Of a stretch of 64,000 nucleotides of DNA, positions 1 through 64,000 are shown one piece after another (positions within the stretch are counted from its first letter, which is position 1; the number at the start of each line of letters is the position of its first letter). This DNA comes from Microbacterium oxydans. Lineage in GTDB: Bacteria > Actinomycetota > Actinomycetes > Actinomycetales > Microbacteriaceae. The DNA lies in NCBI RefSeq assembly GCF_006540085.1, contig NZ_BJOG01000005.1, positions 248,001 through 312,000 on the forward strand. The letters are read 5' to 3'. The translations under genes and the position numbers were made by a program. The notes under the pieces were generated by a model that ran no database searches, was not told where the DNA came from, and worked only from the letters and a program-made list of their open reading frames with translations.

Positions 1-507
1 GTCGGGCCACTCCCGAAGCGGCCACGGCCGCTCCATCGCCTCCTGCGACGGGTGCGCGCGCTCGCGCCGCAATGCCTCCTCTGCAAGCGCGCGCGGGACG
101 CCGTTGTAGAAGCTGACGAGCGGATCCGCATTGCCGGTCAGCCCTCCGTCCTGCGCGGATCGGGACGCGGAAGCGACCGTGTACCCGGAGTTCTCCCACC
201 ACTGACTCGGGGACTCGTCCGGCGTGGGGATCATGCCAGCGAACAGGACGAGCTCATCGGCGGCGAGCTGTGCAGCGACCAGGGGCGCGGTGAACGCCCC
301 GAAGGAGTGCCCGACGACCGTCACCTCCCGGCGTGCACCGACGATGTCCACGACCGCTTCGGCATAGTCCTCGAGCGTGAGGGTGTCGTCGTCGGCGGGC
401 AGGTCAGGGGCGAACACCGCGTGACCACGCCTGCGCAGCTCGGCTGCCACGAGATGCCACGACCAGCCGACGTCACCACCGCCGTGGATCACGACGAACG
501 TCCTCAT
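1..507 (-). CDS. Alpha/beta hydrolase, C-terminus outside window
   Basis: Reading the minus strand from an ATG at 507 gives an uninterrupted frame to the window edge (169 codons, no stop). It starts MRTFVVIHGGGDVGWSW, the first strand and oxyanion-hole region of an alpha/beta hydrolase, and carries VVGHSFGA near residue 66, the GxSxG nucleophile elbow with Ser as the expected catalytic residue. The catalytic Asp and His would lie in the missing part. The protein looks soluble; I see no signal peptide. A GGAAGGG stretch about 10 nt upstream may be its ribosome site. It follows the PrsW gene on the same strand by 49 bp and could be co-transcribed. The substrate cannot be told; esterase, salicylate esterase-like or lactonase roles are all possible. 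Confidence 0.85.
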   Translation of the reverse strand, partial: MRTFVVIHGGGDVGWSWHLVAAELRRRGHAVFAPDLPADDDTLTLEDYAEAVVDIVGARREVTVVGHSFGAFTAPLVAAQLAADELVLFAGMIPTPDESPSQWWENSGYTVASASRSAQDGGLTGNADPLVSFYNGVPRALAEEALRRERAHPSQEAMERPWPLREWPD

Positions 508-556
508 CCGCCACCGCCCTTCCTTGCCAGAAGAGTACGCCGGCCGCGGCCGCACG

Positions 557-1873
557 TCAGTAGGCCAGGAGAGCCGCCCTCGTGGCCCTGGTGCGGATCA
601 GCAGCGCACGCTCGTCGTTGACGGCCATCGGGTCGCGTCCCGTGATAGCCCGCTGCCGGACGGAGGCGAGCTCGGTCGCGTCCTTGATGAACGCCCGCAT
701 CAGCGGACGCCGGTCGCCGCGCAGCTGGGATGCCCACGCGAGACCCACCTTGCGTCCGCCGGGTGTGGCCAGCATCGTGACTTCCTCCGGGGTGAACCAC
801 CCCGCAGCGGCGTAGTCCTCCAGGCGGGCTCTCGTGAGTCGCGCCTCCTCCCGTCGCAGCGCGACGATGCCCAGGATGAAACCGATGAACAGCGGCACCT
901 GGAGAGTGAAGTAGAGCCCGAAGAAGTCCGCGAAGGTCGCTGACCCGTTCCAGAGCGCGTGCAGCAGGATCGCTCCGACCAGACCCAGTGCTCCGGCTCC
1001 GGCCGCAGCCCGCGCCGAGCCGTGGCGACGAGCGACCATGCCGATCGCGAAACCGGTGATCGCGGTGAACATGGCGTGAGCGAAGGGCGAGAGGAGTCCG
1101 CGCACGACGAAGGTCACGGTCAGCTGCTCTCCCCCGCCCTCGATCAAGCTCACCCCGAAGTACTGGATGTTCTCGGTGAAGGCGAAGCCCGCACCGACCA
1201 GGGCTCCGTAGACGATGCCGTCGACAGGACCGTCGAACGCCCGACGGGCGAGCAGGAAGATGAGGAAGACGCCGAGGCCCTTCCAGAGCTCCTCCACGAC
1301 AGGTGCCTGCACGACAGCACCGAACTCCTCAGACCGGATGCCGAGCAGGAGCGTGAGCGCCGTGTCGACCAGCAGCGTGAGCCCGACCGCGGCCACCGCA
1401 CCCCAGGCGATCGCGAATGCGACGAGCCGCTTGGGCTCGGGCTCCCAGCGATCGATCAGCCGGACGCCGAGGAACACGATCGTGAGCGGGATGAGCGCGA
1501 GGACCAGACCGACCACGGAGGCGAAGGATCCGAGCGCCCACACGAAGTAGCCCACGAGCGCGATCAGCAGGAAACCGAGCACGCCGAAGAGCCAGAGCGA
1601 TATCGTGCGGCCCTTCCTCGTCGGCACGGGCAGAGCGGGAAGCGACTCCGCGGGCGATGGGGCGACCGGAGCCGGCGGCGTGTACGGAGTCGGCTGCGCG
1701 AGAGGAGAGGCGTAGCCCGCGACAGACCTCCTCGCAGCGGTCGGCGGCGTCGAGGCCACGGGATAAGCGGGTGAGTAGGGAGGCGGCGGTGTCGGTCCGG
1801 ACGTCGGCTGCGACGCGGGCGGAGGAGCATACGGCGAGGGCTGCTGCGGCTGGGTCGGTCCTCCGGAACTCAT
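557..1873 (-). CDS. PrsW family intramembrane metalloprotease
   Basis: A 438-residue membrane protein with a Pro/Ala/Ser-rich cytoplasmic N-terminus of about 90 residues followed by around eight hydrophobic helices. The PrsW signatures are visible: PVVEELWKG (EExxK) near residue 195 and GFAFTENIQYFG (FxxxEN) near 230, plus histidines in later helices (SPFAHAMFT and LHALWNG) that would complete the metal site. PrsW in Bacillus cleaves the anti-sigma factor RsiW; the target here is unknown because no anti-sigma factor is nearby. I chose the ATG at 1873 rather than an in-frame TTG two codons earlier, since a TAAGCT -10 hexamer lies exactly 6 nt before the ATG, suggesting a leaderless transcript. 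Confidence 0.9.
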   Translation of the reverse strand: MSSGGPTQPQQPSPYAPPPASQPTSGPTPPPPYSPAYPVASTPPTAARRSVAGYASPLAQPTPYTPPAPVAPSPAESLPALPVPTRKGRTISLWLFGVLGFLLIALVGYFVWALGSFASVVGLVLALIPLTIVFLGVRLIDRWEPEPKRLVAFAIAWGAVAAVGLTLLVDTALTLLLGIRSEEFGAVVQAPVVEELWKGLGVFLIFLLARRAFDGPVDGIVYGALVGAGFAFTENIQYFGVSLIEGGGEQLTVTFVVRGLLSPFAHAMFTAITGFAIGMVARRHGSARAAAGAGALGLVGAILLHALWNGSATFADFFGLYFTLQVPLFIGFILGIVALRREEARLTRARLEDYAAAGWFTPEEVTMLATPGGRKVGLAWASQLRGDRRPLMRAFIKDATELASVRQRAITGRDPMAVNDERALLIRTRATRAALLAY

Positions 1874-1885
1874 AGGCAAAGCTTA
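1874..1885 (-). promoter_or_regulatory. Leaderless promoter -10 for the PrsW gene
   Basis: Read on the minus strand: TAAGCT, six nucleotides, then ATG. This spacing puts the transcription start at the A of the start codon. Confidence 0.6.
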
Positions 1886-1949
1886 TGGGCACAACGTCGA
1901 TGGTCCGGATATGGCGACGCCCTCCACCCGGCTACCTGCACCCACCCGG

Positions 1950-1961
1950 TAGCGTAGGAGC
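1950..1961 (+). promoter_or_regulatory. Leaderless promoter -10 for the FAH-family gene
   Basis: TAGCGT (1950-1955), AGGAGC, then ATG at 1962. The spacer happens to contain AGGAG, but it sits too close to the start to act as a normal ribosome site. Confidence 0.55.
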
Positions 1962-2831
1962 ATGCGGTTCGCTCACCTGCGCCGTCCTGACTCCCCCCAC
2001 GCGGCTCTCGCCGTGGTCGAGGGATCGGACGCCATTCTCGTCTCTGACCTCCTGACAGACCCTCCTGCCACCCTGCAGCAGCTGATCGAGGGAGGAGAAT
2101 CGGCTCTCGACGCTCTTCGCGGGGCCCTGGAGAACGGCTCAGCCCCGCGGCACCCGCTCGACGGGTGGGCCTTCGACTCCGCGGTGCTCACTCCCCCCGC
2201 AGTGCTGGCCGTCGGCCTCAACTACGCCGCCCACTCGAGCGAGCTGGGGTTGAAGACGGACGCCGCGCCGACGGTCTTCACCCTGTGGCCGAACTCGCTC
2301 ACCGGTCACGACCAGACCACGTCGTGGCCGCGCGCTCTGAGCGAAGCCGTCGACTACGAAGCCGAGCTCGGCGTGCTCATCGGCACCCCCGCCAAGGACG
2401 TCGCCGAGGCCGATGCCCTGACGCACGTCTGGGGCTACACGGTGGTGAACGACATCACGGCCAGGAACATCCAGTTCTCCGAGGCGCAGTGGTCCCGCTG
2501 CAAGTCGTTCGACGGATTCACTCCGACCGGGCCCTTCGCCGTGACCGCCGACGAGGTGGCAGACCCGCAGGACCTCCACATCTGGACCGTCGTGGACGGC
2601 CACACCGTGCAGGACGCGAGCACCGACCAGATGGTCCGGTCGGTCGCGAAGCTCATCGCCCACCTCTCGCAGTCGCTCACGCTGCTCCCCGGCACCCTGA
2701 TCTCGACCGGCAGCCCCGGCGGTGCCGGATACTCACGCGACCCGCAGATCTTCCTCCGCGACCACTCCACCGTGACCGTCGGCATCGACGGCATCGGCGA
2801 GTTGACCACGCACTGCCGGATCACCGACTGA
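1962..2831 (+). CDS. Fumarylacetoacetate hydrolase family protein
   Basis: A 289-residue FAH-superfamily enzyme. The N-terminal about 80 residues form the small domain. The catalytic domain begins with AVGLNYAAHSSELG near residue 85 and contains the metal-binding acidic pattern VDYEAELGVLIG and the GYTVVNDITARNIQ block; the C-terminus has ISTGSPGGAGYSRDP. Members hydrolyse C-C bonds in beta-diketo acids or decarboxylate oxaloacetate, or act as isomerases in aromatic catabolism. No other aromatic-degradation gene is adjacent, so an acylpyruvase or oxaloacetate decarboxylase-like role is as likely as fumarylacetoacetase. It is a single-gene unit between its own leaderless promoter and a 25-bp hairpin shared with convergent aspA. 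Confidence 0.88.
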   Translation: MRFAHLRRPDSPHAALAVVEGSDAILVSDLLTDPPATLQQLIEGGESALDALRGALENGSAPRHPLDGWAFDSAVLTPPAVLAVGLNYAAHSSELGLKTDAAPTVFTLWPNSLTGHDQTTSWPRALSEAVDYEAELGVLIGTPAKDVAEADALTHVWGYTVVNDITARNIQFSEAQWSRCKSFDGFTPTGPFAVTADEVADPQDLHIWTVVDGHTVQDASTDQMVRSVAKLIAHLSQSLTLLPGTLISTGSPGGAGYSRDPQIFLRDHSTVTVGIDGIGELTTHCRITD

Positions 2832-2838
2832 GCACGGA

Positions 2839-2889
2839 CGATACGACGAGGGGGACGGATGCGCCGCATCCGTCCCCCTCGTCGTATCG
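2839..2889. terminator. Bidirectional 25-bp hairpin terminator
   Basis: Positions 2839-2863 and 2865-2889 are perfect reverse complements (arm begins CGATACGACGAGGGGG), leaving a tight loop at the centre. It lies between the stop codons of two convergent genes, the FAH-family gene and aspA, only 7 bp from each side. There is no clear T-run; such hairpins are common at actinobacterial convergent ends. Confidence 0.85.
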
Positions 2890-2895
2890 ATACGG

Positions 2896-4356
2896 TCAGA
2901 TCTCGATCAGGTCTTCCGACGCCACCACCGGGATCGCCGCCGTGATCGTCTCGAGGCCGGAGAGACGTGCCGGCGACAGCTGCTTGACGACCTCTTCGCG
3001 AGACATCAGACCGGCTTCGACCACGAGGTCGGCAACGCTGCGGTTGGTCAGCAGCGCCGTCTTCGCCAGAGCGGCCGCCGCCGCGTAGCCGATGAAGGGC
3101 GTGAGGGCTGTGATGACGCCAACGGATGCCCCCACCATGGCACCGAGGCGGTCACGGTTGGCGGTGATGCCGTCGACGCAGTTGACGCGCAGGGTCCACA
3201 TCGCCTGACGCATCCAGGTGATCGACTGGAAGATCGAGTGCGCGATCACCGGCTCGAAGGCGTTCAGCTGCAACTGTCCCGCCTCTGCCGCCATCGTCAC
3301 GGTCATGTCGGCGCCGGCGACCGCGAACGCCACCTGGTTCACGACCTCCGGGATGACCGGGTTGACCTTGCCTGGCATGATGCTCGAGCCCGCCTGCATG
3401 GCGGGGAGGTTGATCTCTCCGAGACCCGCCTGCGGTCCGGACGAGAGCAGACGGAGGTCGTTGCAGATCTTCGAGAGCTTCATCGCGTTGCGCTTCAGCG
3501 TCGAGGAGAACGACATGAACGACCCGGTGTCGCTGGTGGCCTCGACGAGGTCGCCGGCCGTGCGCAGGTCGAGACCGGTGATCTCACGCAGGTGCTTGAG
3601 GACGGCGGGTGCGTACCCCGGGTGGGTCGTGATCCCCGTACCGATCGCCGTCGCGCCCATGTTGATCTCGAACATGAGGGACGCGTTCTCGGTGAGTCGC
3701 GTGTGGTCGTACCCGAGGGTCGTGGCGAAACCGTTGAACTCCTGCCCCAGCGTCATGGGCACGGCGTCCTGGAGCTGGGTGCGACCGACCTTCAGCACAT
3801 CGTGGAATTCGCGCGACTTGCCCAGGAAGGACAGCCGCAGCAGGTCGAGCTCCTCGAGCAGTGAGCGCAGGGTCAGCGAGAGGCCGATCTTCACCGCGGT
3901 CGGGTACACGTCGTTCGTGGACTGGCTGCGGTTCGTATGGTCGATCGGCGAGAGGAAGGCATAGTCGCCCTTCTCGTGACCGGCCATCTCGAGCGCGATG
4001 TTGGTGATGACCTCGTTCGCGTTCATGTTCGTCGAGGTTCCGGCACCACCCTGGATGACGCCGACCGTGAACTGCTCATGGAACTCGCCGTCGATCACGC
4101 GCTGCGCTGCGCGATCGATCAGATCAGCCCGCTCCGGATCGAGCACGCCGATCTCCCGGTTCGCACGCGCACTCGCCTGCTTGACCATCGCGAGACCGAC
4201 CACGAGGTCGGGGTACACGGAGATCGGCCGCTTCGTGATCGGGAAGTTCGCGTCGGCGCGGGCGGTATGGATCCCCCAGTACGCGTCGACGGGAATCTCC
4301 ATGCTCCCGAGCGAATCGGTCTCGGTACGGGTCAGGGTAGGCGCGGCAGAAGCCAT
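2896..4356 (-). CDS. aspA: Aspartate ammonia-lyase (aspartase)
   Basis: A 486-residue member of the aspartase/fumarase superfamily that deaminates L-aspartate to fumarate and ammonia. The superfamily signature GSSIMPGKVNPV is present near residue 325, forming the flexible catalytic loop; the upstream GGAGTSTNMNANEV and TNRSQSTNDVYPT blocks supply substrate-binding residues, and the N-terminus carries GSMEIPVDAYWGIHT, typical of aspartase. Length matches the family (460-480) with a slightly extended C-terminus. Class II fumarase is the main alternative, but aspartase is favoured by the N-terminal pattern. A GAGGA ribosome site lies about 7 nt before the ATG. It is followed at 62 bp by a metallophosphoesterase gene on the same strand. 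Confidence 0.9.
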   Translation of the reverse strand: MASAAPTLTRTETDSLGSMEIPVDAYWGIHTARADANFPITKRPISVYPDLVVGLAMVKQASARANREIGVLDPERADLIDRAAQRVIDGEFHEQFTVGVIQGGAGTSTNMNANEVITNIALEMAGHEKGDYAFLSPIDHTNRSQSTNDVYPTAVKIGLSLTLRSLLEELDLLRLSFLGKSREFHDVLKVGRTQLQDAVPMTLGQEFNGFATTLGYDHTRLTENASLMFEINMGATAIGTGITTHPGYAPAVLKHLREITGLDLRTAGDLVEATSDTGSFMSFSSTLKRNAMKLSKICNDLRLLSSGPQAGLGEINLPAMQAGSSIMPGKVNPVIPEVVNQVAFAVAGADMTVTMAAEAGQLQLNAFEPVIAHSIFQSITWMRQAMWTLRVNCVDGITANRDRLGAMVGASVGVITALTPFIGYAAAAALAKTALLTNRSVADLVVEAGLMSREEVVKQLSPARLSGLETITAAIPVVASEDLIEI

Positions 4357-4418
4357 GTCACATCCTCGTGGGTCGTGGCGGGTGAGAAGGGTGGGGGATG
4401 CCCCTCAGTCTACGCCGC

Positions 4419-5339
4419 TCAGCGTCCTGGTTTGCGGGAGAAGGCCTCGAGTCGCCCTTCCGGGCTGAGCTCCGCCATGCGTTCGAGCCAGTCCGCGGAG
4501 AAGTAGTCGCCGGTCTCGGCGCCGGTCACGGGGACGACGGTGTGCGTGATGGTGTCGGCGTACACGTGGACGAGCTGGAATGCCTGCGCGGCATCCATGC
4601 CGTTCACCTCGGCGGCGGGGCGCGCGACGTTCATCGTGTAGCAGGTGGCGGATGCGACGCTGACCGGAACACCGGCGAAGGTGCCGTGGGACGAGTAGTG
4701 CAGGTGGCCGGCGAGGATTCCGCGGACGTCGCTACCCCGGATGACGTCGGCGAGCTCGTCCTGGTGCCGCAGCTCGAGGATGTCGAACAGCGGCAGGTGG
4801 CTCGGCAGCGGCGGGTGGTGCATGGCCAGCATCGTCCCGAGCGGCGCGGGTTCGGCGAGCACGTCGGCCAGCCACGATAGCTGGCCCTCATCGAGGTCGC
4901 CGTGATGCCAGCCCGGCACACTCGTGTCCAGCGCGATGACCCTCAGGCCGTCGAGGTCCCAGATTCCCGTGACAGGGTCTTCCGTCGGCTCCAGACCGAG
5001 CAGCTCGGCGCGCAGTGCAGGGCGTTCGTCATGATTGCCGGCGACCCAGACGACCGGCGTGTCCAGTTGATCGGCCACCGGCTCGACGGCTGCCCGCAGT
5101 CGCCGGTACGCCTCGGGCTCCCCCAGGTCGGCGAGGTCGCCCGTCACGACGATCGCAGCCGGGTGCGGATGCACTGCCCGGATCGCCTCCAGCGTGCGGG
5201 CGAAGTTCGACTCGACGTCGTAGCGTCCGCCCAGCCGGATCCCCCCGGCGAGGAAATGCGGGTCGCTGACGTGGACGAGCACATGAGATGCGGGCTCGTG
5301 CCTGCCGAACACGTAGGGGCTGCCTGTTCCTGCGGACAT
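4419..5339 (-). CDS. Calcineurin-like metallophosphoesterase, CpdA type
   Basis: A 306-residue phosphoesterase. The dimetal motifs occur in order: HVSDPHF (D-x-H) near residue 24, VVTGDLADLGEP (GDxxD) near 66, VAGNHDERP (GNHD) near 100, a lone His in AMHHPPL, and AGHLHY (GHxH) near 212. This arrangement is that of class III cyclic-nucleotide phosphodiesterases (CpdA, Rv0805), which open 3',5'-cyclic nucleotides, though such enzymes are often promiscuous. No signal peptide is seen, so it is cytoplasmic. The start at 5339 is supported by a TAGGCT hexamer 7 nt upstream. Confidence 0.85.
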   Translation of the reverse strand: MSAGTGSPYVFGRHEPASHVLVHVSDPHFLAGGIRLGGRYDVESNFARTLEAIRAVHPHPAAIVVTGDLADLGEPEAYRRLRAAVEPVADQLDTPVVWVAGNHDERPALRAELLGLEPTEDPVTGIWDLDGLRVIALDTSVPGWHHGDLDEGQLSWLADVLAEPAPLGTMLAMHHPPLPSHLPLFDILELRHQDELADVIRGSDVRGILAGHLHYSSHGTFAGVPVSVASATCYTMNVARPAAEVNGMDAAQAFQLVHVYADTITHTVVPVTGAETGDYFSADWLERMAELSPEGRLEAFSRKPGR

Positions 5340-5352
5340 GAGCCCCAGCCTA
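5340..5352 (-). promoter_or_regulatory. Near-leaderless promoter -10 for the phosphoesterase gene
   Basis: Minus strand: TAGGCT, seven nucleotides, ATG. One base longer than the usual six, still consistent with transcription starting at or next to the start codon. Confidence 0.5.
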
Positions 5353-5399
5353 TGGCCGAGCGTTCACCGAGGAGCGGGATCCGTGCGGTTCGCCGTCGA

Positions 5400-5735
5400 T
5401 CAGTGTCCGAGGACCAGGAGCAGGATCCCGCTGACGACGGCGACACCGCACAGCGCGAAACAGGCATAGGCGCCGACCAGTGCGAGGGACTTCTGCCCCT
5501 CGGTCAGCGGGCTCTTGCGGGCGGCCTTGGCAGCCTGCTTCTCGGCGCGCCTCAGCTCCTTCTCCGTGATCACCGTGATCGCGTCGGTGAACTCGGCGGG
5601 GCTCACGACAGGTGCACGACCGCTGCGGACGAGGAGGCGGAGCCCCAGTGCGTAGAACGTCACGATGGCGGCGGCGCCGATGAGGGCGGCCGCGAACACC
5701 TGGAGGAACGCGAACCAGTCGATCGAGACGCTCAT
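5400..5735 (-). CDS. Small membrane protein coupled to PitA
   Basis: A 111-residue protein with two predicted membrane helices: residues about 8-30 (FLQVFAAALIGAAAIVTFYA) and about 83-108 near the C-terminus (ALVGAYACFALCGVAVVSGI), joined by a basic, Lys-rich loop (LRRAEKQAAKAARKSP). Its ATG overlaps the stop codon of the phosphate transporter gene (ATGA), so it is translationally coupled to it. I do not recognise a named domain. The coupling suggests a partner or stability factor of the transporter, by inference only. Confidence 0.75.
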   Translation of the reverse strand: MSVSIDWFAFLQVFAAALIGAAAIVTFYALGLRLLVRSGRAPVVSPAEFTDAITVITEKELRRAEKQAAKAARKSPLTEGQKSLALVGAYACFALCGVAVVSGILLLVLGH

Positions 5736-7123
5736 TCGGACTCTCCGTTCCGGCCGGCGTCGGGCTTCTGCGTCGTCGACGCGGTCTTCGATGCCTTGGT
5801 GGTCGCTTTGGCGTCGGCCTTCTTCTTCGCCTTCGCCGCCGCGTCCTTCTTCGCCTGGGCCTTTGCCTCGGCCTTCGCCTTGTCACGCGCCTCGGCCCGG
5901 GCCCGAGCCTCGGCCTTGGCCTGCTCGATGCGCTGCTGACGCCTCGTCGGCGGAGGTGTGTCCGGCAGCTCGATCGCACGGCCCGACTCGGCGACGTCGC
6001 TCATGGCGTTCGCCGGCGTCACGGCGTTGCGGCGTGACCGCATGAAGAGTCCGAGGATGATGGCGAGCGCGATGACGGCATCGATCACGACACCCCAGTT
6101 GCCGAGCCAGACGACGAGCAGCGCTGCAAGAGCCCCGACGCCTCCTGCCGCGGGGAGCGTCAGCAGCCAGCCGACACCGATACGGCCGGCGGTCCGCCAG
6201 CGAACGGTGGAGCCACGACGTCCGAGACCGGAGCCGATGACCGAGCCGGAGGCCACCTGCGTCGTGGAGAGGGCGAAGCCGAGGGCGCTGGAGGCGAGGA
6301 TGGTGGCTGCGGTCGAGCTCTCCGCAGCGAAACCCTGCGCCGGCTTGACGTCGGTGAGCCCTTTGCCGAGGGTGCGGATGATGCGCCAGCCGCCGAGGTA
6401 GGTGCCGAGAGCGATCGTGAACGCACAGGCGATGATGACCCACAGCTCGGGCTCGTGGTGCGCTCCCGACTGCCATCCGATGGTGATCATCGCCAGCGTG
6501 ATCACGCCCATCGTCTTCTGCGCGTCGTTCGTCCCGTGCGCGAGCGCGACGAGGGACGAAGTGAAGATCTGCCCCCACCGGAAGCCATCGCGCCCATCGG
6601 GCTTCCCGTCGTAGCGACGGGTGATCGAGTAGGCGATCTTGGTGGCCGCGAATGCGATGAGGCCGGCGGTGACAGGGGCGATCAGAGCCGGGAGCACGAT
6701 CTTCGAGAGCACCATGCCGAAGTCGATCCCGCTGATGCCCGCGCCGACCATGGTCGCGCCGATCAGTCCGCCGAAGAGGGCGTGGGACGAGCTCGACGGC
6801 AGACCCAGCAGCCAGGTCAGCATGTTCCAGGTGATGGCGCCGATCAGTCCGGCGAAGATCAGCGACAGGAACAGGTCGGTCCCCGCGTCTATGATCGCGT
6901 CTTCGCGGATGATGCCACCGGAGATCGTCTTGGAGACCTCCGTCGACAGGAAGGCGCCGACGAGGTTGAGGACCGCGGCGAGGAGGACGGCGGTCTTGGG
7001 CTTCAGCGCACCTGTGGCGATCGGCGTCGCCATGGCGTTCGCCGTGTCGTGAAAGCCGTTGGTGAAGTCGAAGAAGAGTGCCAGCGCGATGACAAGCACG
7101 ACGATGAGGGCTGCGGTTTCCAC
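5732..7123 (-). CDS. pitA: Inorganic phosphate transporter, PiT family
   Basis: A low-affinity phosphate permease of 463 residues that moves metal-phosphate with a cation. The paired PiT signatures are clear: FFDFTNGFHDTANAMAT near the N-terminus and VALAHGTNDAQKTMGVITL in the second half, embedded in about ten membrane helices. I chose the GTG at 7123 (reads METAALIVVLV) because it starts right before the first helix; longer frames run into the divergent peptidase gene. The last 70 residues or so, starting at RIEQAKAEARARAE, are an extreme Ala/Lys low-complexity tail likely to be a cytoplasmic charged helix. The downstream small membrane gene overlaps by 4 nt. Confidence 0.92.
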   Translation of the reverse strand: METAALIVVLVIALALFFDFTNGFHDTANAMATPIATGALKPKTAVLLAAVLNLVGAFLSTEVSKTISGGIIREDAIIDAGTDLFLSLIFAGLIGAITWNMLTWLLGLPSSSSHALFGGLIGATMVGAGISGIDFGMVLSKIVLPALIAPVTAGLIAFAATKIAYSITRRYDGKPDGRDGFRWGQIFTSSLVALAHGTNDAQKTMGVITLAMITIGWQSGAHHEPELWVIIACAFTIALGTYLGGWRIIRTLGKGLTDVKPAQGFAAESSTAATILASSALGFALSTTQVASGSVIGSGLGRRGSTVRWRTAGRIGVGWLLTLPAAGGVGALAALLVVWLGNWGVVIDAVIALAIILGLFMRSRRNAVTPANAMSDVAESGRAIELPDTPPPTRRQQRIEQAKAEARARAEARDKAKAEAKAQAKKDAAAKAKKKADAKATTKASKTASTTQKPDAGRNGESE

Positions 7124-7266
7124 CGTTCGCTTTCGGTCGTTGAGGAAGAAGGAGATGTCGACGTGATCGACGTGACGAACGAAGAGTTCACCGTGGGTTT
7201 GACTTCCGTTAACCGGCCCCGGTAAATCCTCCCACCCTCCCCCGTGCCGGTCAACTCGACCTGGGA

Positions 7267-7278
7267 TAGCGTGAGACG
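7267..7278 (+). promoter_or_regulatory. Leaderless promoter -10 for the oligopeptidase gene
   Basis: TAGCGT (7267-7272), GAGACG, then GTG at 7279. The 155-bp divergent region 7124-7278 also has to hold the pitA promoter; I see no confident -10 for pitA. Confidence 0.55.
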
Positions 7279-9378
7279 GTGACTGATGCCCCCGCCACCG
7301 ACCGCCGTTCGACGCTCCGCACCCACCACGGCGATACCTTCGATGATCCATACGAATGGCTCCGCGCCAAGGATTCCGCGGAGGTCATCGCCCATCTGGA
7401 AGCGGAGAACGCCCACACCGATTCCGAGACCGCACATCTCTCCGCGCTCCGCGAGACGCTGTTCCAGGAGATCAAGGGACGGGTGCAGGAGACGGACCTT
7501 TCCGTCCCCACCCGCCGTGGTGACTGGTGGTACTACAGCCGCACCGAAGAGGGCGCGCAGTACGGCATCCACTGCCGCGCGGCCGCCGAGCCCGGCGACT
7601 GGACTCCCCCGCGCCTCGAACCGGGAGTCCCCGTCCCCGGCGAGGTCGTGCTCCTCGACGGCAACCACGAGGCCGAGGGCCACGAGTTCTTCTCGCTCGG
7701 CGCCTTCGACACCTCCGACGATGCGACGAAGCTGCTCTGGTCCACGGACTTCGAGGGCGACGAGCTCTACACGGTGCACGTGCGCGACCTCGCCACCGGC
7801 ACCACCCTCGACGACGAGATCCCGAACACGGGCGGCGCCTTCTTCACCCCGGACGGCACCGGTGTGCTCTACACGACCCGTGACGAGGCCTGGCGCCCCG
7901 ATACCCTGTGGCTGCACCGACTCGGCACCCCGGTGTCCGAGGATGTGAAGCTCTTCCACGAACCCGACGAGAAGTTCTGGCTCGGCGCCGGGATCACCCG
8001 CAGCCGCCGGTACCTGGTGATCGCCGTGGGATCGAGCATCACGAGCGAGGAGTATCTGGTCGATCTGAACGGCGACCTCACCGCTGAACCGCGTCTCGTC
8101 TGGCCCCGACGAGAAGGGGTCGAGTACTCGATCGAGCACGCGGTCGTGGACGGCGATGACCGGTTACTCGTGCTCCACAACGACGGGGCGCTCGACTTCG
8201 AGCTCGTCTCGGTCTCCGCCTCCGATCCGCAGGGCCGACGACGGGTTGTGCTCCCCCATGAGCAGGGACGGCGACTGCTCGGGGTCGAGGCCTTCCGCGA
8301 CTTCGCCACCGTGGAGTACCGCAGCGAAGGTCTGGAGCGTGTGGGCCTGCTCGACTACGTCACGGATGCGGTCGAGGAACTCGCCTTCGACGAGCCGCTC
8401 TACTCGGCGGGCGTGAGCGGAAACCCGGAATGGCACTCGCCTTTCCTCCGCCTCGGCTACACGTCGTTCGTGACGCCGGGAACCGTGTACGACCTCGAAC
8501 TCGCCACCCGTGAGCTGGTGCTGCGCAAGCAGGTACCCGTGCTGGGTGGCTACGACCCGACGGACTACGGCCAGCGACGCGAATGGGCCACCGCGGCCGA
8601 CGGCGTGCGCGTGCCGATCTCACTCGTCTGGAAGCGCTCGTTCGGGGAGCCGGGAGCGGAACCGCGCCCTGTGCACCTCTACGGCTACGGCTCCTACGAG
8701 CACTCGATCGATCCCGGATTCTCGGTCGCGCGTCTCTCCGAGCTGGACCGCGGTGTGATCTTCGCGGTCGCCCATGTGCGCGGAGGCGGCGAGATGGGCA
8801 GGCAATGGTACGAGGACGGGAAGCTCCTCCACAAGCGCAACACCTTCACCGACTTCGTCTCCTGCGGCGAGCATCTGGTCGAGACGGGTGTGACCACTCC
8901 GAGCCGGATGGTGGCAGAGGGTGGCAGCGCCGGCGGTCTGCTCATGGGCGCCGTGACGAATCTCGCGCCCGAGCTGTTCGCCGGGATCCTCGCCGGCGTG
9001 CCTTTCGTGGACGCCCTGACGACGATCCTCGATCCGTCGCTGCCACTGACCGTGATCGAGTGGGACGAGTGGGGCGACCCGCTTCACGACAAGGATGTCT
9101 ATGCCTACATGAAGTCGTACAGCCCGTACGAGAACGTCCGCGACGGCGTCCGATATCCGCGGATCCTCGCGGTCACCTCGCTGAACGACACCCGGGTGCT
9201 CTACGTGGAGCCGGCGAAGTGGGTTGCCCGTCTGCGCGAGGCCGGGGCCACCGACGTGCTGCTCAAGTGCGAGATGGTCGCGGGGCACGGCGGCGTGAGC
9301 GGACGCTACAACTCCTGGAAGGAGCGGGCGTTCGAGCTCGCCTGGCTCCTCGACACTCTCGGCCTCGCCGAGGTGTGA
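7279..9378 (+). CDS. S9 family serine peptidase, oligopeptidase B type
   Basis: A 699-residue prolyl-oligopeptidase family enzyme, cytoplasmic, cutting short peptides, probably after basic residues. The first about 420 residues form the beta-propeller that gates access. The C-terminal alpha/beta-hydrolase domain has the nucleophile elbow MVAEGGSAGGLLMG near residue 550 and the catalytic His in AGHGGVSGRY near 675; the acid lies in TSLNDTRV near 636. The RGGGEMGRQWYEDGK segment is typical of oligopeptidase B (PtrB). Length agrees with PtrB (680-720). The GTG start is fixed by the leaderless promoter. It is monocistronic and closed by a 14-bp hairpin. Confidence 0.9.
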   Translation: MTDAPATDRRSTLRTHHGDTFDDPYEWLRAKDSAEVIAHLEAENAHTDSETAHLSALRETLFQEIKGRVQETDLSVPTRRGDWWYYSRTEEGAQYGIHCRAAAEPGDWTPPRLEPGVPVPGEVVLLDGNHEAEGHEFFSLGAFDTSDDATKLLWSTDFEGDELYTVHVRDLATGTTLDDEIPNTGGAFFTPDGTGVLYTTRDEAWRPDTLWLHRLGTPVSEDVKLFHEPDEKFWLGAGITRSRRYLVIAVGSSITSEEYLVDLNGDLTAEPRLVWPRREGVEYSIEHAVVDGDDRLLVLHNDGALDFELVSVSASDPQGRRRVVLPHEQGRRLLGVEAFRDFATVEYRSEGLERVGLLDYVTDAVEELAFDEPLYSAGVSGNPEWHSPFLRLGYTSFVTPGTVYDLELATRELVLRKQVPVLGGYDPTDYGQRREWATAADGVRVPISLVWKRSFGEPGAEPRPVHLYGYGSYEHSIDPGFSVARLSELDRGVIFAVAHVRGGGEMGRQWYEDGKLLHKRNTFTDFVSCGEHLVETGVTTPSRMVAEGGSAGGLLMGAVTNLAPELFAGILAGVPFVDALTTILDPSLPLTVIEWDEWGDPLHDKDVYAYMKSYSPYENVRDGVRYPRILAVTSLNDTRVLYVEPAKWVARLREAGATDVLLKCEMVAGHGGVSGRYNSWKERAFELAWLLDTLGLAEV

Positions 9379-9386
9379 CACCGGAC

Positions 9387-9422
9387 TGTCCTCGCGTTCG
9401 CGCCTGAACGAACGCGAGGACA
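9387..9422 (+). terminator. Hairpin terminator after the oligopeptidase gene
   Basis: TGTCCTCGCGTTCG at 9387-9400 is the exact reverse complement of 9409-9422, with an 8-nt loop, 9 nt after the oligopeptidase stop codon. No T-run follows. Confidence 0.75.
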
Positions 9423-9458
9423 CGCCTGCGTGAGTGCGACCGCGAGAACAGGCGATCA

Positions 9459-9501
9459 CGCCGGAACAGGCAGGTTGCGACTCAAGCGGCCTGTTCCGGC
9501 G
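9459..9501 (-). terminator. Second inverted repeat, possible pfkA terminator
   Basis: CGCCGGAACAGGC at 9459-9471 pairs perfectly with 9489-9501 across a 17-nt loop. It lies about 95 nt beyond the pfkA stop on the minus strand, so it could end pfkA transcripts; the distance makes this less certain than the first hairpin. Confidence 0.5.
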
Positions 9502-9595
9502 CGGTGGCCCGTCGCCGCGTCGTCCCGAGAATGCGGGTCGAGGATGATTCCGCGAGGTGGCCTGAACCGGCGCGCGCTGCATACGGGACCCGGGC

Positions 9596-10624
9596 TCAAC
9601 CGAAGAGTGCAGCCGCCTCGTCGTAGCGGTAGCGGGGAACCGTGTTCAGCTCACCGAGCGCGTCGGCGAACGGCACACGCACGATGTCGGTGCCCTGCAT
9701 CGCGACCATCTGACCCCATGCACCGTCGACGATCGCGTCTGCTGCATGCAGTCCGAGCCGCGTCGCGAGCACGCGGTCGAAAGCGGAGGGTGATCCACCA
9801 CGCTGGATGTGTCCGAGGATCGTCGCCCGCGTCTCGATCCCGGTGATGCGCTCGATCTCAGGGGCGAGCTGGTCTCCGATACCGCCGAGGCGCGGGCGAT
9901 TGAACGCGTCGAGCCCCTTGTCGCTGTATGCCTCGTCCATGCCGAGCAGCTTGAAGCCCTCCGAGACGACGACCAGTGGTGCACGTCCGCGATCATGTGC
10001 ACTGGTCACGAGCTCCGTGATGTCATCGATGGACATCGGCACCTCGGGGATGCAGATTACGTGAGCGCCTGCGGCCATGCCGGCATGCAGCGCGATCCAG
10101 CCGACGTGCCGGCCCATGACCTCTGCGACCATGCAGCGCTGGTGCGAGTCGCCGGTCGTGCGCAAGCGGTCCATGGCGTCCGTGGCGATGTTGACCGCGG
10201 TGTCGAAGCCGAACGAGTAGTCCGTCGCCTGCAGGTCGTTGTCGATCGTCTTGGGGACGCCGATGACCTTGATCCCGTCCTTCGCGAGACGGTCGGCCGC
10301 GGCGAGTGTGCCCTCGCCGCCGATCGCGATGATGCCGTCGATCTTGTGCCCGTAGAGAGTCTTGGCGATGTTCTCGGCTCCCCCGCGCTCGCCCTCGTAG
10401 GGGTTGGTGCGGCTGGTGCCCAGGATGGTGCCGCCGACCTTCGACAAGCCCTTCACCTCGTGTCGGGTCAACGGCATGAAGTCACCGTCGACCAGGCCAC
10501 GCCATCCATCTCTGATGCCGACGAACTCCAGGTCGTACGTGGTGGTGCCCTTGAGCACGATGCCGCGGATGACCGCGTTGAGGCCGGGGCAGTCGCCGCC
10601 GCTCGTCAGGATGCCGATCTTCAT
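9596..10624 (-). CDS. pfkA: 6-phosphofructokinase, ATP-dependent, actinobacterial type
   Basis: A 342-residue glycolytic kinase converting fructose 6-phosphate to fructose 1,6-bisphosphate. It starts MKIGILTSGGDCPGLNAVIRG, the nucleotide-binding loop, and has IAIGGEGTLAAADRL and GVPKTIDNDL near residues 100 and 124. The pair Gly (in GGEGT) plus Lys (in PKTIDND) is that of actinobacterial mixed-type PFKs: pyrophosphate enzymes normally have Asp at the first position, so ATP is the likely donor. MVAEVMGRHVGWIA and ILGHIQRGGSPSAFDR complete the substrate site. A GAAGG ribosome site is 8 nt upstream. A TAGGGT hexamer near 10682-10687 could be its -10. Confidence 0.95.
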   Translation of the reverse strand: MKIGILTSGGDCPGLNAVIRGIVLKGTTTYDLEFVGIRDGWRGLVDGDFMPLTRHEVKGLSKVGGTILGTSRTNPYEGERGGAENIAKTLYGHKIDGIIAIGGEGTLAAADRLAKDGIKVIGVPKTIDNDLQATDYSFGFDTAVNIATDAMDRLRTTGDSHQRCMVAEVMGRHVGWIALHAGMAAGAHVICIPEVPMSIDDITELVTSAHDRGRAPLVVVSEGFKLLGMDEAYSDKGLDAFNRPRLGGIGDQLAPEIERITGIETRATILGHIQRGGSPSAFDRVLATRLGLHAADAIVDGAWGQMVAMQGTDIVRVPFADALGELNTVPRYRYDEAAALFG

Positions 10625-10827
10625 GCTGGTGCCTTCAGACGTTCGGGAGATGGGGGAAAAAGGCGACGCTGCCTTCGATCGACCCTAGCGCCCCGGCACG
10701 TCCGGGCGCCATTCGGGAGCGACGAAAAACGTCGATCTTGACGGCTGGATTCTCCGAAATCGATGAACTTCCCGATCGCCGGAGATCTGACCCTCCGCAG
10801 CGCGTTAAGAACAGTGGTTCTTGACGC

Positions 10828-12972
10828 TCAGATCTCGCCGAGCGCCTGACGCAGCAGATGCATGAGTGCCGCCAACTGCACCGGTTCGGCCGCCGACTCG
10901 TCGACCGCTTCCCCGTCGAGCGCGCGAGCCGCGAGCCCCTGCTTCTGGTCGATCAACTCCGCGATCTTGGTGTCGATCGTGTGCGCGGCGATGATCCGCC
11001 ATGCAGTGACCGGCTCATCTTGGCCGATCCGATGCACGCGGTCGATCGCCTGCGTCTGCTCGGCAGCCGTCCAGGACAGCTCGGCGAGGACCACGTTCGA
11101 CGCGGCCTGCAGGTTGAGACCGACGCCCGCCGCGGTGAGCGAGCAGACGGCGATGCCGACCTCGGGGTCGCCGTTGAAGTCGTCGATCGCCTGCTGCCGG
11201 ACCGTGGTGGTCTGGTCTCCACGGATCGACACCGAGCGGATGCCCGCGGCGGCGAAGTGCGCCTCCGCCTGGTCCATGACGTCGATGTGCTTCGCGAAGA
11301 AGACGACCTTGCCCACCGAGCGCTGGAGCTGTGCGGCGTAGTCCGCTGCGAGCGGAGCCTTCGCCTGACCGATACGGCGCACCATGGTGAAGACGTTGTC
11401 ACCGCCTGTGCCAGCGGCCTTCGACTCCTCGAGCTCGTTCTGAGCGACCAGCCGCACGATGTCGTCGTCGATCTCGCCGGGGGCGAGGCCGCGATCTCCT
11501 CGCGCCTCGATGATGCGACGGTAGCGAGCGGCGAGCCGCTCCCCCAGCTCGCGTTCGGCCTGGCGGATGCTGCGTCCGAACTCGTCGTCGAGCTGGACCG
11601 GCAGATCGGCGATGAGCTTGTCCGGAAGGTCCGCCGCCACGTCCTTCTTCTTGCGACGGACGATGCCCATCGAGATGACGGCGTCGCGCGCTTCCGGGTA
11701 GAAGGCCTTGTCTGCCGGCGTGAAGCCCGTCGCGTCGAGCTTCTCCATGAGCTCAGGGCCCGGCTTCTCACCGGTCGTCCACCCAAGGAAACGCCAGATC
11801 GCATCGAAGTCCTCGACATCGTTGATCAACGGCGTGCCGGTGAGGGCGAGCATCAGAGGGTTGTGACCCGGAGTGCGCTCGCGCACCTGAGCGGCCAGCG
11901 ACAGCACGTTCTGCGACCGCTGCGACGAGAGGTTCTTGATGAAGTGGGCCTCGTCGACGACCATGCCTCGCAGGCCGATCGACGCGAGCCACGACATGTG
12001 CCGGTCCAGGATCTCGTAGTTGACGATGAAGACGTCGGCGAAGGCGTCGATGTCGTCGCCGTCTCCCTGGATGACCGTCGCACGACGCTGCGGCGTCCAC
12101 CGCTCGACCTCGCGTGCCCAGTTCATCTTCACGACGTTGGGCACCACGACCAGGAGCGGGTATGCACCGGCGACGGAGGCTGCGAGCACGGACTGCGCGG
12201 TCTTGCCGAGACCCGGCTCGTCCGCCAGCAGGAAGCTGCGGTGCCCGGCCTTCACGGCTTCGAGGAACCGCGACTGGTGCACCATGACCTCGAGGCCCTT
12301 GGGCGAGATGTGGTCGAACTCGGGTGCAGGCGGCAGCTCCATCGACGCCGCAGCGCCGCCGCCCCCTGTCTCGAACGCCTTGTAGAGCGGACCCATGAGC
12401 TCCCAGCCGTCCAGACGACGGCGCGGGGTGGCGGCCGGACGCGGCGTGAGGTCGGGAGCCAGGAACGGGTTGGCCAGTTGCCGCGCCTCGACCGAGGGCG
12501 GGGTCACCTGTCGCTCGGCGATCGCGGCGGGAACCACCGAGATCTGCACCGGGGCAGCGTCGGCGATGATGAGCTCTTCCGGCGCCAGTTCGGCTCCGGA
12601 TTCGAGCAGCCAGTCCCGACGCATGCGCTTCGCCACCGGCGACGTCGCCTGGTCGGCCTCGAGCAGCTGGATGAGCGACGTGTCGCGGGCTGCCGTCTTG
12701 GCGAGGATCGTCGCGACTCCGTCGAGCCGCTTGAGCAGCTCGACGCGTGCGGGATCGGTGATCTCGCTGTCGGCCTTCACTCTCGCGCGCTCCTCGCGCA
12801 CCAGGAAGGCGATCACCTGGAACTTCACCCGGTTCGTGGGTCCGAGCTTGCCGCGCTGCGACTTCGCCTCGATCTCGCGCACCTTGCGCGCGAGGATCGG
12901 GATGAGGGGTGCCTCGTCGTCGCGACGGGACGTCTTCTTGCGCCGCGTGGCGGCGGTTGCCGTGGTCGGCAT
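10828..12972 (-). CDS. SNF2-family DEAD/DEAH helicase
   Basis: A 714-residue superfamily 2 ATPase. A charged N-terminal region of about 230 residues precedes the SNF2 core: motif I ADEPGLGKTAQS near residue 245, motif II VVDEAHFIKN near 340, ALTGTPLIND (motif III) near 375, and in the second RecA lobe GVGLNLQAASNVV and QAIDRVHRIGQ (motifs V and VI) near 625-650. The absence of adjacent restriction or toxin genes argues against a defence-island role; a general chromatin/DNA-repair translocase is more likely. A strong AGGAGG site precedes the ATG. A 9-bp imperfect hairpin (10804-10825) sits just past the stop. It is a separate unit, 226 bp from ribF. Confidence 0.85.
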   Translation of the reverse strand: MPTTATAATRRKKTSRRDDEAPLIPILARKVREIEAKSQRGKLGPTNRVKFQVIAFLVREERARVKADSEITDPARVELLKRLDGVATILAKTAARDTSLIQLLEADQATSPVAKRMRRDWLLESGAELAPEELIIADAAPVQISVVPAAIAERQVTPPSVEARQLANPFLAPDLTPRPAATPRRRLDGWELMGPLYKAFETGGGGAAASMELPPAPEFDHISPKGLEVMVHQSRFLEAVKAGHRSFLLADEPGLGKTAQSVLAASVAGAYPLLVVVPNVVKMNWAREVERWTPQRRATVIQGDGDDIDAFADVFIVNYEILDRHMSWLASIGLRGMVVDEAHFIKNLSSQRSQNVLSLAAQVRERTPGHNPLMLALTGTPLINDVEDFDAIWRFLGWTTGEKPGPELMEKLDATGFTPADKAFYPEARDAVISMGIVRRKKKDVAADLPDKLIADLPVQLDDEFGRSIRQAERELGERLAARYRRIIEARGDRGLAPGEIDDDIVRLVAQNELEESKAAGTGGDNVFTMVRRIGQAKAPLAADYAAQLQRSVGKVVFFAKHIDVMDQAEAHFAAAGIRSVSIRGDQTTTVRQQAIDDFNGDPEVGIAVCSLTAAGVGLNLQAASNVVLAELSWTAAEQTQAIDRVHRIGQDEPVTAWRIIAAHTIDTKIAELIDQKQGLAARALDGEAVDESAAEPVQLAALMHLLRQALGEI

Positions 12973-13198
12973 GCTCCTCCTGAGCGTGAAAGCTCCGGCT
13001 TCCCCCAGGAAGCCATGGGCCGTTCTCGTTGTCCGCGTGTGGCACGAGCCAGGACCGTACGAACAGTGGGTCTTCTTCCCGTCGTGGTACGCGAGATTCG
13101 CGAAGTCCGGCGGGAGCCGATATCCATTCTATGTCATGACGCTCGCCCGAACGCGATTGCCCGCGCCGCGCCGCGCCGGAACTCGGACAGCGGGCCCG
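12973..13198. other. Intergenic region between the SNF2 helicase and ribF
   Basis: No convincing gene or hairpin is seen in these 226 bp. On the minus strand a TAGAAT hexamer (13130-13135) is a plausible -10 for the helicase gene, giving a leader of about 150 nt. Confidence 0.4.
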
Positions 13199-14149
13199 CT
13201 AGCCCGGGAGCCCCAGGGCACGCGCGGCATCCGTCACGTCGGCACCCATCTGCGCCATGAGCTCGTCGATGCCTTCGAAGGCCACCATCCCCCGCAGCCT
13301 GTCGACGAACTCGACCGTGACGTCGTGCCCGTACAGGTCGAGGCCCGTCTCGCCCAGCACGTGAGCCTCCACCTGCCGGACGAGCACGTCGTCGAATGTG
13401 GGGTTCGTGCCGACGGAGATGGCGGAGGGGTGCCGGATACCGGTGTCGTGGTCGACGAGCCACCCCGCGTACACCCCGTCTGCCGGCACGAACGCGTCGA
13501 CGATGGTCGACAGGTTCGCGGTCGGGAAACCCAGCTCGCGTCCGCGCTTGAGCCCGTGCACGACCTCTCCGCGCACGTCGGGGTACCGACCGAGCACCGT
13601 TGCCGCCGAGGCGACATCGCCCTCCATCAGCAGTTCGCGGATCCAGCTCGACGAGACGCGTCGCTCGGAGCCGGGGAGGTACACATCGTCGACGACCTCG
13701 ACGGAGAAACCGTACAGCGGGCCCATCTCCCGTAGAAGCTCCGGAGTGCCCGCTCCCCTGTTGCCGAAGCGGAAGTCCTGGCCGACCAGAACCGTCGAGA
13801 CCTGAAGGGCTCCGACGAGGATGTCGACGACGAAGTCCTCGGCACTGCGGGCAGCGAGCTGCTCGTCGAACGTGAGGACCAGGGTGGCGTCGAGTCCGAG
13901 CTCCCCCAGGAGTTCGAGCTTGCGCTCCACCGTGACCACGTTCTCCGGGCACCGGTCGGGCCGGATGACGGCGAGAGGGTTGCGGTCGAAGGTGACCGCG
14001 ACCGCCCGACTTCCCGTGGCGGCCGCGGCTTTCTCGAGGCGTTCGATAACCACACGGTGGCCGGCGTGCACACCGTCGAACTTGCCGATCGCGACCGCGC
14101 TCGGACCGAAGTCGCTCGGCACGTCCTCCGGGCTGCGGAAGACGATCAC
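13199..14149 (-). CDS. ribF: Bifunctional riboflavin kinase / FAD synthetase
   Basis: A 316-residue enzyme making FMN and then FAD from riboflavin. The N-terminal nucleotidyltransferase domain shows AIGKFDGVHAGHRVVIERL near residue 22 (the GxFDGxHxGH motif) and ELLMEGDVASA; the C-terminal kinase domain has GYP-type RYPDVRGEVVHGLKRGRELGFPTANL, SVGTNPTFDD and the final VEFVDRLRGMVAFEG. The start is a GTG at 14149 whose bases overlap the TGA of the upstream membrane gene (GTGA), indicating translational coupling. Length is normal for the family. It closes the conserved truB-ribF segment. Confidence 0.95.
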   Translation of the reverse strand: MIVFRSPEDVPSDFGPSAVAIGKFDGVHAGHRVVIERLEKAAAATGSRAVAVTFDRNPLAVIRPDRCPENVVTVERKLELLGELGLDATLVLTFDEQLAARSAEDFVVDILVGALQVSTVLVGQDFRFGNRGAGTPELLREMGPLYGFSVEVVDDVYLPGSERRVSSSWIRELLMEGDVASAATVLGRYPDVRGEVVHGLKRGRELGFPTANLSTIVDAFVPADGVYAGWLVDHDTGIRHPSAISVGTNPTFDDVLVRQVEAHVLGETGLDLYGHDVTVEFVDRLRGMVAFEGIDELMAQMGADVTDAARALGLPG

Positions 14150-14583
14150 GCGCCCACCTCGACCGGACGCACGACATCGGCGGGCCGATGCGTGCGCAGC
14201 CACCAGATGCCGAAGACGGGAAGGATCAGCGGGATGAACAGGTAGCCCCGTCCGAAGAGCGACCACACGGTCTCGTGCTGGAAGAGATCGGGGAGAAGGA
14301 TGCTCAACAGCCCGACGACGAGCACGCCGGTCAGCTCGAAGACGATGGCGACCCAGGCGACCGTGTACCAGCCACGGCGACGGGCCAGTACGAGGGCGAG
14401 CGTGGCGAGGATGTAGACGACGGCGGCGAGTGCGGAGAGCGAGTACGCCAGCGGCGCCTCGTCGAACCGGCGCACGATCTGCACGAAGCTGCGACCTGTC
14501 GCCGCCAGCGCCATGACGGCGTAGACGATGACGAGGACGCGACCGATTCCGGTCATCCGAGAGGAGGGGGCGGTGGAGCTCAT
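14146..14583 (-). CDS. Four-helix membrane protein upstream of ribF
   Basis: A 145-residue protein with four hydrophobic helices (roughly residues 13-32, 48-66, 76-95 and 104-125) and no recognisable catalytic motif. It ends in a basic HRPADVVRP segment. I prefer the ATG at 14583, which has GGAA 6 nt upstream, over one four codons earlier. The stop overlaps the ribF GTG. The position between truB and ribF suggests co-expression, but the function is unknown. TAGGAT ten bases before the ATG may be an internal -10. Confidence 0.75.
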   Translation of the reverse strand: MSSTAPSSRMTGIGRVLVIVYAVMALAATGRSFVQIVRRFDEAPLAYSLSALAAVVYILATLALVLARRRGWYTVAWVAIVFELTGVLVVGLLSILLPDLFQHETVWSLFGRGYLFIPLILPVFGIWWLRTHRPADVVRPVEVGA

Positions 14584-14641
14584 AGCGCATTCCATCCTAG
14601 AGCCGCGGGAGGCCGCCGGGCTCCCGCGGCGACCACTCGCG

Positions 14642-15010
14642 TCACGCGATCTGGACTGCCCAGATGACCTGCATCCGCCACAGCATGATGGCGATCGCGA
14701 GTGCCGCGACCCCGAGGATCACCGTGCTCCAGCGGCTGCGCTCCATGAGCGCCCACAGCACGGCTCCGACCGGGAGCAGGGCAGCCGAGACCAGGTACAC
14801 CCAATACTCCAGGAGGTCTCCGGTCGGCGGGTTGCCCGCCAGCGGTGCGATGATCGCGACGATCACCTGGACGACGAGGAGCGCCTCGACGAGGGCGAGG
14901 GCACCGACGCTGAAATCGCTCGGCCTTCTGCCGACCAGCCCCGCGGCGACGCAGAACACACCGGCGGCGACCGCGATGACGATCTGCGCGATCGTGAACC
15001 ACAGGATCAT
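14642..15010 (-). CDS. Four-helix membrane protein coupled to truB
   Basis: A 122-residue integral membrane protein with about four helices (MILWFTIAQIVIAVAAGV at the start; YWVYLVSAALLPVGAVLWAL and a final VILGVAALAIAIML). No domain recognised. The ATG overlaps the truB stop codon (ATGA), so translation is coupled to truB. It resembles the next protein downstream in general build but shows no obvious sequence repeat of it. Function unknown. Confidence 0.75.
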   Translation of the reverse strand: MILWFTIAQIVIAVAAGVFCVAAGLVGRRPSDFSVGALALVEALLVVQVIVAIIAPLAGNPPTGDLLEYWVYLVSAALLPVGAVLWALMERSRWSTVILGVAALAIAIMLWRMQVIWAVQIA

Positions 15011-15900
15011 GGTGCGACCTCCGGCATGTTCATGGCGCTCTTGAGATCCGCGCCGCGCTTCTCGACGATGCCGATCAGGGCACCGTCCTGGTCGATCGCC
15101 GCGCCGATCGCCTCGTGCAGACGTGCAGCCTGTCCGCTCAATCGCTTGCCGTGGCGGAGGTCGCGCGCGTCGTCGGAGGACATCTCGAGCACGGGCAGGA
15201 TCCGCGCCGCCGCTTCGCCCGGAGTCAAGGTCGGCGCGCCCTCGAGTGCATCGAGCCCGACGGCCTCGGTCACATCGAACGGCCCGACCCGCGTGCGCCG
15301 CAGTGCCGTCAGATGACCGCCGACGCCGAGGCCCGCCCCGAGGTCTCGGGCGAGGGAGCGGATGTAGGTCCCGGACGAGCATTCGACGATGACATCGAGA
15401 TCGACGTGCCCCTCTCCGCGGCGAGTGGCCAGCAGGTCGAACCGCGAGATCACGACGTCCCGTGCCGCGAGTACGACCTCTTCTCCCGCGCGCACCCGAT
15501 CGTAGGCACGGCGACCGTCCACCTTGATCGCCGAGACGGCACTGGGGACCTGGGAGATCTCCCCCGTGAGCTCGGCGATGCCGGCCGACACTGCGTCGTC
15601 GGTGACCGAGGCCCAGGCATCGGCGGAGGCCGTCGTGAGGATCTCCCCCTCCGCATCGTCGGTGCCGGTGGTCTGGCCGAGACGGATCGTCGCCGTGTAG
15701 GTCTTGTCGGCACCCACGATGTACGTCAGGAGCCTGGTCGCCCCCTCGATGCCGATCACCAGCAGACCCGTCGCCATCGGGTCGAGGGTTCCGGCATGCC
15801 CCACCTTGCGGGTGCCGAACGCCCGCCGCGTGCGGGCGACCACGTCGTGACTGGTCAGCCCAGCGGGTTTGTCGACGAGGAGGATGCCGGGCGAGACCAT
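15007..15900 (-). CDS. truB: tRNA pseudouridine(55) synthase
   Basis: A 297-residue enzyme that isomerises U55 in the T-loop of tRNAs. LLVDKPAGLTSHDVV opens the domain, and the catalytic Asp lies in HAGTLDPMATGLLV near residue 38; the RAYDRVRAGEEV and SGTYIRSLARDLG blocks follow in normal order. A C-terminal PUA-like part is short, as in actinobacterial TruB. The start at 15900 is fixed by TAGGCT six nt upstream. It is normally next to rbfA; here the LuxR-type gene, mutY and a lipoprotein gene separate the two. Confidence 0.95.
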   Translation of the reverse strand: MVSPGILLVDKPAGLTSHDVVARTRRAFGTRKVGHAGTLDPMATGLLVIGIEGATRLLTYIVGADKTYTATIRLGQTTGTDDAEGEILTTASADAWASVTDDAVSAGIAELTGEISQVPSAVSAIKVDGRRAYDRVRAGEEVVLAARDVVISRFDLLATRRGEGHVDLDVIVECSSGTYIRSLARDLGAGLGVGGHLTALRRTRVGPFDVTEAVGLDALEGAPTLTPGEAAARILPVLEMSSDDARDLRHGKRLSGQAARLHEAIGAAIDQDGALIGIVEKRGADLKSAMNMPEVAP

Positions 15901-15912
15901 CCTCCCAGCCTA
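15901..15912 (-). promoter_or_regulatory. Leaderless promoter -10 for truB
   Basis: Minus strand: TAGGCT, GGGAGG, ATG. A dedicated promoter here fits truB being cut off from rbfA. Confidence 0.6.
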
Positions 15913-15944
15913 CCGACGGTGACGGGGCGGAGCGGTCACGGCGC

Positions 15945-16598
15945 TCAGCCGCAGACCTCGTACGAGGGCTCCGCACCGGTCGTCACCGTGACGTCCCAGG
16001 CGGTATCCGCACCCTCCCGGAACGCGAAGAACACGTGGGCGTCGGTCTCACTCGGGAGCATGATCCAGCTGTCGCTCCCGATCGTCGACGTCCCCTGCTG
16101 CGCGGCGGGGTATGCCGCGAGCAGATCGTCCCTGGTGGCGCCGACGCCCAACCCGGTCATCGTCTGGGGACCTGGAATCCCCTCGAGCGACTCACTCGTA
16201 GAGGAGACGGAGATCTCGCGGATGGGAGCGTTCGGGCTCTCGGTGCCCCGCACGAAGGACATACCGTAGGCGGAATCCGACGCCGTCCACCACGCCGACC
16301 ATGAGCAGTCGACCGCGTCGTTGGTCCATCCCGGTGCGAGACCGTCGAGCGTCGAGGCGAAGTCGCCACCGATCTCGATCGGCCCGACACCGGCGTCGTC
16401 GATGACCCAGGTGCTCGGGTCTGTCGCAACCTCGACTCTGGCTTCCGTCGTCGGGCTCGGAGAATCGGACGGTGTCTGGCTGGGACTGACTTCCCGGCTG
16501 TCGGATGGCGCGGGCGCCGCACCCCCGGTGCAACCGGTGAGACCGCTCGTGGCGAGAGCGGTGAGGAGGATAAGCGCGGCGGCGCGTGCACGGATCAT
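15945..16598 (-). CDS. Putative secreted lipoprotein
   Basis: A 217-residue protein with a signal peptide ending in a lipobox, LTALATSGLTGC, so Cys at about residue 23 would be lipid-modified and the rest displayed outside the membrane. After a Ser/Pro/Thr-rich linker (about 30 residues) comes a folded domain with no motif I recognise; it has two Cys (VDCSW and a C-terminal EVCG) that could form a disulfide. A longer in-frame reading exists upstream, but the ATG at 16598 begins the signal peptide and has an AGGGG site. It diverges from mutY across 54 bp. Confidence 0.8.
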   Translation of the reverse strand: MIRARAAALILLTALATSGLTGCTGGAAPAPSDSREVSPSQTPSDSPSPTTEARVEVATDPSTWVIDDAGVGPIEIGGDFASTLDGLAPGWTNDAVDCSWSAWWTASDSAYGMSFVRGTESPNAPIREISVSSTSESLEGIPGPQTMTGLGVGATRDDLLAAYPAAQQGTSTIGSDSWIMLPSETDAHVFFAFREGADTAWDVTVTTGAEPSYEVCG

Positions 16599-16640
16599 GA
16601 AGCCCCTGACTCCGGTCTCGGGCCCCTCGGCCCGCTCACG

Positions 16641-16652
16641 TAGGCTGGAGGG
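16641..16652 (+). promoter_or_regulatory. Leaderless promoter -10 for mutY
   Basis: TAGGCT (16641-16646), GGAGGG, then ATG at 16653. Confidence 0.6.
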
Positions 16653-17549
16653 ATGCCCGACACGCAGGTCCCTTCCGACGTGGTGTCGGCCCTGCCCGAA
16701 TGGTACCGCTCCACCGCCAGAGACCTGCCGTGGCGACGCCCCGAGTTTCACGACGAGTTCGGGGCCTGGGGTGTGCTCGTGAGCGAGTTCATGCTGCAGC
16801 AGACGCCGGTCGTGAGGGTCATCCCGCACCTCGATGCCTGGTTGAAGAGATGGCCGACGCCCGCGAGGATGGCCAGCGCATCGGCGGCGGACGTCGTGCA
16901 GCAGTGGGCGAACCTGGGCTATCCCCGGCGTGCGCTCTGGCTGCATCGCGCGGCCGTCGAGATCACCGACCGGCATGGCGGGGTCGTACCGCGCGGGGTG
17001 GACGACCTGCTGGCGCTGTCGGGTATCGGCGACTACACCGCCCGTGCCGTGGCCGTGTTCGCCTACGGCGACCGCCACCCGGTCGTCGACACGAACACCC
17101 GAAGGGTGCTCGCTCGTGCCGTCGAGGGCCGCGCACAGCCGGGCGCGCCGTCACGCCGAGACCTCGATCTGATGGCCTCGCTGCTGCCCGATGACATCGA
17201 TGCCGCTGCGATGTTCAACGCCGCGGCGATGGAACTCGGCGCCACCGTGTGCACGTCACGATCACCACGATGCGAGCTGTGCCCGTTGGCAGGCAGTTGC
17301 GCCTGGCTGGCGGCCGGCAGACCCGACACCGGGGATGAGCGGCGACGCCAGGCGGCGTACGAGGGGTCGGACAGACAGGCCCGCGGCGCGGTGCTGCGGC
17401 TGCTGCGGACCCTGGATCCGGAGCCTGTTCCGCTGGCGGCCGTGCTGCCGGACTGGCCTGACGCGGGTCAGCGGGATCGCGCCATCGACTCCCTCATCGC
17501 GGACGGCCTCGCGGAAGCCGACGGGTCAGCGCTGTTCCTGCCGCGCTGA
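16653..17549 (+). CDS. mutY: A/G-specific adenine glycosylase
   Basis: A 298-residue base-excision repair glycosylase removing adenine opposite 8-oxoguanine. The order is: LPWRRPEFHDEFGAWGVLVSEF (active-site Glu in SEFMLQQT, residue 44-48), the helix-hairpin-helix LLALSGIGDYTARAV near residue 120, catalytic Asp in HPVVDTNTRRV, and the iron-sulfur loop C-x6-C-x2-C-x5-C (CTSRSPRCELCPLAGSC) near residue 206. The C-terminal recognition domain is much reduced, as in other actinobacterial MutYs. It is a single-gene unit on the plus strand, breaking the rbfA-truB order of its minus-strand neighbours. Confidence 0.95.
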   Translation: MPDTQVPSDVVSALPEWYRSTARDLPWRRPEFHDEFGAWGVLVSEFMLQQTPVVRVIPHLDAWLKRWPTPARMASASAADVVQQWANLGYPRRALWLHRAAVEITDRHGGVVPRGVDDLLALSGIGDYTARAVAVFAYGDRHPVVDTNTRRVLARAVEGRAQPGAPSRRDLDLMASLLPDDIDAAAMFNAAAMELGATVCTSRSPRCELCPLAGSCAWLAAGRPDTGDERRRQAAYEGSDRQARGAVLRLLRTLDPEPVPLAAVLPDWPDAGQRDRAIDSLIADGLAEADGSALFLPR

Positions 17550-17600
17550 ACGTCTTCCGCAAGCGATCACGGCAGCCGACGCCTCGACGGGTCCGCACGC

Positions 17601-19640
17601 TCAGACGTGGTGATCCGTGCGATGCGCGAGCACCGTCAGCTCGACCCTGCTCCGCACGTCCAGCTTGACGAAGACCCGACCGAGGTGCACCTCCACGGTG
17701 CGTACCGAGACACGCAGCGCCTCCGCGATCTCGCGGTTCGCGGCTCCTCGGACGGCGCGCATCGCGACCTCCAGTTCGCGCGCCGTGAGCCGGAGCGCCC
17801 AGGCCGAACGGCACGCGGAGAGAGCCTCCGCCACGGGGAGGATGCTTCCTTCCCTGGCATCGAGGCGATCCAGCCTGTTCCGGATGGCTCTGGCCCAGGC
17901 GGTTGCGCCGGAGATCTCGAACAGCCGCTCCGCGTACTGGAGGTGGATCCTCGCTGACGCGTGATCGTCACGGATCGCCTGCTGCGTCCCGAGCATCATC
18001 TCCACCCGCGCCCTCGCGAACGGCGAAGTGAGAGTACGCGCGATCTCGCTCACCTCTTCGCTCTCGGAGGGCCACCGCCCGTCCCCCGCTGTCGCGATGC
18101 GTATCCGCAGCTCCTGCGCGAGGGCGATCTCGGGAGGCTCGACCGCCGCGGTCCTGACGCTCTCCTGACCGACGAACGCCATCTCCTCCAGCCCCGGCAC
18201 CACCAACGTCGGCTGCGGTGCGCCGCGATCGGACCAAAGCCGGAACGTCGCGGCAGCCTCGTCGAACGAACCGGCGAGGAACGAGCGGATGCCGCGGTCC
18301 ACGAGCAGATCGACCTTCACTCCCACGGGGAGGGCCGCCGTGAGCGAACGGGCGAAAGGCCCGAGCTCACCGAGCACGGCCACGTCGAGGCGCCGGGCGA
18401 GGACCACGCCGAGGCCGGCGAACGGCATCGCGATCGGAAGCCGGAGAGCCGATTGCATCAGTCGGTCGCGCGCAAGCCCGATGTCGCCCCGCCAGACCAG
18501 CAGCAGCACCTCGATGACCGCGCGATAGGCCTGGATGACCGGGCTGTTCTCGTACCCAGGGACGAGAGGATCGGGGCCGACGGACAGGACCGATCCATCG
18601 GTCGACAGCAGGCGGAGCGCACGATCGATGTCTCCGTCCGTCGCGGCGCGCAGTGCGCGGAGCATGCCCCCGCTCGCCGGACCGGCTCCACTCACGGCGT
18701 CGCCGCCGCGATCGCCCACGATGAGCCAGCACAACGCGACGGCGGGATCGCGGAGCTCATCGCCTGCATCCGCGCGGGCGGCCCCGTCTCGCAGGACATC
18801 GAGCCAGGTGCGCATCCCGATCCGGTCGCCGCGCTCGGCGCACAGGACGGCCGCGAGAGCAGCAGCCCTGGTCCAGTGGCGCCAGTCCTCCTGGTCGAGC
18901 GTTCTCGACCGCAGCGTGGTCGGATCGACGGCGGGTACTGCGCCCTGCACGAACGTTCGAGCGACGATCAGCGCGCCGAGGCCGGCGATCCGATGATGCG
19001 TGCTTCCGCGCGGATAGAGACCTCCCAGCCATGCTGCGGCCTCCGCAGCGAGTCCGGCGCTCAGGGCCGAGGCGCCGGCGACGAGACATGCCTCGTCCTT
19101 GGCATCGCCCACGGCGTGTCTATGCGCCTCGGTCGCGAGCAGCAGCGCACGGTCGGGTTGTCCGGCCTCGGAGAGCCGCCGGGCGAGCCGCGTGAGTCCA
19201 GGTGCGGTGGACGGGGCTCCCTCGAGTGAAGCCCGCGCCTGGTGCCAGTCCGCACTCGCGCGTTCGCCCCGAGCACGGAAGAGCGCGCTCAACCGCTGGT
19301 GAACCGCCGCAGTCCTGGCCGCGCAGGTCGTCGCCTGCACCCAGACGGACAGTCTCGCATCGACGAGCCGTGCGCGACCGGCGTGCACGAGCACGTGATC
19401 TGCGACAGATGCATCGGCCAGTTCGGTCGCCGTTCGTCCGTCGAAGGCGAGGAGGGGACCGAGAGCGTCGTCCAGGCGCACCGCGAGCGCGAGCAGCAGC
19501 TCACGATCACGTTCGTCGAGTTCCAGGTCGGCGAACCGGAGCGCGATGGCCGGCACCAGCGGGAGCGGCGTCGGCAACGACTGCAGCCCGTGACGTTGAG
19601 CCGGTGTCAGACGCTGGACCACCTCGCGAATCGTCGGCAC
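17601..19640 (-). CDS. LuxR-type transcriptional regulator, start uncertain
   Basis: At least 679 residues, ending in a clear LuxR/FixJ HTH: LTARELEVAMRAVRGAANREIAEALRVS, then VRTVEVHLGRVFVKLD. The rest is a helical, Ala/Leu-rich TPR-like sensor region resembling large LuxR regulators, but no Walker A or B is visible, so the NTPase part of that class appears absent. The first standard start is a GTG at 19640 without a good ribosome site. In the same frame the sequence stays coding-like for another 46 codons up to an ATC at 19776-19778 that has a GAGGGGG ribosome site 8 nt ahead, so the true start may be non-canonical. It lies directly after rbfA on the same strand. Targets unknown. Confidence 0.8.
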   Translation of the reverse strand: MPTIREVVQRLTPAQRHGLQSLPTPLPLVPAIALRFADLELDERDRELLLALAVRLDDALGPLLAFDGRTATELADASVADHVLVHAGRARLVDARLSVWVQATTCAARTAAVHQRLSALFRARGERASADWHQARASLEGAPSTAPGLTRLARRLSEAGQPDRALLLATEAHRHAVGDAKDEACLVAGASALSAGLAAEAAAWLGGLYPRGSTHHRIAGLGALIVARTFVQGAVPAVDPTTLRSRTLDQEDWRHWTRAAALAAVLCAERGDRIGMRTWLDVLRDGAARADAGDELRDPAVALCWLIVGDRGGDAVSGAGPASGGMLRALRAATDGDIDRALRLLSTDGSVLSVGPDPLVPGYENSPVIQAYRAVIEVLLLVWRGDIGLARDRLMQSALRLPIAMPFAGLGVVLARRLDVAVLGELGPFARSLTAALPVGVKVDLLVDRGIRSFLAGSFDEAAATFRLWSDRGAPQPTLVVPGLEEMAFVGQESVRTAAVEPPEIALAQELRIRIATAGDGRWPSESEEVSEIARTLTSPFARARVEMMLGTQQAIRDDHASARIHLQYAERLFEISGATAWARAIRNRLDRLDAREGSILPVAEALSACRSAWALRLTARELEVAMRAVRGAANREIAEALRVSVRTVEVHLGRVFVKLDVRSRVELTVLAHRTDHHV

Positions 19641-19840
19641 GTCGCCATCGACGGCGTCGGACAGACGCGCGAGAACGTGCGGAGCGCATCCGAGATCCTG
19701 CTCGAGGAGATCCGCCAGGAGAAGTCCGGCCGCGGCGGGCGCGACGAACGGCCCCCCAGTCGTGTCCGTACCCTCGATGCGCCGATCCCCCTCAGCTTCG
19801 CGGGATCGGGTCCCGCGGAGCCGAGCGTATCAAACGGCTC

Positions 19841-20266
19841 TCACTCCGAGTCGTCTTCCGTGCGGTAGGGGTCGGCGTCGCCGGCGTGCGAAGCCGAAGA
19901 AGCCAGCTTCGCGACATCCGCATCGCGCTGCTGCGCCTCGCGGAGCAACGCACCGATGTGGTCGGCGTTCTCCGGCAGCGCGTCCGGGATGAACTCGAGC
20001 GTCGGCACGAGTCGTGTGCTCAGCTGTCGTCCGACCTCGCTGCGCAGCATGCCGGTCGCGGAGGTCAACGCGGCTCCGCTGGAGATGCGCTCCTCCTCCG
20101 TGCCGAGCACCGTGTAGAACACGGACGCGTGCTGGAGGTCTCCGCTCACACGGACGTCGGTGATGGTGACGAAGCCGAGGCGTGGATCGCGCAGCCCCTT
20201 CTCCAGCCTCTCCGCGAGGATCACGCGGATTCGATCCGCAAGTCGGGCCTGTCGTTCGCCTGCCAT
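19841..20266 (-). CDS. rbfA: Ribosome-binding factor A
   Basis: A 141-residue 30S maturation factor that binds the 5' end helix of 16S rRNA. Typical features are the N-terminal ERQARLADRIRVILAERLEKGLRDPRLG, the KH-like core with FVTITDVRVSGDLQHASVFYTVLG, and the RLVPTLEFIPD segment. The last 20 residues are acidic and variable. GGGAGAG precedes the ATG. It follows infB by 98 bp, a gap filled by an 18-bp inverted repeat. Confidence 0.95.
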   Translation of the reverse strand: MAGERQARLADRIRVILAERLEKGLRDPRLGFVTITDVRVSGDLQHASVFYTVLGTEEERISSGAALTSATGMLRSEVGRQLSTRLVPTLEFIPDALPENADHIGALLREAQQRDADVAKLASSASHAGDADPYRTEDDSE

Positions 20267-20293
20267 TGTTCTCTCCCTGTCCAGGAACCCTCA

Positions 20294-20346
20294 GGGCGTC
20301 CCCCGTCTCCCACGAACCGGAAGGAACGGGGAGACGGGGAACGCCC
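20294..20346 (-). terminator. 18-bp inverted repeat between infB and rbfA
   Basis: 20294-20311 (GGGCGTCCCCCGTCTCCC) pairs with 20329-20346 with one mismatch, loop 17 nt. It lies 18 nt past the infB stop and 28 nt before rbfA. It could be a partial terminator lowering rbfA and LuxR-gene expression relative to infB, or an RNA-processing stem. Confidence 0.65.
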
Positions 20347-20364
20347 GAGAGTGTTTCGAATAGA

Positions 20365-23115
20365 TCAGCCGCGAGGCTTCTCGATGAGCTCGGTCGTCTC
20401 GATCTCGTCACCGATCTGGATGTCGTTGTACTTCCCGAGTCCGATACCGGCCTCGTAGTCCGTACGGACCTCGGTGACATCGTCCTTGAAGCGACGCAGC
20501 GACTCGATGGCGAGACCATCGGCGATGACGACGCCGTCGCGGATGACGCGAGCCTTGGCGTTGCGGGTGATCGTTCCCGATCGCACGATGACACCGGCGA
20601 TGTTGCCGAACTTCGAGGAGCGGAACACCTCGCGGATCTCGGCGACACCCGACTGGACCTCTTCGTACTCCGGCTTGAGCATGCCCTTGAGCGAGCTCTC
20701 GATCTCGTCGATCGCGTTGTAGATGACGGAGTAGAAGCGGATGTCCACGCCTTCACGAGCGGCGCGCTCGCGCGCCTTCGTGTCCGGGCGGACGTTGAAG
20801 CCCACGATGATCGCGTTGTCGATCGTCGCCAGGTTCACGTCGGACTCGGTGATCGCGCCGACACCGCGGTGGATGATGCGCAGCTGCACCGAGTCGTCGA
20901 CCTCGATCTTGAGCAGCGACTCCTCGAGTGCCTCGACGGCACCGGAGACGTCACCCTTGATGATGAGGTTGAGAGATTCGACCTTGCCCTCTTCGAGAGC
21001 ACGGGTGAAGTCCTCGAGCGAGATGCGCTTGCGGGCCTTGGCCAGCTGGGCGTTGCGCTCGACCGCTTCACGCTTCTCAGCGATCTGACGGGCCATGCGG
21101 TCTTCCTCGGTGACGATGAAGACGTCGCCGGCGCGCGGTACGGAGTTCAGACCCTGCACCTGGACCGGACGCGACGGGTAGGCCTCGAGGACCTGCTCGC
21201 CGTTCTCGTCGGCCATCGCACGCACACGGCCGTAGGCCGTACCCGCGACGATCGCGTCGCCGACCCGGAGCGTTCCGGACTGGATGAGCACCGTGGCGAC
21301 CGAACCGCGACCCTTGTCGAGCTTCGCCTCGATGGCGACACCGCGAGCGGCCTTGTTCGGGTTCGCGGTCAGGTCGAGGCCGGCATCCGCCGTGAGCAGC
21401 ACGGCATCCAGGAGATCCTGGATACCCGTGTTCGCCCGAGCGGAGACGTCGACGAACATGACGTCGCCACCGAACTCCTCGGCGACGAGACCATACTCGG
21501 TCAGCTGCTGACGCACCTTCGAGGGGTTGGCGTCGGGCTTGTCGACCTTGTTCACCGCGACCACGATCGGCACGTTCGCCGCCTGTGCGTGGTTCAGCGC
21601 CTCGACCGTCTGCGGCATGATGCCGTCGTCGGCTGCGACCACGAGGATCGCGAGGTCGGTGACCTGCGCACCACGGGCACGCATGGCGGTGAACGCCTCG
21701 TGACCCGGGGTGTCGATGAACGTGATGGCTCGCTCGATGCCCTCGTGCTCGGTCCAGACCTGGTAGGCACCGATGTGCTGGGTGATGCCGCCGGCTTCTC
21801 CCTCGATGACGTTGGTCTGACGGATCGCGTCGAGCAGTCGCGTCTTACCGTGGTCGACGTGACCCATGACGGTGACGACGGGAGGACGGATCTCGAGGTC
21901 TTCCTCGCTCTCCGCCTCCAGCTCGGCCTCGAGGTCGAGACCGAAGCCCTCGAGGAGCTCCTTGTCCTCGTCCTCGGGCGAGACCATCTGGATCTTGTAA
22001 CCGAGCTCCTCGCCCAGCACCTCGAACGTCGCCTCGTCCAGCGACTCGGTGGCCGTGGCCATCTCGCCGAGGTTGAAGAGGATCGTCACGAGGGTTCCGG
22101 GCTGCACCGTGTAGCCGGTCAGCGTCTCGATCTTGTCCGCGAAGTCCGCGATCGATGCGCCGCGACGCATGCGGATGATCTCTCCGTTGCCGCGGGTGAC
22201 GTTGACGCCACCGACGACCGGAGCACTCCGCATCTCGAACTCTTGCCGCTTCGCCCGCCGCGACTTGCGCTGCTTGCTCTTGCCGCCGCCCTTACCGAAG
22301 GCACCTGCCGTGCCACCGCCGGGTCCACGGCCGCGACCGCCGCCACCACCGGGACGACCGGCGAAACCGCCGCCGGGACGTGCACCGGGGCCGCCTGCTC
22401 CACCGGGTCCACCGGCGCCGCCGGGACGACCGGGGCCTCCGGGACGCTGCTGGAACGGAGCACCGGGACGACCACCCTGGCCACCGCGGGGTGCACCAGG
22501 ACGAGGCGAGCCGGGCCGAGGCGCACCCGGACGGGGTGCACCGGGACGAGGCGCCTGAGGACGCGGGATGTTGCCCGGAGTCGGACGCTGGCCCATGCCC
22601 TGCGCCGAGGCGAAGGGGTTGTTGCCGGGACGGGGACCGGCGGGACGCTGGCCCATGCCCTGCGCGGACGAGAAGGGGTTGTTACCCGGACGCGGAGCGC
22701 CCGGAGTCGGTGCACTGCTCTCGGCGGGTGCGGCCGCCTCCGGAGCTGCAGGCGCGGGGGCCGCTGCTGCAGGTGCAGGAGTCGGGTCCGCGGGTGCCGG
22801 AGCAGCGGGGGCCGGAGCCTCCGGGGCGGGCTTGGGACCGGGCTTGGGGCCGGGCTTCGGGCCCGGCTTGGCGCCGGAACCCACACCGGGCTTCGCCGCA
22901 GACGCTGCCGGCTTCGCGGCCGGAGCAGCAGGGGCTGCGCTCTTGAGCGAGCTGTCGGCCTCGATCGCCGCGCGCAGCTTGCGCGCCACCGGCGGTTCGA
23001 TGGTCGAAGAGGGGCTCTTCACGAACTCGCCGAGTTCCTTGAGCTTTGCAAGTGCGATCTTGCTGTCGACGCCGAGTTCGGCGGCGATCTCATGTACGCG
23101 TGGTTTACCAGCCAC
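20365..23115 (-). CDS. infB: Translation initiation factor IF-2
   Basis: A 916-residue GTPase that brings initiator tRNA to the 30S subunit. The N-terminus has the IF2_N helix bundle ([26 protein letters not shown]), then about 230 residues rich in Ala, Pro, Gly and Arg, including two copies of an [16 protein letters not shown] unit, then the G domain: [19 protein letters not shown] (G1) near residue 417, [10 protein letters not shown] (G3), [10 protein letters not shown] (G4), followed by the translation-factor and C-terminal tRNA-binding domains. The start is GTG at 23115 with AGGAGA 5 nt before it. Belongs to the nusA-ylxR-infB-rbfA group. Confidence 0.97.
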
Positions 23116-23209
23116 AATTCTCCTGTCTGAGTCGGTCCACCCAGACAGGGCAGACCACTAGTCGCGGACGGGTCTCATTTCGAGCCGTTCACTTTGTTTC
23201 CATAGCTGT

Positions 23210-23464
23210 TCAGCCTTTGTTTCTTGGTGGGTGCTGTTCGAAGGTCCGTGTGTCCAGCTGAGTGTTCACACGCAGTGCTCGTCCGAAGGCTCGTCGCCGC
23301 AGAGCGGCCTCCATGCATTCGGGTGTCGGATGCACCCACGCGCCGCGCCCCGGCAGGACAGCACGCTCATCGGGGATGAGGGTGTCGTTCTGGGCAACCA
23401 CCCGGAGAAGGGCGGAGCGGGGAGCACGCGTGCGACAACCGACGCACGTTCGTACGGGTTCCAT
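23210..23464 (-). CDS. ylxR: YlxR family RNA-binding protein
   Basis: An 84-residue protein of the YlxR/DUF448 family. The family signature is present at the start, [19 protein letters not shown], with the later [27 protein letters not shown] helix. I chose the ATG at 23464 because it lies just ahead of the CVGCR motif and has an AGGTG site. YlxR proteins bind RNase P RNA in some species and affect transcription in others; the role here is inferred from its fixed position between nusA and infB. Confidence 0.92.
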
Positions 23465-23525
23465 CTTACACCTGCGTTTCACCCCGCCTCGCCCGTTCCC
23501 GGGCGCGGCGGAAGGCCGAAGCCGG

Positions 23526-24509
23526 TCAGTCGAGGACGCTGTCCGGCTGGATGTCGATCTTCGCCCCCGTGAGCTTGGCGGCCAGGCGGGCATTCTGGCC
23601 CTCCTTGCCGATCGCGAGCGACAGCTGGTAGTCGGGCACCAGCGCGCGGACGGCCTTGGTGCCGGCATCCAGCACGAAAGAGCTCGTGACCTTGGCGGGT
23701 GAAAGCGCGTGCGCCACGAAGGTCGGGAGGTCCGCGTCGTAGTCGACGATGTCGATCTTCTCGCCGGCGAGCTCCTCGGTCACCGCGCGCACACGACGAC
23801 CCAGCTCACCGATGCAGGCGCCCTTGGCATTGATCGAGGGGTCGTTCGCCTTCACCGCGATCTTCGTGCGGTGTCCGGCCTCCCGGGCCAGCGCCACGAT
23901 CTCGACCAGACCGGCCGCGATCTCCGGCACCTCCAGGGCGAAGAGCTTGCGGACGAGCCCAGGGTGCGTACGCGAGACGGTGATCTGCGGGCCCTTGAGG
24001 CCCTTGGCCACACTCGTGACGTAGACGCGCAGGCGCGAGCCGTGCGTGTACTCCTCGCCGGGCACCTGCTCCTCAGGGGGAAGGATCGCCTCGACGGAGC
24101 CGAGGTCGACGTGGATCATGCGGGGATTCGGGCCCTGCTGGATCACGCCGGCGACGATGTCGCCTTCCTTGTCCTTGAAGTCGCCGAGCACGACGTCGTC
24201 CGCGATGTCACGGAGACGCTGGCTGATGACCTGCTTGGCGGCGAAGGCGGCGATGCGGCCGAAGTCATCCGGCGTCGCGTCCTCTTCGCCGATGATCGCG
24301 CCCTCTTCGTCCTTGACGACCTGCAGGACGGCGACATGGCCGGTCTTGCGGTCGAGGTCGACGCGGACACCCTCGGGCGTGACGCCGTCGGCTGCGACGT
24401 GCTTGGAGTACGCGGTCAGGATCGCCTGCTCGATGATGGCGACGAGCTCATCGAAGGGAATCGCCTTCTCCTTCTCGATCCCTCGCAGCAGACTCAGTTC
24501 GATGTCCAT
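23526..24509 (-). CDS. nusA: Transcription termination/antitermination factor NusA
   Basis: A 327-residue protein binding RNA polymerase and nascent RNA. Domain order: the N-terminal polymerase-binding domain ([31 protein letters not shown]), S1 (about residues 110-185, with [11 protein letters not shown]), KH1 ([20 protein letters not shown] onward) and KH2 ([11 protein letters not shown] to [15 protein letters not shown]). The acidic repeats of gamma-proteobacterial NusA are absent, as expected for actinobacteria. GAGAGG lies 5 nt before the ATG. The usual upstream gene rimP is missing; instead a divergent amine oxidase gene begins 131 bp away. Confidence 0.96.
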
Positions 24510-24640
24510 GACGGCCTCTCTATTCAGCTCTCGTCGCGCCTGTTCGCACGCGCGACATCCGTACCACGATACCCTGTGCCCACCGGCTCCCGCACGGCGG
24601 CGGCGGTGGCGGAATCCCGGAGCCGCTCGAGGAGGAGCAC

Positions 24641-25996
24641 GTGAGCACATTCGACACGGTCGTGATCGGCGCAGGCATGTCGGGGCTCACGAGCGCCCGG
24701 ATGCTCGCCGACGCCGGTCAGCGCGTCGTGGTCCTCGAGGGGCGCGACCGCATCGGAGGCCGCATGCACACCGACCGCAGCGCCGGATTCCCGGTCGATC
24801 TCGGCGCCTCATGGATCCACGGCATCGAGAACTCCCCGCTGTGGGACCTCGTGCATGCGCTGCGCATCCCGGCGATCGAGTACACGGTGGGCAGCTTCCA
24901 GGTCGGAGGTCGCCCGATCGAGAACTACGACGGCGAGGGCCGCCGTCTGGACGAAGCCGCGACCGCGCAGTGGGTCAGCGACGTCGACCTGGCCGACCGC
25001 CTGCTCGTGGAGGAGATCGCCGCATCCTCCTCCGGCGACACGTACCTGGACGTCACGGAGCGCGCTCTGGACAGGTCGGGGCTCTCCCCTGATCGCATCG
25101 ACGACATCCGCGAGTTCTTCCGCCATCGCGTCGAGGAGCAGTGCGGCGCCTGGATCGGCGATCTCGATGCCCATGGCCTCGATGAGGATGCGATCGAGGG
25201 CGACGAGGTCATCTTCCCCCGCGGTTACGACGAGCTCCCCCGCCGCATCGCAGACGGCCTCGATGTGCGCCTGGAGACGGTCGTGACCCGCGTGAGCCGT
25301 TCCGCAGCGGGCGTCGTCGTGCGCGCCGGTGATACCGAGTACCGCGCGGACCGCGTCATCGTCACCGTGCCGCTCGGGGTCCTCAAGGCGGGAACGATCT
25401 CGTTCGATCCCGAGCTCCCCGAAGCGGTCTCCGGCCCTATCTCCCGCCTCGGGATGGGCGTGTTCAACAAGGTGTTCGTCCAGTTCCCCGAGCGCTTCTG
25501 GGACGAGGAGACGTACGTGATCCGCGCACTCGGAGACGCCGGCGAGCACTGGCACTCCTGGTACGACGTATCTGCAGTGAGCGGGATCCCCACGCTCCTC
25601 ACCTTCGCCGCCGGCCCTTTCGGTCGTCGGATGCAGGACCTCGCTGATGCCGAGATCGTCGCCGACGCGGTCAGCGCTCTCCACGTCCTCTACCGAGACG
25701 CCGTCGGTGAACCGCTCGCGCACTGGGTCACGCGTTGGGGCGAGGACGAGTTCTCGAACGGCTCGTACTCCCACCTCGCCCTGGGATCGACGCACCACGA
25801 TCACGATGCTCTGGCGGGGCCCGTCGACGGGGTGCTGCACTTCGCCGGCGAAGCCACCTGGGGCGATGAGCCGGCCACGGTCGGGGCGGCGTTCTACTCC
25901 GGCCACCGCGCTGCGGAGCGCATCCTCGATCGCCCGGTCGATCTCGCCGACTTCGCCGCCCGCATCACCGCGCGGGAGCAGACGGTAGGGCGTTGA
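24641..25996 (+). CDS. FAD-dependent amine oxidase
   Basis: A 451-residue flavin monoamine oxidase family enzyme, oxidising an amine with O2 to an aldehyde or imine. The dinucleotide-binding fold VVIGAGMSGLTSARMLADAG starts at residue 7, followed by the acidic ribose-binding VVLEGRDRIGGRMHT and DLGASWIHG near 50-60; the FAD-closing motif FAGEATWGDEPATVGAAFYSG is at the C-terminus. A GGAGGAG site precedes the GTG start. Polyamine or aromatic-amine substrates are possible; no pathway partner is adjacent. Its last 32 bp overlap the convergent LOG-family gene. Confidence 0.88.
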   Translation: MSTFDTVVIGAGMSGLTSARMLADAGQRVVVLEGRDRIGGRMHTDRSAGFPVDLGASWIHGIENSPLWDLVHALRIPAIEYTVGSFQVGGRPIENYDGEGRRLDEAATAQWVSDVDLADRLLVEEIAASSSGDTYLDVTERALDRSGLSPDRIDDIREFFRHRVEEQCGAWIGDLDAHGLDEDAIEGDEVIFPRGYDELPRRIADGLDVRLETVVTRVSRSAAGVVVRAGDTEYRADRVIVTVPLGVLKAGTISFDPELPEAVSGPISRLGMGVFNKVFVQFPERFWDEETYVIRALGDAGEHWHSWYDVSAVSGIPTLLTFAAGPFGRRMQDLADAEIVADAVSALHVLYRDAVGEPLAHWVTRWGEDEFSNGSYSHLALGSTHHDHDALAGPVDGVLHFAGEATWGDEPATVGAAFYSGHRAAERILDRPVDLADFAARITAREQTVGR

Positions 25997-27005
25997 TCGC
26001 GCCGATCAGTCGGAACAGATTGCCCACCTGCCGCTGATCCAGGTGCAGGATCAGGCGCGGGAGGTCGAGGTTGTCGGCGTCGGCGACCTCCGGCTGACGC
26101 GGGCCCGTCCGCTCGATCCTCCCCGATGACAGCATCGAGCCGAACTCCTCGTTGAGCCGATCGATCTCCTCGTCCGTCGGCTCCGCCTTGAGCCGCAGCA
26201 CCAGCGCATCGCCCACCCAGCGCAATGAGTCGTAGTTGTGCCAGAAGCCCGTGATCTCCGCCCTGGCCGCATCGACCGAATCCGTGATCACGACGCGATC
26301 GAAGTCGCCCTCCGAGATGACCCCGGTCGGGGCGAGATGGTCGTCGATGAAGCTGCGAAGCCCCTGCCAGAACGTGCCACCCGGCTCGTCGAGGAGAACG
26401 ATCGGCGTCGGTTCCGCCTTGCCGGTCTGCTGCAGGGTGAGCAGCTCGAACATCTCGTCGAGGGTGCCGAACCCACCCGGCAGGCAGATGAACCCGAGCG
26501 ATTCCTTGATGAGCATGAGCTTGCGGGTGAAGAAGTACTTCATCGCGACCACGTGGTCCTGGCCGGCCACGAAGCCGTTGGGCTTCTCCTCGAACGGGAG
26601 CCTGATCGAGACGCCCAGCGAGAGGGCAGGACCCGCTCCCTCGGAAGCCGCCTGCATGATGCCGGGCCCCGCCCCCGTGACGACCATCCACCCATCCCCC
26701 GCGAGGGCCGAGGCGACGTCGCGCGCCGTCAGATACAGCGGATCGTCCTGCCTGGTTCGCGCCGAGCCGAAGACCGTGACCTTGGGGACGCCACGGAACG
26801 GAGCGAAGAGACGGAACGCATCCCGCATCTCGGCGAGCGCTGCCGAGGCGATCTTCAGATCGAGGCGGTCGGCGCCGTCCTCCCCCAGAAGGATCGCGGT
26901 GCGCAGCATCCGCATCACGAGCCTGCGGTCGGTGTGCACTCCCGCATCGTCGAGGACGGCGTTGATCTCGGCGCTGAGCGCTTCAGGGAGGGGTTCGTCG
27001 ATCAT
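25965..27005 (-). CDS. LOG family protein (TIGR00730 Rossmann fold)
   Basis: A 346-residue protein of the lysine decarboxylase-like/LOG superfamily, related to cytokinin riboside 5'-monophosphate phosphoribohydrolases. The signature FICLPGGFGTLDEMFELLTL is near residue 170, with VTGAGPGIMQAASEGA near 110; both arginine/PGGxGT loops of the active site are present. The protein is longer than the plant-type LOG (about 200), with N- and C-terminal extensions, as in the larger bacterial group whose substrate is unclear. CACCCT six bp before the ATG fits a leaderless promoter. The 3' end overlaps the amine oxidase gene. Confidence 0.85.
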   Translation of the reverse strand: MIDEPLPEALSAEINAVLDDAGVHTDRRLVMRMLRTAILLGEDGADRLDLKIASAALAEMRDAFRLFAPFRGVPKVTVFGSARTRQDDPLYLTARDVASALAGDGWMVVTGAGPGIMQAASEGAGPALSLGVSIRLPFEEKPNGFVAGQDHVVAMKYFFTRKLMLIKESLGFICLPGGFGTLDEMFELLTLQQTGKAEPTPIVLLDEPGGTFWQGLRSFIDDHLAPTGVISEGDFDRVVITDSVDAARAEITGFWHNYDSLRWVGDALVLRLKAEPTDEEIDRLNEEFGSMLSSGRIERTGPRQPEVADADNLDLPRLILHLDQRQVGNLFRLIGAINALPSAPAR

Positions 27006-27017
27006 GCCTCCAGGGTG
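27006..27017 (-). promoter_or_regulatory. Possible leaderless -10 for the LOG-family gene
   Basis: Minus strand: CACCCT, GGAGGC, ATG. It lacks the first T of TANNNT but keeps the A and final T with the exact 6-nt spacing. Confidence 0.4.
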
Positions 27018-27058
27018 TCATGCTCCGGGGCGACCGCGGCCTCCTGCCACGCCGTCGC

Positions 27059-28219
27059 TCAGACTCCGCGGGACTCGTCGACGGCCGCCCGGATCTCGTC
27101 GTGCGGGAGCGCGAGGCTCCTGTGCCCGTCGCGTCCTGTCATGTCCTGCGCTGCGACGAGTGCGTTCCACACGGCCTCGTCGACGGCCTGCACCGCTGCC
27201 GTCAGGAAGGGATCGATCCGCCCCCACGGGATCAGGCGCATGGTCTCGTAGACCTCGTCGCTCCCCTCCGGGAACTGCGACGTGAGCGCACCCTCGTTCG
27301 CGGTGGAGAACGCGAGGACGATGTCGCCCGAGAAGTGACTGCCCGCGGTGCCGCTGCGGCCGAGACCCAGGGCTCCCCGACGAGCCAGTGCCGCGCACTG
27401 ACCGGGAAGGAAGGGGGCGTCAGTGGCGATGACCACGATCGCGGATCCGGCTCCTCCCGGGGCATGTTGGCGCCGCTCCCGAGCGAACCAGTCGTCGTCG
27501 CCCATCGGGTTCGGCGCCGACGATCGTGCGCCCAGGTCGATGCTGCCGAGCCGAAGCTCGTCGCGCGCACCGAAGTTCGCCTGGATGAGGACTCCGACGG
27601 TGTACTCGGCACCGCCGTACGCCACCGTTCTGGATGCCGTGCCGGTGCCTCCCTTGAAGCCGTAGCAGTTCATCCCCGTCCCTCCGCCGACGTTCCCCTC
27701 CGCCGGTGCGGCGGTGCTGGCCGCCTCCAGGGCCGACCACGCGTCCGCCGGCGTGACGTGACCGCCGTTGATGTCGTTGAGGTATCCGTCCCAGGTCTCC
27801 CCGACGACGGGCAGCATCCACTGGGCGGCGACGTGCGGGGCGATCTGCGCCACCCAGGAGTCGATACCGCTGTGCACGGCTCCGACCGCATGCGAGCTGG
27901 TGATCCCGATCGGCATGGACAGCGATCCGGACTCGTCGATCCATGCGCGGCCGGTGAGCTCGCCGTTCCCGTTGAAGGCGTGGACGGCCGCAGCACAGGG
28001 CACGCCCACTCCCTCGCGGCCCCGGGGCAGGACGGCGGTGACCCCGGTGCGGACGGCGTGCGCTCCCTCCCCCGCGATCATTGTGCGATATCCGACGGCC
28101 ACACCGGGGACGTCGGTGATCGCGCCGTGGGTGCCGCTGCGTCCCGCGAACGGGACCCCCAGATCCCTTGCCCTGATACGCCTGCGTGACGACTCCGACG
28201 CCGATGAGGAAACCACCAT
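27059..28219 (-). CDS. P1 family peptidase (DmpA/BapA-like aminopeptidase)
   Basis: A 386-residue Ntn-type aminopeptidase that activates itself by self-cleavage. The family blocks are clear: DLGVPFAGRSGTHGAITDVPGVAVGY near the N-terminus, NVGGGTGMNCYGFKGGTGTASR near residue 190, and GAGSAIVVIATDAPF, where cleavage between Gly and Ser (about residues 258/259) would expose the nucleophilic Ser, as at Gly249-Ser250 of DmpA. Such enzymes release N-terminal D- or L-residues or beta-amino acids. An upstream in-frame GTG (28228) is an alternative start. It diverges from an APC permease with shared operator-like sites, so imported peptides or amino acids are its likely substrates. Confidence 0.9.
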   Translation of the reverse strand: MVVSSSASESSRRRIRARDLGVPFAGRSGTHGAITDVPGVAVGYRTMIAGEGAHAVRTGVTAVLPRGREGVGVPCAAAVHAFNGNGELTGRAWIDESGSLSMPIGITSSHAVGAVHSGIDSWVAQIAPHVAAQWMLPVVGETWDGYLNDINGGHVTPADAWSALEAASTAAPAEGNVGGGTGMNCYGFKGGTGTASRTVAYGGAEYTVGVLIQANFGARDELRLGSIDLGARSSAPNPMGDDDWFARERRQHAPGGAGSAIVVIATDAPFLPGQCAALARRGALGLGRSGTAGSHFSGDIVLAFSTANEGALTSQFPEGSDEVYETMRLIPWGRIDPFLTAAVQAVDEAVWNALVAAQDMTGRDGHRSLALPHDEIRAAVDESRGV

Positions 28220-28234
28220 GTACTCCACTCTGAC

Positions 28235-28250
28235 CTGAACGTATGTTCAG
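28235..28250. promoter_or_regulatory. Operator-like palindrome, site 1
   Basis: CTGAAC-GTAT-GTTCAG has perfect 6-bp arms. On the minus strand it covers TACGTT, a plausible -10 for the P1 peptidase gene 9-18 nt from its candidate starts. It shares TGAA-N4-TGTTCA with site 2. The size and symmetry are typical of TetR-family operators. Confidence 0.6.
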
Positions 28251-28278
28251 AGAGTATGTCATCCAACGCATGTTTTGC

Positions 28279-28316
28279 TTGACTTAACCCGGCTGTGCCC
28301 TTTGAATCACTGTTCA
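28279..28316 (+). promoter_or_regulatory. Permease promoter with operator-like site 2
   Basis: TTGACT at 28279-28284 is a good -35; 17 bp later TTGAAT (28302-28307) would be the -10. The second operator-like sequence, TGAATCACTGTTCA at 28303-28316, overlaps that -10. The start codon follows at 28371. Confidence 0.55.
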
Positions 28317-28370
28317 AGAGCTCGTACCATCCGATACGCACCCTCCCGACAGCAGATTCCGGAGCCGCAG

Positions 28371-29831
28371 ATGTCTCAGCCGAATCCCTCCGTCCCCACG
28401 ACCACGACCACTACGCTCGCCCAGCGGCGCCTCGGAGTCTGGGCGATCGTCTTCTTCGTGGTCTCCGCCGCAGCTCCCCTCACGGTCGTCGCCAGCGCTG
28501 CAGCCACGGACTTCCGTCTCGCCGGCATCGGCGGCCCGGGCGCTATGCTCGCCAGCGGTGTCGTGCTGATGCTGTTCGCCTTCGGTTTCACCGCCATGTC
28601 GAGGTATGTGCGCAACACCGGCGCCTTCTACGTCTACGGCGCTCGAGGACTCGGCAAACCCGTCGGCATCGGCATCGTGTTCGTGACGATCTTCTCCTAC
28701 ACCGCCCTGTGCATCTGCTTCTACGGCTTCGTCGGGTTCTTCGGGGAGATGACGTTCTCCGCACTCTTCGGCATCGATCTGCCCTGGACCGTCTACGCGC
28801 TGATGGCGCTCGTCATCGTCGGGGTGCTCGGCTACCGCAAGATCGATGTCGGTGCCAAAGTTCTGGGCGTCCTGCTCACGGCCGAGGTCGCCATCCTGCT
28901 CGTCCTCGCGATCGCCGTGCTCGCCTCGGGCGGCCCCGAGCCGATCTCGTTCGCCTCCTTCGCCCCCGAGAACGTCTTCTTCGCCGCCGGGAGCGGCGCG
29001 CTCTTCGTCTTCGGGTTCGGTGCCTACCTCGGCTTCGAGAGCACGGCGATCTACGCCGAGGAGGCGCGGGATCCGGCACGCACCGTGCCGATCGCGACAT
29101 ACATCTCGATCGCGTTCCTCGGCGTCTTCTACGCCTTCACGTTCTGGATCCTCACGGTCGCCTTCGGCATCGAGGGCGTGCTGCGCCTCGCCCTGCAGGA
29201 CGACTTCCAGGACATGGTCTTCCACGCCGGCGACGCGTACCTGGGCGCCTGGGCGTCCGTGACGATGCGGGTGCTGATCGTCACGAGCTTCTTCGCCTGC
29301 CTCCTCGCGTTCCACAACGCCAGCTCCCGGTACCTCTTCTCGCTCGGACGGGAGCGTCTGCTGCCGTCGTGGCTCGCGCAGACCCAGCCGACGACGCAGG
29401 CACCTCACCACGCAAGCCTCGTGATCTCGATCGTGTCGCTCGTGGCCATCGCGGTGACGATCATCAGCGGAGCGGATCCCTTCCTCGGCTTCGCGCTCCC
29501 TGTGTACTCGATCGGCGTGGCCGGGTTGGTCTTCGCCCAGGCCGTGGCCGCCATCGCCGTGGTCGGCTTCTTCCTGAGAGGGCGGCGAGGCCACAGCATC
29601 TGGCGGGTACTGGTCGCACCGGCGCTCGGGGCGCTCGGTCTGATCGTCGGATTCGTCCTCATCGCGACCAACTTCGATCTCGTCACCGGCCTCCAGGGGC
29701 CCGTCAACCTCGCGCTCCTCGCCCCCACCCCCGCCCTGTTCGTGGCCGGCATCGTCGTCGGGATCGTCCTGAAGCGACGTCGTCCCCGCCACTATGCTGA
29801 ACTCACCACGCTCGTTCCCGACGACGAGTAG
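28371..29831 (+). CDS. APC family amino acid permease
   Basis: A 486-residue transporter with about twelve membrane helices. The N-terminal helix 1 pattern VVSAAAPLTVVASAAATDFRLAGIGGPG and the conserved FGFGAYLGFESTAIYAEEARDPARTVPIA in helices 6-7 are typical of the APC superfamily. The start is the ATG at 28371 with GGAG 7 nt upstream. The substrate is unknown: amino acids, amines or small peptides fit the divergently transcribed P1 aminopeptidase. The TetR gene follows after 21 bp and is probably in the same transcript. Confidence 0.9.
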   Translation: MSQPNPSVPTTTTTTLAQRRLGVWAIVFFVVSAAAPLTVVASAAATDFRLAGIGGPGAMLASGVVLMLFAFGFTAMSRYVRNTGAFYVYGARGLGKPVGIGIVFVTIFSYTALCICFYGFVGFFGEMTFSALFGIDLPWTVYALMALVIVGVLGYRKIDVGAKVLGVLLTAEVAILLVLAIAVLASGGPEPISFASFAPENVFFAAGSGALFVFGFGAYLGFESTAIYAEEARDPARTVPIATYISIAFLGVFYAFTFWILTVAFGIEGVLRLALQDDFQDMVFHAGDAYLGAWASVTMRVLIVTSFFACLLAFHNASSRYLFSLGRERLLPSWLAQTQPTTQAPHHASLVISIVSLVAIAVTIISGADPFLGFALPVYSIGVAGLVFAQAVAAIAVVGFFLRGRRGHSIWRVLVAPALGALGLIVGFVLIATNFDLVTGLQGPVNLALLAPTPALFVAGIVVGIVLKRRRPRHYAELTTLVPDDE

Positions 29832-29852
29832 CGCCAGGCGCGAGGAGGATAC

Positions 29853-30452
29853 GTGGCCGAGCAGCGCAAGCACGCCACCCGACGGGCGGAGCTCATCTCC
29901 GCGACCAGGCGCGTCGCCGGGCGCAGCGGTCTCCTCGGCACGAACGTGCGCGCGGTCGCCGCGGAGGCCTCGGTCAGCGCGGGGAGCGTGCTGTACTACT
30001 TCTCCACCTTCGACGAGCTGATGTATGCAACCGTCGAGGGTGTCCTGGAGGAGATGTACGAGAGACGACGCGCACTCGCCGAGAACGAGCCCGACCCGGC
30101 GAAGCGTCTGGTCGCTCTCGTCACGGCCGGGATCCCGGACGAGATCAGCGACCATCTGCGCATGGCGTACGAGAGCATCCCCCTGCTGCGGGAGCAGCCT
30201 CAGTACCGTCCCCTGCACCGCTCCATCGTCGAACGGCAGGTCGCCCTCTACAGATCGACGATCGAGATCGGCACGGCGCTCGGCACCTTCCGCCCCACCG
30301 CCGACCTCACCGTGATCGCACGGAACATCGTCGCTCTCGAGGACGCGTATGACCTCTACCCGCTGATCGGCGTCGAGCTGGGAGCGCAGACGTACCGGTC
30401 GAACATCCTCTCCTACGCCCGCACTGCCCTCGACTGCGACTTCGGCGGCTGA
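29853..30452 (+). CDS. TetR family regulator of the peptidase/permease module
   Basis: A 199-residue regulator. The N-terminal HTH is recognisable: RAELISATRRVAGRSGLLGTNVRAVAAEASVS, then AGSVLYYFSTFDELMYAT, with the YYF recognition-helix end. The C-terminal ligand domain is helical and unspecific. A GAGGAGG site precedes the GTG start. Its position behind the permease and the two TGAA-N4-TGTTCA sites upstream suggest that it represses both the permease operon (and so itself) and the divergent peptidase gene, with an amine or amino acid as inducer; this is inference. Confidence 0.88.
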   Translation: MAEQRKHATRRAELISATRRVAGRSGLLGTNVRAVAAEASVSAGSVLYYFSTFDELMYATVEGVLEEMYERRRALAENEPDPAKRLVALVTAGIPDEISDHLRMAYESIPLLREQPQYRPLHRSIVERQVALYRSTIEIGTALGTFRPTADLTVIARNIVALEDAYDLYPLIGVELGAQTYRSNILSYARTALDCDFGG

Positions 30453-30553
30453 GCCCCGCCGTCCACTCGTCTGCCTTCGGCGATGTCGAGCACGGCGGCT
30501 GCCCCCCTGTCAATGCCCGTGTGCCCGCACGCTCCGCACGGCACGCTGACGTC

Positions 30554-31057
30554 ATGACGGAGATCACAGGACCCGAAGCCCTCGCCCGCATCGCCGAACT
30601 CGTGGAGGACATCGACATCACGATGCTCACCACGATCGACGACGACGGCAACCTCGTGAGTCGGCCGATGTCGACCAGGCAGATGGACGACGCGGGCGAC
30701 ATCTGGTTCTTCACCGCTGAAGACACCGAGAAGGTCCACGAGGCCCGAAAGCACCACGACGTGGGCCTCGCCTACTGCGATGCCAAGGGCATGCGATACG
30801 TGTCGGTCGCCGGCACCGCAGAAGTGGTGCACGACCGCGCCAAGATGGAGGAGCTCTACTCCGCGTCGCTGGAGATCTGGTTCGCGGACGGCCTCGACAC
30901 CCCGGGCATCGCCCTCCTCAAGGTCACGCCGAAGGTCACCGAGTTCTGGGAGCCGTCGAAAGGCAGGCTCGCGCTCGCGGCGGGTGCGCTGAAGTCGCTC
31001 GTGACCCGGGACACCCCGGACGACGACACCATGAACCACGGCCGCATCGTCTGCTGA
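30554..31057 (+). CDS. Pyridoxamine 5'-phosphate oxidase-like stress protein
   Basis: A 167-residue protein of the PNPOx-like split-barrel group similar to general stress protein 26: LVEDIDITMLTTIDDDGNLVSRPM, DIWFFTAEDTEKVHEARKHHDVGLAY and YVSVAGTAEVVHDRAKMEELY in order. Relatives bind FMN or F420 and act as small flavin-dependent reductases; the true activity here cannot be read. I chose the ATG at 30554; a longer in-frame reading lacks family similarity. The stop codon lies within a 15-bp hairpin shared with proS. Confidence 0.85.
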   Translation: MTEITGPEALARIAELVEDIDITMLTTIDDDGNLVSRPMSTRQMDDAGDIWFFTAEDTEKVHEARKHHDVGLAYCDAKGMRYVSVAGTAEVVHDRAKMEELYSASLEIWFADGLDTPGIALLKVTPKVTEFWEPSKGRLALAAGALKSLVTRDTPDDDTMNHGRIVC

Positions 31058-31070
31058 CGATGCGGCCGTG
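31037..31070. terminator. Bidirectional 15-bp hairpin terminator
   Basis: 31037-31051 (CACGGCCGCATCGTC) pairs perfectly with 31056-31070 around the tetraloop TGCT. It spans the stop codon of the PNPOx-like gene and lies 16 bp from the proS stop on the other strand. Confidence 0.8.
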
Positions 31071-31086
31071 AAGGCTCACTGTGGGG

Positions 31087-32847
31087 TCAGTGCGCGGCGG
31101 AGAGTCGCGGCACGACCTCGTCGACGGAGACGGCCTCGCGCTCCCCTGTGGCGCGGTCCCACAGCTCGACCTGGCCCTCCGCGGCCCCGCGGCCGACGAT
31201 GACGATCTTCGGCACACCGACGAGCTCGGCGTCTCCGAACTTCACTCCGGGCGAGACCTTCGGCCGGTCGTCGTAGAGCACGTCGAGCCCCGCGGCTTCG
31301 AGCTGAGCGGAGATCCCCTCCGCGACCTCGAACGCGACCTGGTCGCGGCCCGCGGCGACGACCTGCACGTCGAACGGCGCGACGGACGCCGGCCAGATGA
31401 GGCCCTTGTCGTCGTTGTTGAGCTCGGCGATGATCGCGAGGATACGGGTCACGCCGATGCCGTACGAGCCCATCGTGACGGTGACGAGCTTGCCGTTCTC
31501 GTTCAGCACCTTGAGGCCCAATGCCTCGGCGTACTTGCGTCCGAGCTGGAAGACGTGCCCGATCTCCATGCCGCGAGCGAGCTCGACCGGACCGGAGCCG
31601 TCGGGGGCGGGATCGCCTGCACGCACGTTCGCGATCTCCACGATGCCGTCGGCGGCGAAGTCGCGGCCGGCCACCACGGAGTGCGCGTGCTTCTCGTCGA
31701 TGTTCGCGCCGGTGATCCAGCTCGTGCCCTCGCTCACGCGCGGATCGACGAGGTAACGGATGCCGGTGGCCGACTCCTCGCCGAGCACTGCTCCCGTCGG
31801 CGACCACGGACCGATGTAGCCCTTCACGAGCAGCGGGTTGTTCTCGAAGTCGTCCGCGGTGGCCGTCTCGACCTCGGCGGGCGCGAAGGCCACCTCGGCG
31901 CGCTTCTCATCGACCTCGCGGTCACCGGGGATGCCGACGATGACCAGTTCGCGGGTGCCATCGAGATGCGTGAGGGCGAGGACGACGTTCTTGAGCGTGT
32001 CCGCAGCGGTGTACTCGCCGTCGAGTTCGCGGTTGGCGTGAGCCACCAGCGTGTCGATGGTCGGCGTGTCCGGGGAGTCGAAGATGACCGGGGACGCCTC
32101 GGCGTCGTAAGCGATGGCCTCTGGCACCGCCGTGGTGAAGGCCTCGACGTTCGCGGCGTACCCGCCCGCGCTCCGCACGAACGTGTCCTCCCCGACAGGC
32201 GTGGGGTGCAGGAACTCCTCGCTCCGGGAGCCGCCCATCGCGCCGGCGTCGGCCTGGACGATGACGTACTCGAGTCCGAGGCGCTGGAAGATGCGCTCGT
32301 ACGCGTCGCGCTGCGCCTGGTAGCTGACGTCCAGGCCCTCGTCTGACGAGTCGAACGAGTACGCGTCCTTCATCGTGAACTCGCGTCCGCGGAGCAGACC
32401 CGCCCGCGGGCGTGCCTCATCGCGGTACTTGTCCTGGATCTGGAAGATCGTGAGGGGCAGGTCCTTGTACGAGGAGTAGAGGTCCTTCACGAGCAGCGTG
32501 AACGCCTCCTCGTGCGTGGGCGCGAGCAGGTAGTCGCCGCCCTTGCGGTCCTGCAGGCGGAAGAGCAGGTCGCCGTACTCGTCCCAGCGCCCGGTGGCCT
32601 CGTAGGCCTCACGCGGCATGAGAGCGGGGAAATGCACCTCCTGCGCGCCGGCGGCTGCCATCTCCTCCCGGACGACCGTCTCGATCTTCGACTTGACGCG
32701 CAGCCCCAGTGGCAGCCACGCGAAGATGCCGGCGGCCTGCGGGCGGATGTATCCCGCCCGGATCAGCAGCCGATGGCTGGCGACCTCTGCGCCTGCAGGG
32801 TCTTCACGGAGCGTGCGGAGGAAGAAGTTCGAAAGACGAGTGACCAC
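31087..32847 (-). CDS. proS: Prolyl-tRNA synthetase
   Basis: A 586-residue class II synthetase of the bacterial type. Motif 1 lies in [29 protein letters not shown], motif 2 in [24 protein letters not shown] near residue 140, and motif 3 in [16 protein letters not shown] near 450. Between motifs 2 and 3 is the INS editing domain (about residues 225-400), which removes mischarged Ala. The C-terminal anticodon-binding domain follows. The GTG start at 32847 has TAGACT six nt upstream. It belongs to the conserved ispG-proS-nusA series. Confidence 0.96.
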
Positions 32848-32859
32848 GGAGCAAGTCTA
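32848..32859 (-). promoter_or_regulatory. Leaderless promoter -10 for proS
   Basis: Minus strand: TAGACT, TGCTCC, GTG. Confidence 0.6.
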
Positions 32860-32889
32860 GTGAGCCGTGGTCACCCGTCTTCGACCGCG

Positions 32890-33660
32890 TCAGTTGAGAG
32901 CGGGAAGGTTCGCCGGGACGACGCCACCCGCGTAGAGGTCGGCCGCCAGCTCCTGCAGGGCCGTCAGAGCCACCCGCTGCGGAAGCGGGCCGTACGAGAT
33001 GCGTGCGACGCCGAGCTTCTCGTACTCGGACGCGGCGAGGGCGCCGGGGATCCCGATGACGCTCACCTTGCGCTCGCCGATGCCCTCGACGAGCTGGCGG
33101 GTCACGTTCATGTCGAGGATGCCGGGGACGAAGACCGCCGTCGCGCCGGCATCGAGGTAGGCGCGACCACGCTGGATCGCATCGGCGATGCTCTCCTGCA
33201 CGGGGCGACCACCGGCGCGGACGAACGCATCGGTGCGGGCGTTGAGAGCGAAGGAGACGCCCTCCGACTGTGCGGCCTTCACGATCGCCTCCACCGCTGC
33301 GACGGACTCGTCGAGCGGCTTGAGGCGATCCTCGACGTTCGCACCGACGACGCCGACTCCGATCGCGAGGCGGGTGGTCTCTCCCGCATCCCCGTACCCG
33401 TCGTCGAGGTCTGCCGTGACGGGCACCTGGACGGCGGCCGCGATGCGACCCACCATGTCGATCATGATGTCGCGAGGCGTCGAGCCGTCCTCGTAGCCGA
33501 ACGATGCGGCGATCCCGTGTCCGGCCGTCGCGATCGCCTTCGTCTCGGGCAGAGCGGCGACCGCTCGTGCGGAGACGACGTCCCACACGTTGACGACACG
33601 GAGGATCTCCGGTGCGTCGTAGAGTCCGACGAGGGTCTGGGCTTTGGCTGCAGTGATCAT
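32890..33660 (-). CDS. Isocitrate lyase/PEP mutase family protein
   Basis: A 256-residue TIM-barrel enzyme of the isocitrate lyase/phosphonomutase family. VVNVWDVVSARAVAAL and PVTADLDDGYGDAGETTRLA carry the substrate and Mg2+-binding acidic residues; NVEDR supplies the following acidic pair, and FALNARTDAF matches the family's RTDA block. The KKCGH catalytic-Cys motif of isocitrate lyase is absent, so it is rather an oxaloacetate hydrolase, 2-methylisocitrate lyase-like or carboxyphosphonoenolpyruvate mutase-like enzyme. It starts 68 bp from the divergent RNB gene, each with its own leaderless -10. Confidence 0.88.
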   Translation of the reverse strand: MITAAKAQTLVGLYDAPEILRVVNVWDVVSARAVAALPETKAIATAGHGIAASFGYEDGSTPRDIMIDMVGRIAAAVQVPVTADLDDGYGDAGETTRLAIGVGVVGANVEDRLKPLDESVAAVEAIVKAAQSEGVSFALNARTDAFVRAGGRPVQESIADAIQRGRAYLDAGATAVFVPGILDMNVTRQLVEGIGERKVSVIGIPGALAASEYEKLGVARISYGPLPQRVALTALQELAADLYAGGVVPANLPALN

Positions 33661-33672
33661 GACTCCACGCTA
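33661..33672 (-). promoter_or_regulatory. Leaderless promoter -10 for the PEP mutase-like gene
   Basis: Minus strand: TAGCGT, GGAGTC, ATG. Confidence 0.6.
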
Positions 33673-33716
33673 ACGCGGGATGGCTTCGGCAGGGCCGGTT
33701 CGCCCGCACCCGCGCC

Positions 33717-33728
33717 TAGGCTGGAACC
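33717..33728 (+). promoter_or_regulatory. Leaderless promoter -10 for the RNB nuclease gene
   Basis: TAGGCT (33717-33722), GGAACC, ATG at 33729. Together with the divergent -10 it leaves only 44 bp between the two promoters. Confidence 0.6.
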
Positions 33729-35144
33729 ATGCCTCAGCGCCGATCGCACGTCGCCCCGTCCGCCGCGCAGACCGAATTGGCATCGGCGCTCGCTGCTCTG
33801 CGCGAGTCGATGGATGCGCCCCTCGACTTCCCCGACGACGTCATCGCCGAGGCGGAGGCCGCGACCGCCGTGGTCCCGGAGCTCGATCTTCGCGAGATCC
33901 CCTTCGCCACGCTCGATCCGGAGGGCTCCCGAGACCTCGACCAGGCCTTCCACCTCGAGCGCGCCGGAACGGGGTACACCGTCCGGTATGCGATCGCCGA
34001 CGTCCCGGGGTTCGTCGTCCCCGGTGGAGCCGTGGACGTCGAGGCGCGCCGGCGAGGACAGACCCTGTACGCCGCCGACGGCACGATCCCGCTCCACCCG
34101 CGCGTGTTGAGCGAGGATCGCGCCTCGCTGCTCCCCGACGTCGACCGTCCGGCGCTCGTCTGGATCTTCGAGCTCGACTCCGCGGGCATCGTCTCGGACT
34201 TCCGTCTGCAACGCGCCCTGATCCGCTCGCGCGCGCAGCTCGACTACGGGACCACCCAGGATGCGCTCGACCGCGGAGAGGACGGGCCCGCCGCGCTGCT
34301 GCCCGAGATCGGTGCTCTGCGGCTCGAGCAGGAGCGACTGCGCGGCGGGGCGAGCCTGAACCTGCCGGACGAGGAGGTGGTGCGCGGAGACGACGGCACC
34401 TACGCGATCGAACGTCGACGCCCGCTTCCCGTCGAGGAATGGAACGCCCAGCTCTCGCTCATGACGGGGATGGCCGCTGCCACGCTGATGCTCGACGCCG
34501 GAGTGGGCATCCTGCGGACGATGCCGGAACCGGATGGAGCGGCCTTCGACACGTTCCGACACCAGACCGAAGCTCTCGGCCGCCCGTGGACCTCCGGCGC
34601 GTACGGGGACTATCTCCGGGCCCTGGACCGTACCGACCCGTTGACCCTCCCGGTGCTGGAAGCCGCGTCATCGCTGTTCCGTGGCGCCGGGTATCTGGTG
34701 TTCGACGGCCAGGCGCCGGACGATGCCGTGCAGGCGGCGATCGGCGCCCCTTACGCGCACGCGACCGCTCCCCTGCGCCGCCTGGTCGATCGCTGGGTCC
34801 TCGCGCTCTGCCTCGCGGTGTCGAACGGCGAGCCGATACCCGCGTGGATCCGTTCCTCGCTCGCACAGCTTCCCGCACTGATGCAGGAGTCGGGACAACG
34901 GGCGTCGCGGCTGAACGCGGCGACGATCAACAGCGTGGAAGCCGCGCTCCTCACGCCTCTGATCGGCTCGACGGTCGATGCCACCGTGATCGAGCTGCGC
35001 GGAGAGCGCGCTGCCGTCCAACTCACCGAGCCGGTGGTCACGGCGACCGCGCCGATTCCCTCAGAGGCACGACCGGGCGACGTCGTCCGGCTTCGCATCA
35101 TCAGTGCCGATATCGGCACGGGAGAGGTCGAGTTCGCTCTCTGA
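33729..35144 (+). CDS. RNB domain exoribonuclease, RNase II family
   Basis: A 471-residue 3'-5' exoribonuclease that degrades single-stranded RNA. The catalytic block LDPEGSRDLDQAFHLERA near residue 62 supplies the Mg2+-binding aspartates; YAIADVPGFVVPGGAVDVEARRRGQTLY and PHRRLVDRW-like APLRRLVDRWVLALCLA complete the RNB domain. It lacks the N-terminal cold-shock domains and most of the C-terminal S1 domain of RNase II/R, leaving a compact form that is common in actinobacteria. It is monocistronic apart from the remnant downstream. Confidence 0.9.
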   Translation: MPQRRSHVAPSAAQTELASALAALRESMDAPLDFPDDVIAEAEAATAVVPELDLREIPFATLDPEGSRDLDQAFHLERAGTGYTVRYAIADVPGFVVPGGAVDVEARRRGQTLYAADGTIPLHPRVLSEDRASLLPDVDRPALVWIFELDSAGIVSDFRLQRALIRSRAQLDYGTTQDALDRGEDGPAALLPEIGALRLEQERLRGGASLNLPDEEVVRGDDGTYAIERRRPLPVEEWNAQLSLMTGMAAATLMLDAGVGILRTMPEPDGAAFDTFRHQTEALGRPWTSGAYGDYLRALDRTDPLTLPVLEAASSLFRGAGYLVFDGQAPDDAVQAAIGAPYAHATAPLRRLVDRWVLALCLAVSNGEPIPAWIRSSLAQLPALMQESGQRASRLNAATINSVEAALLTPLIGSTVDATVIELRGERAAVQLTEPVVTATAPIPSEARPGDVVRLRIISADIGTGEVEFAL

Positions 35145-35187
35145 GCACCCCGGCGACGAGGCCGCGGAGTCTCGCTTTCGTCGTTAC

Positions 35188-35475
35188 ATGATCACCGACC
35201 TGCTCGACGACCTGCGCGACGCGACAGACGCACTCGAGCGACAGATCGTGGCGGGTCTGCTCTTCGAGCGGATCGCAGAGCTGATGCTCGTGGATGCCGG
35301 TCGGTGGACTGCCACCGGCAAATGGCTGCCCCGACGGCTGCGTGATCTGAGCGACAGTCGCGCCGAGAGGTTGAGCGCTCCGCTGCTCGCCGGTGATCTC
35401 ACTGCCTTCGCCGATCGCGTCGAAGACGAACTGAGGCGAGCGGGCGGCCGCGTGCAGGCGGGGTTCGTCCGCTGA
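35188..35475 (+). pseudogene. Possible 3' remnant of a nucleotidyltransferase-like gene
   Basis: Ninety-five codons from the ATG at 35188 (an in-frame GTG at 35104, inside the RNB gene, would give 123). The segment DALERQIVAGLLFERIAELM and AGRWTATGKWLPRRLRDL look to me like the C-terminal helical domain of bacterial nucleotidyltransferases of the kanamycin-transferase type, with no catalytic GS-x10-DxD domain ahead of it. No ribosome site is seen near the ATG. It may be the end of a gene whose front was lost when the RNB gene came to lie here, or a small free-standing helical protein. Recognition is from memory and weak. Confidence 0.45.
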
Positions 35476-35477
35476 CG

Positions 35478-36344
35478 TCAGCGCCCGGGAGCCGCCACGG
35501 TCGTCATGACCAGCAGCTGAGGATCGCTCAGGTCCAGGCTCACGACGATGGAGGCGAACTCCGAGAGCGACTCCGCGTGCGTGCCCCCGCAGAGGATCAC
35601 GGCCTCTCCTTCCGGGAGATCGCAGTGCCAGCGCCGCCGATCGACGATCGTGGGCCCTTCCGTCACGATGCTGCTCACAGCACCTGAGGCGACCCATGCC
35701 GCGAGCTGCTCATTGATCCGTCGCTCGCGCTCGGACAGGGTCGTGGCGAAGGTCTCGGTATCGAAGCCGGCCCGGCGCAGGCTCTTCCCGAGCCGGTACT
35801 CGTCGACAGCGCCATCTTCGTGGATGCGGCTGGACTGGTTGGCGCGACCCTCGAAGTCGGGGTTGCCGAGAGCGTCCTCCCCCGGTTCCTTGCGCCAGAG
35901 ATCGGCGAGGGCCAGATCGAGCGCCAGCGAGGCGACATGGCATGCGGTGTGCCCGCGGCTGAGTCCGGCACGACGAGCGGCGTCGACGGTAAGGTCGGCT
36001 CGAGCGCCCTCCGTGAAGGATGCCGGGGCGGCCCCCTCGATCAGGTGACCGACGAGCCAGGTCCAGCCCTCAGCACCGCGCTTGACGGGGATCGCGCTTC
36101 CCACCGCGAACTCCCCCTCGTCCGAGATCGCGGCCATGACGGCTTCGACCACTCGGACGGTGTCGTCGCCGACGGCGATACTCCCTGTGTCACCCGGCTG
36201 GTCGGGCCAGGTGTGGTCGACCGGGTGGAAGGGCGTCTCGTCGACCACGACGATCGTGCCCTCGGGCGTCTGCTCCACGCGGGCGATGACCCCGTCTCCG
36301 GTCACGGTCCCTGTCGGGAAGGTCACGATGGTGGGCGTCGACAT
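35478..36344 (-). CDS. AlaX-like alanyl-tRNA editing protein
   Basis: A 288-residue free-standing relative of the editing domain of alanyl-tRNA synthetase, which would hydrolyse mischarged tRNA-Ala. The zinc site is visible: GHTACHVAS (H-x3-H) near residue 143 and ILCGGTHAESLSE (C-x3-H) near 257. The N-terminal barrel DETPFHPVDHTWPDQPGDTGSI matches AlaX-M types. Start chosen at the ATG 36344 with GAGGAG upstream, as a longer reading has no family match. It ends 3 bp from the convergent remnant and is followed by no partner gene; an NTF2-like gene lies upstream. Confidence 0.85.
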   Translation of the reverse strand: MSTPTIVTFPTGTVTGDGVIARVEQTPEGTIVVVDETPFHPVDHTWPDQPGDTGSIAVGDDTVRVVEAVMAAISDEGEFAVGSAIPVKRGAEGWTWLVGHLIEGAAPASFTEGARADLTVDAARRAGLSRGHTACHVASLALDLALADLWRKEPGEDALGNPDFEGRANQSSRIHEDGAVDEYRLGKSLRRAGFDTETFATTLSERERRINEQLAAWVASGAVSSIVTEGPTIVDRRRWHCDLPEGEAVILCGGTHAESLSEFASIVVSLDLSDPQLLVMTTVAAPGR

Positions 36345-36418
36345 GGTTCTCCTCGGATACGACGTCGGGGTCTCGAGATGGCGGCGCGTTCGACGCCCGC
36401 GGACCTCGGTCAGATCGG

Positions 36419-36751
36419 TCAGTGGGACGGCGGAATGGTGAAGCTGGCGAGCTTGTCGCCGTCGACCACGAAGATGCCGTCGGACTCGCCGTTGAAGACC
36501 CGACTCGCCCAGCCGAAGCGGATGCGCGTGGTGTCTCCCTCGGTCGTGGCCGTGAGCACGGTCATACGCGCGCCGGCACCGATCGCATCGCTGCCCGCCC
36601 ATGCGCGGACCCCGTCGGAACCGGCCTTGACCGTGCCCCAGTCGCTGACGAACCCGTCGGCCGTGAAAACGGCGACGAACGCATCCGTGTCCGCGGCGTT
36701 GATCGCGTCGATCATCGCCCTGACGGGAACAGGGAGGGTGGAATCCGACAT
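36419..36751 (-). CDS. NTF2/SnoaL-like small protein
   Basis: A 110-residue alpha+beta barrel protein: VRAMIDAINAADTDAFVAVFTADGFVSDWG is the typical start of SnoaL-like/DUF4440 proteins. Such proteins bind small hydrophobic ligands or act as isomerases; no catalytic residues can be assigned. GAGGAG precedes the ATG. It sits 17 bp after ispG and may be its operon partner. Confidence 0.8.
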   Translation of the reverse strand: MSDSTLPVPVRAMIDAINAADTDAFVAVFTADGFVSDWGTVKAGSDGVRAWAGSDAIGAGARMTVLTATTEGDTTRIRFGWASRVFNGESDGIFVVDGDKLASFTIPPSH

Positions 36752-36768
36752 CTCGTGCTCCTCGCCGC

Positions 36769-37911
36769 TCAGACCGTGACGACCTGGGCGGTGCCGAGCG
36801 GCGCCTCTGGGCCCATCTCGGCGGCGATCCGGTTGGCCTCTTCGATGAGAGTGGCGACGATGTCCGCCTCCGGCACGGTCTTGATGACCTCGCCCTTCAC
36901 GAAGATCTGGCCCTTGCCGTTGCCCGAAGCCACGCCGAGATCGGCCTCGCGAGCCTCACCTGGACCGTTGACGACGCAGCCCATCACCGCGACCCGCAGG
37001 GGAACGGTCATGTCCTTGAGGCCTTCGGTGACGTTCTCGGCGAGCGTGTACACGTCGACCTGTGCGCGACCGCACGAGGGGCATGAGACGATCTCGAGCT
37101 TGCGCTCGCGGAGGTTGAGCGACTGCAGGATCTGGTGGCCGACCTTGACCTCTTCCGCCGGCGGTGCGGAGAGAGATACCCGGATCGTGTCGCCGATCCC
37201 CTCGCCGAGGAGGATGCCGAAGGCGGTGGCGCTCTTGATCGTTCCCTGGAAAGCGGGTCCGGCCTCGGTCACTCCGAGGTGCAGCGGCCAGTCGCCCCGC
37301 TCCGCCAGCTGACGGTACGCCTTCACCATCACGATGGGGTCGTTGTGCTTGACCGAGATCTTGAAGTCGTGGAAGTCGTGCTCCTCGAACAGCGATGCCT
37401 CCCAGACGGCACTCTCCACGAGTGCCTCAGCGGTGGCCTTGCCGTACTTCGCCAGGATCCTGCGGTCCAGCGAGCCGGCGTTAACACCGATTCGCAGGGA
37501 GACACCGGCGGCCTTGGCGGCCTCCGCGATCTTCCCGACATTGCCGTCGAACTCGCGGATGTTGCCGGGGTTCACTCGCACCGCACCGCACCCGGCATCG
37601 ATGGCCGTGTAGATGTAGCGCGGCTGGAAGTGGATGTCAGCGATCACCGGGATCTGGCTCTTCATCGCGATGATCTTCAGCGCATCGGCGTCATCCTGGT
37701 GCGGTACCGCGACACGCACGATCTCGCAACCCGACGCGGTGAGCTCGGCGATCTGCTGGAGCGTCCCGTTGATGTCCGTCGTCTTCGTGGTGGTCATCGA
37801 CTGCACGCTGACGGGAGCGTCGCCGCCCACGAGAACCTTGCCCACCTTGATCTGCCGTGACTTACGGCGCGGGGCGAGGACTTCGGGGATCTTCGGCATT
37901 CCGAGGTTCAC
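36769..37911 (-). CDS. ispG: 4-hydroxy-3-methylbut-2-enyl diphosphate synthase
   Basis: The penultimate enzyme of the MEP isoprenoid pathway, reducing MEcPP to HMBPP with a [4Fe-4S] cluster. Cluster cysteines appear in [13 protein letters not shown] near residue 280 and [19 protein letters not shown] near 312. The TIM-barrel part begins [20 protein letters not shown] place the start at the GTG 37911 (380 residues) because GAGGGG lies 8 nt ahead of it; an in-frame GTG three codons earlier would sit directly on that site. It belongs with dxr and the site-2 protease of the same strand. Confidence 0.95.
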
Positions 37912-37968
37912 TGCTGGCACCCCTCAAGACTACGCCGCCAGGATGCATGTGGGCTGGACGGACGCACC

Positions 37969-37980
37969 TACCCTGGAGCC
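37969..37980 (+). promoter_or_regulatory. Leaderless promoter -10 for pcp
   Basis: TACCCT (37969-37974), GGAGCC, ATG at 37981. Confidence 0.6.
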
Positions 37981-38607
37981 ATGGCAGTCATCCTCCTCAC
38001 CGGCTTCGAACCGTTCGACGGCGCAGAGCGCAATCCGTCGGCGGATGCGGTGAACGCGGTGGCGGTCGACTACGAGGGACCGCACGAGCTCGTCATCGCG
38101 ACTCTTCCTGTCGCATTCGAGTCATCCGCCCAGCGGCTTCGCGCCCTCATCGCCCGACACGCACCGGACGTCGTCATCTGCACCGGGCTCGCCGGCGGAA
38201 GCGCCCACGTCGCGGTGGAGCGCATCGGCGTGAATCTGATGGACGCGCGCATCCCCGACAACGACGGCGCCCAGCCGATCGACGTTCCCAGCGAGGCGGG
38301 CGGTCCCGAAGCGCGGTTCTCGACACTTCCCGTCAAGCATCTGGTGCAGGTCATCGACGCGGCGGGCATCCCTGCCCGGTCCTCGCTGTCCGCCGGCAGC
38401 TACGTCTGCAATCACGTGTTGTACACCGTGCTGGGGGCGGTGCGCCCCGACGCCGTCGCCGGGTTCGTGCATCTTCCCTGGTCGACGGCGACCGCGCCGT
38501 CCGTCTCTCCTCATCTGAGCGAGGAGCAGCTGGCTCGCGCCGTGCGCCTGGTCGTCGATCACGCCCTCGATGCCGAGACGAAGGAGCCGGGCGGCAGCAT
38601 CTGGTGA
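37981..38607 (+). CDS. pcp: Pyroglutamyl-peptidase I
   Basis: A 208-residue cytosolic cysteine peptidase (family C15) that removes N-terminal pyroglutamate. LLTGFEPFDGAERNPS opens the protein; the catalytic triad is in ERIGVNLMDARIPDNDG (Glu about 81), SLSAGSYVCNHVLY (Cys about 143) and GFVHLPWS (His about 166). Length is standard. It lies just ahead of the trp leader region; the 47-bp gap contains the trp promoter, so the two are likely separate transcripts. Confidence 0.94.
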   Translation: MAVILLTGFEPFDGAERNPSADAVNAVAVDYEGPHELVIATLPVAFESSAQRLRALIARHAPDVVICTGLAGGSAHVAVERIGVNLMDARIPDNDGAQPIDVPSEAGGPEARFSTLPVKHLVQVIDAAGIPARSSLSAGSYVCNHVLYTVLGAVRPDAVAGFVHLPWSTATAPSVSPHLSEEQLARAVRLVVDHALDAETKEPGGSIW

Positions 38608-38641
38608 CGTCATGCCGCGCGGGTCATCGCGGCCGATGTGG

Positions 38642-38654
38642 TAGTTTCGGCCCC
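38642..38654 (+). promoter_or_regulatory. Leaderless promoter -10 for the trp leader peptide
   Basis: TAGTTT (38642-38647, preceded by TGTGG, an extended -10 look), seven nt, then the leader ATG at 38655. No ribosome site precedes the leader, consistent with leaderless translation. Confidence 0.5.
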
Positions 38655-38690
38655 ATGCTCGCGAACTTCACCTGGTGGCCCGCCTTCTAG
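38655..38690 (+). CDS. trp leader peptide
   Basis: An 11-residue reading frame, MLANFTWWPAF then TAG, with two adjacent Trp codons (38673-38678). The frame ends where segment 2 of the attenuator begins. Ribosome stalling on the Trp codons would mask segment 1 (CCGCC just after them) and free segment 2. It serves only as a tryptophan sensor for the following anthranilate synthase gene. Similar leaders are known for fused trpE(G) in Streptomyces venezuelae. Confidence 0.85.
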   Translation: MLANFTWWPAF

Positions 38691-38741
38691 GCGGTGTGTT
38701 CGCGTTCCCACGAATTCAGACCGCCCCCGGGGCGGTCTTTT
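38680..38741 (+). promoter_or_regulatory. trp attenuator
   Basis: Four segments can be drawn: 1, CCGCC (38680-38684); 2, GGCGGT (38690-38695); 3, ACCGCC (38720-38725); 4, GGCGGT (38731-38736). Pairs 1:2 and 3:4 form when Trp is ample; 2:3 is the antiterminator. The 3:4 stem extends to 9 bp (38718-38726 with 38730-38738) with a 3-nt loop and runs into TTTT, a classic intrinsic terminator 40 bp before the structural gene. Confidence 0.85.
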
Positions 38742-38778
38742 CGTTGCGCCGAGCCGGAGCACAGCACAGGAGATACTC

Positions 38779-40662
38779 ATGACCCTCTCGCGACTCGCCG
38801 AGCTCCGCGCCGATCCGACCGCGTCCTTCGTCCTCATCGCCCGCGATGGAGCCGACACCGTCGAGCTGCTCAGCGGCGACGTGCGGGATGTCGACCTGCT
38901 CGCCGATATCCCCCTCGCCGTCGACGGCACGCCTCGTGAGGTGTTCGCGATGGTCCCCTACCGCCAGGTTCGCGAGCGCGGCTTCGTCGCCCAGGACGAC
39001 GCCGCACCGCTGCGGTGCGTGGTCGTCGACGAGCACCTGCACCTTCCGACCGCCGAGCTCCTCTCCGCGCTGCCGAGTGAGCCGGTCGCCTTGCACGACG
39101 AGGGCTTCGACATCGCCGACGCAGAGTATGCGGCGATCGTCGAGAACGTCATCGCGGACGAGATCGGCCGCGGAGAGGGCGCGAACTTCGTCATCCGCAG
39201 GGACTTCACCGCGAATGTCGACGTCGATGACCGGACGGCGGCCCTGACCTGGTTCCGTGCGCTGCTCACACACGAGCGCGGTGCGTACTGGACCTTCGCG
39301 GTCTTCACCCCCGGTCACATCGCCGTCGGCGCCAGTCCCGAAGCGCATGTGGTCGCCCAGGGCGGCATCGTCACCATGAACCCGATCTCCGGAACCTTCC
39401 GTCACCCGGCGGGTGGGGCGACGAAGGAGACGCTGGTCGACTTCCTCGCCTCCACGAAGGAGACCGAGGAGCTGTTCATGGTCGTGGACGAGGAGCTCAA
39501 GATGATGAGCGCCGTCTGCTCCGACGGAGGACGGATCACCGGTCCGCACCTCAAGGAGATGTCGCGGCTCACGCACACGGAGTACATGCTCCGCGGACGC
39601 AGCACGCTCGACCCCCGCGACATCCTGCGCGAGACCATGTTCGCTCCCACGGTCACCGGCTCGCCCATGCAGAACGCCTGCGCTGTGATCCGTCGTCACG
39701 AGCAGAAGCCGCGAGGCTACTACTCGGGTGTCGCGGCGCTGTTCTCCCCGAACGCGGACGGCGGCCATGACCTGGACGCCCCCATCCTCATCCGCACCGT
39801 GTATCTCCAGGACGGCGCGCTCAGCGTGCCTGTCGGAGCCACGCTGGTCCGACACTCGGACCCCATGGGCGAGGTGTCCGAGACGCACGGTAAGGCCGCG
39901 GGTGTGCTCGGTGCCATCGGGGCGATCGACCGCGATCATGTGGCCGAGGCTCGCAGCGATGCGGACGCTCCCGGTGACGCGCACGCCCTCGCCGACGACC
40001 CGACCGTTGCCGAGCTGTTGGAATCACGAAACGCGCGCCTGGCCGAGTTCTGGCTCAACCCGCAGGGCGAGGAATTCACCGGTCCGTTCGCCGGACGCTC
40101 CGCCGTCGTCGTCGACGCGGAGGACCGCTTCACCACCATGCTCGCGCACCAGCTCCGTCATCTCGGACTCGCCGTGAAGATCGTGCCCTGGAATGACGCA
40201 CAGGATGCCGACCTGGATGCCGCCGACCTGGTCGTCGCGGGCCCCGGCCCCGGTGACCCGCGGGATGCGCAGAGCGCCCGCATCGCCAGGATGCGCGACG
40301 TCGTCACCCGTCGCCTCGACTCCGGCATGCCGCTGCTCGCCGTGTGCTTGAGCCACCAGATCCTCGCCGACCGCCTCGGCATCGCCCTGACTCCTCTCGA
40401 CGCACCGCACCAGGGGCTGCAGAAGTCGGTCCCGGTGTTCGGCGAAGACGCATCGATCGGCTTCTACAACACCTTCACCGCGCGTGTCGCCCCGGGCACG
40501 AGCGCGGTCGGCGACGCCGAAGTGTCCGCAGACGCGGATTCGGGCGATGTCTACGCGCTCCGAGGAGACCGTTTCGCCTCCGTGCAGGGGCATCTCGAGT
40601 CGATCCTCTCGCGAGACGGCATCCGGACGCTCGAACGCCTCGTGACCCACGCCCTCGCCTGA
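38779..40662 (+). CDS. Fused anthranilate synthase (TrpE-TrpG type)
   Basis: A 627-residue fusion: residues 1 to about 420 are a chorismate-binding synthase domain (GATKETLVDFLASTKETEELFMVVDEE, then GSPMQNACAVIRRHEQKPRGYYSG), and residues about 440-627 a class I glutamine amidotransferase with the nucleophile Cys523 in LLAVCLSHQILA and H605/E607 in VQGHLES. It would make anthranilate from chorismate and glutamine, the first step to tryptophan. The family also includes PhzE, which makes ADIC for phenazines, but the tandem-Trp attenuator ahead of it and the lack of phz genes favour tryptophan synthesis. AGGAGA lies 6 nt before the ATG. Confidence 0.88.
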   Translation: MTLSRLAELRADPTASFVLIARDGADTVELLSGDVRDVDLLADIPLAVDGTPREVFAMVPYRQVRERGFVAQDDAAPLRCVVVDEHLHLPTAELLSALPSEPVALHDEGFDIADAEYAAIVENVIADEIGRGEGANFVIRRDFTANVDVDDRTAALTWFRALLTHERGAYWTFAVFTPGHIAVGASPEAHVVAQGGIVTMNPISGTFRHPAGGATKETLVDFLASTKETEELFMVVDEELKMMSAVCSDGGRITGPHLKEMSRLTHTEYMLRGRSTLDPRDILRETMFAPTVTGSPMQNACAVIRRHEQKPRGYYSGVAALFSPNADGGHDLDAPILIRTVYLQDGALSVPVGATLVRHSDPMGEVSETHGKAAGVLGAIGAIDRDHVAEARSDADAPGDAHALADDPTVAELLESRNARLAEFWLNPQGEEFTGPFAGRSAVVVDAEDRFTTMLAHQLRHLGLAVKIVPWNDAQDADLDAADLVVAGPGPGDPRDAQSARIARMRDVVTRRLDSGMPLLAVCLSHQILADRLGIALTPLDAPHQGLQKSVPVFGEDASIGFYNTFTARVAPGTSAVGDAEVSADADSGDVYALRGDRFASVQGHLESILSRDGIRTLERLVTHALA

Positions 40663-40767
40663 GGCTGACGGTCGCGGGCTGTCCGCTGCCAGCGTGTCGG
40701 CACTGTCGGCATGTCCGCCGCGGCAAGGCCGAGGTCCAACGCGCCGGGAAGAGACACCCCGAAGGAA

Positions 40768-42081
40768 TCAGCCGAGCAGGTTCACCGGGTTGAAGAGGTC
40801 GGCGACCAGGAGCAGGGCACCCATCGCGATCAGGGCCACGGCGACCACCACGGTGAGCGGTACGAGCTTGGTCGCGTCGACGGGTGCCGGCGGGGGCCGA
40901 CGGAAGAGCTTGGCCCATGCGCGCTTGATCCCGTCCCACAGCGCGACCACGATGTGGCCGCCGTCGAGCGGGAGCAGCGGGATCAGGTTGAACACGAACA
41001 GCGCGATGTTCAGCGAGCCCAGCAGCCCGAGCAGGAACGCGAAGCGGTTGAGGATCGGCGCATCGGTCGCGGCGACCTCGCCGGCGAGGCGACCGACGCC
41101 GACCACGCTCAGCGGGCCGTTCGGATCGCGTTCACCGCCGGTCACGAGGGACACGCCGACATCCCAGAGACGCACAGGGAGCGTGACGATCATCGATGCG
41201 ACGCGCGCCGTGCTGTCCGCAGCCATCTCCGGCCCCGCGGTCAACGGCTGCTGCACGTATCCCATCTGCGCGCCCATGCCGACGTAGCCGACCTCCTTGA
41301 CCACGGGCTTGCCTGCGTCGTCCAGGATCGGCTGGCCACTCGCATCCGTGATCGTGCGTTCCGCGGCGATCGGCGTGAGATTCAGCGACTTCTCGGCTCC
41401 GTCGCGCCGCACGACCATGTCGATCGTCTCACCCGGGGACGCCTGCACGATCGCGGTGGCCTCGGCGAAGGTCGACACCGGCTTCCCGTCGACCGACACG
41501 ATCACGTCGCCCGGTCTGATGCCGGCTTCCGCTGCCGGAGACGCGGGATCATCCGGCGTGCACTCGGTCGCTGTGGAACCCGCCGGGACCACGCACTCGG
41601 TCACCGAAGCGATCGTGGTCGTCCCCTGCTGCACACCGATGCCGGACAGCAGCACGGTGAAGATCACCGTCGCGAGCACGAGATTCATGGCGGGCCCGCC
41701 GAGCATGACGACGACACGCTTCCACACCGGCAGCCGGTAGAAGACGCGGTCTTCGGCGCCTTCTGCGATGGTCTCGTCGTTGGCACTGCGAGCATCTTGG
41801 ATCAAAGAGCGGAAGACGCCCGACGCCGGACCGGAGTTCTTCGATGCCGGATACATGCCCGACATCGAGATGAAGCCCCCCAGAGGCAGCAGCTTGAAAC
41901 CGTACTCGGTCTCACCGATGCGCTTGGACCACAGCCGCGGGCCGAAGCCGATCATGTACTGGCCGACGCGCACGCCGAAGAGCTTCGCGGGGACGAGGTG
42001 CCCGACCTCATGCAGGCCGATCGACAGCCCGAGGCCGATCAGCATGAAGAGGATGCCGGCCAGATAGAGCAGGAATTCCAC
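40768..42081 (-). CDS. M50 family site-2 protease (RIP metalloprotease)
   Basis: A 437-residue intramembrane zinc protease, the RseP/RasP/Rip1 type. SIGLHEVGHLVPAKLFGVRVGQYMIGFGP has the HExxH zinc site near residue 24; a PDZ domain (about 165-260, with GIRPGDVIVSVDGKPV) lies in the middle, and LFVFNLIPLLPLDGGHIV near 345 has the LDG motif. Such proteases cut anti-sigma factors after a first cut by another protease. The start is GTG at 42081, with TAACGT six nt before. It belongs between dxr and ispG, as in other actinobacteria, though here separated from both by plus-strand genes. Confidence 0.93.
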   Translation of the reverse strand: MEFLLYLAGILFMLIGLGLSIGLHEVGHLVPAKLFGVRVGQYMIGFGPRLWSKRIGETEYGFKLLPLGGFISMSGMYPASKNSGPASGVFRSLIQDARSANDETIAEGAEDRVFYRLPVWKRVVVMLGGPAMNLVLATVIFTVLLSGIGVQQGTTTIASVTECVVPAGSTATECTPDDPASPAAEAGIRPGDVIVSVDGKPVSTFAEATAIVQASPGETIDMVVRRDGAEKSLNLTPIAAERTITDASGQPILDDAGKPVVKEVGYVGMGAQMGYVQQPLTAGPEMAADSTARVASMIVTLPVRLWDVGVSLVTGGERDPNGPLSVVGVGRLAGEVAATDAPILNRFAFLLGLLGSLNIALFVFNLIPLLPLDGGHIVVALWDGIKRAWAKLFRRPPPAPVDATKLVPLTVVVAVALIAMGALLLVADLFNPVNLLG

Positions 42082-42093
42082 GTGCCAACGTTA
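42082..42093 (-). promoter_or_regulatory. Leaderless promoter -10 for the site-2 protease gene
   Basis: Minus strand: TAACGT, TGGCAC, GTG. Confidence 0.6.
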
Positions 42094-42133
42094 GTGCCCC
42101 CAGCTAGGAATCCGCCCGGCGCTGCGGCACGAC

Positions 42134-42145
42134 TAGGCTGTCAGC
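42134..42145 (+). promoter_or_regulatory. Leaderless promoter -10 for the membrane protein before ycnI
   Basis: TAGGCT (42134-42139), GTCAGC, GTG at 42146. It diverges from the site-2 protease promoter with 40 bp between the two -10 boxes. Confidence 0.6.
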
Positions 42146-42730
42146 GTGAATGCCCGGCATCTGCGACTCGTGCGTGCTGCCGCCGTCTCCTCCGTGGCGA
42201 CACTGCTCGCGGCGCTGTCCCACACGCTCGGGGGCGGTGCGGCTCCGCATGTGCTGCTGATCGTCGCGGTCACGAGCCTGATCACCCCGCTCGCGGCTCT
42301 CCTGGTCGGAGTCCGACAGTCACGCGCCAGGGTGGCCCTCGCCGTGTTCCTCGGGCAGGCCGCCTTCCACGTCGTGTTCCAGGTGCTGGGGTCGCCCACC
42401 GTGGCGGCGCCGATCGCCGGCGGTGGACACGCCCATCACCTCGACCTCTCCCTCCTCGCATCGCCGTCCCCTGCTGCGGCCCCCGGCGCGCTCATGCTCT
42501 CGGCGCACCTCGTCGCGGCTGTGCTGACCACGCTGCTGGTGTGGCACGGCGAGGCGATCGTCCGGGTGGTCGCGCGCTGGGTCGATGCCCTCCTCCGACG
42601 TGCGTCCGCAGTGGTGCCCGCGCTGCACCGCCGTCCGGCGCGTCTGCGCTCGATGGTCTTCTCGCCGTTCGACGCCGCGGTCTCGTCCGCTCTGCCGCGA
42701 CGCGGACCCCCTGCTCTCCTGCGCGACTGA
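42146..42730 (+). CDS. Membrane protein with His-rich loop, next to ycnI
   Basis: A 194-residue protein with about four hydrophobic helices and an external-looking loop GGGHAHHLDLSLL near residue 95 that could bind metal. The C-terminal third (about residues 145-194) is Arg/Pro-rich and would be cytoplasmic. I recognise no named domain. It is followed by the copper-linked YcnI gene at 93 bp, which together with the His cluster suggests a role in copper handling or delivery; this is inference. Confidence 0.75.
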   Translation: MNARHLRLVRAAAVSSVATLLAALSHTLGGGAAPHVLLIVAVTSLITPLAALLVGVRQSRARVALAVFLGQAAFHVVFQVLGSPTVAAPIAGGGHAHHLDLSLLASPSPAAAPGALMLSAHLVAAVLTTLLVWHGEAIVRVVARWVDALLRRASAVVPALHRRPARLRSMVFSPFDAAVSSALPRRGPPALLRD

Positions 42731-42823
42731 TCCGTCGCACTCGAACACGCCACCCGGACACGCGTGGCATCCCTTTCGCGGAGACGCGCCATCGGCGTGC
42801 CCGCACATCGATCAGGAGATCTC

Positions 42824-43498
42824 ATGACCCGCAACACCCGTACCCACCGTCTGCGCCTCGCCACCACCGGCCTCGTCGGCGGCCTTGCCCTTGCCGTCAC
42901 CGCACCCCTCATGGCCGGAGCGCACGTCGGGGTCAGCCCCGACGAGCTCGCCGCCGGGGACCACGGCGTCCTCACGTTCTCGTTCTCGCACGGCTGTGAG
43001 AACTCGCCGACGACCGCGCTGCGCATCACGATGCCAGAGGGTCTCGCGTCCGTCTCACCGACCATGGACTCCGACTGGGACATCCAGGTCGAACGGGGCG
43101 ACGACGGTCTCGTCAGCGCTGTCACCTACACCGCGGTCGCGCCCGTTCCCACGGATCTCCGCGGCGCAGTGAGCATGGGCGTCGGACTGGATGAGGACAC
43201 ACCGGACACTCTGGCGTTCCCCGTCGTGCAGACGTGCGTCGAGGGTGCCACCGAGTGGACGCAGCTCGCCGAGAACGGCGAAGATCCGCACAGCCTCGAT
43301 GCGCCGGCGCCGGTCGTCTCGGTGACCGCTGCCGCAGCGGACGGACACGGTGAGCACGCCGGATCCGATGCCGCGGCGGAGGCCTCGAGCCCGGCCACGG
43401 CGTCCGACCCCCTGGGCGTGGCGCTCGGAGCCGGAGGGCTGCTTGCCGGCTTCGCCGGACTGGTCGTCGCGATCGTCGCCTACCGCCGTCGCGCCTGA
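42824..43498 (+). CDS. YcnI family copper-associated protein
   Basis: A 224-residue secreted, membrane-anchored protein of the DUF1775/YcnI family. A signal peptide of 32 residues ends in LMAGA, so the mature protein would begin HVGVSPDELA. In Bacillus YcnI the N-terminal His together with a conserved Trp binds Cu(II) (monohistidine brace); here the Trp in ATEWTQLA near residue 145 is a candidate. A His-rich stretch (DGHGEHAGS) and a C-terminal helix with RRR anchor follow. AGGAGA precedes the ATG. CopC and CopD-like genes that often accompany ycnI are not here. Confidence 0.88.
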   Translation: MTRNTRTHRLRLATTGLVGGLALAVTAPLMAGAHVGVSPDELAAGDHGVLTFSFSHGCENSPTTALRITMPEGLASVSPTMDSDWDIQVERGDDGLVSAVTYTAVAPVPTDLRGAVSMGVGLDEDTPDTLAFPVVQTCVEGATEWTQLAENGEDPHSLDAPAPVVSVTAAAADGHGEHAGSDAAAEASSPATASDPLGVALGAGGLLAGFAGLVVAIVAYRRRA

Positions 43499-43504
43499 CC
43501 GTGG

Positions 43505-43549
43505 GAGCGGCCTCTCGTGCTCCGGGATCCGGCGCGCGAGAGGCCGCTC
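43505..43549 (+). terminator. 13-bp hairpin terminator after ycnI
   Basis: GAGCGGCCTCTCG (43505-43517) pairs perfectly with 43537-43549, loop 19 nt, starting 7 nt past the ycnI stop. No T-run. Confidence 0.7.
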
Positions 43550-43590
43550 GCGAGGGGTTCTCACCCCGGTCATGAGATCATTGATGCGCC

Positions 43591-45213
43591 ATGTCGATTG
43601 AACAACAACCGAGCCTGCCTCCCGTGCTCCGCCCCGCGAACCCGCCCCGGCGTGAGCTGTCCGAACTCGCCTCCCGCTTCGCCCGCACCGTCCGCGGCGA
43701 TGTCGACGGCGTGGCCCTCACCGGCATCACCCTCGCCACCGCGGACCTGCGCCCCGGCGAGGCGTTCGTCGCGATCCAGGGCGTCAACCGGCACGGCGCG
43801 GACTTCGCCGCGACCGCCGCCGAGAAGGGCGCCGTCGCCGTCATCACCGACGAGGCCGGAGCGGTCATCGCGGAGTCCGCCGGCCTCCCGATCCTCGTGG
43901 TCGACGATCCTCGCGCGGTCCTCGGCGACCTCAGCGCCTGGGTCTACGGCACCGGCGCGGACGATCCGCTTCCTCTGCTGTTCGCGACGACCGGGACCAA
44001 CGGGAAGACCAGCGTGTCCCACCTGCTCGAGGGCATCCTCGACCAGATCGGCGTCGTCACCGGACTCTCCTCCACTGCGGAGCGCCACATCGCCGGCGAG
44101 GTCATCGTGTCGCGCCTGACCACCCCCGAGGCCTCCGAGATGCATGCACTGCTCGCTCTCATGCGGGAGCGAGCGGTCGAGGCCGTCGCCGTCGAGGTCA
44201 GCGCGCAGGCTCTCTCCCGTCACCGCGTCGACGGCATCCTGTTCGATGTCGCCGGATTCACCAACCTCAGCCACGACCATCTCGACGACTACGCGGACAT
44301 GGAGGAGTACTTCGAGGCGAAGCTGCCGCTCTTCCGTCCCGACCGCGCCAAGCGGGGCGTCATCTGCCTCGACTCGCCGTCGGGAGCGATCGTCGTCGAA
44401 CGTTCCGAGATCCCCGTCGTCACGGTGGGCACTCCGTCGATCGCCGCCGACCCCGAGGCCGCCCGCGCCGCGGACTGGGTCGTCGTCATCGACGACGAGC
44501 GTGCGGCCGGAACCACGTTCACGATGACCGGTCCGGCCGGCTCCCTCACGACGACGGTCCCGGTGATCGGTCCGCACATGGCCGCCAATGCGGCTCTGGC
44601 GATCGTGATGCTCCTCGAGGGCGGCTATGCCTGGGATCGCATCACCGAGGCCCTGACCCGCGACGGCGGCATCCGCGCCTATCTGCCAGGACGCACGCAA
44701 CTGGTCTCCGGCGACACGGGCCCCGCGGTCTTCGTCGACTTCGGCCACTCCCCCGACGCGTTCGAGAAGACACTCGCCGCCGTCCGCCGCGTGACTCCCG
44801 GCAAGGTGCTGATGCTGTTCGGCGCCGATGGCGACCGGGACGCGAGCAAGCGGTTCGACATGGCGCGCACAGCCGTGGAGGGCAGCGACATCCTCGTCGT
44901 CACCGACCACCACCCCCGCTTCGAGGACCCCGCATCCATCCGGGCCACTCTCATCGACGGTGCACGCCGCGCGCGACCGGACGCTGAGATCCATGAGGCC
45001 TCACCGCCGGAGAACGCCATCGTCACCGCCGTCGGCCTGGTCGGCGACGGCGACGCCATACTCTGGGCGGGACCGGGTCATCAGGACTACCGCGACATCC
45101 GCGGTGTCCGCACTCCCTACTCCGCACGCGAGCTCGCCCGTCGTGCGCTCCGCGCGGCCGGGTGGCCCGTTCCCGACTCCCGCTGGCCCGTCCCCTACCC
45201 CGACGAAGACTGA
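43591..45213 (+). CDS. murE: MurE-type UDP-MurNAc-tripeptide ligase
   Basis: A 540-residue Mur ligase adding the third amino acid of the peptidoglycan stem. The N-terminal MurE domain has LATADLRPGEAFVAIQG; the ATP loop is LFATTGTNGKTSVSHLL near residue 134; TTPEASEMHALLALM and GFTNLSHDHLDDYADMEEYFEAK follow, and DTGPAVFVDFGHSPDAFEKTL and MLFGADGDRDASKR match MurE's third domain. The usual substrate motif DNPR reads HHPR (residues 440-443). The gene lies outside a division cluster, so it may be a second MurE. Start chosen at ATG 43591; a GATCAT box 9 nt ahead could be its -10. Confidence 0.88.
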   Translation: MSIEQQPSLPPVLRPANPPRRELSELASRFARTVRGDVDGVALTGITLATADLRPGEAFVAIQGVNRHGADFAATAAEKGAVAVITDEAGAVIAESAGLPILVVDDPRAVLGDLSAWVYGTGADDPLPLLFATTGTNGKTSVSHLLEGILDQIGVVTGLSSTAERHIAGEVIVSRLTTPEASEMHALLALMRERAVEAVAVEVSAQALSRHRVDGILFDVAGFTNLSHDHLDDYADMEEYFEAKLPLFRPDRAKRGVICLDSPSGAIVVERSEIPVVTVGTPSIAADPEAARAADWVVVIDDERAAGTTFTMTGPAGSLTTTVPVIGPHMAANAALAIVMLLEGGYAWDRITEALTRDGGIRAYLPGRTQLVSGDTGPAVFVDFGHSPDAFEKTLAAVRRVTPGKVLMLFGADGDRDASKRFDMARTAVEGSDILVVTDHHPRFEDPASIRATLIDGARRARPDAEIHEASPPENAIVTAVGLVGDGDAILWAGPGHQDYRDIRGVRTPYSARELARRALRAAGWPVPDSRWPVPYPDED

Positions 45214-45220
45214 TCGGGAT

Positions 45221-45246
45221 CACCGGGGCGCACCCGCGCTCCGGTG
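45221..45246. terminator. Bidirectional 11-bp hairpin between murE and dxr
   Basis: 45221-45231 (CACCGGGGCGC) pairs with 45236-45246 around a 4-nt loop, with one G-U pair. It lies between two convergent genes. Confidence 0.6.
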
Positions 45247-45285
45247 CCGACGTGCAGGACGATGCGACGAGGATGCCCCCCGCGG

Positions 45286-46368
45286 TCAGGCCGCAGCGAT
45301 CATCCGGTCCGCCGTCGCGCGCGCCCAGGCCTCCGCCTCGGCGAGCGTCTCGACGGTGAGCACATCGGGCGCGTCATGCGCGTCGACGACGCGGGCGATG
45401 GTGTCGACGATCCCGAGGAACGAGAGCCTGCCCTCGTGGAAGGCGTCGACAGCCTGTTCGTTCGCCGCGTTGTAGACCGCGGGGAACGTGCCGCCGGCGC
45501 GTCCGACCGACTTCGCGAGAGCGACGGACGGGAAGGCCTCGCCGTCGAGCGGTTCGAACGTCCATGAGGTCGCAGCGGACCAGTCGAGCGGTCGCCCTAC
45601 GCCTCCGACGCGGTGCGGCCAGTCCAGACCGAGCGAGATGGGCAGGCGCATGTCGGGCGGTGAGGCCTGTGCGATGGTGGACCCGTCGATGAACTCCACC
45701 ATCGAGTGCACGATCGACTGCGGGTGGACCACGACCTCGATGTCGTCGTAGGCGATGTCGAAGAGCAGATGCGCCTCGATCACCTCGAGCCCCTTGTTCA
45801 CCAGGGTCGCGGAGTTCGTCGTGACCATGCGTCCCATGTCCCATGTCGGATGCGCGAGCGCCTCCGACGGAGTCACCTGGGTCAGCTCGCCACGGCTGCG
45901 TCCTCGGAACGGGCCGCCGGACGCGGTGACGACGAGACGGCGCACTTCGGCATGAGTGCCCGCGAGCAGAGACTGCGCGAGGGCCGAGTGCTCGGAGTCC
46001 ACCGGGACGATCTGTCCGGGGGCAGCGGCGGCGAGCACCAGGTCGCCACCGACGATGAGGGATTCCTTGTTCGCGAGGGCGAGAGTGCGGCCCGCCTTCA
46101 AGGCGGCGAGCGTCGGCCCGAGTCCGATCGAGCCCGTGATGGCGTTGAGCACCACATCGGCTTCGACGTCACGGACGAGCTGCTCCGCCTCGACAGCACC
46201 GAGAGCGGTGGATTCGACCTGGAACTGCGCGGCCTGCTCCTCCAGCAACTCGGCGTTGGAACCAGCGGCGAGACCGACCAGCTCGAAGCGACGAGGATTG
46301 GCACGGATCACATCCAGTGCCTGGGTGCCGATGGAGCCGGTGGAGCCGAGGACGATGACGCGACGCAT
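45286..46368 (-). CDS. dxr: 1-deoxy-D-xylulose-5-phosphate reductoisomerase
   Basis: A 360-residue NADPH enzyme that makes MEP from DXP, the committed step of the non-mevalonate isoprenoid pathway. [18 protein letters not shown] is the NADPH fold at the N-terminus; [25 protein letters not shown] (metal-binding Asp and Glu) and SGGPFRGRS follow in normal order, and [16 protein letters not shown] near 210 is typical. It is on the same strand as ispG, so two enzymes of the pathway are in the window. The ATG at 46368 has TAGGCT six nt upstream. Confidence 0.96.
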
Positions 46369-46380
46369 ACCGCCAGCCTA
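46369..46380 (-). promoter_or_regulatory. Leaderless promoter -10 for dxr
   Basis: Minus strand: TAGGCT, GGCGGT, ATG. The box lies between dxr and the FKBP gene stop (46406). Confidence 0.6.
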
Positions 46381-46405
46381 GGTCACGCCCGCGGCTCCGC
46401 AGCGG

Positions 46406-47368
46406 CTACTGCTGAGCCTGAACCGGTGTCGTCGCGAGGATGTCGACGACGAACACAAGGCTCTCCTTCTGCAGTTCGTGTCCCTCGCTCGCGCCGTACC
46501 CGTCGGAGGGCGGCATGACGACGACGACCTGCGAGCCGACCTTCTGACCCTCGAGCGCCTTCTGGAAGCCCGCGACGACGCCCGTGGTCTGGAACTGCGT
46601 CGGAGCGGCATCGCGGCTCCAGCTGGAGTCGAACTCCTTGCCGTCGGACCACTTCACGCCCAGGTACTGCACGACCACGAGGTCGCCCGTGCCCACGGTC
46701 GCACCATCGCCCTGCTTGAGGACGGCGACCTTCGTCTCGGTCGGCGCGTCGCCGTCCGGGATCGTGACGGTCGGAGCGCCCTTGTCGTCGAGCTTCACCG
46801 TCGGCATGCCGGGCGTCGGGTCGACCGGGGTGCCCGTGGCCACCTCCGGCAGCTTCTCGACCGCCTCCGCATAGACGACCTTGTTCGTGCCGCCGTCACC
46901 GAAGACCTTGCCGGGCAGCGCGAGCACCACCTGTGTGCCGAGCGGCTGGCACTCGAGCGCGGCGATGAAGAGCGACGCACTGTTCTGGTCGAGGAGGACG
47001 GAGGCCTCGCCGCCTTCGTTCCGGGCGGAGGAGTCGACCACCTCGCCGGTCGCGGCATCCACGATCTGGAACTTCACGCCGACGAGATCGTTCGCGAGCA
47101 CCTCATCGCCATCGCCCTTGGCCACGATGGTCCGTTCCACGTCAGCGAAGGCGGCATCGGCGGGGACGGTGATCTTCGCGTCGTCACCTTCGCCATCGAC
47201 CGTCACCGCATCCGACGTCTCTCCGGGCTGCGCGTTCAGCAGACACCCGCTCGACGCGGACGGCGAAGGGGTGCCCGAGCTCTCGGGCGCACCGCCACCG
47301 GCACAGCCGGCCAGCAGGAGGGTCGCCGCAGCGACAGTGGACAGGACGAGGAGCGGACGCTTGCGCAC
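46406..47368 (-). CDS. Lipoprotein FKBP-type peptidyl-prolyl isomerase
   Basis: A 320-residue exported foldase. The signal peptide ends in the lipobox LLAGC at residue 22, so it would be anchored outside the membrane. An N-terminal FKBP-like half of about 130 residues is followed by a clearer FKBP domain: VGTGDLVVVQYLGVKWSDGKEFDSSWSR, GVVAGFQKALEGQKVGSQVVVVMPPSDGYG near residues 270-305. The first half resembles a degenerate FKBP repeat. GTG start with GAGG 8 nt upstream. It is 37 bp ahead of dxr but dxr has its own -10. Confidence 0.9.
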   Translation of the reverse strand: MRKRPLLVLSTVAAATLLLAGCAGGGAPESSGTPSPSASSGCLLNAQPGETSDAVTVDGEGDDAKITVPADAAFADVERTIVAKGDGDEVLANDLVGVKFQIVDAATGEVVDSSARNEGGEASVLLDQNSASLFIAALECQPLGTQVVLALPGKVFGDGGTNKVVYAEAVEKLPEVATGTPVDPTPGMPTVKLDDKGAPTVTIPDGDAPTETKVAVLKQGDGATVGTGDLVVVQYLGVKWSDGKEFDSSWSRDAAPTQFQTTGVVAGFQKALEGQKVGSQVVVVMPPSDGYGASEGHELQKESLVFVVDILATTPVQAQQ

Positions 47369-47479
47369 AGTGAGACCTCAGGATCGCGGGCGGGAACCTC
47401 CATCCTGCCTCATACCCCTTTGCCCGCGCTGGGAGGCGCGGCGCAAGTCTTCATTCCCACGCCGGCATGGATCCGGGAG

Positions 47480-47491
47480 TAATCTGCTCTG
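47480..47491 (+). promoter_or_regulatory. Leaderless promoter -10 for the acyltransferase gene
   Basis: TAATCT (47480-47485), GCTCTG, ATG at 47492. Confidence 0.6.
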
Positions 47492-48289
47492 ATGACCTCT
47501 GAGCAGTCCGTCGAGCCCGAAGCCTCGTCAGAAGAGGAATCCTCACCCGAGACGACTGCGAAGCCCCGTCACGCCGGGTTCGCCTACACCCTGGGGCGGA
47601 GCCTCATCACCCCGCTCGCTCGTCTGGTCTATCGGCCGCGGATCGAGGGGCGAGAGAACGTGCCGCTCGAAGGCCCCGTGATCTTCGCGAGCAACCACCT
47701 CTCGTTCATCGACTCGATAGCGATCCCGGTGGCCGCGCCCCGCCCCGTGCACTTCCTGGCGAAGTCGGCGTACTTCGAGGGCACCGGCTTCAAGGGCTGG
47801 ATGAGCAAGACCTTCTTCGAGTCGATCGGCGCGATCCCCGTGCGCCGGGGAGCGGGACAGGCCGCGCTCGATGCCCTCGACCTCCAGCGCCAGCTCCTCG
47901 ATGAGGGCCTGGCCGTCGCCCTGTACCCCGAGGGCACCCGCTCCACCGACGGTCGTCTGTACAAGGGCCGCACGGGAGTCGCGTTCCTCGCGTTGCAGAC
48001 GGGCGCTCCGGTGGTCCCGGTCGGACTCATCGGCACCGACAAGGTGATGCCGGTCGGAGCGAAGATGCCGACGCTCAAGGAGCGCATCACGGTGCGCTTC
48101 GGCGAGCCGCTCGACCTCTCGCCGCACGGCCCGGCCACCAGCGGGCGCGCTCGGCGCCTCGCGACCGACCAGATCATGGCCGCGATCCACGGCCTCTCCG
48201 GCCAGGAGCTCGCGGGTGCGTACAACGAGGCTCCCGCGCAGGGAACCATCGAGAAGATCAAGCAGGCTCTTCCGCACGAGCGTCGCTGA
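47492..48289 (+). CDS. plsC: 1-acyl-sn-glycerol-3-phosphate acyltransferase family
   Basis: A 265-residue PlsC-domain acyltransferase making phosphatidate from lysophosphatidate. The motifs are in order: FASNHLSFIDSIAI (NHx4D) near residue 62, FFESIGAIPVRRGAGQ near 107, ALYPEGTRSTDGRLYKGRTGVAF (EGTRS) near 145, and APVVPVGLIG near 172. No membrane helix is strong; it is probably peripheral. The acidic first 30 residues are variable. The homologous Rv2182c-type proteins are common in actinobacteria. Confidence 0.9.
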   Translation: MTSEQSVEPEASSEEESSPETTAKPRHAGFAYTLGRSLITPLARLVYRPRIEGRENVPLEGPVIFASNHLSFIDSIAIPVAAPRPVHFLAKSAYFEGTGFKGWMSKTFFESIGAIPVRRGAGQAALDALDLQRQLLDEGLAVALYPEGTRSTDGRLYKGRTGVAFLALQTGAPVVPVGLIGTDKVMPVGAKMPTLKERITVRFGEPLDLSPHGPATSGRARRLATDQIMAAIHGLSGQELAGAYNEAPAQGTIEKIKQALPHERR

Positions 48290-48318
48290 CCGTCCCGTCG
48301 TCGCGATCGCGGCGCGGC

Positions 48319-48813
48319 TCAGGAGAGAGCGCTGACCCTCGCCTCGTGACGCACGGGGAAGTTCATCGAGTTCGCGATGAAACACCATTCGTTCGCCTGG
48401 GTGTGGGCGCGTTCCGCAGCCTCGATCATCGACTCCTCGGCGACGACGACCTCAGGATGCAGCATCACCTCGACGAACGATCCTCCGCCCGCTCCGTCCT
48501 CGCGCATCATTCCTGTCGCCCGGTCGCGATAGGACACCACCACGACGCCGGCCGTGACACACGCGTGGAGGTAAGACAGCAGGTGACACTCGGAGAGCGA
48601 CGCGAGCAGCAGGTCCTCCGGATTCCAGCGTGACGCGTCGCCGCGGAAGGGCTTGTCCGCGGAGGCGAGGAGATCGGGCTTGCCCTCGATCTCGATCGTC
48701 ACATCGCGTCGGTAGTCGCGGTATCCCGTTGTCCCGGTACCGGTGTTGCCGGTCCAGGTCGATGTGAGCGCATAGCGGTGTTCGCCGAGAGTGCGAGGAC
48801 TGGTCTCTGCCAT
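48319..48813 (-). CDS. OsmC family peroxiredoxin-like protein
   Basis: A 164-residue OsmC/Ohr superfamily protein. LLASLSECHLLSYLHACVTAG holds the first Cys near residue 100 and a second Cys ten residues later; classic Ohr pairs the first Cys with one much later in the chain, which is absent here, so this belongs to the OsmC-like branch of uncertain activity. A likely role is reduction of organic hydroperoxides. CAGACT lies six nt before the ATG at 48813. It diverges from the asparaginase gene across 67 bp. Confidence 0.85.
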   Translation of the reverse strand: MAETSPRTLGEHRYALTSTWTGNTGTGTTGYRDYRRDVTIEIEGKPDLLASADKPFRGDASRWNPEDLLLASLSECHLLSYLHACVTAGVVVVSYRDRATGMMREDGAGGGSFVEVMLHPEVVVAEESMIEAAERAHTQANEWCFIANSMNFPVRHEARVSALS

Positions 48814-48825
48814 GCGACCAGTCTG
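48814..48825 (-). promoter_or_regulatory. Possible leaderless -10 for the OsmC-family gene
   Basis: Minus strand: CAGACT, GGTCGC, ATG. First base differs from TANNNT. Confidence 0.4.
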
Positions 48826-48868
48826 TCAGGCTCGTCCGACGCGACGCGAGCAGCCTCGCACGCCGAGC

Positions 48869-48880
48869 TAGAGTTGACGG
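48869..48880 (+). promoter_or_regulatory. Leaderless promoter -10 for the asparaginase gene
   Basis: TAGAGT (48869-48874), TGACGG, GTG at 48881. Confidence 0.6.
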
Positions 48881-49876
48881 GTGCTGGAGACTCTCACCGT
48901 TCAGGATTCCGTGGAACTCGCCGTCGTCGAGCGGAGCGGATTCGTCGAATCCCGCCACGCCGGCGCGGCCGTCGTCCTCTCCCCCGACGGAGACATCGTC
49001 GCCCTCCACGGCAACGCCGACGCCCTGATCCTGCCGCGTTCGAGCCTCAAGCCGCTGCAGGCGATCGCCTGCGTCACGGCGGGCGCCGTCCTCGAGGGCG
49101 AACAGCTCGCGCTCTCGACGGCGAGCCATGTCGGCACCGATCGGCATGCGTCCGTGGTGCGCGACATCCTCACAGAGGGCGGACTGACAGAGGACGACCT
49201 GGGTTGCCCCGCGTCGTGGCCGAGCGACTCCTCGACGCGCGATGAGCTCGTGCGCGAGCACGGTGAGCCCACGCGCGTGCGCATGAACTGCTCGGGCAAG
49301 CACGCCGCGATGCTCCGCGCCTGTGTCGCGACCGGCTGGCCCACCGACGGCTACCTCGACCCCGCCCACCCGTTGCAGCAGCACATCAGGGACGTCGTCG
49401 AGCGCCTCACGGGTGAGAAGATCGCGCACACCGCGATCGACGGGTGCGGCGCGCCCGTACATGCGACGACCCTGACCGGTCTCGCACGCGCGATCCATCG
49501 GATCGGAACGGCGTCCGACCGCTCGCCGTTCGCCCTGCATCGCGTCGCCGGTTCCCTGGTTCGCGCTGTACGGGAGAACCCGTGGACGATCGAGGGCCCG
49601 GGTCGCCCTGACACGATCGCGACGGAGAAGCTGGGCGTGTTCACGAAGCACGGCGCCGAGGGCGTCATGGTCATGGTCTCCCCGAACGGGACGACGGTGG
49701 CTCTGAAGATGCTCGACGGCGCGACTCGTGCCTCGACGATCGTGGCCGCCACCCTCCTGGCGCGCGCGGGCGGTCTGACCGATGCGGATGTGGCCGCCCT
49801 CGGCGAGGCTCTCCCCCTCACTGTGCTCGGCGGCGGCGCCGACGTCGGTGCCATCCGCCCTGGCGCGGGCATCTGA
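48881..49876 (+). CDS. Asparaginase II family protein
   Basis: A 331-residue protein of the L-asparaginase II family (PF06089-like, related to the thermolabile enzyme of Rhizobium etli), unrelated to the EcAII fold. RMNCSGKHAAMLRACVATGWPTDGYLDPAHPLQQ near residue 130 and IDGCGAPVHATTL near 185 are the conserved blocks, with Cys, Lys and Ser/His residues thought to form the active site. It would hydrolyse asparagine to aspartate, which could feed aspA in this window, though the genes are far apart. GTG start fixed by the leaderless -10. Convergent with the FtsK-type gene, 33 bp apart, with no clear hairpin. Confidence 0.87.
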   Translation: MLETLTVQDSVELAVVERSGFVESRHAGAAVVLSPDGDIVALHGNADALILPRSSLKPLQAIACVTAGAVLEGEQLALSTASHVGTDRHASVVRDILTEGGLTEDDLGCPASWPSDSSTRDELVREHGEPTRVRMNCSGKHAAMLRACVATGWPTDGYLDPAHPLQQHIRDVVERLTGEKIAHTAIDGCGAPVHATTLTGLARAIHRIGTASDRSPFALHRVAGSLVRAVRENPWTIEGPGRPDTIATEKLGVFTKHGAEGVMVMVSPNGTTVALKMLDGATRASTIVAATLLARAGGLTDADVAALGEALPLTVLGGGADVGAIRPGAGI

Positions 49877-49909
49877 CCGGGAGCCCCACCTCCGACCTCC
49901 CAGAGCTCC

Positions 49910-52252
49910 TCACGGCGACAGCTCGGCCACGTGCACTCTTCGTGGCAGCTCAGCCCCGATCACGGACCACGCTCGACCCGCATGCGGACGGGCGTACGGG
50001 GGCAACTCGCGGGCGCCGATCAACTGGCGGAGATCAGCCGGACGCTCGCAGCGGATGAGGACCTCGCCCAGGGATCGCACCCGTTGCCATAGTGTCCAGT
50101 TCCGCTGCCAAGCCTCCGCATCGCCCACCACGACGCACGGCCGATCCGTCTCCGCCGGCTCCGCCCCCGGTTCCCTCACCTCGCAGTCCGGATGCGCGCG
50201 ACGCAGACGGGCGATGACCTCCTGGGCCCCGGCGGTGACGATCGCTGTGAGCGCGGACGTCGGCCGCCACACCGCTGCCGTCTGGTCCGCGGGCCGATGG
50301 GACTCCGTTTCGTCGGCCCACGCCAGCTGAACCTCCTGATCGCCGATCCTCGCGCGCCCCGGAGCACGATCACGAAGGAATCCGGACGGCTCGCCTCCTG
50401 CCGCCAGATGCTCCAGCTTCGTCGACATACGCAGCAGCGCGCGACGCGGCAGGAGATCGAGCATACGTCCCCAGGCGCCGCTCGCCCTGGCCGCGGTCAC
50501 CACGAAGGTCGTGCCGTGGGCCGTGCGAAGCACCTGCTCCCAGCGCTGGACGAGCTGATGGCCGTACTCCGGCGGCAGGCTCCCCACCAGCACATCGACA
50601 TCGTCGCAGAGAACCACGGTCGGAGGTCGCCGGCTGCCGTCCGCCCATGCGGAGAGCAGATCCCACGCCTCCTCGGCATCGCCGGACATCCATGAGGTGT
50701 CATCGCACTGGGCTGCCACAGTCCTCAGCAGTGTGGTTCGGCCGGAACCGGGCCCGCCCAGAACCGCGATCCCCCGTTCGCGCCCGCATTGCAGGAGAAC
50801 CGGAGGTTGCGCCTGCCGGTCGGGGTCGTCAGCGCGTCCGATGACCACGGTGTCGGACCCCACGCCGGCCTCGCCGAGGAGCTCACCGAGTGGGAGAAGC
50901 GAGGGCAACGACGGCAGCCAGGGACTGGACGGCTGACCTCCTGCCGCCCATCGCTTCGCCACCTCTCGGAGGTCGGATGCCTCCGTCAGGGCGACCCGCA
51001 GAGCGAGGGCCTCCTGGTCCGTCGGTCTCCGCACCAGAGCGAGCCCCCGTGATCCCGGGTCCCCGGGGAGCGCTGCTGCCGCCTCGCTGCCGAGCATCAG
51101 CCGGCTGTCGGCAGCGTCGCTCACGCGGAGGCTGATGCGAAGGGGGCAGTTCGCCGCCAGGGCATCTCTGACCACACCGGAAGCTCGCTGCGTGCCGAGG
51201 ATCAGATGCATGCCGAGCGCACGGCCACGGGCGGCGATATCGGTGAAGACCGCGCCCAGGTCGGCGTGCTCCGCGAGCAGCGCTGCGAACTCGTCGACGA
51301 CGATCACCAGCCTCGGTATCGAGACCTCCCGCACATCGCGAGCCCCCGCCGCCGCGAGCAGTGCCTCCCGTCGGCGGAGCTCCGCCGTGAGGCTGGAGAC
51401 GCCACGTCGTGCCCCCGCGTCATCGAGATCCGTGATGACGGCGACGACATGCCGAAGTGCACGCAGCGGCTCGAACGCGGTGCCGCCCTTGAAGTCCGCG
51501 AGGACGAAGGTCACCCGGTCCGGCCCGTGTACCGAGGCCATCGCGGCGACCCAGCTCACGAGCAGTTCACTCTTCCCCGTCCCCGTCATGCCGGTCACGA
51601 GCGCGTGAGGACCGTCGTCGACGATGTCGACCACGATGCTCCCCCGCTCGCCCCGGCCGATCGCCGCCGCCAGCCCTTCCACCTCGTGCGGTTGTTCGAG
51701 TTCGCGAAGCGCCACCGAATCGGGAGGCGCGCCTGCCTCGTCACCCCGGTGCGCGATCTCGCTGGACAGCACTTCGGCCTGCCTCGAAGAGAGGAACTCG
51801 ACGGCGACGGCTGTCATCCCGCTCGCCGTACGCAGCGTTGCGAGCCCCGGCTCCACGATGTCGATCACCGCCGTGACACCCTCCGGCACCTCCTCACCGG
51901 GAGCGGCTGTGCAGATCAGCGCGTCCGCGTCCGGTCTCTCCCCGGCGCAGGGCCCGACCCCCAGCCGGAACGCCCTGCGACGAGTCCGTCGTGCATGGGG
52001 CAGGCCGCCGAGTCCCCAGCCGACGAGATCGACCTCGAGGAGGTCGACGCCACCTGTCGGAACGAGCGAGAACTGCGCGGACCCGAAGCGTAGACACAGC
52101 TGCAGGATCAGAGCTCGCGCGGCGGCGGCCGTCAGCGGACCCGCTCCTCTGAGACAGATCCCTCCCCCCAGCGGCACGACGACGGGCGCGGCGTCGATGA
52201 CACGGCATCGTTCGCGGAAGGCTCGTCCGCGCTCATCTTCGCCCCGGTGCAA
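49910..52252 (-). CDS. FtsK/EccC-type ATPase, C-terminal part of a split gene
   Basis: A 780-codon frame starting at TTG 52252. It holds two FtsK/SpoIIIE-like ATPase domains as in type VII secretion motors: the first with VTGMTGTGKSELLVSW near residue 220 and LVIVVDEFAAL near 316; the second, more degenerate, with AVLGGPGSGRTTLL near 495 and VVLCDDVDVLV near 545. The coupling segment DAAPVVVPLGGGICLRGAG precedes them. The transmembrane start of this protein class is encoded in another frame at 52132-52668, so the two are probably one gene with a 1-nt shift near 52250. No WXG100, EccB, EccD or EccE gene is in the window. Confidence 0.75.
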   Translation of the reverse strand: MHRGEDERGRAFRERCRVIDAAPVVVPLGGGICLRGAGPLTAAAARALILQLCLRFGSAQFSLVPTGGVDLLEVDLVGWGLGGLPHARRTRRRAFRLGVGPCAGERPDADALICTAAPGEEVPEGVTAVIDIVEPGLATLRTASGMTAVAVEFLSSRQAEVLSSEIAHRGDEAGAPPDSVALRELEQPHEVEGLAAAIGRGERGSIVVDIVDDGPHALVTGMTGTGKSELLVSWVAAMASVHGPDRVTFVLADFKGGTAFEPLRALRHVVAVITDLDDAGARRGVSSLTAELRRREALLAAAGARDVREVSIPRLVIVVDEFAALLAEHADLGAVFTDIAARGRALGMHLILGTQRASGVVRDALAANCPLRISLRVSDAADSRLMLGSEAAAALPGDPGSRGLALVRRPTDQEALALRVALTEASDLREVAKRWAAGGQPSSPWLPSLPSLLPLGELLGEAGVGSDTVVIGRADDPDRQAQPPVLLQCGRERGIAVLGGPGSGRTTLLRTVAAQCDDTSWMSGDAEEAWDLLSAWADGSRRPPTVVLCDDVDVLVGSLPPEYGHQLVQRWEQVLRTAHGTTFVVTAARASGAWGRMLDLLPRRALLRMSTKLEHLAAGGEPSGFLRDRAPGRARIGDQEVQLAWADETESHRPADQTAAVWRPTSALTAIVTAGAQEVIARLRRAHPDCEVREPGAEPAETDRPCVVVGDAEAWQRNWTLWQRVRSLGEVLIRCERPADLRQLIGARELPPYARPHAGRAWSVIGAELPRRVHVAELSP

Positions 52253-52668
52253 CGGACCTCGCTCGTTGTCGGGCCCGAGCCGACGACGACCCAGGTCTCC
52301 TCATCGACGGGTTGCGTTCCTCGAAGCGGGGATCGCACGATGCAGGTCGCGGTGTCAGGGCGGCGCTGCCACAGCGCCCTGCGCTCCTCGCTGTGACGGC
52401 GGACCAGCTCGGCCTCCGCCGTGCCCCACCCCTCCTCGATCTTCTGCTCTCCGCGTCGCCGCTCCCGACGCCGGAGGCGAGCCGCGTCCACCAGCGATGC
52501 CCCGATCATCAGGGGCCCCAGTGCCGCGAAGCACAGAGCCAGGAGCGAGCCCGAGATCGACCACAGCACCACGCCGGCGGCGATCGGCACGATAGCGGCC
52601 AGGAACGGCACAGGAGCGCGGTGATGTGGTGCCTGCGCGGACGGCAAGGCGATCGGGAGGGAATCCAT
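52132..52668 (-). CDS. FtsK/EccC-type ATPase, N-terminal membrane part
   Basis: A 178-codon frame whose first about 150 residues are the EccC/EssC-type membrane start: two helices (PFLAAIVPIAAGVVLWSISG and ALCFAALGPLMIGASLV), then a basic, Arg-rich coil (RLRRRERRRGEQKIEEG), and a domain WVVVGSGPTTSEVRC. After that the reading departs from family style (SSTPRPSSCRWGEG) and ends. Reading switches smoothly to the overlapping frame at TTG 52252 if one T is added to the CGTTGC at about 52250-52255. Whether this is a true mutation, a sequencing error or recoding cannot be settled here. Confidence 0.7.
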   Translation of the reverse strand: MDSLPIALPSAQAPHHRAPVPFLAAIVPIAAGVVLWSISGSLLALCFAALGPLMIGASLVDAARLRRRERRRGEQKIEEGWGTAEAELVRRHSEERRALWQRRPDTATCIVRSPLRGTQPVDEETWVVVGSGPTTSEVRCTGAKMSADEPSANDAVSSTPRPSSCRWGEGSVSEERVR

Positions 52669-52726
52669 GCCCTCGAGTCGATCGCATCGCAGGCCGTGGG
52701 CGAGCAGTCTCCACAGCCTCAGGACA

Positions 52727-53524
52727 CTATTGAGCGGTGTCCTCGATCGGGGAGGAGGAGTCGTCCTCAGACGTTACCTGGACGATGATGAGCGTCACGT
52801 TGTCGCGACCGCCGTTCTCCAGGGCCGCCGCGAGCATCGCATCGACGGCCGCCCCCGGGTCGTCGTGCTCGCGGAGGAAGTGCTGGATCCCGTAGTCGGT
52901 GAGCTCCTTGGTGAGCCCGTCGGAGCAGACGACGAACCGGTCACCGGGTCGCACGTCGATGGAGACGTAGTCCGGCGCCGTGAGTTCGCTCGCTCCCACC
53001 GCGCGGGTGATGACGTTGCTGTAGGGGTGCCCTTCGGCTTCCTCCGGGCTGAGCTTGCCTGCCGTGATCAGTTCCTGCACGACCGAGTGATCCGTCGTGA
53101 TCTGCACCAGCTTGTCATCCCGAAGGAGGTAGACGCGGGAATCGCCGATGTTCAAGGCGATCCACTGGGCCTCGTCGCCCTCGGTATCGAGGTAGACGCC
53201 CGTGAGCGTGGTGCCCGTGCCCTCGTCGGTGGTCTCGGGGTGGTCGGCGATGTCGCCGACAGCCAGCTCGAGTGCGCTCTCGATCGACGGGCGATCGACC
53301 TTCCCCGACGAGACGATGGCCTGGAGGCGCGACACCGTGCTCTGACTCGCGATCTCGCCACCGGCATGGCCGCCCATGCCGTCTGCGACGATGAACAGCG
53401 GATAGTCGGCCAAGAAGGCGTCCTGGTTCGTCTCGCGACGGCGCCCCTGATCGGTGATACCGGACCAGGAGAGCAGCAGCGTGCGCTGCGCAACCGTGAT
53501 CCGTTGCGTCTTCGTCTCAGCCAC
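52727..53524 (-). CDS. PP2C family serine/threonine phosphatase
   Basis: A 265-residue phosphatase of the PPM/PstP type. Metal-binding motifs: GRRRETNQDAFLADYPLFIVADGMGGHAGG (the DGMGG Asp), NIGDSRVYLL near 125, VVCSDGLTKEL near 190 and GGRDNVTLIIV near 240. No membrane helix, so cytoplasmic. It probably reverses Ser/Thr protein kinases, though none lies in the window. Start chosen at GTG 53524, which has GGAGG 7 nt before it; an in-frame GTG 17 codons earlier (53575) is an alternative. TACGAT just beyond that may be a -10. Confidence 0.88.
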   Translation of the reverse strand: MAETKTQRITVAQRTLLLSWSGITDQGRRRETNQDAFLADYPLFIVADGMGGHAGGEIASQSTVSRLQAIVSSGKVDRPSIESALELAVGDIADHPETTDEGTGTTLTGVYLDTEGDEAQWIALNIGDSRVYLLRDDKLVQITTDHSVVQELITAGKLSPEEAEGHPYSNVITRAVGASELTAPDYVSIDVRPGDRFVVCSDGLTKELTDYGIQHFLREHDDPGAAVDAMLAAALENGGRDNVTLIIVQVTSEDDSSSPIEDTAQ

Positions 53525-53762
53525 GTGCTGCCTCCGATGGGCCTGCGGCGGGTCGGACGGTCGCAGGATACTCACAACACATCGTAGTAGAAGTCACGTA
53601 CACCGCGATCACGCTCGTGCGTCCGGAGCCGCCGACGAAGGCAGCGAGCCCGCGAGAACTGAGCCGAGAAGCAAGATGTGACCGGGCGTGCCTGCGCGGT
53701 ACGGGGACGAAAGCATATCGTCCACGTTAGCGGGCGCTGCGGGTGGAGAACCAGCCGGAACA

Positions 53763-53798
53763 GCACAGAGCCCCCGACAGGAGTCGAGGGCTCTGTGC
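53763..53798 (-). terminator. Hairpin terminator after the DUF5684-type gene
   Basis: GCACAGAGCCC (53763-53773) pairs perfectly with 53788-53798; inside, CGAC and GTCG pair again, so the stem is nearly continuous for 16 positions with one mismatch. It is 25 nt downstream of the minus-strand gene. Confidence 0.75.
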
Positions 53799-53823
53799 CA
53801 GACGATGCCATCTCGTCAGATGA

Positions 53824-54690
53824 TCACGCCGGCGGCTGTGTGGGATCCGTGGGCGGAGTGGTGGGCGAAGCCGGCGGTGCGGCGGGCGGAGCCGTCGGGG
53901 GCGCAGGCGGCGCGGGCGGGGTGGACGGTGCCGCGGGCGGAGCCGACGGTGCCGCGGGCGGAGCCGACGGTGCCGCGGGCGGAGTGGCCGGAGGGACCGG
54001 TGCGCCGGTTGCCGGTGCAGCAGGCGGCGCGTAACCGGGCTGTGCAGGCGGCGCGTAACCGGGCTGTGCAGGCGGCGCGTAACCGGGCTGTGCCGGCGGG
54101 GCGTAGCCCTGCGGGCCGGGCTGAGCGTAGCCCTGGGGCGAACCGTAACCAGCGTTGGGAGCTGCAGCCGATGCCTGAGCGGGGATGCCGTCCCAGACCG
54201 TCCGGTCTCCGAGCAGGCCGTTCGCTGCCCAGGACGCGGGCTGGATGGCCGGGTTCCACCGCGACTTGTCGAAGGCGTTGATACCGAGCCACACCGGCGG
54301 CAGGAAGAAGTAGAGCACGACCCAGACGGCGTCCTTCTGCAACTTCAGACCGACGCGCCATGCGGCGATCAGGTCGATGACGCGACCGGCGATGCCGACG
54401 AGCGGGAGGATCAGGAACCAGCCGAGGAACGGGATGATCGCCCCGACGATGCCGGCGCCCATGAGGTACAGGACGAGCCAGGGGCTCAGATCACCGAGCT
54501 TGTAGAAGATCATGGTGCTGTAGACCGGCACCCAGGCGCGCCACTTGCCCTGCACGCCTGCCTTCTCGAAGATCGTCATGTAGAACCACGAGTAGAGCGC
54601 GTAGATGGCGAGTGGCAGGATCGTGTAGACCAGGATCAACGCGACGACCGCGCCGCCTGACAGGCCGTCATAGCCGTAGTAGTCGTTCAT
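53824..54690 (-). CDS. Membrane protein with proline-rich repeat tail (DUF5684-like)
   Basis: A 288-residue protein: about five helices in residues 1-140, with WYMTIFEKAG-type WFYMTIFEKAGVQGKWRAWVP, WLVLYLMGAGIVG and ALNAFDKSRW-like GINAFDKSRWNP, then a long cytoplasmic tail low in complexity. The tail has three copies of GYAPPAQP (24-bp DNA repeats, 54031-54102) and repeats of PSAPPAA (21-bp units near 53922-53986). The head resembles DUF5684 proteins, whose role is unknown. GGAGGG precedes the ATG at 54690; TAGTGT (54733-54738) is a plausible -10. Confidence 0.78.
   Translation of the reverse strand: MNDYYGYDGLSGGAVVALILVYTILPLAIYALYSWFYMTIFEKAGVQGKWRAWVPVYSTMIFYKLGDLSPWLVLYLMGAGIVGAIIPFLGWFLILPLVGIAGRVIDLIAAWRVGLKLQKDAVWVVLYFFLPPVWLGINAFDKSRWNPAIQPASWAANGLLGDRTVWDGIPAQASAAAPNAGYGSPQGYAQPGPQGYAPPAQPGYAPPAQPGYAPPAQPGYAPPAAPATGAPVPPATPPAAPSAPPAAPSAPPAAPSTPPAPPAPPTAPPAAPPASPTTPPTDPTQPPA
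53922..53986. repeat. 21-bp tandem repeats in the coding tail
   Basis: About three copies of a unit like GACGGTGCCGCGGGCGGAGCC, encoding Pro/Ala/Ser-rich residues of the preceding membrane protein's tail. Confidence 0.7.
54031..54102. repeat. 24-bp tandem repeats encoding GYAPPAQP
   Basis: Three near-identical 24-bp copies, each encoding one 8-residue unit; repeat-number changes would keep the frame. Confidence 0.75.
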
Positions 54691-54831
54691 GGTTCCCTCC
54701 AGAAGTTCATGATGGGTCATCATGCGCTGAACACACTAGCGCTTCCCGGGGTTTCCGCGCATGTCCCTTACGCCGTCGGGCGCGTTCGGGGGAATCTCTC
54801 CCGCGGAACGCGATCGCCCACGGTGAGCCGG

Positions 54832-55578
54832 TCACTCCTCGACGACCAGCTCCCAGACACCGTCGTCCTCACCGTCCCGGAAGACCAGCCCCCGCCTGTC
54901 CGCCCACGCACGGAAGCCCCGAGCGGACGTGACGCGCGGTCGCTCCTCGGCGATCGCACGCACGAGCAAGCCCTTGGACTTCTTGTTGAAGTGATTGAGG
55001 GCTCTCCCCTGTTCCGTCACGACACGGACGTACGCAGAAGCGACCGAATCGGGCACGGGGCCCAACGCGGCATAGGCCTCGCTCCGCAAGTCGAGGATGA
55101 ACGCGGGTGCGGCTTCCGCCACAGCAGCGGATGTCGCGGTGGCCCAGTGGCGTCGAAGGGCAGGAAGCCCGGGAACCGACGTCCCCGCCGCGAGCCGGTA
55201 CATGGGCACCTGATCCAGAGCACCGACAGGACCGAAGGGCGCACTGTGGATCAAGACATGCTCACCGAGCCATCTGCGGGAGGCTGATGACAAGGATCGG
55301 GGATCGAGAGCATCGAACAGCACCCCCGTATAGCGATCGATCGCCGGCATCGTGGGCGCTGAGCGCAGCATCCGATTGTGCGCGATGTCGCCGCTCTGAC
55401 GCTCACTCAACTTGAGCACCCGACGGGCAGTCTCCTCATCGGAGGCGAGCTCGATCAGCGCATCGATGACGGCTGTGCGATGCGCCGACAGAGACGGCAG
55501 CTCGAGCGACTCGAGATCGAGTGGCGAACCGTCGCCACCCTCGCGCTTGGTCTCGGACGGCGGGAGCAGGATCTTCAT
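54832..55578 (-). CDS. yaaA: YaaA family peroxide-stress protein
   Basis: A 248-residue UPF0246/YaaA protein. The start MKILLPPSETKREGG is the family signature; AIDRYTGVLFDALD near residue 80 and the Lys-rich C-terminal FNKKSKGLLVRAI near 200 match too. E. coli YaaA limits free iron and so oxidative damage to DNA during peroxide stress. GAGG lies 5 nt before the ATG. It sits just beyond the atp operon terminator, on the same strand, as an independent unit. Confidence 0.9.
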   Translation of the reverse strand: MKILLPPSETKREGGDGSPLDLESLELPSLSAHRTAVIDALIELASDEETARRVLKLSERQSGDIAHNRMLRSAPTMPAIDRYTGVLFDALDPRSLSSASRRWLGEHVLIHSAPFGPVGALDQVPMYRLAAGTSVPGLPALRRHWATATSAAVAEAAPAFILDLRSEAYAALGPVPDSVASAYVRVVTEQGRALNHFNKKSKGLLVRAIAEERPRVTSARGFRAWADRRGLVFRDGEDDGVWELVVEE

Positions 55579-55598
55579 GAAACCTCGGTGGATACAGA

Positions 55599-55640
55599 CG
55601 CGTCCGCCTCGGGACCCTTGAGGGTGCCGAGGCGGACGCG
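55599..55640 (-). terminator. 14-bp hairpin terminator of the atp operon
   Basis: CGCGTCCGCCTCGG (55599-55612) pairs perfectly with 55627-55640, and ACCC/GGGT within the loop can pair as well. It begins 14 nt after the atpC stop on the minus strand. Confidence 0.85.
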
Positions 55641-55654
55641 TGGAACAGATGCGG

Positions 55655-55915
55655 CTAGGCGATGAGAGCCGCGTTGCCGGCGACGATCGTCAGGGTCTCG
55701 CCCTCCATGGAGAGGAACCCGTCCTGAGCGTTGGCCAGCACCTTGGTGCCATCCGACTGGGTGATGCGAACCTGGCCCTCGGCGAGGATGGCCAGCACCG
55801 GCTCGTGGCCGGACATGAAGCCGATCTCACCCTCGACGGTCTTGGCGACCACGAGGCTCGCCTCTCCCGTCCAGACCTCCGCATCAGCGGAGACGAGGCT
55901 GACATGCAGCGCCAT
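55655..55915 (-). CDS. atpC: ATP synthase F1 subunit epsilon
   Basis: An 86-residue epsilon subunit: LHVSLVSADAEVWTGEASLVV, the central GEIGFMSGHEPVLAIL and a C-terminal DGFLSMEGETLTIV, i.e. the beta-sandwich domain. The two-helix C-terminal domain that inhibits ATP hydrolysis in other bacteria is absent; short epsilon is common in this family. The ATG at 55915 lies 2 nt after the atpD stop, so translation is coupled. It is the last gene of the operon. Confidence 0.93.
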   Translation of the reverse strand: MALHVSLVSADAEVWTGEASLVVAKTVEGEIGFMSGHEPVLAILAEGQVRITQSDGTKVLANAQDGFLSMEGETLTIVAGNAALIA

Positions 55916-55917
55916 GG

Positions 55918-57393
<1,476 letters not shown>

Positions 57394-58290
57394 CTATTTG
57401 CTCGCGAGAGCGTCGGCCCCGCCGACGATCTCGGCGATCTGCTGCGTGATCTCCGCCTGACGCGCGTTGTTGCGCAGACGGGTGTAGTCGGTGATGAGCT
57501 TGTCGGCGTTGTCGCTGGCCGACTTCATCGCCTTCTGCGTCGCTGCCTGCTTGGCGGCGGACGACTGCAGGAGAGCGTTGAAGACGCGGCTCTGGATGTA
57601 CACCGGCAGGATCGCGTCGAGAACAGTCTCGGCGTCCGGCTCGAACTCGTACAGCGGGTAAACGGTGTTACCGGCTTCCGACTCATCGGCTTCCGTGATC
57701 TCCAGCGGGAGCAGACGCACGGACTCCGGCGACTGCGTCATCATGCTGACGAAACGGTTGTACACGAGGTGGATCTCATCGACGCCGCCGTCCTGTCCTC
57801 CACGGGAGAACGCTTCGAGCAGTGTCGCCGAGATCTCCTCGGCGGTGTGGAACGACGGGGTGTCGGTGTCGCCGGTCCACTCCGCGGCCGCAGCGATCCG
57901 TCGGAACTGGAAGTATCCGACGGCCTTGCGGCCGATGAGGTAGAACACCGGCTCCTTGCCCTGCTCGCGCATGAGCTCTGCCACCTCGAGACCCTCACGG
58001 AGGATCTGCGAGTTGAAGGCTCCGGCGAGACCGCGGTCCGAGGAGAAGATCACGACCGCGGAGCGGGTGATGTTCTCGGACTCGCGGGTCAGCGGGTGAT
58101 CCACGTTCGAGTGCGTCGCGACGGCCGACACGGCCCTCGTCACGGCTCGCGCGAAGGGGGTGGACGCCTTGACGCGTGCCATCGCCTTCTGGATGCGCGA
58201 AGCCGCGATGAGTTCCATCGCCTTCGTGATCTTCTTGGTCGTCTGAGCAGAAGAGATCTTCTGCTTGTAGACCCGGAGTTGAGCGCCCAT
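57394..58290 (-). CDS. atpG: ATP synthase F1 subunit gamma
   Basis: The 298-residue central rotor shaft. The N-terminal helix [36 protein letters not shown] and the C-terminal helix [38 protein letters not shown] form the coiled coil; [13 protein letters not shown] is the conserved catch loop. It lies between atpA (19 bp) and atpD (21 bp). Confidence 0.97.
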
Positions 58291-58309
58291 ATCTCAGTAC
58301 CTCACGCGA

Positions 58310-59950
58310 TTACGCGCGACGACCCTTGACGATCTTCTCCTGGTTGACGTCCTCAGCCTCGGCTGCGGCGTGCTCCTCGTGACCGGGGGCGCCGATCGCG
58401 TGGCCCTTGCCACCCTGGAACTCCAGGACGAAGGCGTCCGTCTGCTTCTCGAGCTCTGCGACCGTGGCGTCATCGAGGACGTTGGTCTCACGCAGCGTGT
58501 CGAGAACCTTGGTGTTGCGACGCAGGTAGTCGAGCAGTTCGCGCTCGAACCGGAGCACGTCCTCGACCTCGACCGTGTCGAGCTTGCCGTTCGTTCCGGC
58601 CCAGATCGAGACGACCTGCTCCTCGACGGGGTACGGCGAGTACTGCGGCTGCTTGAGCAGCTCGGTCAGACGCGCACCGCGGGACAGCTGACGACGCGAA
58701 GCCGCGTCGAGGTCGGATGCGAACATCGCGAAGGCCTCGAGGGAGCGGTACTGCGCGAGCTCCAGCTTCAACGTTCCGGAGACCTTCTTGATCGACTTCA
58801 CCTGCGCGTCGCCACCGACTCGCGACACCGAGATACCCACGTCGACCGCCGGACGCTGGTTGGCGTTGAAGAGGTCGGACTGCAGGAAGATCTGGCCGTC
58901 GGTGATCGAGATCACGTTGGTCGGGATGTACGCGGAGACGTCGTTCGCCTTGGTCTCGATGATCGGGAGTCCCGTCATGGAACCGGCACCCAGCTCGTCC
59001 GACAGCTTCGCGCAACGCTCCAGCAGACGGGAGTGCAGGTAGAAGACGTCACCCGGGTATGCCTCGCGGCCCGGCGGACGACGCAGGAGGAGCGACACGG
59101 CACGGTAGGCCTCAGCCTGCTTCGACAGGTCGTCGAAGATGATGAGGACGTGCTTGCCGCCGTACATCCAGTGCTGGCCGATGGCTGAACCGGTGTACGG
59201 AGCCAGGTACTTGAAGCCGGCAGGGTCGGACGCGGGAGCGGCCACGATCGTGGTGTACTCCAGAGCGCCGGCCTCTTCGAGCGCGCCCTTCACCGAGGCG
59301 ATGGTCGAGCCCTTCTGGCCGATCGCGACGTAGATGCAACGGACCTGCTTGTTGACGTCGCCGGACTCCCAGTTGGCCTTCTGGTTGATGATCGTGTCGA
59401 TCGCGATGGCGGTCTTGCCGGTCTGGCGGTCACCGATGATCAGCTGACGCTGACCACGGCCGACCGGGATCATCGCGTCGATCGCCTTGATTCCGGTCTG
59501 CATCGGCTCGTGCACCGACTTGCGCTGCATGACGCCGGGCGCCTGGAGCTCGAGAGCGCGGACGCTCTCGGTCTCGATCGCGCCGAGTCCGTCGATCGGG
59601 TTGCCGAGCGGGTCGACCACGCGGCCGAGGTAACCGTCACCGACGGGGACCGAGAGGACCTCACCCGTGCGGGTTACCTCCTGGCCGGCCTCGATGCCGG
59701 TGAACTCGCCGAGGACGACGACACCGATCTCGTGCTCGTTCAGGCTCTGCGCGAGACCCTTGGTGCCGTCGGCGAAGACGACGAGCTCGTTCGCCATGAC
59801 GCCGGGCAGTCCCTCGACGTGAGCGATGCCGTCCGCAGCGTCGACGACGGTGCCGACCTCGGTCGCACCGGCCGCGGTGGGCTCGTATGCGGCGGCGAAG
59901 TCCTTCAGCGCGTCACGGATGACGTCGGGGCTGATCGATAGTTCTGCCAT
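58310..59950 (-). CDS. atpA: ATP synthase F1 subunit alpha
   Basis: The 546-residue non-catalytic subunit. GDGIAHVEG-type [19 protein letters not shown] begins the barrel; [21 protein letters not shown] near residue 170 is the P-loop; [20 protein letters not shown] and [15 protein letters not shown] near 345 are standard. The C-terminal 25 residues ([20 protein letters not shown]) are an acidic, His-containing extension typical of actinobacteria. Confidence 0.98.
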
Positions 59951-59997
59951 TGTCTTCCCTTTGTATCTGGGTGCGCGGTTCCCCGCGCGAAGTCGTG

Positions 59998-60789
59998 TTA
60001 GCCCGCGAGCTTCTGGCGAAGGTCGGCGAGTCGTGCGGAGATGCTGCCGTCGATGACGTCATCGGCGATCTGCACACGCAGACCTCCGACCACGGCAGGG
60101 TCGATGACGACGTTGAGCGATACCTGACCGTCATAGCGACGCGAGAGCGACTCGCTCAGACGGTCACGCTGCGCATCGCTGAGGGCGGTGGCGGTGTACA
60201 CGGTGGCGACGACGCGGCCGCGCTGGTTCGAGACGATGTTCATCGCCCTGTCCAGCAGACGACGAACGCGGCGCTCACGCGGCTGGCGTACCAGCGACGT
60301 GATGACCAGAGTCGCTGCGGTGCTGGTGGAGCCTTCGGCCAGGAGACGCTCGACGAGCGTGCTCTTGGCGTCTTCTCCCCCGACGCGGCTTCCCAGAGCG
60401 AGTTCCAGCTCAGGGTTGGCTGCGATCACCCGGGAGAACCCGAAGAGCTCGCCCTCGATGTCCGTGTCCGGCTCGGCGACCGCTGCGGCGCGGATCGCGA
60501 GCTCCTCGATACCGTCGACGAGCTCATCCGCGTTGGACCAGCGTTCTGCGACCACGGTCGACAGAACGTCCTTGGCGCCTGCGGAGAACCCGCCGAACAC
60601 CGCGGCGACGACATTCTGTCGTGCCGCGGCGGGAGCGGAAGGATCAGCAAGCGCGCCGCTCAGCTGGGACGAGTCGCTCACGGCCCGGGCGGCGGCGAAC
60701 AGCTCCCGCGCCGTGTCGAGAGTGATGTCCTTCGCTGCGGCAAGCGTCTTGATGGATGCCGCGAGTGCCTGAGTGGTCGCGCTGCCCAT
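59998..60789 (-). CDS. atpH: ATP synthase F1 subunit delta
   Basis: A 263-residue stator subunit linking F1 to the b subunit dimer. The C-terminal half carries the typical [23 protein letters not shown] and [26 protein letters not shown]-like block; the length (263 versus about 180 in E. coli) reflects an N-terminal extension usual in actinobacteria. The ATG overlaps the atpF stop (TAATG). Confidence 0.95.
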
Positions 60790-61346
60790 TACTGAGCCGC
60801 CTTCTCGGATGCCTCGAGCTCGGCGAGGAAGCGATCGACGACAGCGGTCGCGCGTGCGTCGTCGGAGAGCGTCTCGCCGACCACGCCACCGGCGAGGTCG
60901 AGGGCGAGCGATCCGACCTCGCTGCGGAGCGAGACGAGAGCGGTCTGACGCTCCGCCTCGATCTGCGTGTGCGCGGTGGCGGTGATGCGTGCGGCCTCGG
61001 TGGTCGCGGCGTCCTTCGCCTCGGCGACGATCTTCTTGCCGTCCTCACGGGCGGCCTCGCGGATCTCGCCGGCCTCGGTGCGCGCCTCAGCGAGCTGACG
61101 CGTGTACTCCTCGAGTGCCGCCTCCGCCTGCTTCTGCGCCTCGTCGGCCTTGGCGATGTTGCCCTCGATCGCGGCGGACCGCTCATCGAGCATCTTCGTC
61201 AGCTTGGGAAGGGCGACCTTCCACACGACGATCAAGATGATGAGGAACCACAGACCCGACCAGATGATGTCGTACCACGCGGGGATCAGCGGGTTGTTCG
61301 CCGCCTCACCCTCAGCCGCGAGGTTCGTGACAAGAGCGTTCAGCAT
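60789..61346 (-). CDS. atpF: ATP synthase F0 subunit b
   Basis: The 185-residue stator stalk. One membrane helix at residues about 25-48 (DIIWSGLWFLIILIVVWKV) follows a short external N-terminus, then a long charged coil (ERSAAIEGNIAKADEAQKQA onward) for dimerisation with a second b. The stop overlaps the atpH start by one base. Confidence 0.96.
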   Translation of the reverse strand: MLNALVTNLAAEGEAANNPLIPAWYDIIWSGLWFLIILIVVWKVALPKLTKMLDERSAAIEGNIAKADEAQKQAEAALEEYTRQLAEARTEAGEIREAAREDGKKIVAEAKDAATTEAARITATAHTQIEAERQTALVSLRSEVGSLALDLAGGVVGETLSDDARATAVVDRFLAELEASEKAAQ

Positions 61347-61373
61347 CCTGTCTCCTTCAGAAGTCGGTTCGGA

Positions 61374-61661
<288 letters not shown>

Positions 61662-61670
61662 CTAGTGGGC

Positions 61671-62477
61671 TTAGTGCTCTTCTGCGACCGCGAGCTGGAT
61701 GTAGACCGCGGTGAGGACGGTGAAGACGTACGCCTGGAGGACGGCGACCAGAATCTCGAAGAGAGTGAAGGCGCCGCCGAAGGCGAGGGTTCCGACACCG
61801 AGCGCGGCCCAGCCGCCGCCTGCGGTGAAGAAGAAGAACTGGGTCGCTGCGAAGCAGAGGACCAGGATCATGTGGCCGACCACGAGGTTCATCAGCAGTC
61901 GCAGGGTGAGCGTCACCGGGCGGATGATGAAGGTCGAGATGAGCTCGATCGGGGTGACGATGAAGTACACCGGCCACGGGACACCGGCGGGGAAGAGCGA
62001 GTTCTTGAAGAAGTTCTTCGGGCTCTTCTTGATGCCGGCGTAGATGAACGTGACATAGCTGACCACGGCGAGCGTGAGCGGCACCGCGATGATGGCCGTT
62101 CCCGGCATGTTCAGGAACGGGATGATGCCGGTGATGTTCATGAACAGCGTCATGAAGAAGATCGTCATCAGGATCGGGAGGAACCGATCGCCGTCCTTGC
62201 GGCCGAGCAGGTCGTGGGCGATGCCGCCGCGCACGAAGCCCATGCCCATCTCCACCAGGCTCTGGAACCGGCCGGGGACGACCTTCATGCGGCGGGTACC
62301 GAGCCAGAGGATGAGGACCACGGCGATCACGGAGAGCAACTGGATCAGGTGGATCCGGTTCACCGGGATGGGGCCTACGTTGAAGAGGATCTCCGGAAAG
62401 AACTCATCGATCGAAGGGCCGTGGAACTCGCCGTCGGTGGCAAGTCGGGGGGTCAGGGTCGCAGCGATATTAAACAG
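61671..62477 (-). CDS. atpB: ATP synthase F0 subunit a, non-canonical start likely
   Basis: The membrane subunit that conducts protons against the c ring. About six helices; the key Arg is in RPVTLTLRLLMNLVVGHMIL near residue 185 of the full form. The first standard start, a GTG at 62363, would give only 230 residues and cut off GEFHGPSIDEFFPEILF, a conserved N-terminal segment that is plainly encoded upstream in frame. The only ribosome-site-linked codon there is a CTG at 62475-62477 (LFNIAATLTP) with GGAG 6 nt before it, giving 268 residues, a normal length. I therefore place the start at the CTG, with moderate certainty. Confidence 0.85.
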   Translation of the reverse strand: MFNIAATLTPRLATDGEFHGPSIDEFFPEILFNVGPIPVNRIHLIQLLSVIAVVLILWLGTRRMKVVPGRFQSLVEMGMGFVRGGIAHDLLGRKDGDRFLPILMTIFFMTLFMNITGIIPFLNMPGTAIIAVPLTLAVVSYVTFIYAGIKKSPKNFFKNSLFPAGVPWPVYFIVTPIELISTFIIRPVTLTLRLLMNLVVGHMILVLCFAATQFFFFTAGGGWAALGVGTLAFGGAFTLFEILVAVLQAYVFTVLTAVYIQLAVAEEH

Positions 62478-62576
62478 CGCGGGCTCCAGCTTCGGGGCAC
62501 CGGTCAGAACCGGGGCGACGATGGTCGGTGTGCTTCACAGCGCAAGCGCTCGCGGGCGAGCGGCGGGCACGTCTCA

Positions 62577-62606
62577 ACACTATCAGAATCTGAGGGTCCC
62601 CTAAGA
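62577..62606 (-). promoter_or_regulatory. Possible promoter upstream of atpB
   Basis: On the minus strand TTAGGG, overlapping the stop codon of the upstream gene, is followed after 16 bp by TAGTGT, a reasonable -35/-10 pair. It would let atpBEFHAGDC be transcribed apart from the wecA-atpI-like pair; the leader before the proposed atpB start is about 100 nt. Confidence 0.4.
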
Positions 62607-63119
62607 CCGCTGGCCGCCCTCGACGGGGCCGCCGTCGATGTGATTGGCGTTGCCGGGGGCGCGATCTTCGGGAACCTCGGTCGGCAGCGTGGTGTCGCTG
62701 ACGTGCGGCAGACGCATCTGCGTGAGCACCACGACGTCGATGACGAGCGACATCAGCACACCGGCCACGATCGAGAGGAAGAACACCATCGGCTGCAGCC
62801 AGGGCTGACCGGCGAGCAGGATCATCACCACGACGAAGACGCCCAGCTTGAGCAGCCAGCCGCCGAGCACGATCGCGAAGAACAGCTGCACGTAGAGCGG
62901 GTCTCCGAACCAGCGATTCGCGATGAGGATGCTGAGGCCGGTGATGCCGAGGAACACGGCCGCCAGCACGACGCCGAGCAGACCGCTGATGAGACCCTCG
63001 CCCTGGGCGACGAGGAAACCGACGCCGCCTGCGACGATCGCGAGCACGACGGTGGCGATCGCCGACCAGATCAGGGTCCGACGCAGGATCGGGGTGCTGG
63101 AAACGGGGCTCGGGCTCAT
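62601..63119 (-). CDS. AtpI-like membrane protein
   Basis: A 172-residue protein with four helices: LIWSAIATVVLAIVAGGVGF, GLLGVVLAAVFLGITGLSIL, LFFAIVLGGWLLKLGVFVVV and VFFLSIVAGVLMSLVIDVVV. The build and position just upstream of atpB are those of actinobacterial AtpI-like proteins, which help assemble the c ring. The C-terminal 40 residues are polar. Its ATG overlaps the wecA-like stop (TGATG). Confidence 0.82.
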   Translation of the reverse strand: MSPSPVSSTPILRRTLIWSAIATVVLAIVAGGVGFLVAQGEGLISGLLGVVLAAVFLGITGLSILIANRWFGDPLYVQLFFAIVLGGWLLKLGVFVVVMILLAGQPWLQPMVFFLSIVAGVLMSLVIDVVVLTQMRLPHVSDTTLPTEVPEDRAPGNANHIDGGPVEGGQRS

Positions 63120-64000
63120 CAGGACTCCACGGGTGTCGGATCGGGTTCGGCATCCGCAGCACTGCGGCGGGTGGGGCTCAAGGTGACGACGAGGCAGGCG
63201 GCGATGCCCAGGACGCCGAAGCCGACGCCGGGCAGGTACTGGCCTGGCCAGTCCTCCCGTGCGCCCACGTACATCATCAGGACCGCCAGGGAGACGACAG
63301 CCGTCCAGGCGTAGAAGATCAGCACGGCGTCGCGGTCCCGGTGGCCGAGATCGAGCATGCGGTGATGCAGGTGCTTGCGGTCGGGCGAGAAGGGCGAGCG
63401 TCCCGCGCTCATCCGCCGGAGCACCGCGAGGCCGAAGTCCAGCAGCGGCAGCAGCACCACGAGCAACGGGAGCAGGATCGGCAGGAACGCACCGACCAGC
63501 TGCGACCGGCCGAGACGCTCGGGGTCGAGGGCCGACGGGTCCATCTGGCCGGTGATCGCGATCGCGGACGTGGCCATGAGGAGGCCGATCACCAGTGCTC
63601 CCGAGTCGCCCATGAAGATCTTGGCCGGGCTCCAGTTCAAGGGCAGGAACCCGAGGCACGCACCGATGAGGACCGCCGCAAGGAACGTCGAGAGGTTGAA
63701 GTAGCTGGAGGCCCCGGAGTCGCGCGTGAAGATGTATGAGTAGGCGAAGAAGACGCCGTTGGAGATCAGGCACACACCGGCCACGAGGCCGTCGAGGCCG
63801 TCGATGAAGTTCACCGCGTTCATCACGATGACGATCGCGAACATCGTGATGGTGATGCTCAGCCAGCTGGACACGACGATGAGGTCGCCGAACGGCAGCG
63901 AGAGGATCTGCAGTCCGCCGCCGACCGTGATGACGCCGGCGGCGAGGAACTGCGCGCCCAGCTTGATCATCCAGTCGATGTCCCAGAGGTCGTCGACCAC
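63119..64000 (-). CDS. WecA/MraY-like glycosyl-1-phosphate transferase, N-terminus outside window
   Basis: The C-terminal 293 residues of a polyprenyl-phosphate sugar-1-phosphate transferase; the frame continues past the window end, so its N-terminus is missing. Conserved blocks: DDLWDIDW near the edge, MNAVNFIDGLDGLVAG (catalytic Asp residues), AKIFMGDSGALVIG and SPDRKHLHHRMLDLGH (the HxHHR motif of the WecA group). About eight helices remain. WecA-type enzymes start the linkage unit of cell-wall polymers such as arabinogalactan or teichoic acids. It commonly lies ahead of the atp operon in actinobacteria. Confidence 0.9.
   Translation of the reverse strand: MVDDLWDIDWMIKLGAQFLAAGVITVGGGLQILSLPFGDLIVVSSWLSITITMFAIVIVMNAVNFIDGLDGLVAGVCLISNGVFFAYSYIFTRDSGASSYFNLSTFLAAVLIGACLGFLPLNWSPAKIFMGDSGALVIGLLMATSAIAITGQMDPSALDPERLGRSQLVGAFLPILLPLLVVLLPLLDFGLAVLRRMSAGRSPFSPDRKHLHHRMLDLGHRDRDAVLIFYAWTAVVSLAVLMMYVGAREDWPGQYLPGVGFGVLGIAACLVVTLSPTRRSAADAEPDPTPVES

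Follow-up and report, generated by a model that had tools for sequence, protein, structure and literature searches.

Organization of the locus

The window, a stretch of 64,000 nucleotides from Microbacterium oxydans, contained a gene for a PhzE-like fused enzyme of 627 aa, preceded by a short ORF with two tandem Trp codons and a series of complementary segments. The features of this region were as follows:

38642–38647, + strand: TAGTTT, putative −10 element (TANNNT) of a leaderless promoter; read directly, TANNNT conserved
38655–38690, + strand: leader ORF of 11 codons plus TAG, MLANFTWWPAF; read directly, with a presumed transcription start (+1) at the A of its ATG
38655–38657, + strand: leader start codon ATG; read directly
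38660–38666, + strand: outer arm of segment 1, CGCGAAC, within leader codons 2–4; pairs with 38698–38704
38673–38678, + strand: tandem Trp codons, the putative sensor; read directly, WW in 59/59 genus loci
38680–38684, + strand: inner arm of segment 1, CCGCC; read directly
38688–38690, + strand: leader stop codon TAG; read directly
38690–38704, + strand: segment 2, GGCGGT (38690–38695) and outer arm GTTCGCG (38698–38704); read directly and from the alignment
38718–38726, + strand: segment 3, 5′ arm of the terminator, AGACCGCCC, containing ACCGCC (38720–38725)
38730–38738, + strand: segment 4, 3′ arm of the terminator, GGGCGGTCT; from the alignment pairing
38738–38741, + strand: U tract of the terminator, TTTT; read directly
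38768–38772, + strand: Shine-Dalgarno (SD) motif of the structural gene, AGGAG; read directly
38779–40662, + strand: gene for the PhzE-like fused chorismate-binding/GATase enzyme, 627 aa (Pfam PF00425 and PF00117)

The four-part anatomy described in the initial annotation was read directly from the window, i.e., an 11-codon leader with a WW pair, complementarity between segments 1:2, 2:3 and 3:4, and a 9-bp terminator with a U tail. The TAGTTT motif was likewise found where it had been placed, its last T being separated from the leader ATG by 7 nt, and recurred as TANNNT at all 59 genus loci; it was preceded by TGTGG, resembling an extended −10 element. Segment 2 did start on the leader stop codon, the G at 38690 being both the last base of the stop and the first of the segment. 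The predicted fold of the terminator in the window was a 9-bp stem (AGACCGCCC/GGGCGGTCT) with a CCG loop and a free energy of −16.5 kcal/mol. The outer 1:2 helix, formed by CGCGAAC (38660–38666) and GTTCGCG (38698–38704), was absent from the initial annotation.

Conservation of the leader and its mode of translation

Genomes of the genus, family and class were sampled evenly, giving 59 genus and 149 family genomes. The PhzE-like fused gene was present in all 59 Microbacterium genomes, and all of them kept a WW-containing leader, which was exactly 11 codons long at 57 loci. Outside the genus but within the family, a WW leader stood upstream of 16 of 17 orthologues, so that 75 leaders (59 from the genus and 16 from other genera) were available. 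The first Trp codon lay 5 codons ahead of the stop in 58/59 genus leaders and 13/16 leaders of other genera. Among the best 80 named loci, 77 had a WW leader, and two of the remaining three ended near the gene; these loci partly overlap the 59 genus genomes, and the two counts are therefore not independent. The matches listed included leaders from Agromyces, Plantibacter, Jiangella, Blastococcus, Kutzneria and other genera. Of the 117 class genomes carrying the gene, the survey covered 25 further loci, together with 20 upstream stretches that came from 18 genomes (two each in G326 and G452); L083 and L085 belong to genomes already counted. Part of the class carried the fused gene without the leader (10/20 upstream stretches and 1/25 loci), and two leaders of the class-level set (L100 and L103) had a −10 gap of 8 nt instead of 6–7.

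Comparison of these leaders strongly indicated that the sensor peptide MLANFTWWPAF is translated from a leaderless transcript. TANNNT lay 6–7 nt ahead of the start codon at 59/59 genus loci and at 16/16 leaders of other family genera, against a background of just 21 such cases among 3829 ATG/GTG triplets in the whole window; the genus search had required TANNNT, a requirement that cost no locus. Leader starts in the genus were ATG (56) or GTG (3), and the base at −1 was always a pyrimidine (C in 56, T in 3). A conserved −35 element was not found in the leader upstream regions compared across the genus loci, in which conservation faded beyond about −18. No SD motif was seen by eye ahead of the leader starts, yet 28 of the 59 leaders reached an anti-SD duplex of −5 kcal/mol. 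The median of the best duplex was −3.6 kcal/mol at the 59 leaders and −7.4 kcal/mol at the gene starts of 30 loci, a comparison favouring the gene side, where the start with the best duplex was taken for each locus; 8 of the 30 gene starts had duplexes weaker than −5 kcal/mol. The corresponding values in the window were −3.5 kcal/mol at the leader and −7.4 kcal/mol at the structural gene. The leaderless sensor proposed in the initial annotation was thus supported, indirectly, by the constant TANNNT spacing, the restriction to ATG/GTG starts and the pyrimidine at −1, and less clearly by the unseen SD motif.

Alternatively, the attenuator may be real with its leader translated from a longer, leadered transcript devoid of an SD site, which would begin upstream or arise by readthrough out of pcp, a co-directional gene whose end is at 38607. 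The position of pcp, just upstream and on the same strand, agrees with such a transcript, as does the leader frame reaching a further upstream start codon at 9 of 44 genus loci, including the window. However, the frame had no upstream extension at the other 35 loci, so that a longer leader peptide from such a start codon is unlikely, and the constant TANNNT distance of 6–7 nt and the −1 pyrimidine (59/59), as well as the loss of conservation beyond about −18, speak against a leadered transcript, which was given a low probability. Moreover, the Streptomyces lividans orthologue trpL1 (MFAHSTRNWWWTAHPAAH), located upstream of a monocistronic trpE and seemingly followed by Rho-independent termination, was reported as leaderless from RNA-seq with 5′-end libraries (PMC8079986, available excerpt). 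This report argues against the longer transcript, and it also weakens the novelty that the initial annotation had seen in a leaderless sensor.

Pairing and covariation of the RNA segments

Covariation in related genomes, suggested as a check in the initial annotation, was found in the terminator but was weak in the 2:3 helix taken alone. In the alignment of the 59 genus loci, 98.7% of cells were paired over the 8 counted bp of the terminator, and 3 of the 8 pairs had changed on both sides. Its scores on four of five measures were unmatched by any of 500 shuffles, with the count of pair types equalled by 36 of the 500. Six loci had 7 of the 8 pairs, and the outermost counted pair was broken in 6/59. 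When slid by +3 columns, the terminator gave a covariation score of 0.074, vs. 0.078 in register, with only 70.8% of cells paired. The GGCGG of segment 2 was invariant at the 59 loci and its 5-bp core with CCGCC of segment 3 was kept throughout, two of its pairs each showing a single G-U cell; a sixth 2:3 pair was kept in 53 loci and broken in 6. The number of doubly changed pairs in the 2:3 helix was reached by 174 of 500 shuffles, and sliding by +2 and +3 gave higher covariation scores than the register itself. Covariation is confined to the ends of the terminator, because the core of segments 2–4 hardly varies.

For the outer 1:2 helix, covariation was not counted on alignment A1, since MAFFT loses the register of this helix; it was assessed instead by per-sequence folds against shuffles. 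At least 5 outer pairs were predicted in 75/75 leaders, compared with, on average, a fraction of 0.52 of the shuffled sequences for the genus and 0.51 for the other genera. The fold medians omit three of the 75 sequences (L072, L074, and L080), which had no terminator under the rule used. Segment 1 sits at or beside the leader start codon and pairs with the region after the stop in every leader, and the predicted helix touches the start codon in 49/75 (40/59 in the genus and 9/16 in other genera). This does not support the initial view that leaderless initiation would remove 5′ structures.

A second attenuator in the window genome was sought with model R1, which gave only weak matches besides the site in the window. 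The match at E 0.001 (G000:C9, L223) was inside a long ORF, the one at E 0.006 (C1) was weak, and that at E 0.05 fell on the terminator of the window, read from the other strand. At E ≤ 0.1, R1 had mostly weak matches in at least 92 of the 149 family genomes; of eight examined matches away from the fused gene (L221–L228), six lacked a short ORF containing a Trp codon and look like chance.

The fold of the whole region as a single sequence was modestly unusual (z −1.9), and Rfam at its gathering thresholds gave no match within the window, so the case for the attenuator rests on conservation. The classical four-segment trp attenuator claimed at the outset was well borne out by the leader (59/59), the terminator covariation, the 2:3 core (59/59) and the 1:2 helix (75/75), and the element is judged real and functional-looking. 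A constitutive terminator next to a chance ORF with two Trp codons would be the contrary reading. The invariant GC-rich core limits the covariation tests and to that extent favours it, but the WW leader and the −10 spacing are conserved jointly in 59/59 genomes and in many genera, the terminator pairing is kept, and a chance terminator is ruled out by conservation, which leaves this reading with a negligible probability.

The enzyme, the proposed switch and known systems

The best solved relative of the window protein was PDB 3r74, which we take to be Burkholderia PhzE (529 bits, residues 27–626), with both domains in the same order. The protein scored 98.9 bits against NF010086, the model of canonical actinobacterial TrpE (cut-off 693), and 158.9 bits against TIGR01815, that of fused TrpE(G) (cut-off 739), and all NCBIfam TrpE models in the 25 families listed fell far short of their cut-offs. 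A canonical TrpE or an enzyme of TIGR01815 type was ruled out by these scores. The name fused anthranilate synthase in the initial annotation is probably right as to function, but the sequence type is PhzE-like and not that of TIGR01815.

In the his-trp cluster of the window genome, trpD, trpC, trpB, and trpA were present and trpE was missing, and none of the 59 Microbacterium genomes had a canonical TrpE above the NF010086 cut-off. This cut-off was exceeded in 110 of the 149 family genomes, 133 of which matched at E ≤ 1e-100; the family set is considered the fair control, because none of 14 named control genomes reached the cut-off. G007, G010, and G054, with 4, 5, and 4 matches rather than 3, hold further chorismate-binding enzymes, none above the cut-off. 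Because trpE is missing from the cluster while trpDCBA remain, the attenuated PhzE-like gene probably encodes the sole anthranilate synthase of the cell, and a PhzE-like enzyme under a Trp switch appears to have replaced TrpE in Microbacterium.

PhzE is an ADIC synthase, and the window enzyme could likewise make ADIC, for a secondary pathway, in which case the Trp switch would balance chorismate use and not tryptophan supply. The 529-bit similarity to 3r74 and the low scores of the TrpE models speak for this reading, and relatives of PhzE may stop at ADIC, which counts against the anthranilate assignment. According to the available part of PMC5958127, sequences do not explain why anthranilate synthase reaches anthranilate and PhzE does not, and the product of Lim6 is mainly ADIC. 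On the other side, the leader would sense Trp codons, trpDCBA are retained in the window genome, and no genus genome exceeded the canonical TrpE cut-off. The relative in Streptomyces venezuelae is, in addition, said to have been termed a fused anthranilate synthase. An ADIC synthase was thus judged improbable, and the window enzyme is probably an anthranilate synthase.

The region is very likely a ribosome-mediated attenuator responding to charged tRNA-Trp, and the PhzE-like fused enzyme under its control is probably the only anthranilate synthase of the cell. Transcription would begin on the first base of the leader ATG, and a ribosome would initiate on the 5′-terminal AUG and translate the leader behind RNA polymerase. 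With plentiful Trp-tRNA, the ribosome at the stop codon would cover segment 2, the 3:4 terminator would form and transcription would stop before the gene. With scarce Trp-tRNA, it would stall at codons 7–8 with its leading edge just short of segment 2, so that 2:3 could pair and the gene be transcribed. If no ribosome were loaded, 1:2 and then 3:4 would form and transcription would stop.

More tentatively, and with doubt prevailing, a leaderless attenuator of this kind may occur in much of the class, with the 5′ arm of its 1:2 hairpin serving as the ribosome initiation site itself. The helix would close over or beside the 5′-terminal start codon once about 50 nt were made, leaving each transcript a single chance of ribosome loading, and the switch would sense two inputs, charged tRNA-Trp and how fast 70S ribosomes load on leaderless mRNA. 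Readthrough transcripts from upstream would be shut off, because their AUG is internal and not at the 5′ end. In Microbacterium, tryptophan synthesis would then have a single entry, gated by this one switch. Tests of the ribosome geometry are made easy in Microbacterium by the almost constant length of its leaders. If TrpE has been replaced, the genus would offer a clean system for the coupling of leaderless initiation to transcription, and for why some PhzE relatives yield anthranilate and others ADIC.

The trpL leader of Escherichia coli likewise has tandem Trp codons, four segments and a terminator, but its start codon lies outside segment 1 and follows a 5′ UTR that contains a ribosome site. 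Leaderless polycysteine short ORFs of mycobacteria, reportedly described by Canestrari in 2020, resemble the present leader as a leaderless sensor ORF controlling amino-acid genes in an actinobacterium. Their regulation is described as translation attenuation (PMC13236596, in part), whereas Microbacterium has a strong intrinsic terminator. The classical trp attenuators of Corynebacterium and Streptomyces share double or triple UGG codons, a GC-rich terminator with a U tract and complementary triple segments (PMC1262725, available part), and the words “leaderless” and “Microbacter” do not occur in the main text of that paper. In Streptomyces coelicolor there are several trpE genes, with TrpE3, not TrpE1, called the central enzyme (PMC5036795, in part), which tells somewhat against the role proposed here; Microbacterium differs in having no canonical TrpE above cut-off.

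A close likeness was to Streptomyces trpE(G)/trpL1, with an orthologous fused gene, the same leader anatomy and, in genomes whose leaders nearly equal S. lividans trpL1, TANNNT 7 nt before the leader ATG. A trp attenuator at the orthologous fused gene has reportedly been studied in S. venezuelae. Four loci (L106, L107, L110, and L112) encoded orthologues 52–53% identical to the window protein and had leaders identical to S. lividans trpL1 at 14–17 of 18 residues, with a −10 gap of 7. The Streptomyces leader has WWW and 18 codons, whereas that of Microbacterium has 11 codons, three of them after WW. As the same type of switch is known in Streptomyces, the Microbacterium switch is a well-preserved relative and not a new type, and it extends the leaderless trp attenuator of Streptomyces to Microbacterium and further genera.

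The probable attenuator and its leader peptide

The initial annotation had described a tryptophan attenuator ahead of the fused enzyme gene, and this observation at 38642-38781 was confirmed, with every listed element present on direct reading. Numbering the arms 1 to 4, 1:2 is the hairpin over the leader, 2:3 the antiterminator and 3:4 the terminator.

Elements of the leader region in the window
38642-38647, + strand: TAGTTT, last base 7 nt before the leader ATG
ATG at 38655, stop TAG at 38688-38690, + strand: leader ORF, read directly, peptide MLANFTWWPAF
38660-38666 with 38698-38704, + strand: outer 1:2 helix, CGCGAAC/GTTCGCG, in the minimum-energy fold, additional to the elements of the initial annotation
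38690-38695, + strand: segment 2, GGCGGT, whose first base is the last base of the leader stop codon
38718-38726 with 38730-38738, + strand: 9-bp terminator stem, -16.5 kcal/mol, followed by four Ts
38779, + strand: start of the structural gene, with AGGAG 5' of it at 38768-38772

Folding of the whole region gave a z of -1.9; such folding of one sequence says little, and comparison across genomes says much more. Rfam at gathering thresholds had no match within the window. A pyroglutamyl-peptidase I-like gene (37981-38607, same strand) ended 47 nt upstream of the leader, and readthrough out of it would reach the attenuator without a 5'-terminal AUG.

The closest named relatives were Microbacterium, with protein identity up to 90%, and the gene was present in 59/59 genomes of the genus. 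Before each copy was a leader with tandem Trp codons and TANNNT 6 or 7 nt before its start; the search required TANNNT near the start, a requirement that lost none of the genus loci. Start codons were ATG (56) or GTG (3), and length was exactly 11 codons in 57 of the 59, the others having 12 and 9. Within the window, TANNNT stood at the leader spacing before only 21 of 3829 ATG/GTG triplets. The base preceding the start was C in 56 loci and T in three, and no -35 element was conserved upstream, because conservation drops off beyond about position -18. The best anti-Shine-Dalgarno duplex had a median of -3.6 kcal/mol for the 59 leaders versus -7.4 for gene starts at 30 loci, a soft contrast since 28 of the leaders reached -5 and the gene starts were chosen for their best duplex. 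By sequence evidence, leaderless translation of the leader is strongly supported.

Ribosome geometry and RNA structure

The first Trp codon lay 5 codons before the stop in 58/59 genus leaders and in 13 of the 16 from other genera, where total length ranged from 11 to 14 codons. This constant Trp-to-stop spacing is what attenuation requires. We infer that a ribosome stalled with a Trp codon in its A site would extend roughly as far as the stop codon, leaving segment 2 free, while one at the leader stop codon would cover segment 2; the available text of one study has a ribosome at a stop codon covering up to 12 nt downstream (PMC4833913).

An alignment of the 59 genus leaders was used for the structure statistics of the terminator and 2:3 helix. 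Covariation across related genomes, which the initial annotation had proposed as a check, was found for the terminator: 98.7% of cells were paired, both sides had changed at 3/8 pairs, and no shuffle out of 500 matched it on four of the five measures (36/500 did on the fifth). Sliding the terminator by +3 columns gave a nearly equal covariation score, but only 70.8% pairing. For the 2:3 helix, 91.2% of cells were paired and the five-base core was kept in 59/59, two of its pairs having a single G-U cell each, and a sixth pair was broken in 6/59. Its covariation taken alone was weak, as its count of doubly changed pairs was reached by 174/500 shuffles and registers slid by +2 and +3 columns had a higher covariation score. 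Such weakness is expected of bases that are also constrained by pairing in 1:2 and 3:4.

Two registers of the inner 1:2 helix were seen (CCGCC/GGCGG and CACCG/CGGTG); 57/59 genus leaders had four or more of the five pairs, and the remaining two (L035 and L039) had three. The outer 1:2 helix was in the predicted fold of 75/75 leaders (59 from the genus, 16 from other genera) with freely variable sequence; shuffling the post-stop region lowered the mean fractions to 0.52 (genus) and 0.51 (other genera). It touched the start codon in predicted folds of 40/59 genus leaders and 9/16 others, 49/75 overall, and the suggestion that leaderless initiation removes the 5' structure pacing the first ribosome was thus unsupported. 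The trp attenuation mechanism is very likely at this leader, and its points of interest are the near-invariant 11-codon geometry and a 1:2 helix starting at or beside the start codon.

The fused enzyme and the fate of trpE

The window protein (627 aa) joins a chorismate-binding domain to a class-I glutamine amidotransferase domain. It matched PDB 3r74, listed as anthranilate/para-aminobenzoate synthase component I and presumably PhzE of Burkholderia, with 529 bits over residues 27-626, and scored far under cut-off with every TrpE model listed, among them TIGR01815 for the fused type. Its product is probably anthranilate; the available portion of one source states that sequences do not explain why anthranilate synthase proceeds further than PhzE (PMC5958127).

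The same genome encodes TrpD, TrpC, TrpB and TrpA, one PabA/TrpG-type subunit and two further enzymes of the chorismate-binding type, apparently PabB and an isochorismate synthase. The general TrpE model found nothing above cut-off in it, a cut-off reached in 5/14 control genomes. With the actinobacterial TrpE model, 0/59 genus genomes were above cut-off (best matches 222-269 bits versus 693), and three of them (G007, G010 and G054) had more than three matches, all under it. Since 0/14 control genomes reached this cut-off, the family is the fair comparison, and there canonical TrpE genes scored 532-789 bits. In both relatives checked (L209 and L210), canonical trpE lies between hisF and trpC; the corresponding interval here held short ORFs and no trpE, a 126-aa ORF being taken, by eye, for hisI.

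The his-trp cluster compared with L209 and L210
L128:1894-3136, contig C4 of the same genome: hisG, hisF, trpC, trpB, trpA, lgt, without trpE

The simplest reading is loss of trpE, with the attenuated fused enzyme taking its place, and the genus seems dependent on one attenuated PhzE-like enzyme for tryptophan.

Among 149 Microbacteriaceae genomes, the window gene was found in 19 (E <= 1e-60) and canonical TrpE in 133 (E <= 1e-100). Eight of the 19 lacked canonical TrpE and 11 had both; the other 130 comprised 122 with canonical TrpE and eight with neither gene. Outside the genus, a leader preceded 16/17 orthologues. In the remaining orthologue (L076; G082, a genome of 1.4 Mb), the Trp leader was missing and TAGCAT stood 7 nt before the presumed gene ATG, a pattern that would fit loss of the attenuator and a gene that has itself become leaderless.

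Across the class, the window gene occurred in 117/296 genomes, with a leader at 24/25 newly fetched loci and in 10/20 further upstream stretches (18 genomes). Two copies were examined in each of G326 and G452, one with a leader and one without; these second copies lacking the Trp leader (L109 and L113, respectively) are possibly secondary-pathway enzymes. The best 80 named loci had a leader in 77, the exceptions being L205 (Streptomyces sp. ISL-100), without a leader, and L160 and L171, whose sequence is truncated close to the gene.

Trp leaders in other contexts and in known systems

Matches to R1, an RNA model of the leader, included leaderless-looking Trp leaders before other genes in two Microbacteriaceae genomes without the fused gene. 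One (L222:237-368, + strand, G201) encodes MHTANQWWTA, with TANNNT 6 nt upstream and a terminator, before trpB (TIGR00263, 573.6 bits). The other (L221, - strand, G140) encodes MHMTTAWWPTFSVG, with TANNNT 7 nt upstream and a terminator, before a gene whose 234-aa product carries a Methyltransf_11 domain and matches no NCBIfam model, possibly a Trp-controlled methyltransferase.

Attenuation of trp genes was reportedly described in S. venezuelae by Lin et al. in 1998, the enzyme of that species is reportedly a fused anthranilate synthase, leaderless cysteine-sensing ORFs are reportedly known in mycobacteria, and a 2015 survey is said to treat tryptophan attenuators in Actinobacteria. No report of a Microbacterium trp attenuator was among the literature matches listed; subscription papers were mostly outside their coverage, as was the 2015 survey, and therefore no claim of first report is made. 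In the texts available, trp gene attenuation is well described in Streptomyces and Corynebacterium (PMC1262725), and S. coelicolor has several trpE genes, with TrpE3, not TrpE1, described as central (PMC5036795). The supposed novelty of the leaderless sensor did not stand, as the S. lividans leader MFAHSTRNWWWTAHPAAH, before a monocistronic trpE, is reported, in the part available, to be transcribed leaderless (PMC8079986). That leader is identical at 14-17 of 18 residues to leaders found here in four genomes (L106, L107, L110 and L112), all before orthologues of the window gene.
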